DNA of 32,602 nucleotides. Source: an uncultured Bacilli bacterium (GTDB taxonomy: Bacteria > Bacillota_I > Bacilli_A > RF39 > UBA660). Below the pieces are notes generated by a model. It was given only the letters and a program-made list of their open reading frames with translations, was not told where the DNA came from and did no database searches. Within the stretch, counting starts at the first letter, position 1; each line of letters starts with the position of its first letter. The stretch covers positions 1-32,602 of the forward strand of contig CANRKL010000010.1 in the NCBI GenBank assembly GCA_947631205.1. The letters are read 5' to 3'. Of the stretch, positions 1 through 32,602 are shown piece by piece. A program made the position numbers and the translations under genes.

Positions 1-1
1 A

Positions 2-115
2 CAAACTTTAATATCAGAATATAAATTAAAATTGATAGATAAGAAAATATTAGAAACAAAATTAAAAGAGATGAAATCTTTAATTAAGAATGATTTAGAA
101 GAAAATAAAATGTAA
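2..115 (+). CDS. 3' end of an uncharacterised CDS (truncated by window start)
   Basis: Frame 2 is open from the window edge: ...QTLISEYKLKLIDKKILETKLKEMKSLIKNDLEENKM* ending TAA at 113-115. Confidence 0.45.
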   Translation, partial: QTLISEYKLKLIDKKILETKLKEMKSLIKNDLEENKM

Positions 116-152
116 TGGAATATCAGCATGTTGCATGTTTATAAAAAATAAA

Positions 153-173
153 CGTCACACTATTAGTGTGACG
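153..173 (-). terminator. Hairpin terminator downstream of tRNA-Cys
   Basis: cgtcacact-att-agtgtgacg, 9-bp perfect stem, followed on the minus strand by TTTATTTTTT. Confidence 0.7.
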
Positions 174-184
174 ATTCTTACTTT

Positions 185-258
185 TGGAGGAGCCAGCCGG
201 ATTTGAACCGGCGATGAAGGTGTTGCAGACCTGCGCCTTACCACTTGGCTATGGCTCC
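185..258 (-). tRNA. tRNA-Cys (anticodon GCA)
   Basis: Acceptor GGAGCCA/TGGCTCC, U73 discriminator, encoded CCA, T arm CCGGTTCAAATCCGG, anticodon loop CTGCAAC. Confidence 0.93.
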
Positions 259-350
259 ATTACAAATGATATTTTAATATAAAATACCATATTTGTCAAA
301 AGAAAAAATTTATATCTTTTATAATATCATATGATTACAAGAATTTTTGG

Positions 351-1958
351 TCATTCTCTTAAATTCATTACATAAATTTTTCCTCTTATATTAACTAATA
401 AATCTATTTTTTCCGCTGATTCTATTTCACTTGGAACTATTAAAATCCAATAATCTTTTAATTGATTAGGTGTTATATTTGTAACAGTTGTTTCTTTAGT
501 GTTATTATTTCTAGTATATCTTACTTGAACAAAATCTTTAATAAAGTTATTTGTTCCTTTACGTGCTTTATAGTAAGATGAGTTACTATCTATTTTAAAA
601 TTTCTTTCTATTGCTAACAAAGTTTTATTTGCCCCATATTTTACTGGGTCTACTCCAATAGTTTCTTGTAAATTTTGACACATTAAACTACTACATTTTT
701 CATAATTATAAGTATAACTTTTAGTTATAGAGTAACTTTTTAATTGAATTTCAGTTGCTCCTAATCTTGTATCACTTAATTCTAAAATTTTACCAAAATT
801 AACTACTTTTTCATCACTATTTTTTAATATTTTTTCATAGTTTAAATTAACTTCTTTGTATACAGGAGTTATTCCTAAATTTGTTTGAGCGATAGACTCT
901 AATATTCTTAATTTAATATTTTTATTAACTTTATTTTCTGGTATTTCATAACAAATAACATACGTATTAGTAACTCCAGAATCTATAGTAGTATCTCTTG
1001 TATAAGGAATTCCTAAATCTATGAAAAAGCTTCCTTTATCTAAAACAGGCATTATACTTTCATCATCAGCCATTATTTTAAAGTTTTCATAATCTAGTCT
1101 AGTTGAATTTTTACTTCGATTTTCTATTTTTAATGAAACAGCTAGATAATATTTACCATCTATCTTACGTCCTCCTACATCTAAATTACTTAATTCACTA
1201 TCAACTACTTGAACTAATAAGCCATTATGGTTAAAACTTTGTAATTGTTTAAAATTTTGATGATAAATGCCATAATTAAAATATAAAATTGTCCCTACTA
1301 ATACAACTAAAAAGATAATAAAGAAAAAGAAAGTTGATTTATTTTCAATAAGATAATATTTTATTTCTCTTATTAATCTTCTAAGACCTCTTTTGTATTT
1401 ATAAGAATTATCTCCTAGGTTAAGCTCAAACTCTTCACTATCAATATCTTCTATCTCTAATTCTTTAATATCAGCTTCAAAATTAAATTTTTTTAAATTA
1501 AAGCCTATAGCTCTTTGAACTGTAAAAAATATGAAAAAGTATTGAGGAATATATACTAAATAGGAAATATCACGATATAACCTTGCTGATTTAGCGGCTA
1601 AAGTTTCTGTTTCAATTAAAGTAAAAGCATTATAATAGAAAGTAATTACAATTAATAAAATTATATAAAAAATCATTATAAACATATAAAATTTAGTGCT
1701 TTTTTCTTTTTGTTTCATAAGAAAATAAATAGCTAATGATAATAAAACAATTCCAATAATAGCAATATATATAAGATAACTAATATAATTACTAGCTATA
1801 TTTATTTCACTTACAGTATAGTTATTTTTAATAAAGACATTAAAAAAATTAACGATATTTCTTGTTTTTATAATTAAATAAAGTAGCGGAAGGCATAAAA
1901 TAATATGGATTAATTTAAAATGCTTTATTAAAAAAGCATAAGGTTTTTTTAATACCAT
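351..1958 (-). CDS. Uncharacterised membrane protein with an extracytoplasmic C-terminal domain
   Basis: 535-aa ORF with several hydrophobic segments, then a C-terminal beta-rich region containing '...YLAVSLKIENRSKNSTRLDYENFKI...' (DUF4352-like style). Confidence 0.7.
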   Translation of the reverse strand: MVLKKPYAFLIKHFKLIHIILCLPLLYLIIKTRNIVNFFNVFIKNNYTVSEINIASNYISYLIYIAIIGIVLLSLAIYFLMKQKEKSTKFYMFIMIFYIILLIVITFYYNAFTLIETETLAAKSARLYRDISYLVYIPQYFFIFFTVQRAIGFNLKKFNFEADIKELEIEDIDSEEFELNLGDNSYKYKRGLRRLIREIKYYLIENKSTFFFFIIFLVVLVGTILYFNYGIYHQNFKQLQSFNHNGLLVQVVDSELSNLDVGGRKIDGKYYLAVSLKIENRSKNSTRLDYENFKIMADDESIMPVLDKGSFFIDLGIPYTRDTTIDSGVTNTYVICYEIPENKVNKNIKLRILESIAQTNLGITPVYKEVNLNYEKILKNSDEKVVNFGKILELSDTRLGATEIQLKSYSITKSYTYNYEKCSSLMCQNLQETIGVDPVKYGANKTLLAIERNFKIDSNSSYYKARKGTNNFIKDFVQVRYTRNNNTKETTVTNITPNQLKDYWILIVPSEIESAEKIDLLVNIRGKIYVMNLRE

Positions 1959-2013
1959 AATTAGTCACCCACTTTTCTTGATATATTTATTATAATGAAA
2001 AAAATCCTGTTTA

Positions 2014-2328
2014 TCAAGATTTTTTGTTTACTAATATTTGTCCTTCTGACAAGTATATTATATTATTATCATTTAAGACATCAGCAATATTTGTTTTAAA
2101 CATTGAAGCTACATTATTTAAAGTATCTCCCTCTTTAGTTATATAATATGAATATCCACTTTTAGGAATTAATAAATTTTGATTTGGATAAATATAATCT
2201 TCCATTTCTAAGCCATTCATTGTGGCTAATAATTCGGGATTTATATTATATTTTCTAGCAATAGCATATAGAGAATCTCCTTTTTCAACTGTATAAGTAT
2301 TAAAATAATTTGTATCATTTATAGGCAT
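2014..2328 (-). CDS. Small protein with two LysM domains
   Basis: YTVEKGDSLYAIARKYNINPELLATMNGL...IYPNQNLLIP followed by YYITKEGDTLNNVASMFKTNIADVLNDN...: two LysM modules. Confidence 0.85.
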   Translation of the reverse strand: MPINDTNYFNTYTVEKGDSLYAIARKYNINPELLATMNGLEMEDYIYPNQNLLIPKSGYSYYITKEGDTLNNVASMFKTNIADVLNDNNIIYLSEGQILVNKKS

Positions 2329-2398
2329 TTTTCATCACTCCTATAGTAAAATATGTATTTTTTAAAAAAGTGACACTTGTTATTCAAATATTACTTTA

Positions 2399-3113
2399 TT
2401 ATCGATTATTTTTTATACTTTTTTCTAATTTTTCATTATAATAGTTAAACATTTTTGGTAAAATATCATTCCCTAATTCTGTAATCATTAAAAAATTAGA
2501 CATTAAATTTTTAAATTGTAAAGGACTTAATATTTCACTTAAATATTTTACTGATAAGTAACTTAAATCATACCCATTATAATTTTCATTAATAAATAAA
2601 TTACCATGTGTTAAATCATTTATTTTAGGTATTATTTACGTTTCTTTTTTGAACTTTAAATAGTATTTACAAAAATTATCATTCTCACTTAAAAAAGTTT
2701 TTTCTCCTGACATATATTGAGCCATACCCTCATCATACCACACTATTCTTTTAGAATAATCATTATTTAATACGTATTTCATATATAAAATATGAAATAA
2801 TTCATGGCTTGCTATATATAATTTTTTGGATTGAAGTTTAGGATTTACATAGGCATTAACCATTTCTTTATCATAGGTACCTATTGCATATTCTGGTAAA
2901 GATTTTCTTTCACCTTAACATATATATAAATTCTCTAAATTCTTCTAAATTATCAAAATAATTAACAATTGTCTTTTATTCATTAGAAATACCAAAAAGC
3001 ATTTTATATTCCATTGCTTTTTGATTAAGTATAGGCATTGTTTCTTTGACTAAATTTTCTAAACTATCAGAATAATTTATTTTACATAAATTTGTTTCTA
3101 AAATTTTTCTCAT
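2399..3113 (-). pseudogene. Decayed zinc-metallopeptidase-like gene (HExxH)
   Basis: Conceptual pieces in different frames: MRKILETNLCKINYSDSLENLVKETMPILNQKAMEYKMLFGISNE*, KTIVNYFDNLEEFREFIYMLR*, ...(GERKSLPEYAIGTYDKE)MVNAYVNPK...SHELFHILYM...WYDEGMAQYMSG..., IPKINDLTHGNLFINENYNGYDLSYLS...NNR*. In-frame stops and at least one frameshift. Confidence 0.7.
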
Positions 3114-3134
3114 TATTATTAATCTCCTTTATAT

Positions 3135-4250
3135 TTAATATACAAAAATTACATTATCATAGTTAAAATTCCATTCAAAATTACTCATTAATTCTACTTC
3201 ATTATAATAATTAGAATATCCATATAATTTATCTCCGACAAGATAGTAGATAATATCATCATTTGATAAAATAATTTTTGAAGGGCTTTTTTGACTAATT
3301 ATAATTGGTTGATTTTTAATATTAATAGTTAAATTTTTTTCTTTAGAAAGTGTTACATCTTCCACTAAATAAAAGGGACGTTCATCTTTAATGATATCAT
3401 CAATTTTCTTTTCAACAAATTCTTTTTGATAAGTTATTCCCATTCCTTTTGAACTTACTTTTTTTAATTCTTTTTTTCGAGGATTAATTGTCCATTCAAC
3501 ATTTTCATGTTTATCAATTAAATACATTTTCTCTTTATATACTCCTAAAATAACACTGTCAAAATATATTTTTTCTTTTAAATTCCAAGTAGTAACTTTG
3601 TTATTTTTCATATTAATTATGTAAGCTTTATCAAAATAATAGTCTTGTTCATAATCAGGTACAAATAAATAATTATCAACTTTAGTTATTAAAGGGGCAT
3701 GATATATATCTTTATTAAATATTTTTAAATCAGTAATATTATTATCTTTAATTACACTAAAACCTTTGTAGTTATAGATATAATAAGTGTGATTTAAAGT
3801 AGAATAGACATTTATTTTATCATTGTTTAAATTAATTATTTGATGGTCATTAAAAAGATATTTTTCTAAATTTTTTTGCATTTTTTCACTAGTTAAATGA
3901 AAACTTATTTGTTCATCTTTTTGATAACATACTGGATACAAATAAACATAGTTACTATCCATTGTTAAACATATTTCATTTTCTTCTTCAAATACATTAA
4001 TATTATTAATTAATTTTTGATGACGCTTATAAGATTCTTTAGTAAGAGTTAAAAAATCTTTATTTTGATAATTTATTTTAAAGAAATATAAAGAAGTGTT
4101 TTTCTGATATTCTTCTTCTACTTTAATGTCATTAATATAATATGTTTTTTGATAATCTTTAGGAAACATATATTTAATTATAAATATTATTAAAAGTAAA
4201 AAAAGACAAAAGAAAACTATTTTATTTAATTTCATTTTGCCGATAGCCAT
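3135..4250 (-). CDS. Uncharacterised protein with an N-terminal membrane anchor
   Basis: 371-aa ORF; N-terminal hydrophobic helix KIVFFCLFLLLIIFIIKYMF; a start at MKLNK (4235) is an alternative. Confidence 0.65.
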   Translation of the reverse strand: MAIGKMKLNKIVFFCLFLLLIIFIIKYMFPKDYQKTYYINDIKVEEEYQKNTSLYFFKINYQNKDFLTLTKESYKRHQKLINNINVFEEENEICLTMDSNYVYLYPVCYQKDEQISFHLTSEKMQKNLEKYLFNDHQIINLNNDKINVYSTLNHTYYIYNYKGFSVIKDNNITDLKIFNKDIYHAPLITKVDNYLFVPDYEQDYYFDKAYIINMKNNKVTTWNLKEKIYFDSVILGVYKEKMYLIDKHENVEWTINPRKKELKKVSSKGMGITYQKEFVEKKIDDIIKDERPFYLVEDVTLSKEKNLTINIKNQPIIISQKSPSKIILSNDDIIYYLVGDKLYGYSNYYNEVELMSNFEWNFNYDNVIFVY

Positions 4251-4665
4251 ATTTTTTCTTCTCTTCCATCATAAATTCAGAAATACTTGTCTCTATTTCT
4301 ACTAAAGAATCTTTAGCTAAATTAGTAATAATAACTTGTTCTTTTACAGTATCTATTGTAACTTTTCCCCATAAAAATCCTCTAAATATTTGCATATCAT
4401 TGAATAAATCAGGAGTTATGGAATTAAGAGAATAACCAAATAAAACTCTTTTTTGACCAATTAAAATTCTTTTATTGGTTAAAACAACGGCTGCAGTTGT
4501 AAAAAAATCTAAAAACGAATCATTTTTTTGACCAGCAAAAGCATAAATAACTTCTTCACCAGGATTTAAATGTTCTTCAACTACTGAGGCATTTTGATAT
4601 AATCGCCATGCAACTGTAAAAGGATATTTCTTTTTAAACTCTTTTATTTTTTCATAACAAGACAT
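4222..4665 (-). CDS. Bacterial PH-domain-like protein
   Basis: 147 aa; LNPGEEVIYAFAGQ...AAVVLTNKRILIGQKRVLFGYSLNSI pattern typical of bPH proteins; overlaps the next ORF by a few codons. Confidence 0.6.
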   Translation of the reverse strand: MSCYEKIKEFKKKYPFTVAWRLYQNASVVEEHLNPGEEVIYAFAGQKNDSFLDFFTTAAVVLTNKRILIGQKRVLFGYSLNSITPDLFNDMQIFRGFLWGKVTIDTVKEQVIITNLAKDSLVEIETSISEFMMEEKKKYGYRQNEIK

Positions 4666-4743
4666 ACTATCACTTCCAATTTAATTTTATCACAAAGATG
4701 ACAATAATTGATAAAATTTTTATTTGTGATTAAGAATTTTTGC

Positions 4744-6073
4744 TTATTTTAGGGTATGGGGATTTTCTTTTGTTCCTTCACCGACTACAATCTGTGTACT
4801 CGACCTTAGATAAGCGGCAGGGCGAACGGCACGAGCATCGTAGGCATAGTCGCCGAGCACGCGCCCGTCAGAATACACATAGAACACACGGTAAGCAAAC
4901 GACGAATGAGGGACAGGGGTTAAGGTCCATTGATAATTACTACTATCATATAACCAATCATTTCCTTTACAATCTGGACTACTTTCATTCCAGTTGACCA
5001 TACTTGTTGTTAAACATCTATTTCGGTCTTCTCCTCCTATTGCAAATCCATAGTCAGAGGGATACATAAGTCCTATATACCCATCCCATGTGGTTGTTCT
5101 TGGAACTTTATCAGTACAGTAATTTCCACTGTTGCATGTCTTTCCATTATGATTACTTCGTTCTGCTTGATATGTTGCATTTGCTAGCCACTCTGATGTA
5201 TTGTATGATTCAAAAGTTCCTGTATTCCATCTTACTTTCGCTAATTTGTTTCTTGCTTCCTTAGTTAATCCTATACTACTAAAATCACAAGCTGTCTGAC
5301 TATCTTTTGAACCGTTGTAGCATTGTCCACTTGTTTTTTTCCAATATGCTCCTGTATTTAATGTAGTCATTAAATCAGCTTGACTCCATTCATTTACTCC
5401 TTCTCCTCCGTTTACTCCGTTTGCTGATGAGTCCCAGCTCCAATTTCCTATGCTATCTGCTCTGATTATTTTGACTAAATTCTCTGTGTTACTTATTTCT
5501 CCATATTCATCTACTACTGGTATATTTTTCATTGCTCCTATTATTCGCCATAGGATTTTTCCTCCACTAGAGTCTCTATCTCCTATATCTATATAATTGT
5601 TTGGGTTTGCTCCTATATATCTTAAATTATTATCATATGTATCATCATAGGCAAACATAGAAGGATTTTTTTCTTTTAAGCTTTCAATTTGTCCATAATC
5701 TTTTTCAGTAAAGTATAATGTACATTTGGTTTTAGTTTTAGTTATATTTAATACTTTTGGAGCCCATGACGCATTATCCCATTCAACACTGGCACCATTG
5801 CTACATTCAGCATGCTCAAAATATAAGCCTGCTCCTTTCTTAGGCATTTCATCTAGTTGTTGGTCACTTCCTTTATAAAACGCAAAGAAAACATCGCCAC
5901 TACCTTCATACTGTACTGTCCCTTCCATCACTTTAAAACTGACACTTTCTTGGTAGTTGGCATAACTTTTATTTATTAAATACCCCCCCCCCAGCGCATA
6001 TTACGCCAAGGGCTACCGCAAAAGTCATAAGTTTCTTTTTATTATTTTTCTCTTTATATTTGTCTATTCTCAT
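4744..6073 (-). CDS. Copy A: phase-variable secreted Cys-rich paralogue, OFF at G10 (frameshifted); ORF body 4744..5931
   Basis: Conserved ATG at 6073 opens MRIDKYKEKNNKKKLMTFAVALGVICA, then G10 (5983-5992). With G9 it continues GGGYLINKSYANYQESVSFKVMEGTVQYEGSGDVFF... into the ORF; as sequenced it ends GGGVFNK*. Confidence 0.8.
5983..5992 (-). repeat. G10 homopolymer in signal-peptide codons (copy A switch)
   Basis: taccccccccccagcg on +; 10 C counted. Confidence 0.95.
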
Positions 6074-6146
6074 GACCTCACTCTCTTTCTATTATCTACA
6101 TCATACCACAAAATAAAAAAGAAGTATAATCTTTTTTGTTACACTT

Positions 6147-8033
6147 CTATACTTTTTTACTACGTCCTGTTCTTTCCCAACCAGATACACTTTTTTTTGC
6201 ACTCCACATAGTTTCTTCTCTAATTACTTCACCATCTATCTTTGTAGCTTTTATTTTATCAGTACTAGTATATTTATAGCACTTATCTCCACTTAATTCA
6301 TAACCACTTGGACATTTATAAGATACAAATTCTTTAATTTGGTCTTTTACACAACGATTATTAACTAATCTTGCTGCACTATCTTGGCAATAGTAATATG
6401 ATTTTGTAGTTTTTGATTTAGAACATTTAGTACTTCCCCCTGTTCCTGTTTTAGTATAACCTTGTGGGCAAGTGTAAATTTCACTTCCACTTTTAGTTTT
6501 AGCAGTTACCTTTTTAATACAAGTTTTGCCATTTAACTGATAACCACTTGGACATTTATAAGTGGTACTTATATTTTTAGTAGCTTTAACGGTTTTTTGG
6601 CATTCATTTCCTACTTTAGTATAACCACTTGGACATTTAATTGTTGCAGCTGTCTTTATTGGAGCAAGAGTATCTACGTAACATTTAGTTTCTGTTCCAT
6701 TTAAAGTGTATCCACTGTCACAATATTTTACTAAATAACTACTTTTATATACTTTACATTTACCATTTTTGTAATAAGTTCCACTAGGACAATCATAACC
6801 TGATATAGTTCTTGTATATCTTTTATAACGACTTAAGCCATTGCTACCTACACCCGCAAATTCATAAGTAATTGTATTGGAATTTTTAGGAGCTGTTTTG
6901 TATTGATATATGTTATCTAATTTCCAATTAGTGTATAAGGGATTAGCATTTACATAGACATAGCAACTTTCTTTATTTTTATCATAAGTTCCTTTTGTAC
7001 AACGATATTTTACAGAAGAAGTTAAACGACATATTGATTTGCCTATTAAAGTTCCATTATTACAAGAATATGTAGCAGGAACTTTAGTTCCTTTAGTTTT
7101 AATTATGCAATTTGTTCCGCTTAAAGTTCCAGAAGTACAACTGTAGTTAGTTTTATTTGAAGCTGTTGCATTAATTGTTTTTTGACAAACACCATTTACT
7201 AATTGGTATCCACTGTCACAATAAAGAGTAGAAGCACTTTTGGTAACAATTGGATTAGCATACTCATATTCAGTCTTTGGTGCAGAATAATTTGCCGCTG
7301 TATTAGAAGCTGGAATTACTTTATATTTAGGAGTTGCGTCCACGGTTAGTAGTTTAGACTCGCTATAGCAATATTGACCATTTAAGACAAAACCATCTGG
7401 GCAATCATAACTTTCTGCTGACCTAACTTGTTTTTTATATTCATAAATAGTGGTCAAAGAAGTATCACTAGTAGTATTATTATTTTCATTAGAAGTATTA
7501 TTTGAACTATTTTCTTTTACTTGTTCATCTTTTTTTTCTTCGGTATCTTTATTATCTTTAGTTGTTGTTTTAGTTTCTTTATATGTAACACTATAATCTT
7601 TTTCTTTAGAATCTCCATTACATAATAAGTAAATATGTAAATTATATTTAGTTGCACTTTCTTTAGTTAAACTAGCATAGCTATTTTCTTTATCACACAC
7701 ATTTTTCTTTTTGTCTTTTAGTTCACTAATAAGTGAAGAGTTTATCATATCTTGCAGTGTTAAATCGTATTCTTCATCAACACTATTTGGTCTATTTTCT
7801 TCTTCTTTAAAATAAGTATAAGCCCCTGCTCTCATCATTTCTACATTTTTATCAAATATTTTTTCGCTACTATCCCCTTTTAATTTAGTAAAAACATAAA
7901 TAAAGAGAAAAGCAAAAGCTAATAAAATGGCTAATTTGATTACTATTGAAACCCAATCAGCTTTAAAAGATATTTTTTTAACTTTCTTTTCATTATCTTT
8001 TATTTTTTCAGTTTTTTCTTTTTCTTCGTACAT
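6147..8033 (-). CDS. Membrane-anchored Cys-rich repeat protein
   Basis: N-terminal TM (VIKLAILLAFAFLFIYVF), then many C-P/x-S/x-G-Y-x-L/K-x-G-x-x-C units (CPSGYELSGDKC, CPSGYQLNGKTC, CDSGYQLVNGVC). Confidence 0.75.
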   Translation of the reverse strand: MYEEKEKTEKIKDNEKKVKKISFKADWVSIVIKLAILLAFAFLFIYVFTKLKGDSSEKIFDKNVEMMRAGAYTYFKEEENRPNSVDEEYDLTLQDMINSSLISELKDKKKNVCDKENSYASLTKESATKYNLHIYLLCNGDSKEKDYSVTYKETKTTTKDNKDTEEKKDEQVKENSSNNTSNENNNTTSDTSLTTIYEYKKQVRSAESYDCPDGFVLNGQYCYSESKLLTVDATPKYKVIPASNTAANYSAPKTEYEYANPIVTKSASTLYCDSGYQLVNGVCQKTINATASNKTNYSCTSGTLSGTNCIIKTKGTKVPATYSCNNGTLIGKSICRLTSSVKYRCTKGTYDKNKESCYVYVNANPLYTNWKLDNIYQYKTAPKNSNTITYEFAGVGSNGLSRYKRYTRTISGYDCPSGTYYKNGKCKVYKSSYLVKYCDSGYTLNGTETKCYVDTLAPIKTAATIKCPSGYTKVGNECQKTVKATKNISTTYKCPSGYQLNGKTCIKKVTAKTKSGSEIYTCPQGYTKTGTGGSTKCSKSKTTKSYYYCQDSAARLVNNRCVKDQIKEFVSYKCPSGYELSGDKCYKYTSTDKIKATKIDGEVIREETMWSAKKSVSGWERTGRSKKV

Positions 8034-8146
8034 ATCTATCCCCCATTAATTGTCTTAATATTAACTTAAAGATTAGAAAAAGTCAATAATAAAGTAAGTA
8101 AAAGGGCTTTGTAAAGGCAAATAAAGGCTCTTTTTATTCAAAATGA

Positions 8147-8926
8147 TTAGTTAAATTCTTCTAAAATTTTAAAGTGAATTATAATTACTTTATCATCATC
8201 AGCTAAAATATTTTCTTTATCACATAATTTTTTAACATCTTTATATAATTTTATTTCTTCATTTATAAATTCTACAAACATAATAAAATCATTTTCTTTA
8301 TTGGTAATTAAGGCTTGATATTCTTTTTTCTTGTATACTTTAGGTCCTCTATATTCGGGATACCATTTTATCATTCTAAAGTCTCTTTTTCCTTCTTTTA
8401 TTTTATTTAGAACAAAATCACTATATTGGTATATTAAGGCATTTTCATATTTAGAATGAATTTTGTTTTTAAATCTTTTTGAGGGTATTTTAGTTTCTTT
8501 TAAATCTTTCATACCAATAAATTGTAAATATTTTTGTAATTTTTTTAAATATTCAAGTTCTTGATTACTATAATACTGTTCTTCATCTTTAGATATTTTA
8601 AATGTTTCTGGAGAAAAATAGAGACTTCTTACTACTTCTTCAAATGTATGAGCGTGAGTATGAGAAACAACAAATTTTTTAATAATTTTTCCCTTTTCAT
8701 CTTTTTGCCAGGTCATGTGATTATCAGTAAAAGGATAATAAAAACCTACAGAAGCAATTGTTTCTAAAGCAGATGATATAGTATTATTAACAACTAAATC
8801 TTTTTTATTATTAAAGTAAACATATTCTAATACTTGTCTTTCCTCATCCCAAAAAGGAGTTGGTAAGTTATTATTTCTAAATTTATCATATCTTTTACAA
8901 AATTTTTGATATTTATCTTCTTGCAT
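8147..8926 (-). CDS. Uncharacterised protein
   Basis: 259-aa ORF with good start context (aaggagtatatat upstream). Confidence 0.65.
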   Translation of the reverse strand: MQEDKYQKFCKRYDKFRNNNLPTPFWDEERQVLEYVYFNNKKDLVVNNTISSALETIASVGFYYPFTDNHMTWQKDEKGKIIKKFVVSHTHAHTFEEVVRSLYFSPETFKISKDEEQYYSNQELEYLKKLQKYLQFIGMKDLKETKIPSKRFKNKIHSKYENALIYQYSDFVLNKIKEGKRDFRMIKWYPEYRGPKVYKKKEYQALITNKENDFIMFVEFINEEIKLYKDVKKLCDKENILADDDKVIIIHFKILEEFN

Positions 8927-9104
8927 ATATATACTCCTTAATTTCTAACTATATTATATAATTTTTTCTATAGGAATTCTATTTTATTTAAAAGAAATAT
9001 CCTTTTTAAAATTTTTACATAAATATGCTTTTTTTCATTTTTTGTGACAAATAAACAAGCATTTTTTTTCAAATTACGTACAATAAAATGAAAGGAGAAT
9101 AAAA

Positions 9105-10034
9105 ATGAACTGTAATAATAGTGATTATCAAAGAGCATATAATTATGTAAAAAATGCTCAGAAAAACTCTTTTATTCAAGGGTGTTGTTGTGGTAGACAA
9201 TTACCAGGGCCTACGGGGCCTACGGGACCAGCTGGACCAGCAACTATCGATGTTGGTACTACATCAATAGGTATCCCAGGAAGTTTACCAAGTGTTACCA
9301 ATAGTGGAACTAATCAAAATGCAGTTTTAGATTTCATTATTCCAGCAGGACCAACGGGACCTATTGGACCTACTGGACCACAAGGAATTATAGGGCCAAC
9401 TGGGCCACAAGGTGAGATTGGACCTACTGGGCCTACGGGGCCTACAGGACCTATTGGACCTTTAGGACCGACAGGAGAGACAGGTCCTGCACCAACTTTA
9501 CAAGCAAATGCCACTACTGTGTTACCAGGAGAGGATGCCGAAGTCCAAGTTGTTAACAATGGTAATGGAGATTATACTTTAAATTTTTCTATTCCAGAGG
9601 GACCAACAGGACCTGCTAATGGCTTAAATGCTTATGGTGGTCTTTATTCAACAGGAGCTACTACTCTTTCTTCTACTTCTAGTGGAACTCCTGAGACTAT
9701 CCAAATGAATACTGAACTTCCAGCTTTAAACGTTACAACAAATACTGGAGCTTATTCTATAACTATTCCAAGTGACGGTAATTATTCTATAACTTATAAT
9801 GCGGTTATTAATTTAACAACAGCAGGGGCATCAACTTTTTCTATAAGAACAGGTGGCTCTGATGTACCTGGAAGTACATTAAATGTTACACCTCAAACAA
9901 GTCAAGATATGGACGTTTCTTATAGTTTTATTGCCACTTTAAATGAAAATGACGAATTAACTTTTGCTGTTGAAGGTAATGGACTAGATGGTCAAGTAAA
10001 ACAAGCTTCTGTGGAAGTTTTAAAATTAAATTAA
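9105..10034 (+). CDS. Collagen-like (GPT repeat) BclA-type surface/exosporium-like protein
   Basis: [11 protein letters not shown]...[35 protein letters not shown] repeats, N-terminal CCCG cluster, C-terminal beta-rich domain; SD aaaggag upstream of ATG. Confidence 0.88.
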
Positions 10035-10064
10035 GTTTCTTATACTCCAATTCCTTATTCTTTT

Positions 10065-10093
10065 AGAGAAGTTATCTTTAGCTTCTCTTTTTT
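10065..10093 (+). terminator. Rho-independent terminator after collagen-like gene
   Basis: agagaag-ttatctttag-cttctct followed by T run. Confidence 0.8.
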
Positions 10094-10111
10094 ATTATAT
10101 GAAAAAAGAAG

Positions 10112-10648
10112 TTATTCATTATCTTTAACTTCTAAATATTCATCACTTACTTGGTCTATTTGTTCAACAATATCATCATCAACTAATTCTTCATAGTCAT
10201 CTTCTAAGTCTTCAACGGGAACTTTTATTTTGGTATCTCCCACAATTTCTACTCCAAGTTCTTTATCAATATCTAACATTATTTTACCATTTTCAATATT
10301 GACATTAGATACATTAGGTTGTTTTAAACTTCTAACCATTATTTCTGAATTAGATGAGAGAGTTTGTTCACCTTTTAAAGGTACTTGATAAAGTTCATGA
10401 TAACTAAATCTTTTAGTATTTACTTTTGTTTTGGTATCATCATTATAACTATACCAAACATTAACATCAAAAGCTCCATCTACTCCTACTTTATCTCCCT
10501 CTTTCATTCCTTTAAAGTTATGATTAATAACCCAGCAACCTAAAACAGTATTAACATCTTCATCAGGAGTCATTGATAAATGTAAATTAGTTGCTTTTTT
10601 AGCTTTTCCAACAACTGCCTTAGTTACTATTTCTTTATAATTACCCAT
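10112..10648 (-). CDS. cotE: CotE-type outer spore coat morphogenetic protein
   Basis: YKEIVTKAVVGKAKK...VLGCWVINHNFKG...DGAFDVNVWYSYNDDTKTKVNTKRFSYHE...EVIVRSLKQPN-like block and acidic C-terminus match Bacillus CotE as remembered. Confidence 0.85.
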   Translation of the reverse strand: MGNYKEIVTKAVVGKAKKATNLHLSMTPDEDVNTVLGCWVINHNFKGMKEGDKVGVDGAFDVNVWYSYNDDTKTKVNTKRFSYHELYQVPLKGEQTLSSNSEIMVRSLKQPNVSNVNIENGKIMLDIDKELGVEIVGDTKIKVPVEDLEDDYEELVDDDIVEQIDQVSDEYLEVKDNE

Positions 10649-10734
10649 ATAATTTCACCTCTAGTTTAATCTATGCTAAATACCCAAAAAATGTTCTTTT
10701 TTTCCTTTTTAAAACATGGTAAAATAAATTAGGA

Positions 10735-11109
10735 GTGATAAATATGGATTGTATATTTTGTAAAATAATTAATAAAGAAATACCAAGTAAAATTTTATAT
10801 GAGGATGATTTAGTAGTGGCTTTCTTAGATATTAATCAATATTATTTAGGACATACTTTAATTATCCCTAAAAAACATTTAACTACTATTTTAGACGCGG
10901 ATAATAATATCATTGCTCATATGTTTGATGTAGCTAAAAAATTAAGTAAAAATATTATGGAAAAATTTAACCAAACAGGAATAAGTTATGTGATAAATTA
11001 TGGAACAGAACAAGAAGTAATGCACTTACACTTACATATTTGTCCTAAAAATAATCACAATGAAGATAATTTAGAATTAGATGAGATTTATCAAAAATTA
11101 ATTAGTTAA
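10735..11109 (+). CDS. hit: HIT family protein
   Basis: CIFCKIINKEIPSKILYEDDLVVAFLDI...GHTLIIPKKH...HLHLHI signature. Confidence 0.92.
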   Translation: MINMDCIFCKIINKEIPSKILYEDDLVVAFLDINQYYLGHTLIIPKKHLTTILDADNNIIAHMFDVAKKLSKNIMEKFNQTGISYVINYGTEQEVMHLHLHICPKNNHNEDNLELDEIYQKLIS

Positions 11110-11122
11110 AATGGATTTATTG

Positions 11123-11148
11123 AAAAGACTTATTTGTCTTTTTTATTT
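11123..11148 (+). terminator. Terminator after HIT gene
   Basis: aaaagac-ttattt-gtctttt then T-rich. Confidence 0.65.
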
Positions 11149-11228
11149 TGACATTAAAAAAAACAAACAAGTTGTTTTTACTTATTTGCCTATTATTACT
11201 TTTGATACTTCAAACTAATCATTAAATA

Positions 11229-12506
11229 TTACTCCTCTTCTTTAGGCATCATTATTAAGGAAGAACTTTCCTTAAAACTTAATAATTTATGAACATTTTC
11301 AATATCTTTTAAAGTTATGCTTTCTAAAATTTCTTTTTCATTATCAATTATTCTATTTTCATATATTAAGTAGCTTGAAATAAGAGCATTAACTTCTTCT
11401 TGGTCTTCAAAATCTACAATCAAAGTAGCCAAAACGGATTTTATTTTACGATTAATATCTTTTTCATCAATTTCCATATTATTTAATTTATCATACAATA
11501 TTTTTTCAACATCAGCAGGATATTTAGTACGACAACCAACTTCAATTATCATGTAATCATATACTTTATATGCTCCAAAAAATAAATTATATATTAATTT
11601 TTTTTCTAGTAATTCTTCTTTAAATAGTGAAGTACTTCCAAAATTAGACGCTAGTATTAGTTTAACAATGTTAAATAGTTTAGTTTCTTCAAAGCCTTCA
11701 AATATTTTTAAAGGTATTTTAATATTAATTGTTAGTTCTGGTATTTCAACATTAGCTTTAATTATTTCTTTTTTACTAACAACTTTTTTTCCTTCTTTGT
11801 AATTTTTAATAATGGGACTCTTAAATGGCGGAAAATCTTTATTTTGGAAATAATCTTTTACTATTTTTACTACTTCATAAGGGGACACGTTTCCTGTTAC
11901 TACTAAACACATATTAGATGGGTGATAAAAATATTTATAGATAGTTTTTATTTCTTCAAAAGTTATGTTATTAATGTCTTCTTCGGTTCCAATTAAATCA
12001 ACACCATTAGGATATTTTGAAAATAACATTTTATTCATTTTAAAGTAAGCTATTACTCCTGGATTATCTTCCCTCATTCTTTGTTCTTCTAATATTGGAA
12101 CTCTTTCATGTTCAAAGTTTTCTTGATTGAATTTTTTTTCAAAAATATTACTTAATAATAATTCTATATTTTCTTTTAAATTTTTACTACCAGTAAATTC
12201 AAATGATGTTTTTTTATAATTAGTATAAGCATTACTATGACTTCCTAATTTATTAAATAAGGATAATAATGGTTCTTTATCGACGTTTTCACACATAACA
12301 TGTTCTAAGTAATGGGCAGACCCTCTAGTCATTTCATATTTTTTACCTTTAACAGTAAAAGTGGTATTATCAGCTCCATAAGAAACAATTAAATTTCCTT
12401 TAAATGAATGAGATGTTTTACTTTGCCAGATATATATTCTAAGTCCATTATCTAAGGTGCTTTCATAAATAGTTTCATCGAGGCCCCTCATTTTAATTTC
12501 TTTCAT
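11229..12506 (-). CDS. M16 family peptidase (YmfH-like), catalytically intact motif
   Basis: HYLEHVMCE (HxxEH) plus insulinase-family organisation; downstream of an M16-like partner. Confidence 0.88.
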   Translation of the reverse strand: MKEIKMRGLDETIYESTLDNGLRIYIWQSKTSHSFKGNLIVSYGADNTTFTVKGKKYEMTRGSAHYLEHVMCENVDKEPLLSLFNKLGSHSNAYTNYKKTSFEFTGSKNLKENIELLLSNIFEKKFNQENFEHERVPILEEQRMREDNPGVIAYFKMNKMLFSKYPNGVDLIGTEEDINNITFEEIKTIYKYFYHPSNMCLVVTGNVSPYEVVKIVKDYFQNKDFPPFKSPIIKNYKEGKKVVSKKEIIKANVEIPELTINIKIPLKIFEGFEETKLFNIVKLILASNFGSTSLFKEELLEKKLIYNLFFGAYKVYDYMIIEVGCRTKYPADVEKILYDKLNNMEIDEKDINRKIKSVLATLIVDFEDQEEVNALISSYLIYENRIIDNEKEILESITLKDIENVHKLLSFKESSSLIMMPKEEE

Positions 12507-13797
12507 CTTTATCTGCCTCCTTTAAAATGTATACTAAAGATTTTTTCAATTTTTTAGCAAATTTTTTAACATCATCAATTGTTACTTTTTTTAGTTCTTC
12601 TTTTTCTTCTTCAATTAATAAATCACCTAATAAGATATGAAAATAATAATTATCTAAAATATATCCGGGATTGTCTTCGCTCATAGTTATATTGGAAATA
12701 ATTTTTTCTTTTTGAAGTTCAAAGTATTCTTCATCTATTTCTCCATTTTCCATTTCTTTTAAGGCTCTGTTTATTCCTTTAATAGCTTGGGGAACATTTT
12801 TATAGTTTAAGCTAGTATAAATTAAAAGATAATGATTAGATAAGTTTATTGTACAACCTCTTGCATAGACTAAAGGATTTTCTATTCGTAAGTATGTTGC
12901 TAATTTATCGGATTGATTAGCATTTCCTAGAATTTGACAATATACTTTATAGACTACTTGCTCTTCAAATTTTGTAATGTTATCATATTGAAGATACATT
13001 AATAACTGTGTTTGAACATATTTACTAGGTACTTCTAATTCTTGATAAGGACTTATTGGATTATCAACAAAATAGTCATAAGTATCTTCAACAATTGTTT
13101 CTTTTTGAAAGTACTCTTTGAAATATTTAGCTATTAAGTCCATATCTAAGTTACCAATTACTAAAATATCTACTTGACTATCTTCCCATAATTTTTTGTA
13201 ATCATTTAGTAAATCTTCGTTGGTAATAGCATCTATATCTTCATGAGTTCCTAAAACTGTTTTACTAGAAAAACTATTAGCAAATAAAAAATCTCGGGAT
13301 TCTTTTAAAGCATAATCTAAAGCTCTTTCTTTATAACTATCTATTCGACGATGAAATGATTCTTTTTTAATAGATACACTTATTTCATCAAATTGGTTAT
13401 TGTTTATGTTAGGATTTAAGATTGAATCACACAAGAACTTAACACAATTTTCTAAATAATTTTTATCATTTATATATTTAGGGGAAATAAAATCAAACCC
13501 AAAACTAGAATGAAGACATTTACCATATTTATTTACTGAAACAGTAAAATCACTATTATATAATTCTTCTAAAGCAATTAAAACGTCTCTTCTAGTTGGA
13601 TATTTTTTAGTAGTATACCCCATTATATTAATTAAAAAAGTCCTTAAAGGCATGTTAACTTTAAGCGCGTCATTGACAAAATTTATTTCCATATGACAAC
13701 TTTTAAAGTTCTCATTTTTAATCGTGATTAGCCTAAAACTATCAAATTGAACTGTATTGCACTCCATTTTAAGACACCTCTTTCTTATTATGTTCAA
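12493..13797 (-). CDS. M16-like peptidase partner (YmfF-like), lacks HxxEH
   Basis: SFRLITIKNENFKSCHMEINFVNDAL...; tandem arrangement with the M16 gene as in ymfF-ymfH. Confidence 0.82.
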   Translation of the reverse strand: MNIIRKRCLKMECNTVQFDSFRLITIKNENFKSCHMEINFVNDALKVNMPLRTFLINIMGYTTKKYPTRRDVLIALEELYNSDFTVSVNKYGKCLHSSFGFDFISPKYINDKNYLENCVKFLCDSILNPNINNNQFDEISVSIKKESFHRRIDSYKERALDYALKESRDFLFANSFSSKTVLGTHEDIDAITNEDLLNDYKKLWEDSQVDILVIGNLDMDLIAKYFKEYFQKETIVEDTYDYFVDNPISPYQELEVPSKYVQTQLLMYLQYDNITKFEEQVVYKVYCQILGNANQSDKLATYLRIENPLVYARGCTINLSNHYLLIYTSLNYKNVPQAIKGINRALKEMENGEIDEEYFELQKEKIISNITMSEDNPGYILDNYYFHILLGDLLIEEEKEELKKVTIDDVKKFAKKLKKSLVYILKEADKDERN

Positions 13798-13930
13798 TAA
13801 CTATATTTTTTACACTAAAAAGAAAAAATAATTTATAAGTTAAATTACTGCTTCACTTCTCTAATTTTATCAAATTAATTTTATAAAGTCTATAAATTAA
13901 ATTGCTAAATCAATTAATTACGTAAACATT

Positions 13931-13958
13931 AAAAAAATAAGCTTATTTTAGCTCATTT
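13931..13958. repeat. 28-bp direct repeat, copy 1 (terminator-like)
   Basis: aaaaaaataagcttattttagctcattt; identical to 15857-15884. Confidence 0.9.
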
Positions 13959-14049
13959 GATTTAAATAAAATATCAAATTTAAATATATAGGTCATACAA
14001 AAAATCAAGGTAGTATTATATACATATTTTTAATATCACCTTAGTTATA

Positions 14050-15432
14050 TTACTCATATTCAGTTATTTCTTTTTCATCTATTTCATCAACAAATAAATA
14101 TTTGTGCAATTCTATCATTGTATGTATTATTCTTTTTTCAATTAACATAATAAATGGAATTGGATCTTCTTCTAAATCCATTTTTGATAATGCTTCATAA
14201 TATTCTCTTCTACATTTTTGGTCAATATAAATTGGAGGTATCTTCTTTTTACTTAAAAGCCAATTCATAATAGCTCTTGATATTCGTCCATTTCCATCTC
14301 TAAATGGATGAATAACAATAAACTTGTAGGTAAAATATACTACTTGTTCTATATATTCACCTATTTCATATCGGTCTATATTTTTCATAAAAATTTGTAA
14401 TTCTTCATCAAGTTCATTAATTCTTTCATTTATTTCATAATAAGGAATTGGTTGTATTGTTCCTCTTTTTAAAACTACAGTTCCATCTCTATATTTACCA
14501 TTATCATCAGGATACGGAACATATTTAAATAATAATGAATGTAGTTGCTTACATTTTTTAAACGAAATATCGTCTTTTGTAGTAATTACATATTGTTGCA
14601 ACTCAAAATTACCGAGTGTCATTACTATTTCTTCATTGTCACTTTCAAAAAATTGACTATCAGCTCCATTAAAATTTAAGTCTGCTAATATATAATTCAA
14701 TTTTTTTCTATCAATTATTACACCTTCAAGTTTATTATCGTTATAAATATAATTTTGCAAAAATTTTTTCCACGTATATTTATTAATATCAGCCATTATA
14801 AAACTCATTGAACTTATGACATTTGATAATAATACACTATCAATTTTATTACTTATTAATTCTTGCCTTTTAGATGATACTCCATATTCACGCATTCTTT
14901 GTCTTAATGATTCAGAAGATATATCACCTTCTATCATATTCAAATCATAGGCAATTCTATTTAAACATGAATAGAAACTAACACCGAAATATTCAGCTAT
15001 TATTGTAATATTTTCAAAATTAATAAATCCATCTTCATTTTTGTATTGTTCACATAATATTTTTAGTTCTTCAGTAGGCATGAGTAAATACCCAGCAAAG
15101 TCATTTGCATATTTTTCTATTTTTTTACTTGAACGTTTTAAACACTCAATGTAATCTGTTGTCCCCTTTTCTTTATTTAAATCTTTTATAAAATGACAAT
15201 ATTCATGCGCAGCAGTAAATCTTTGCCTTTGCAAGCCATTATTTGAATTAATTCCTACAATTGTACAATTATCTTCATCGTTGATAATGATTCCATCTAA
15301 ATTTTCAAAATCTTTTAATACAATATATATGCCAGCATTACGGAGAATTTTAAATGGGTCTATTGGAAAAGTTAATTTGCTATTTTTTCTTAATTTTTCT
15401 AATTCACTTTTAGCTAATTCTTCTGGTGTCAT
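14050..15432 (-). CDS. ImmA/IrrE metallopeptidase - Fic domain fusion protein
   Basis: N-terminal RFTAAHEYCHFIKD (HExxH) and C-terminal Fic motif HPFRDGNGRISR; YNDNKLEGV resembles the inhibitory helix region. Confidence 0.9.
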   Translation of the reverse strand: MTPEELAKSELEKLRKNSKLTFPIDPFKILRNAGIYIVLKDFENLDGIIINDEDNCTIVGINSNNGLQRQRFTAAHEYCHFIKDLNKEKGTTDYIECLKRSSKKIEKYANDFAGYLLMPTEELKILCEQYKNEDGFINFENITIIAEYFGVSFYSCLNRIAYDLNMIEGDISSESLRQRMREYGVSSKRQELISNKIDSVLLSNVISSMSFIMADINKYTWKKFLQNYIYNDNKLEGVIIDRKKLNYILADLNFNGADSQFFESDNEEIVMTLGNFELQQYVITTKDDISFKKCKQLHSLLFKYVPYPDDNGKYRDGTVVLKRGTIQPIPYYEINERINELDEELQIFMKNIDRYEIGEYIEQVVYFTYKFIVIHPFRDGNGRISRAIMNWLLSKKKIPPIYIDQKCRREYYEALSKMDLEEDPIPFIMLIEKRIIHTMIELHKYLFVDEIDEKEITEYE

Positions 15433-15436
15433 ATTA

Positions 15437-15784
15437 CTAATCCTTATTGTGTGACTTTAAAATATTTTTATATTCGATTAAACTAATAATCTCTTTTTTG
15501 TCTTTTTCACTAAGTTTATTAAATCCTCTTGCAAAAGCTACATCACTGTTACTAATAGTATAGTTATCTTTTGTTAATTCATCTATACTTATATTATATA
15601 ATTTTGAAAAATTCATTAATTCCTGCAAATCAATTTTACGTTCACCTTTTTCAATTCTTAATATTGCATCTCTACCTATTTTTAAAATTTCAGCAACTTG
15701 TTCTTGGGTTAATCCCATATATTTTCTAAGTTTTCTTAGTCTTTCGCCTATTTTTTTATAATTTAATTTTTCCATATGAATCAC
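15437..15784 (-). CDS. XRE-family HTH regulator, likely partner of the Fic fusion
   Basis: IGERLRKLRKYMGLTQEQVAEILKIGRDAILRIEKGERKIDLQELMNFSKLYNISIDEL. Confidence 0.9.
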   Translation of the reverse strand: MIHMEKLNYKKIGERLRKLRKYMGLTQEQVAEILKIGRDAILRIEKGERKIDLQELMNFSKLYNISIDELTKDNYTISNSDVAFARGFNKLSEKDKKEIISLIEYKNILKSHNKD

Positions 15785-15856
15785 CTCAATATAAATTCAT
15801 TTATATTATATGCAAAATATGTTGAAAAAGTCAACATTTTGTTTTGCTAAGTGTTA

Positions 15857-15884
15857 AAAAAAATAAGCTTATTTTAGCTCATTT
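15857..15884. repeat. 28-bp direct repeat, copy 2 (terminator of ABC operon)
   Basis: Identical to 13931-13958; on minus strand AAATGAGCTAAAATAAGCTTATTTTTTT right after the ABC stop codon. Confidence 0.9.
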
Positions 15885-15889
15885 TTTGA

Positions 15890-17674
15890 TTAATCAAATT
15901 GACTATTGTATATTTCGGCATAAAAACCATTTTTCTTTAAAAGTTCTTCATGACGACCTACTTCAACGATGTCACCATCTCTCATAACTAATATTAAATC
16001 GGCATCTCTAATTGTAGATAGACGATGAGCAATAACAAATGAAGTTCTTCCTTTCATTAATTCATCCATAGCTTTTTGAATTAAGATTTCAGTTCTTGTA
16101 TCAACGTTGCTTGTTGCTTCATCTAATATTAAAACTTTGGGGTCTGCTAAGATGGCTCTTGCTATTGTAAGTAATTGTTTTTGGCCACCACTTATGTTAC
16201 TAGTATCTTCATTTAATTCCATATTATATCCATTACTTAATGTTTGAATAAAATGGTCAACACAAGCTTTTTTACTTGCTATATAAACTTCTTCATCAGT
16301 GGCATCTAAATTACCATATCGTAAGTTTTCCATAATAGTTCCACTAAATAACCAAGTATCTTGAAGAACCATACCAAATAATTTACGATAGTTATTTCTA
16401 TCAATTTTAGATATATCATGACCATCTAGGTAAATATGACCAGAATTTAAATTGTAAAAACGCATTAGTAATTTAACAATTGTTGTTTTTCCCGCACCAG
16501 TAGGACCAACAATGGCAATTTTTTGACCTGCCTCCACTTTGGCACTAAAGTCATTAATAATTATTTTATTTTCATCATAACCAAATTTAACGTGGTCAAA
16601 TGTCACATTTCCTTCTATTTTTGACATATCAATTTCTTCACATGGAACATATTCTTCTTCTTCACTTTCTAAGAAGTTAAATATTCGCTCAGCAGCTGCA
16701 ACCATTAATTGTAATTGGTTAGATACTTGAGCTAATTGGCCTATTGGTTGAGTAAAGTTTTTAGAGTATTGAATAAATGATTGAATATTACCAACTGTAA
16801 TATTACCTTTTATGACATAGTAAGCTCCAACAATCGAGATTAGTACATAATTTAAATTACCAATAAAGTTCATAATTGGTTGCATAAGTCCTGATAAAAA
16901 TTGACTTTTCCAAGCTGATTCATAAAGTTTATAATTATCTTTATCTAATTTATCTAACATTTTATCTTCAGCATTAAAGGCTTTGACAACTGTATGTCCA
17001 CCCATCATTTCTTCAATTTCTCCATCAACGTGTCCTAAGTAGGCTTGTTGATTGACGAAATGTTTTTGACTTTTGCCAACTATAATGGCGACGATGACAG
17101 AAGCTATTGGTAAAACTAAGGCTGTTATTATAGCTAAGGTAACATTAATGGAACACATCATTACAAATATGCCAATTACGGTTACAATTGAGGTTACTAA
17201 AGTAACAGCACTTTGATTTAGACTCATTCCTAATGTATCTATATCATTAGTTATTATTGATAATGTTTCACCTATTGTATTTTTATCAAAGTATTTCATG
17301 GGTAATTTTTTGATTTTTTCACTCATTTGTCTTCGCAAATTATATGTTGTTTTTTTACTTATTCCAGCCATTATGAAACTTTCAATGTAAGAAAATATTG
17401 ATGATAAAATATATATTCCTAGTAAAAACAATAATATTTTAGCAATATTGGAAAAATTTATTCCACCAGTACCAGTTATTTTATTAACTAATCCTACATA
17501 TAACTCTTGAGTAGCATTTCCTAGTATTTTAGGGCCAACTATAGAAAATATGGTACTTAATATAGCAAAGATAAAAACAATAATTAAACCTATTTTATAT
17601 TGTGATACATAGTGAATCAATTTTTTTAATGAGCCTTTAAAATCGGCTGCTTTAGAAAATTCTTTGTTACGCAT
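15890..17674 (-). CDS. ABC exporter, TM-NBD half-transporter
   Basis: Walker A GPTGAGKTT, signature ISGGQKQLL, Walker B VLILDEATSNVD. Confidence 0.95.
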   Translation of the reverse strand: MRNKEFSKAADFKGSLKKLIHYVSQYKIGLIIVFIFAILSTIFSIVGPKILGNATQELYVGLVNKITGTGGINFSNIAKILLFLLGIYILSSIFSYIESFIMAGISKKTTYNLRRQMSEKIKKLPMKYFDKNTIGETLSIITNDIDTLGMSLNQSAVTLVTSIVTVIGIFVMMCSINVTLAIITALVLPIASVIVAIIVGKSQKHFVNQQAYLGHVDGEIEEMMGGHTVVKAFNAEDKMLDKLDKDNYKLYESAWKSQFLSGLMQPIMNFIGNLNYVLISIVGAYYVIKGNITVGNIQSFIQYSKNFTQPIGQLAQVSNQLQLMVAAAERIFNFLESEEEEYVPCEEIDMSKIEGNVTFDHVKFGYDENKIIINDFSAKVEAGQKIAIVGPTGAGKTTIVKLLMRFYNLNSGHIYLDGHDISKIDRNNYRKLFGMVLQDTWLFSGTIMENLRYGNLDATDEEVYIASKKACVDHFIQTLSNGYNMELNEDTSNISGGQKQLLTIARAILADPKVLILDEATSNVDTRTEILIQKAMDELMKGRTSFVIAHRLSTIRDADLILVMRDGDIVEVGRHEELLKKNGFYAEIYNSQFD

Positions 17675-19847
17675 TTAATTCACTCTCCTTTAATTGAGAT
17701 AAAGCAATTTCTTTATATACTTGACAATTTTTTAACAATTGTTCATGGGTGCCAATTCCAACGATTTTTCCTTCATCTAAAACAACAATTTGGTCAGCTT
17801 TTAATATTGTACTTATTCTTTGGGCAACAATTAATATAGTTGCTTCTTTAGTATAATCATTTAAAGCTTTACGAAGATTTACATCAGTTTTAAAATCAAG
17901 GGCTGAAAATGAATCATCAAAAATGTATATTTTAGGATTTTTGGCAATAGCTCTTGCTATAGATAATCTTTGTCTTTGACCGCCACTTACGTTACTTCCA
18001 CCTTGACTTATCATATATTCTTCTTTTTTATCTAATTTAGATACAAATTCTTCTGATTGAGATATTTCTAAATATTTACTAATATCATCATTGGTATTTT
18101 CTTCTCCTAATAAAACATTTTCTTTAATTGTTCCAGAAAATAAATTACCTTTTTGAGGAACATAGCCAATATTTTCTCTTAAGTCACTTAATTTAACATC
18201 TTTGATATTGACATTATCAATTAGTATTTCTCCTTTAGTTACATCAAAGAAGCGAGGTATTAAATTAATTAAAGTACTTTTTCCGGAACCTGTGGAACCT
18301 ATAAAGGCCGTAGTTGTCCCAGGTCGGGCTGTAAAATTAATGTCGCTTATAACTTCTTCATCGGCATCAGGATAAGCAAAACTGACATTTTTAAATTCAA
18401 TTAATCCTTTAACATTAGTAAATTTTTGAGGGTTATCACTGTCAATAATAATATTTTTCGTATTTAAAACTTCGGCAATTCTTTTAATACTAACAATGGC
18501 TCTTGGAAGCATTATTGATACCATACTAATTAATAAGAAAGACATGATGACTTGGATTGTATAAGTAATAAAGGCCATAAGTGTTCCAACTTGTAATGTT
18601 CCAACATCAATTAGGGAAGCTCCAACCCAAATAATTAAGATGGAAACTCCATTCATGACAAACATCATGGTTGGCATCATAAATCCCATTATGCGGTCAC
18701 AAAATTGAAGAGTGTTTGCAAGCTCAGTATTAGCTTTGTCAAATTTTTCTTCCTCTACTTTGGCAGTTCCAAAAGCTCTTATAACAGGAACTCCTGCTAG
18801 TCTTTCTCTTGATACTAAATTTAATTTATCAACTAATTTTTGAATTAAACGGAACTTTGGCATAGCAAAGACAAATAAGAAAATAACTAGGAGGATAATA
18901 ATGCCAATAGCTAAAGCTAAAATCCAGCTTATACTATGTCCTAAGACTTTAAATAAAGCACCAAACCCTAAAATTGGGGCAAAAATGATTATTCTAAAAA
19001 ACATAATAAATATCATTTGAACTTGTTGTATGTCATTAGTACATCTTGTAATTAAGCTTGAGACAGAAAAATTTTTAAATTCGTATGATGAAAAACTCAT
19101 GATTTTACTAACTATTTTTTTTCGTAACAAATAACCAAATTTTGTAGCAATTCTACTAGCAAATAGTCCAACTATAATAGCCGTTATTAAAAGGGAGGTT
19201 GCAATAATTATCATAATAAGACCATTGTGATAAATGTAATTCATTTGAATTTTATCAACATCTATTCCCATGGTGCTGTACTCATTTTTAATAGCTTCAA
19301 TGCTTATTTGATTAACCATAGATTCATCATATTCATGAATTTTTTCGCCAAACTCTGATTTAATTTTACTTAATTGTTCTTCATTCATATATTTTAAGGC
19401 GTCATAAATATTGGCATTACTTGGAATATCTATACCACTTGAAATACTAGAACTTATCATTGGATTATTAGATTTTAGTAGACTTACAAATAAAAAGTCA
19501 TCAACAATAATATCTTCTATATTATTGCTACTCTTTAAAATATAATATTCTCCATTAGGTAAATTAGGGAATTTATCATCATAAGTATTATCTGTAACTG
19601 AAACTTTTTCATAACTTTCCTCTAATTTGTCTTTTTTATTACTAATTCTATAAATATCCTCATATAAACTACTACTTAATATTTCTGGATAACTATTAGT
19701 AATTCCTTTTTGAGAAATTCCAACATTAATAATTTTAGCTGTATAATCGGGCAAACTTAAATCTAATTGAGCCTGACAAATTAAAACTAAAATAGTAAAT
19801 ATAATTGGAATAGTAAATTTTTTAATAATTTTTAATATTTCTTTCAT
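17667..19847 (-). CDS. ABC exporter, TM-NBD half-transporter with extended extracytoplasmic loop
   Basis: Walker A GSTGSGKST, signature VSGGQRQRLS, Walker B IYIFDDSFSALD; overlaps the partner gene by 8 nt. Confidence 0.94.
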   Translation of the reverse strand: MKEILKIIKKFTIPIIFTILVLICQAQLDLSLPDYTAKIINVGISQKGITNSYPEILSSSLYEDIYRISNKKDKLEESYEKVSVTDNTYDDKFPNLPNGEYYILKSSNNIEDIIVDDFLFVSLLKSNNPMISSSISSGIDIPSNANIYDALKYMNEEQLSKIKSEFGEKIHEYDESMVNQISIEAIKNEYSTMGIDVDKIQMNYIYHNGLIMIIIATSLLITAIIVGLFASRIATKFGYLLRKKIVSKIMSFSSYEFKNFSVSSLITRCTNDIQQVQMIFIMFFRIIIFAPILGFGALFKVLGHSISWILALAIGIIILLVIFLFVFAMPKFRLIQKLVDKLNLVSRERLAGVPVIRAFGTAKVEEEKFDKANTELANTLQFCDRIMGFMMPTMMFVMNGVSILIIWVGASLIDVGTLQVGTLMAFITYTIQVIMSFLLISMVSIMLPRAIVSIKRIAEVLNTKNIIIDSDNPQKFTNVKGLIEFKNVSFAYPDADEEVISDINFTARPGTTTAFIGSTGSGKSTLINLIPRFFDVTKGEILIDNVNIKDVKLSDLRENIGYVPQKGNLFSGTIKENVLLGEENTNDDISKYLEISQSEEFVSKLDKKEEYMISQGGSNVSGGQRQRLSIARAIAKNPKIYIFDDSFSALDFKTDVNLRKALNDYTKEATILIVAQRISTILKADQIVVLDEGKIVGIGTHEQLLKNCQVYKEIALSQLKESELNA

Positions 19848-20011
19848 TTAAAAAATCCCTCTTTTCTGCAACTCTTACATTATATGCTATTTATTTTTTT
19901 TAGTCAAACAACTAAAGCAATTTTTTTATGTCTTTGGTAATTAATTATGTATGATAAAACAGAATTGTGAAAAATAGATGAAATTTTAAAAATGAGCCAT
20001 ATATAAATAGC

Positions 20012-21229
20012 TCACTTATCTATTTCTAATAACCAATCAATTATATTTATTTTGGTTATTCCATTATAATCAGCAGTTAAATCCATATCTAAAGTTATTA
20101 GATACTTAGGATAAAAATCGTTTGTTTTTTGTAATGATTTTAGTTCTCTTTCTAATACTTTTTCATCTCTTACTGATAAGGCTACTTGATAGTATTTTAA
20201 ACCATCTCGATTTTTAGCTACAAAATCTATTTCTAAATCGTCAAATGCTCCAACATATACTTGATATCCTCTTCTAAGAAGTTCCAAATAAACTATATTT
20301 TCTAAGATATGGCCCATATCACTATCAGCTTTTTTACCTAAAAAATAACTTCTTAGTCCTTGGTCTACAACATAATATTTGTAACCTCTTGCCAATAAAT
20401 TCTTACCTTTAACATCAAATCTTTTTACTTTATAAATCAAGAAGCTTTCAAGTAAGGCCGTTATATAATTATCAACAGTATGATTGCTAGTGGGCATTCC
20501 TTTACTTGTTAAGGTATCACTTATTTTTTTAATAGATATAGGACTACCAATACTATCAAAAATAAATTTTAAGACATTTTCTAAGACCATTTTATTAGTT
20601 ATATTATTTCTAGTTATAATATCTTTATATACTACTGTAGTAAATATAGCTTCTAAGTATGTGTCTAAATCATTAAGATTATTTTTAATTATTGATATAT
20701 TACCTGGCATACCTCCATTTTTCATATAATCTAAAAAATATTCATAACGACTTTTTTCTAATTTATCAAATGCACTTAAATATTCTTTAAATGACAAAGG
20801 TAACATTTTTATTTCTATATATCTTCCTGATAATAATGTTGCTAACTCTCCAGATAATAAATAAGCATTAGAACCTGTTATATAAACGTCAACATTTTTT
20901 TTTATATATAAACTATCAACAGCTTTTTGAAAATTTAAGACATTTTGAACTTCATCTAAGAAAACATAGTATTGTTTTTTTGAATCTATTTGTTTATTTA
21001 CATAATCATATAGTTCTTTATAGTCTTTAAAATTATAATCTACATCTTCAAGATTTATTTTGATTATTTGCTCATCTTTAATTCCAATGCTTTTTAAGTA
21101 TTTTATAAATAAATCAAATAATGTAGATTTACCACATCTTCTTATACCTGTGACAACTTTAATTAAATCTATATCCTTAAATCTTTTTAACTTTTCAAGA
21201 TATTCTGTTCTTTCTATCACATTATTCAC
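20012..21229 (-). CDS. AAA_14/DUF4143-type ATPase
   Basis: KVVTGIRRCGKSTLFDLF Walker A, YYVFLDEVQNV, ITGSNAYLLSGELATLLSGRYIEI, C-terminal DUF4143-like region. Confidence 0.88.
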   Translation of the reverse strand: MNNVIERTEYLEKLKRFKDIDLIKVVTGIRRCGKSTLFDLFIKYLKSIGIKDEQIIKINLEDVDYNFKDYKELYDYVNKQIDSKKQYYVFLDEVQNVLNFQKAVDSLYIKKNVDVYITGSNAYLLSGELATLLSGRYIEIKMLPLSFKEYLSAFDKLEKSRYEYFLDYMKNGGMPGNISIIKNNLNDLDTYLEAIFTTVVYKDIITRNNITNKMVLENVLKFIFDSIGSPISIKKISDTLTSKGMPTSNHTVDNYITALLESFLIYKVKRFDVKGKNLLARGYKYYVVDQGLRSYFLGKKADSDMGHILENIVYLELLRRGYQVYVGAFDDLEIDFVAKNRDGLKYYQVALSVRDEKVLERELKSLQKTNDFYPKYLITLDMDLTADYNGITKINIIDWLLEIDK

Positions 21230-21267
21230 CTTCTAATAAGAATTATACATTAAAATTTATCTATAGT

Positions 21268-21322
21268 CAAGTTTTGGAAATATTTTTCCAAAAGTCATAA
21301 TTTAATACAAGTTTTGGAAATA
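21268..21322. promoter_or_regulatory. Repeated/inverted motif upstream of the DUF4143 gene
   Basis: caagttttggaaata at 21268-21282 and 21308-21322; ttttggaaa...tttccaaaa inverted repeat in between. Confidence 0.4.
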
Positions 21323-21359
21323 CATAACTTTGCCACTAAAAACTTTATAATTATCTAAA

Positions 21360-21387
21360 AAAGTAAGATTTTTTCACTTACTTATTT
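21360..21387 (-). terminator. Terminator of phosphoketolase gene
   Basis: Minus strand AAGTAAG-TGAAAAAAT-CTTACTT followed by T-rich. Confidence 0.65.
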
Positions 21388-23729
21388 TAACAATCCCACT
21401 TCCATTCACTGACTTCTTTTAGGTCAATACCATTAACTTTAATATATTCTTCATGTTTTTTTAACATTTCTTCACAATATTCTTTTAACTTTTGACCATC
21501 AAATTGAGGTAAATATTCTAAGGCTAATAAAGCTAAATGGAATCTATCAATTTTGTTTTGAACTCGCATATCAAATGGAGTTGTTATTGTGCCTTCTTCT
21601 ATATATCCTCTAACGTGAATATTTTGATTTACTCTTTTATAAACTAATTCATGAATTAAATTAGGATAACCATGGAAAGCAAAAATTATTGGCTTATTGG
21701 TTGTAAAGATATAGTTATATTCTTCATCAGTTAAACCATGTGGATGAGCATAGTTGGGAATTAAGCGCATTAAATCAATAACATTTACTACTCTTATCTT
21801 TAAATTAGGTATATATTTTCTTAATAAAGATGTGGTTGCCATTATTTCAAGGGTTGGAGTATCTCCAGCACAAGCTAAGATGATATCTGGATTATTATCA
21901 ATATCATTACTTGCAAAACTCCAAATACCTATTCCTTTTTCAGTATGTCTTATTGCTTGACGCATAGAAAGCCATTGTGGTCTTGGGTGTTTACTTGCTA
22001 CTATTACGTTAATATAGTTTTTAGTTTGTAAAACATGATTCATAGTACAAATTAAAGTATTTGTATCACATGGAAGATAAATTCTAGCAATAGAAGCTTT
22101 TTTAGTCATGATGTGATTTAAAAAACCAGGGTCTTGATGAGTATAACCATTGTGGTCTTGTTGCCAGCAGTGACTACTTAATAATATGTTTAAGGAACTA
22201 ATTGGAGCTCGCCAATTTAATTCTTTAGATACTTTAAGCCACTTAGCATGTTGGCTTACCATTGAGTCTATTATTCTTACAAATGACTCATATGTATGAA
22301 ATAGACCATGTCTTCCTGTTAGTAAATATCCTTCAAGCCAACCTTCACAAACGTGTTCTGATAAATAAGAATCTAAAACTCTTCCCTCAGTACTTAAATA
22401 TTCATCATTATCTTTTATCTCAGCATTCCACTGTCTATTAGTAACTTTAAATACTTCACCTAAACGATTTGATAGAGCTTCATCAGGTCCAAAAATCCGA
22501 AAGTTATTATTATCTTTATTTAATTTTATAACATCTTTTAAATAAGAACCTAAGTTTCGCATATCTTCACTATCTTGGCTACCTGGATAAGAAACATTAA
22601 ATTCATAATCTTTAACATCTGGAAGTAATAAATCTTTTAAAACTTTACCACCATTAGTAACTGGATTGGCACTCATTCTTAAATATCCTTTAGGTGGAAA
22701 AGATTTATATTCATCTTTTAAAGTACCGTCCATGTTAAATAATTCTTCTATCTTATAGCTTTTTAGCCATTCTTCTAAACGATTTAAGCTTTCTTTATCT
22801 TTTTTGGTTACTTCAATAGGAATTTGATGAGCCCTGAAAGTTCCTTCAATCTTTTTTCCATCTATTTCTTTAGGTCCTGTCCAACCTTTTGGGGTTTTTA
22901 AAACAATCATGGGCCAAATTGGTCTAGTAGAAAGTTCACCATTTTGGGCTTTGTCTTTTATATTTTTAATTTTTAAAATAGCTTTATCCATGGTTTTAGC
23001 CATTTTTTGATGAATGTTATCTTCATCATCTAAACTGACGTATAAAGGTTCCCAACCACAACCACGCAAATAAGCTTCTAATTCTTTATCACTTATTCTT
23101 GATAGGACAGTAGGATTAGCAATTTTATAACCATTTAAATTTAGAACAGGTAAAACAGCACCATCAGTTTTAGGATTTAAAAATTTATTACCGTGCCAAC
23201 TTGTGGCTAAAGGACCAGTTTCTGCTTCTCCATCACCAATAATAACTGTAGCAATTAAACTGGGATTATCAAAAACGGCTCCAAAAGCATGAGAAAGACT
23301 GTATCCTAATTCTCCTCCTTCATTAATACTTCCAGGAACTTCTGGTGCAACATGACTTGATGTACCACCTGGAAAACTAAAACGTTTAATAAATTTAGTT
23401 AAACCTTTTTTATCTAATGTTATATCGGGATATATTTCACTATAAGTTCCCTCTAAATAAGTATTAGTCATAGTAGCTTGGCCTGCGTGTCCTGGTCCAC
23501 TAATCCATATCATATTTAAATCATATTTTTTAATTACCCGATTACAATGGATATAGACAAAATTTTGAGCTGGGGCACTTCCCCAATGACCGACTAATTT
23601 AGGCTTTATATCATCATATTCTAATGGTCTTTCTAATAAAACATTATCTTTTAAATATAGGCAAGCTGCTGAAATATAATTGCAAGCTCGAAAATAACCA
23701 TCAATTTGTTTTAATTCTTCATCTTTCAC
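21387..23729 (-). CDS. xfp: Phosphoketolase (Xfp family)
   Basis: GHWGSAPAQNFVYIHCNR, GPGHAGQATMTNTYLEGTYSEIYP, GDGEAETGPLATSWHGNKFLNP, long TPP-enzyme organisation. Confidence 0.95.
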   Translation of the reverse strand: MKDEELKQIDGYFRACNYISAACLYLKDNVLLERPLEYDDIKPKLVGHWGSAPAQNFVYIHCNRVIKKYDLNMIWISGPGHAGQATMTNTYLEGTYSEIYPDITLDKKGLTKFIKRFSFPGGTSSHVAPEVPGSINEGGELGYSLSHAFGAVFDNPSLIATVIIGDGEAETGPLATSWHGNKFLNPKTDGAVLPVLNLNGYKIANPTVLSRISDKELEAYLRGCGWEPLYVSLDDEDNIHQKMAKTMDKAILKIKNIKDKAQNGELSTRPIWPMIVLKTPKGWTGPKEIDGKKIEGTFRAHQIPIEVTKKDKESLNRLEEWLKSYKIEELFNMDGTLKDEYKSFPPKGYLRMSANPVTNGGKVLKDLLLPDVKDYEFNVSYPGSQDSEDMRNLGSYLKDVIKLNKDNNNFRIFGPDEALSNRLGEVFKVTNRQWNAEIKDNDEYLSTEGRVLDSYLSEHVCEGWLEGYLLTGRHGLFHTYESFVRIIDSMVSQHAKWLKVSKELNWRAPISSLNILLSSHCWQQDHNGYTHQDPGFLNHIMTKKASIARIYLPCDTNTLICTMNHVLQTKNYINVIVASKHPRPQWLSMRQAIRHTEKGIGIWSFASNDIDNNPDIILACAGDTPTLEIMATTSLLRKYIPNLKIRVVNVIDLMRLIPNYAHPHGLTDEEYNYIFTTNKPIIFAFHGYPNLIHELVYKRVNQNIHVRGYIEEGTITTPFDMRVQNKIDRFHLALLALEYLPQFDGQKLKEYCEEMLKKHEEYIKVNGIDLKEVSEWKWDC

Positions 23730-23808
23730 ACTAATCCCTCAATTCTAAAAAAAGTATACTATAGAAAAGGAAAAAAGAAAATATATAATTTTTTTAAAAG
23801 TTTATTTT

Positions 23809-25161
23809 TTAATTTACTCCCTCTATTACAAAGGGATTACTTTGGCTTCCATAATTACTTGCAGAATTTGGTTTTATTTTTACACTGCTTTTTAAATATG
23901 CAGTTGGTTTAATGGTAAAATTAGTACCATAGGCTTGGTTATAAGCTACTTGTCCAGCAGACCCTATAAAAAAAACAAAGTGACCTTCATATAAATTAGG
24001 ATATGACGTTATGGTCCACTGATTATTATAAATATCACGTATCCAATTATTACTTTTACAATCGGGACTACTATCACTCCAACTAAGCATGGTTTTTGCT
24101 AAACATTCTGTTCTTACATTTCCTCCTACGGCATAGCCATAATCTGACGGATACATTAGTCCTATATAGCCATCCCATGTTGTTGTTCGTTCTACTACAT
24201 CATTGCATTCAGCTTGACCACTTCTACATTGTTCTTTTCCGTTATGATTACTTCTTTCAGCTTGGTACATATAACTTGCTGTTGGATTATATTTAAAGCT
24301 ACTAATAGAAGTATCATCTGATACTGTTCCGGTATTCCATCTTACTTTAGCTATTTTATCTTTGACACTTTCGGTAAGTCCATCGACCGTAAAATTACAG
24401 TCTTTTTGACTATTTTTTGAACCATTGTAGCATTGTCCGCTTGTTTTATTCCAATACAAACTGTTACCAATTTCACTATCTTTCGTATATATGTCTTCTG
24501 GATTTAATAATTTCATAACGTCAGCTTGGCCCCATTCATTCACTCCATATCCATTGTTTACTCCACTCGCTGATGAATCCCAACTTAATTTTCCAATACT
24601 ACCTCTAATGATTTTGACTAAATTTTCTAAGTGGGTTTCACTACTCTCATCAACTACTGGGACATTATTCATGACTCCTATTATTCGCCATAAGATTTTA
24701 TTACCATTAGAATCTTTATCTCCTATATCGATATAATTATTTGGACTACTTCCAATATATCTTAGATTTTCATCATTTGTATCATCATATGCTAATGTTG
24801 TTGTGTCTGTTTCTGATAATTTAAATAAATAATCATTAGCTATATTTTGGGCAAAATATAGATTACATTTTGTTTTATTCTTTGTCATATTTGTTACTAT
24901 CGGTGCCCAATTTTGATAATTCCACTCAACACTTGCGCCATTATTGCATTCAGCGTGTTCAAATCCTAAGTTTTCTGTATTTCCTTTTTGAGGCATGGTT
25001 GTTAATTGTTGGTTTCCATTAAAAAATGCTAAGTAAACATTATCGTTAATATTATTCTTTTGAGGTACTTTAAATATCTTAAAGCCATTTAGAATATCAA
25101 TTAATAATATAAATAATATTATAATTATTAAAGTTTTTTCTTTATTTATATATTTTTTCAT
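23809..25161 (-). CDS. Paralogue B2: secreted Cys-rich family member without polyG tract
   Basis: MKKYINKEKTLIIIILFILLIDIL N-terminal helix; family motifs AECNNGASVEWNYQNWAPI..NKTKCNLYF, WDGYIGLMYPSDYGYAVGG, C-term NPFVIEGVN. Confidence 0.8.
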   Translation of the reverse strand: MKKYINKEKTLIIIILFILLIDILNGFKIFKVPQKNNINDNVYLAFFNGNQQLTTMPQKGNTENLGFEHAECNNGASVEWNYQNWAPIVTNMTKNKTKCNLYFAQNIANDYLFKLSETDTTTLAYDDTNDENLRYIGSSPNNYIDIGDKDSNGNKILWRIIGVMNNVPVVDESSETHLENLVKIIRGSIGKLSWDSSASGVNNGYGVNEWGQADVMKLLNPEDIYTKDSEIGNSLYWNKTSGQCYNGSKNSQKDCNFTVDGLTESVKDKIAKVRWNTGTVSDDTSISSFKYNPTASYMYQAERSNHNGKEQCRSGQAECNDVVERTTTWDGYIGLMYPSDYGYAVGGNVRTECLAKTMLSWSDSSPDCKSNNWIRDIYNNQWTITSYPNLYEGHFVFFIGSAGQVAYNQAYGTNFTIKPTAYLKSSVKIKPNSASNYGSQSNPFVIEGVN

Positions 25162-25169
25162 ATCTTACC

Positions 25170-26568
25170 TCAACTTTCTAACTCAAATGGATTTGCTTGA
25201 CTTCCATAATTACTTTCAGAATTAGCTTTTATTTTTATATTACTCTTTAAATACACAATTGGTCGTACTGCAGAAGCACCGTCAGCACGCGTATAATCCA
25301 AATGGCTATTATATTCAATTCGAAATACATAGTATGCAAGATTCTTATTAGGAATAGAAGTCAACGTCAATTGGTCTGTTGATAATAACCAATTTGATTT
25401 ACAACTTAAACTACTTTCATTCCAGTTATACATACTATTATTTAAACATTTGTCACGATAGTTTCCACCAATGGCATACCCATAATCTGATGGGTATATG
25501 AGTCCGATATACCCATCCCATGTAGTACTTCTTTCTACTGTGTCATTGCATTCATATCCACTGCTGCAAAATTTCTTTCCATGATTGTCACTTCGTTCTC
25601 CTTGATACATATATATCGCACTTGTTTTATTGTAATTTTTTGAATATTCGTCTGGCATTGTTCCTGTATTCCATCTTACTTTGGCTATCTTATCTTTCAC
25701 GGTTTCAGTTAATCCTGTACTTCTAAAATCACATGTTGTTTGACCATTGTTCGAACTATTGTAACATTGTCCCACAGCCTTATTCCAATACAAACTGTTG
25801 CCAATTTCGCTATCTTTTATATATATATTTTCTGGATTTAATAATTTCATTAAATCAGCTTGACTCCATTCATTCACTCCATAACCCATATTTACTCCAT
25901 TAGTTCCACCTGTTGATGAATCCCAACTATATGCGCCTATACTATCTGCTCTTATTATTTTTACTAAACTTTGACCATTATTTTCACTTTCATCATCATT
26001 AATAACTGTCATATTATTCATGACTCCGATGATTCGCCATAAGATTGGATTATTTGAACTATCTCTATCTCCTATATCTATATAATTTTTGGGACTACTT
26101 CCAATATATCTTAAATTTTCATCATTTGTATCATCATATGCTAAATTAACAGTATCTTTATCAGCTATGTCGTAAATTGTATCACTAGCAACTTTTGGTC
26201 CAAAATATAATTTACACTTTGTTTTACTTTCTTTTAAATTAGTTATCATAGGTGCCCATCTGTTTCTATTCCATGAAATACTGGCTCCCTTATCACATTC
26301 AGCGCGTTCAAATGCTAAATTATCTACATTATCTTTAACTGGCATATTCTCCAAAACAGTATTTCCATTATAAAAAGTTAAAAATATATCTCCGCTACCT
26401 TCATACTGCACTGTCCCTTCCATCACTTTGAAACTCACACTTTCTTGGTAGACTGCATAACTTCTATTTATTAAATACCCCCCCCCCAGCGCATATTACA
26501 CCAAGGGCTACCGCAAAAGTCATAAGTTTCTTTTTATTATTTTTCTCTTTAAATTTATCTATTCTCAT
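25170..26568 (-). CDS. Copy B1: phase-variable paralogue, OFF at G10; ORF body 25170..26438
   Basis: ATG at 26568 opens MRIDKFKEKNNKKKLMTFAVALGVICA then G10 (26478-26487); G9 would read GGGYLINRSYAVYQESVSFKVMEGTVQ... Confidence 0.8.
26478..26487 (-). repeat. G10 homopolymer (copy B1 switch)
   Basis: ttaaatacccccccccccagc context read as 10 C. Confidence 0.93.
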
Positions 26569-26648
26569 GACTTTCCTCTCTTTCTATTATCTACATCATA
26601 CCACAAGAGTCTTTCATTTTAAAGTATTAAATTTTTCTCCACAGTCAA

Positions 26649-26675
26649 AAAAACACCAACATTTTTGTTAGCGTT
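26649..26675 (-). terminator. Cassette terminator
   Basis: Minus strand AAACGCTAAC-AAAAAT-GTTGGTGTTTTTTTG. Confidence 0.7.
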
Positions 26676-26691
26676 TCATGAAAATTTAAAT

Positions 26692-28014
26692 TTAATTTAC
26701 TCCCTCTATCACAAAGGGATTATTTTGGCTTCCATAATCACTTGCAGAATTTGGTTTTATTTTTATGTTTCTTTTTAAATATGCGGTAGGAAGAACCGAT
26801 TTAGTATTAGAAGCAAAGTCATCATCTATAATCGGAACTAAATAGAACACTTTGCTGGCATAAGACAATTCTGTAGATGGGATTATGCTCCAGGTGCTAC
26901 TACCATATAACCAATTATTTTCTGTACAATTATAACTACTATTATTCCATTTATATATAGTTATGGCAAGACAATCATCACGTTTGTCCCCTCCAACAGC
27001 ATATCCATAATCTGACGGATACATGAGACCTATATACCCATCCCAGGTTGTTTTCCGCTCTACTGGGTCATTACAGTAACTTCCTCCGCTGCTGGCACAT
27101 TGTTCTTTTCCATTATGACTACTTTGTTCAGCAGTATATAACATTTTGACATTAAATTTTATATCATTATTATATACAGTACTACTATATGCTTCTCCTA
27201 AAGTTCCTGTATTCCAGCGCACTTTGGCTAAATCGTTTTTGACACTTTCTGTTAATCCTGTACTACTAAAATCGCAAGTTGTTTGTTTATCACTAGAACT
27301 ACTGTAACATTGTCCGCTCTCCTTGTTCCAATATGCTCCTTTGTTTAAAGTAGTCATTAGGTCTGCTTGACTCCATTCGTTCACTCCTCTGCCACTGTTT
27401 ACTCCACTTGCTGACGAGTCCCAACTCAACCATCCTATGTTGTTTGCTCTAATGATTTTTACTAAGCTTTCTCCTGTACTTTCACTTTTATCGTCATTTA
27501 TGACCGTCATGTTATTCATAACTCCTATTATTCGCCATAAAATTGGTTTATTACTAGAATCTCTATCTCCTATATCGATATAATTATTGGGATATTTTTC
27601 GATGTATCTTAAATTATTTTCCTCTGTTCTATCATAGACTAAATTAATTGTATCTGTCTCTGCTAATTGTTCTATGTAATTATTGATTAGATTAGGTGCA
27701 AAATATAATTTACATTTGGTTTTACTCTTTGTTATATTTGTTATTATTGGTATCCAATTTTTTCTGTTCCATTCGACACTTGCACCATTGTCACATTCTG
27801 CATGGTCAAACCCTAAATTTTCTGCATTTCCTTTCTTGGGCATTTCATTTAACTTTATATTTCCATTATAGAATGATAAGTAAATATTTTCTTCTTTTTT
27901 GGTATTATACTTTTTATAAATATTAATAAATTGAAATATTGTAAATATTAATATAATAAATAGAATAACTATGTTTACTTTTTGACATTTATCTCTACTT
28001 AATTTTTTATTCAT
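26692..28014 (-). CDS. Paralogue C2: family member without polyG tract
   Basis: MNKKLSRDKCQKVNIVILFIILIFTIF helix; AECDNGASVEWNRKNWIPI..SKTKCKLYF; WDGYIGLMYPSDYGYAVGG; NPFVIEGVN. Confidence 0.8.
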   Translation of the reverse strand: MNKKLSRDKCQKVNIVILFIILIFTIFQFINIYKKYNTKKEENIYLSFYNGNIKLNEMPKKGNAENLGFDHAECDNGASVEWNRKNWIPIITNITKSKTKCKLYFAPNLINNYIEQLAETDTINLVYDRTEENNLRYIEKYPNNYIDIGDRDSSNKPILWRIIGVMNNMTVINDDKSESTGESLVKIIRANNIGWLSWDSSASGVNSGRGVNEWSQADLMTTLNKGAYWNKESGQCYSSSSDKQTTCDFSSTGLTESVKNDLAKVRWNTGTLGEAYSSTVYNNDIKFNVKMLYTAEQSSHNGKEQCASSGGSYCNDPVERKTTWDGYIGLMYPSDYGYAVGGDKRDDCLAITIYKWNNSSYNCTENNWLYGSSTWSIIPSTELSYASKVFYLVPIIDDDFASNTKSVLPTAYLKRNIKIKPNSASDYGSQNNPFVIEGVN

Positions 28015-28025
28015 TTTTTCCTACC

Positions 28026-29469
28026 TCAACTTTCTAACACAAAAGGATTAGATTCACTTCCATAATCACTTGCTGAATTAGCTTTTATTTTTATATTGCC
28101 TTTTAAATAGGCAGTTGGATATATGTTCGTAGATTCGGAGGCATTTCTCATATACAAGGTTCCAATCGATATAATAAACACATTGCTAGCAGACGAATAA
28201 GATAAAGGGGTTATGGTCCATTGCAAACTTTTTAACCAAGAATTTTCATTGCAAAACATTATACTAGTCTTATCCCATCTATCCATAGTTGTACGAAGGC
28301 AACTATCCCTATCATTTCCTCCGACGGCATATCCAAAATCACTTGGATATATTAAACCTATATACCCGTCCCATGTCGTTGTTCGTTCTACTTTATCAGT
28401 ACACTCGTCTTGAATAACACTACTACTGGCACATTGTTCTTTTCCATTATGATTACTTCTTTCCGCTTCATATAAATTTGATACTATTAAATTATTATCA
28501 AATACTACTCCTTTCATTGCTCCAGTATTCCATCGTACTTTAGCTAACTTTTCTTTCGCAATATCCGTGAGTCCTGTACTACTAAAATCACAGGTTGTTT
28601 TAGCATTTTCTTCGTCTCTATAACATTCTCCACTTTTTTTATTCCAATATAAACTATTATTAATATAGGAACTTTGCATAACCCCCGTTGAGTTTTCATA
28701 TTTATTTTCCTCGTATCCAGAATTTAAAAGCTTCATTAAGTCAGCATCGCCCCATTCGTTTACTCCTAATCCACTATTTTTGAGATAATGTGATGAGTCC
28801 CAACTATATGACCCTATGCTGTTTGCTCTAATAATTTTAACTAAACTATCTCCATAACTTACGGTTTCATCGTCATTTATGACTGTCATATTATTCATGA
28901 CTCCTATTATTCGCCATAAGATTGGATTATTTGCACTATCCCTATCCCCAATATCTATATAATTTTTTGGATATTTTCCAATGTATCTTAAATTATTATC
29001 ATATGTTCCATTTCCCATTAACATTTCTATTCCATCATAGGCTAAATTAGTTGTGTCTTTTTTTGCCAATTTTTCAAAATAATCATTAGCTACATTTTGT
29101 GAAAAATATAAGTCACATTTGGTTTTACTTCCATTTAAATTATTTACTATTGGTGTCCATTTTTTCCTATTCCATGAAATATGTGCACCTTTATCACATT
29201 CAGCATATTCGAAGGACAATCCTTCTGGATTATCTTTAACTGGCATATTCTCCAAAACAGTATTTCCATTATAAAAAGTTAAAAATACATCGCCACTACC
29301 TTCATACTGCACTGTCCCTTCCATCACTTTGAAACTCACACTTTCTTGGTAGACAGCATAACTTCTATTTATTAAATACCCCCCCCCCAGCGCACATTAC
29401 GCCTAGGGCTACCGCAAAAGTCATAAGTTTCTTTTTATTATTTTTTTCTTTATACTTATCTATTCTCAT
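28026..29469 (-). CDS. Copy C1: phase-variable paralogue, OFF at G10; ORF body 28026..29339
   Basis: ATG at 29469 opens MRIDKYKEKNNKKKLMTFAVALGVMCA then G10 (29379-29388); G9 restores GGGYLINRSYAVYQESVSFKVMEGTVQ. Confidence 0.8.
29379..29388 (-). repeat. G10 homopolymer (copy C1 switch)
   Basis: attaaataccccccccccagcg, 10 C counted. Confidence 0.93.
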
Positions 29470-29540
29470 GACCTCACTCTCTTTCTATTATCTTAAGTTT
29501 ATCACATCACTCTTTTATTTTAAAGTATTAAATTTTTCTA

Positions 29541-29840
29541 AGGGTGTAAAAAAAAAATCCGGGGTAAATCTCAAGAAAAAATACTACAAACAGTTTTAAT
29601 TTACCAGTACTTAGAGAATAATAAAGATAAGATAGATTATTCTACCTATGAACATAAGGGATATTTTGTTGGATACTACAAAGATTAAAACAAGCAGGGA
29701 TAAAATGGAGTGTGAATGGAGCTAATTATTTAATAGCTAATATACTTTCAAGAAAGCGGACGTTGGAAATAAATAGAAAAAAGTAGTTAATTTTTTGAAT
29801 TGATAACTACTATTTTACCCCGGAAAATTTTTTACACCCT
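29541..29840 (+). mobile_element. 300-bp internally deleted IS / MITE-like element
   Basis: TIRs agggtgtaaaaaaaaaatccggggtaaa / (RC) agggtgtaaaaaattttccggggtaaa; flanking 7-bp TSD ttttcta (29534-29540, 29841-29847); internal remnants QTVLIYQYLENNKDKIDYSTYEHKGYFVGYYKD* and KQAGIKWSVNGANYLIANILSRKRTLEINRKK*. Confidence 0.85.
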
Positions 29841-29858
29841 TTTTCTAACCAATCAAAA

Positions 29859-29885
29859 AAACACCAACATTTTTGTTAGCGTTTC
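29859..29885 (-). terminator. Cassette terminator (copy of 26649-26675)
   Basis: aacaccaac-atttttgttagcgtt, same stem-loop as the other cassette. Confidence 0.7.
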
Positions 29886-29897
29886 ATAAAATTTAAA

Positions 29898-31262
29898 TTA
29901 ATTAACTCCTTCTAACACAAAGGGATTGCTTTGGCTTCCATAATTGCTTGCAGAATTTGGCTTTATTTTTATATTACTTTTTAAATAGGCTACTGGAAAG
30001 ATATTATCTGTACTAAAAGCAGCAAAATGAGAAATATCTACACTAATATTAAATACTTGAGTAGCACTCCCACTATAAGGTGTTGATATCATACTCCATT
30101 TACTATATTTAGACATTAGCCAAAGCCAATCATCACTATAGCATTCATATGGACTATTACGCCATTTATATATGCTTGTTGCTAAACATGAGTCTCTAAC
30201 ATTAAACTTATTTCCAACGGCATATCCATAGTCAGATGGGTACATCAATCCTATATAGCCATCCCATGTAGTATGCCTTTCTACTTTATCATTGCAATAA
30301 TTTCCACTGCTACAAAACGCCTTTCCATGATTCTCACTTCTTTCTCCTTTATAGAAGGCCTTCGCATTATATTTTATATCATCATTATATGTACTACTAC
30401 TAGTACAATCATCTGGTAATGTCCCTGTATTCCATCTTACTTTGGCTATCTTATCTTTGGCAGTTGAACTTAATCCTGTACTACTAAAATCACAAGTTAT
30501 TTTTGAATCATTTTTATTATTATAACATTGTCCGCTCTCCATATTCCAATACAAACTATTTCCAAATTCACTATCTTTTATATATATATCTTCTGGATTT
30601 AATAATTTCATTATGTCAGCCTCACTCCATTCATTAACCCCAGTACCATCATTAACTGCACTTGTTGATGTGTCCCAACTCCATTCTCCTATGCTATCTG
30701 CTCTTATTATTTTGACTAAATTTTCTCCTATACTTTCAGTTTTATTATCACCTACAACTGTCATATTATTCATAACCCCTATTATTCTCCATAAGATTGG
30801 CTTATTTGTGCTATCTCTATCTCCTATATCTATGTAATTATTTGGATTTTCGCCTATATATCTTATATTAACATCATTAGTATCATCATAAGCTAAATTT
30901 GTTGTATCTTTATCGGCTAATCTTCCAAAATAATCATTAGCTAAATTAGGTGCAAAATATAAATTGCATTTTGTTTTATTTTTTGACATATTTCTTACTA
31001 TTGGTGCCCAATTTTGATAATTCCATTCAACACTGGCTCCATTATTACATTCAGCGTGTTCAAATCCTAAGCCTTCTTCATTCCCTTTCCCTGGCATCTC
31101 AGTTAATTGTTGGCTTCCATTATAGAATGCTAAATAAATATCATCTTTAATATTATTATTTTGAGGTACTTTAAATATCTTAAACCCACTAATAATCTCA
31201 ATTAATAATGTAAATAATATTATAATTATCAAAATTTTTTCTTTATTTATACATTTTTTCAT
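29898..31262 (-). CDS. Paralogue D2: family member without polyG tract
   Basis: MKKCINKEKILIIIILFTLLIEIISGFKIFKVPQNN N-terminus near-identical to B2; same family motifs; NPFVLEGVN. Confidence 0.8.
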   Translation of the reverse strand: MKKCINKEKILIIIILFTLLIEIISGFKIFKVPQNNNIKDDIYLAFYNGSQQLTEMPGKGNEEGLGFEHAECNNGASVEWNYQNWAPIVRNMSKNKTKCNLYFAPNLANDYFGRLADKDTTNLAYDDTNDVNIRYIGENPNNYIDIGDRDSTNKPILWRIIGVMNNMTVVGDNKTESIGENLVKIIRADSIGEWSWDTSTSAVNDGTGVNEWSEADIMKLLNPEDIYIKDSEFGNSLYWNMESGQCYNNKNDSKITCDFSSTGLSSTAKDKIAKVRWNTGTLPDDCTSSSTYNDDIKYNAKAFYKGERSENHGKAFCSSGNYCNDKVERHTTWDGYIGLMYPSDYGYAVGNKFNVRDSCLATSIYKWRNSPYECYSDDWLWLMSKYSKWSMISTPYSGSATQVFNISVDISHFAAFSTDNIFPVAYLKSNIKIKPNSASNYGSQSNPFVLEGVN

Positions 31263-31270
31263 TTCTTACC

Positions 31271-32602
31271 TCAACTTTCTAATACAAAAGGATTACTTGA
31301 ACTTCCATAATCACTTGCAGAATTCTTTTTTATTTTAACAGAAAACTTCAAATAGGCAGCAGGACGAACAGCAAGTTTATTGTAACCAGAATATTTTTTT
31401 ATGCCACCGTCAGAATCCACTTCGAACACATTGTAAGCATATAACGAATCAGGGACAGGTGTTATCGTCCATTGGTCATTATAGTCTAATCTTAACCAAT
31501 CATTACTTTTACAATCCGGGCTACTATCATACCAGCTATATATGCTTCTTTTTAAACATTCTGTTCTTACATCTCCTCCTACTGCATACCCATAGTCTGA
31601 CGGATACATCAGGCCTATATATCCGTCCCATATTGCTTGCCTTTCTACTGAGTCAGTACATCCACTTTTTCCACTGCTTGTACATAACTCTTTTCCATTA
31701 TTACTACTTCGTTCTCCTTCATACATATAACTTGCTATGGTTTTACTTTCAGCACTAGAATAAACAAAATCATCTTTAACTGTTCCAGTATTCCATCTTA
31801 CTTTGACTAATTTATCTTTGACACCCTCCGTGAGTCCTGTACTGCTAAAATTACATGTTGTTTTAGCATCATATTCGCCATTGTAACATTGTCCACTTGT
31901 TTTATTCCAATATGCCCCAGAGTTTAAAGTAGTCATTATATCTGCTTGACTCCATTCATTTACTCCAAATCCTGAGTTTATACTGTATTCTGATGAGTCC
32001 CAACTATATGTCCCTATGTTTCTATCTCTAATGATTTTCACTAAAGATTCTCCAGTACTCTTACTTCCATCTTCACCAACAACTGTCATATTATTCATAA
32101 CTCCGATGATTCGCCATAAAATTGGTTCTCCATCTGAATCTCTATCTCCTATATCTATGTAATTATTCACTGTTTTCCCAATATATCTTAAATTACCATC
32201 ATCGGTATCATCATAAGCTAAGTTAATAGTATCTTTATCAGCTATGTCATAAATTGTATCACTAACAACTTTTTCTCGAAAATAAACTTTACATTTTGTT
32301 TTACTTTCTTTTAAATTAATTACCATAGGTGACCATTTATCTCTAATCCATGAAATACTGGCTCCTTTGTCACATTCAGCGCGTTCAAAACCTAAATTAT
32401 CCGGATTATCTTTAGGAGGCATAGTATCTAATACAGTATCTCCCTTGTAAAATGTAAAAAAGACATCGCCACTACCTTCATAGTTTACTGTCCCTTCCAT
32501 GACTTTGAAACTGACACTCTCTTGGTAGTTGGCATAACTTCTATTTATTAAATACCCCCCCCCCAAGCAACATTGCACTTAGGGCTACCGCAAAAGTCAT
32601 AA
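31271..32602 (-). CDS. Copy D1: phase-variable paralogue, OFF at G10; 5' end runs off the window
   Basis: ..LMTFAVALSAMLL then G10 (32555-32564); G9 restores GGGYLINRSYANYQESVSFKVMEGTVNYEG; body ORF as in track. Confidence 0.75.
32555..32564 (-). repeat. G10 homopolymer (copy D1 switch)
   Basis: ttaaataccccccccccaagc, 10 C counted. Confidence 0.93.

Follow-up and report, generated by a model that had tools for sequence, protein, structure and literature searches.

The variable C-termini of a large paralogous protein family are very likely explained by a diversity-generating retroelement (DGR) that acts in trans on genes dispersed over the chromosome and is overlaid by a layer of poly-G tracts, although, in the absence of strain or read data, neither ongoing diversification nor tract switching has been observed. 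The family was recognized in a stretch of 32,602 nucleotides (hereafter the window, contig C10) from an uncultured Bacilli bacterium (RF39; UBA660), the genome of which is represented by 1.15 Mb in 68 contigs, is 88% complete and breaks in the assembly at the repeats in question. Apart from the C-type-lectin fold of the target domain, which has not been demonstrated, the DGR features looked for are all present, namely a DGR-type reverse transcriptase (RT), a template repeat (TR) adjoining the RT, variable repeats (VRs) at the 3' ends of the targets, differences concentrated at template adenines, and an Avd-type gene; the RT is intact in relatives, the genome's own copy, on contig C46, being broken. 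A single template matches at least 20 dispersed genes; that it reaches them by retrohoming is an inference, drawn from which sites are substituted and which genes are present.

The target family in the window and across the genome

The window encodes seven paralogous proteins of 395-454 aa, all on the minus strand, of which one (gene A) stands apart and six lie within 23809-32578 (Table 1). The body and the tail of these proteins are conserved in all seven, and the approximately 32 codons that separate them, flanked by the WDGY..YPSDYGYAVGG block on one side and by the YLKxx tail on the other, are variable, both in 7/7 window paralogues and in 54 C-termini extracted genome-wide. The VR of gene A is in frame, with the stop 72 nt further; the start of this gene, ATG at 6073, was placed by translation upstream of the tract.

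Table 1. Family genes, variable repeats and G tracts of the window
Feature	Position	Strand	Remark
Gene A (type I)	4744..6073	-	N-terminal membrane segment from ATG at 6073, G10 tract, body 4744-5931 in other frame; remote DGR target
VR of gene A, fresh, at the 3' end of the gene	4819..4915	-	non-adenine template sites 68/68 identical, adenine sites 20/29 changed
G10 tract of gene A, out of frame	5983..5992	-	
Type II paralogue	23809..25161	-	VR-equivalent unlike template
Type I paralogue	25170..26438	-	VR-equivalent unlike template
G10 tract of the 25170-26438 gene, out of frame	26478..26487	-	
Type II paralogue	26692..28014	-	VR-equivalent unlike template
Type I paralogue	28026..29339	-	VR-equivalent unlike template
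G10 tract of the 28026-29339 gene, out of frame	29379..29388	-	
Type II paralogue D2	29898..31262	-	MKKYINKEK.. membrane segment, without G tract; VR-equivalent unlike template
Gene D1 (type I)	31271..32578	-	former DGR target
Decayed VR of D1	31361..31457	-	non-A sites 52/68 match inferred template; blastn match to TR = first 51 bp only
G10 tract of D1, out of frame	32555..32564	-	

A sequence-only reading that preceded this analysis had described a C-terminal region hypervariable among the paralogues, which held for all seven, and had suggested that these genes might be remote targets of a DGR or descend from such a target, which also held, most genes of the interval to which it assigned the feature (23809-32480) being descendants. 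That interval excludes gene A, although the reading quoted this gene. It contains mostly decayed descendants rather than current targets, and the best target of the window, gene A, lies outside it; the five genes that it holds besides D1 show no resemblance to the TR at the DNA level. Paralogues with VRs that no longer match the TR are inferred, from sequence alone, to be former targets or ordinary relatives. The same reading had held that the differences between A and D1 fit template adenines, and this is borne out for A and only partly for D1, in which the first 51 bp remain template-like and the rest is decayed.

Several other genes of the window were noted in passing. The strand of gene A also encodes, immediately upstream of it, a membrane protein in which Cys-rich 'CPSGYxxxGxxC' repeats are numerous (6147-8033); a protein with GPTGPTGP collagen-like repeats and a C-terminal domain (9105-10034) resembles BclA-type spore-surface proteins; and a protein combining a peptidase-like N-terminal part (HEYCHF) with a Fic-like motif (HPFRDGNGR) (14050-15432) adjoins an HTH regulator (15437-15784).

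Across the genome, about 50-60 paralogues of the window proteins are dispersed. The 21 VRs are in frame near the ends of their open reading frames, contain no stops and are located 72-93 nt before the stop codon, except for one at a contig end, where the frame is cut 63 nt past the VR. They are attached to three kinds of N-termini: type I, MRIDKFKEKNNKKKLMTFAVALGVMCA-GGG-YLINRSYA..; type II, MKKYINKEKTLIIIILF.., which lacks the tract; and type III, MDKKTI-GGG-LLNKKIVIILLILTI... The family proteins are inferred to be membrane-anchored, which is likely, and probably reside at the surface.

The fold of the target domain is less clear than its variability. Structure models are confident (pLDDT 88 and 93), and the folds closest to them are those of phage DUF6273 proteins; for the C-terminal part, the closest is an IgA peptidase of Thomasclavelia ramosa (9qa6; E 2e-8, TM 0.51). 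Known CLec chains in the PDB gave only weak local matches, so the C-type-lectin-like character proposed by the earlier reading has not been demonstrated. No Pfam match above cut-off was obtained for single window proteins (DUF6273 was marginal), a PDB sequence search with the family profile returned no match, and full-length Foldseek comparison with the PDB yielded nothing significant.

The retroelement cassette and adenine-specific variation

The only RT of the genome is encoded on contig C46, adjoining another paralogue of the window proteins; no second RT was found in the assembly, with the 88% completeness given above. The gene order on C46 is target gene (91-1299), an ORF of 100 aa, TR (1703-1800), a gene for a MutS domain I-like protein, Avd and RT. 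The TR spans 98 bp, matches the motif proposed by the sequence-only reading and has adenine at most variable sites, so both items that the reading had proposed to search for were found: a template of about 100 bp with A at variable positions, near Avd and RT, and the RT itself, albeit frameshifted. The RT contains the IGNLTSQ and YMDD motifs and matches PF00078 and the PHROG RT; Avd matches PF22296 (2e-11) and the PHROG family 'Avd protein of DGR' (2e-14); and the 120-aa MutS domain I-like protein, encoded between TR and Avd (C46, L032, 1955-2317), has a Pfam match above cut-off. The 3' end GCCGTTCGCCCT is shared, which is seen by sequence only and bears on the IMH / 3' hairpin of DGRs. As a side observation, the MutS-I-like gene is also present in the intact cassettes of relatives, and an ORF related to the 100-aa one (C46, L032, 1399-1701, between target and TR) is located beside the RT in L230, L241 and L242.

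The central evidence is the distribution of differences between template and VRs. When the observed TR alone is used, corrected for one extra T, 17 well-aligned VRs differ from it at 211/357 adenine sites (59%) versus 127/1292 other sites (10%; p=6e-80). Eight columns (35, 36, 41, 42, 68, 69, 74 and 75) account for most of the apparent 'non-A' differences; at these columns the VRs contain three or four different bases, as they do at true adenines. An inferred template was obtained by placing A at these eight columns, which gives VPNSSNANNVFNVNSDGNVNNNNANNANAVRP, a string of AAY codons plus one GAC. Compared with this template, 21 VRs (97 bp, near the 3' end) are changed at 356/609 adenine sites (58%) and at 40/1428 other sites (2.8%), with an odds ratio of about 49 and p about 1e-178. 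This adenine specificity in remote VRs accords with the suggestion of the earlier reading. All 68 non-adenine sites are intact in six VRs, including that of window gene A, and many other VRs are decayed relative to the inferred template. Because the template uses AAY codons, its 15 variable codons give access to about 10^17 protein sequences with no stop codon reachable.

The inference of the template is partly circular, in that at eight positions it rests partly on the VRs themselves, but TR-like sequences of other species of the genus (L079-L087) have adenine at 27-29 of the 29 inferred positions. In one relative, G004, which has a real, unbroken TR, 47% of the adenine sites of the VRs are changed versus 5% of the others (p=3e-48), a conservative estimate given that the TR itself was kept among the sequences counted. 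Non-adenine sites of the VRs follow the TR of their own species, in the sequenced species as well as in G004.

The named relatives that were found stem mostly from gut MAGs labelled uncultured Bacilli, Tenericutes or Erysipelotrichaceae, and close relatives are present in rabbit and chicken gut sets; the sequenced organism is itself probably a gut bacterium. Some kind of RT match was detected in 30/37 genomes of the genus, and family matches in 36/37, with up to 59 each; several species have 30-60 paralogues each. Intact cassettes of RT, Avd, MutS-I-like gene and TR are found in G004, G008 and G032, with RTs of 356-358 aa. The intact TR of G004 encodes nearly the same N-rich string as the inferred template; the Avd of G004 matches NF033474 at 1.8e-13, which is under the cut-off of that model.

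On C46 itself, the RT is disrupted by frameshifts between about 2920 and 3060 and by a premature stop near 3512, and the TR contains one extra T and departs from the inferred template by eight A-to-T/G changes. Given that the cassette of this genome is broken, activity in the sequenced strain may be recent rather than current. Two possibilities remain, that the element died recently, the VRs then being recent fossils, or that an intact copy, absent from the assembly, wrote them. The eight TR substitutions all fall on template adenines, in four complete AA pairs (C46 1703-1800; hypergeometric p=3e-5); the TR might have been overwritten by a mutagenised copy, and an assembly chimera is not excluded. 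A second TR was considered as the source of the VRs and rejected, only one having been found in the assembly; the non-adenine bases of this TR fully match the freshest VRs, and therefore one template lineage is enough.

Poly-G tracts as a probable second layer

The genome contains 57 tracts of at least nine G, of which about 49 are located in family genes, directly before or after the membrane segment. Most family genes carry such a tract (G9-G11) inside the reading frame. The 49 family tracts comprise 43 of G10, four of G9 (on C4, C20, C50 and C41) and two of G11, all four tracts of the window being G10. Because the typical tract is G10, the intact body is out of frame with the N-terminus; only the G9 tracts (4/49) are in frame. 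The gene on C4 combines an in-frame G9 tract with a fresh VR (67/68 non-adenine sites).

In two relatives, G004 and G002, the tract lies outside the reading frame, in the promoter spacer between -35 and -10, with a TTGACA box on one side and a TATAAT-like box on the other. An intact family ORF lies 23-32 nt downstream of 6/8 tracts in G004; in the G002 stretches taken, a large ORF follows 13/14 tracts, seven of these ORFs matching the strict family motif and most of the remainder judged by eye to be related. This promoter-spacer pattern is present in 29/37 genomes, the reversed control giving zero except in G004 (4). The number of tracts correlates with the number of paralogues (Spearman 0.68, p=4e-6), without correction for shared ancestry. 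Taken together, the tracts likely indicate slipped-strand phase variation atop DGR diversification; switching, its effect on expression and length variation within populations are all inferred, and none has been observed.

G9-G11 tracts also occur in a few non-family loci, including an Ig-like repeat protein, membrane proteins and a promoter spacer (L249, L250, L251, L252, L255 and L259), so the tracts are distributed more widely than the DGR family.

Proposed mechanism, alternatives and known systems

In the proposed mechanism, a complex of Avd and RT would copy the RNA made from the single TR into cDNA, introducing errors at adenines. This cDNA would then replace the VR of any paralogue that has kept its match to the template, a retrohoming step deduced from the pattern of substitutions and from the genes present. 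The C-terminal window of about 32 codons in the family proteins would thus be rewritten in trans. Slippage of the G9-G11 tracts would probably switch single copies on and off, and the cell is inferred to hold many pre-diversified copies while displaying few at once. A bolder reading, towards which the evidence leans without settling the matter, is that the two layers are coupled: one template would rewrite the binding tips in dozens of paralogues, most of them silent, and slippage at the poly-G tracts would select the copy displayed.

The strongest alternative, a serious contender that nevertheless falls short of the preferred reading, is that this lineage no longer has a working DGR: the VRs would predate the breakage of the RT, and present divergence within the family would be due to ordinary mutation and recombination. 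In its favor are the frameshifted and truncated RT and the extra base in the TR on C46, the many decayed VRs and the lack of a second RT in the assembly. Against it, six VRs retain 68/68 non-adenine sites, which means that any loss would have to have happened very recently, the assembly remains incomplete and breaks at repeats, and cassettes are intact in relatives.

Less plausibly, the poly-G tracts might not be switches, the body being reached via programmed frameshifting, transcriptional slippage or a translation start downstream of the tract. The prevalence of exactly G10 (43/49 family tracts), which is more uniform than free slippage might give, counts in favor of this view and against switching, and internal ATG/GTG codons follow the tract. 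However, copies with G9 and G11 exist, the tract of the relatives is in a promoter spacer where the reading frame is irrelevant, and a downstream start would lose the membrane segment. Finally, origin of the variable block by gene conversion among paralogues or by diversifying selection, without a retroelement, has the many paralogues and conserved flanks in its favor, and surface proteins are often under diversifying selection, but is all but excluded, given the presence of TR, Avd and RT and the concentration of changes on template adenines, because neither process knows the bases of a template.

If the trans-acting DGR with its poly-G layer is correctly interpreted, it represents an unusually large two-layer system for varying the cell surface, and a large natural system in which to study DGR action in trans, template-target co-evolution and target decay. 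The pairing with poly-G would further suggest that random diversification is usable without showing every failed variant. What sets the system apart from described cases is how many remote targets a single template has, together with this pairing. No case of a DGR together with poly-G phase variation was found in the literature searched, where most subscription papers were out of reach, and the highest number of targets for a single genome there is 15, from nine loci (PMC10907252). Most of the DGRs surveyed possess roughly one target (36,611 targets / 31,007 DGRs, PMC8144416), and 21 cyanobacterial genomes together yielded 76 remote targets (PMC7517822). VR copies are reported to number in the hundreds in certain genomes (PMC6642488), but the example is called atypical, with few A-to-N changes.

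The Bordetella phage BPP-1 DGR (mtd/avd/TR/brt) resembles the present cassette in the order of TR, Avd and RT and in the adenine-specific TR-to-VR change at the target 3' end; the best PDB match of the intact RTs of relatives is 8ub7, which is taken to be the BPP-1 RT. BPP-1, however, has one target beside its cassette, in contrast to at least 20 dispersed bacterial genes per template here, and lacks the extra MutS-I-like gene; E. coli has served as a host for it (PMC12875486). In Thiohalocapsa PB-PSB1 (PMC10907252), cellular DGRs likewise have several targets, some diversified in trans, but these are the 15 targets from nine loci mentioned above, whereas here at least 20 depend on one template, in a genome of only 1.15 Mb that also carries poly-G tracts. 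The Treponema denticola DGR (PMC4891356) also has remote targets, mostly predicted surface lipoproteins, but only seven or eight per genome, and its accessory gene is HRDC instead of Avd plus MutS-I-like. The poly-G surface genes of Neisseria, Campylobacter and Helicobacter (e.g. PMC6321876) resemble the present family in that many of them have a G tract, either early in the coding region (5') or in the promoter spacer; there, however, the tracts are not paired with a DGR, whereas here the same genes carry VRs.
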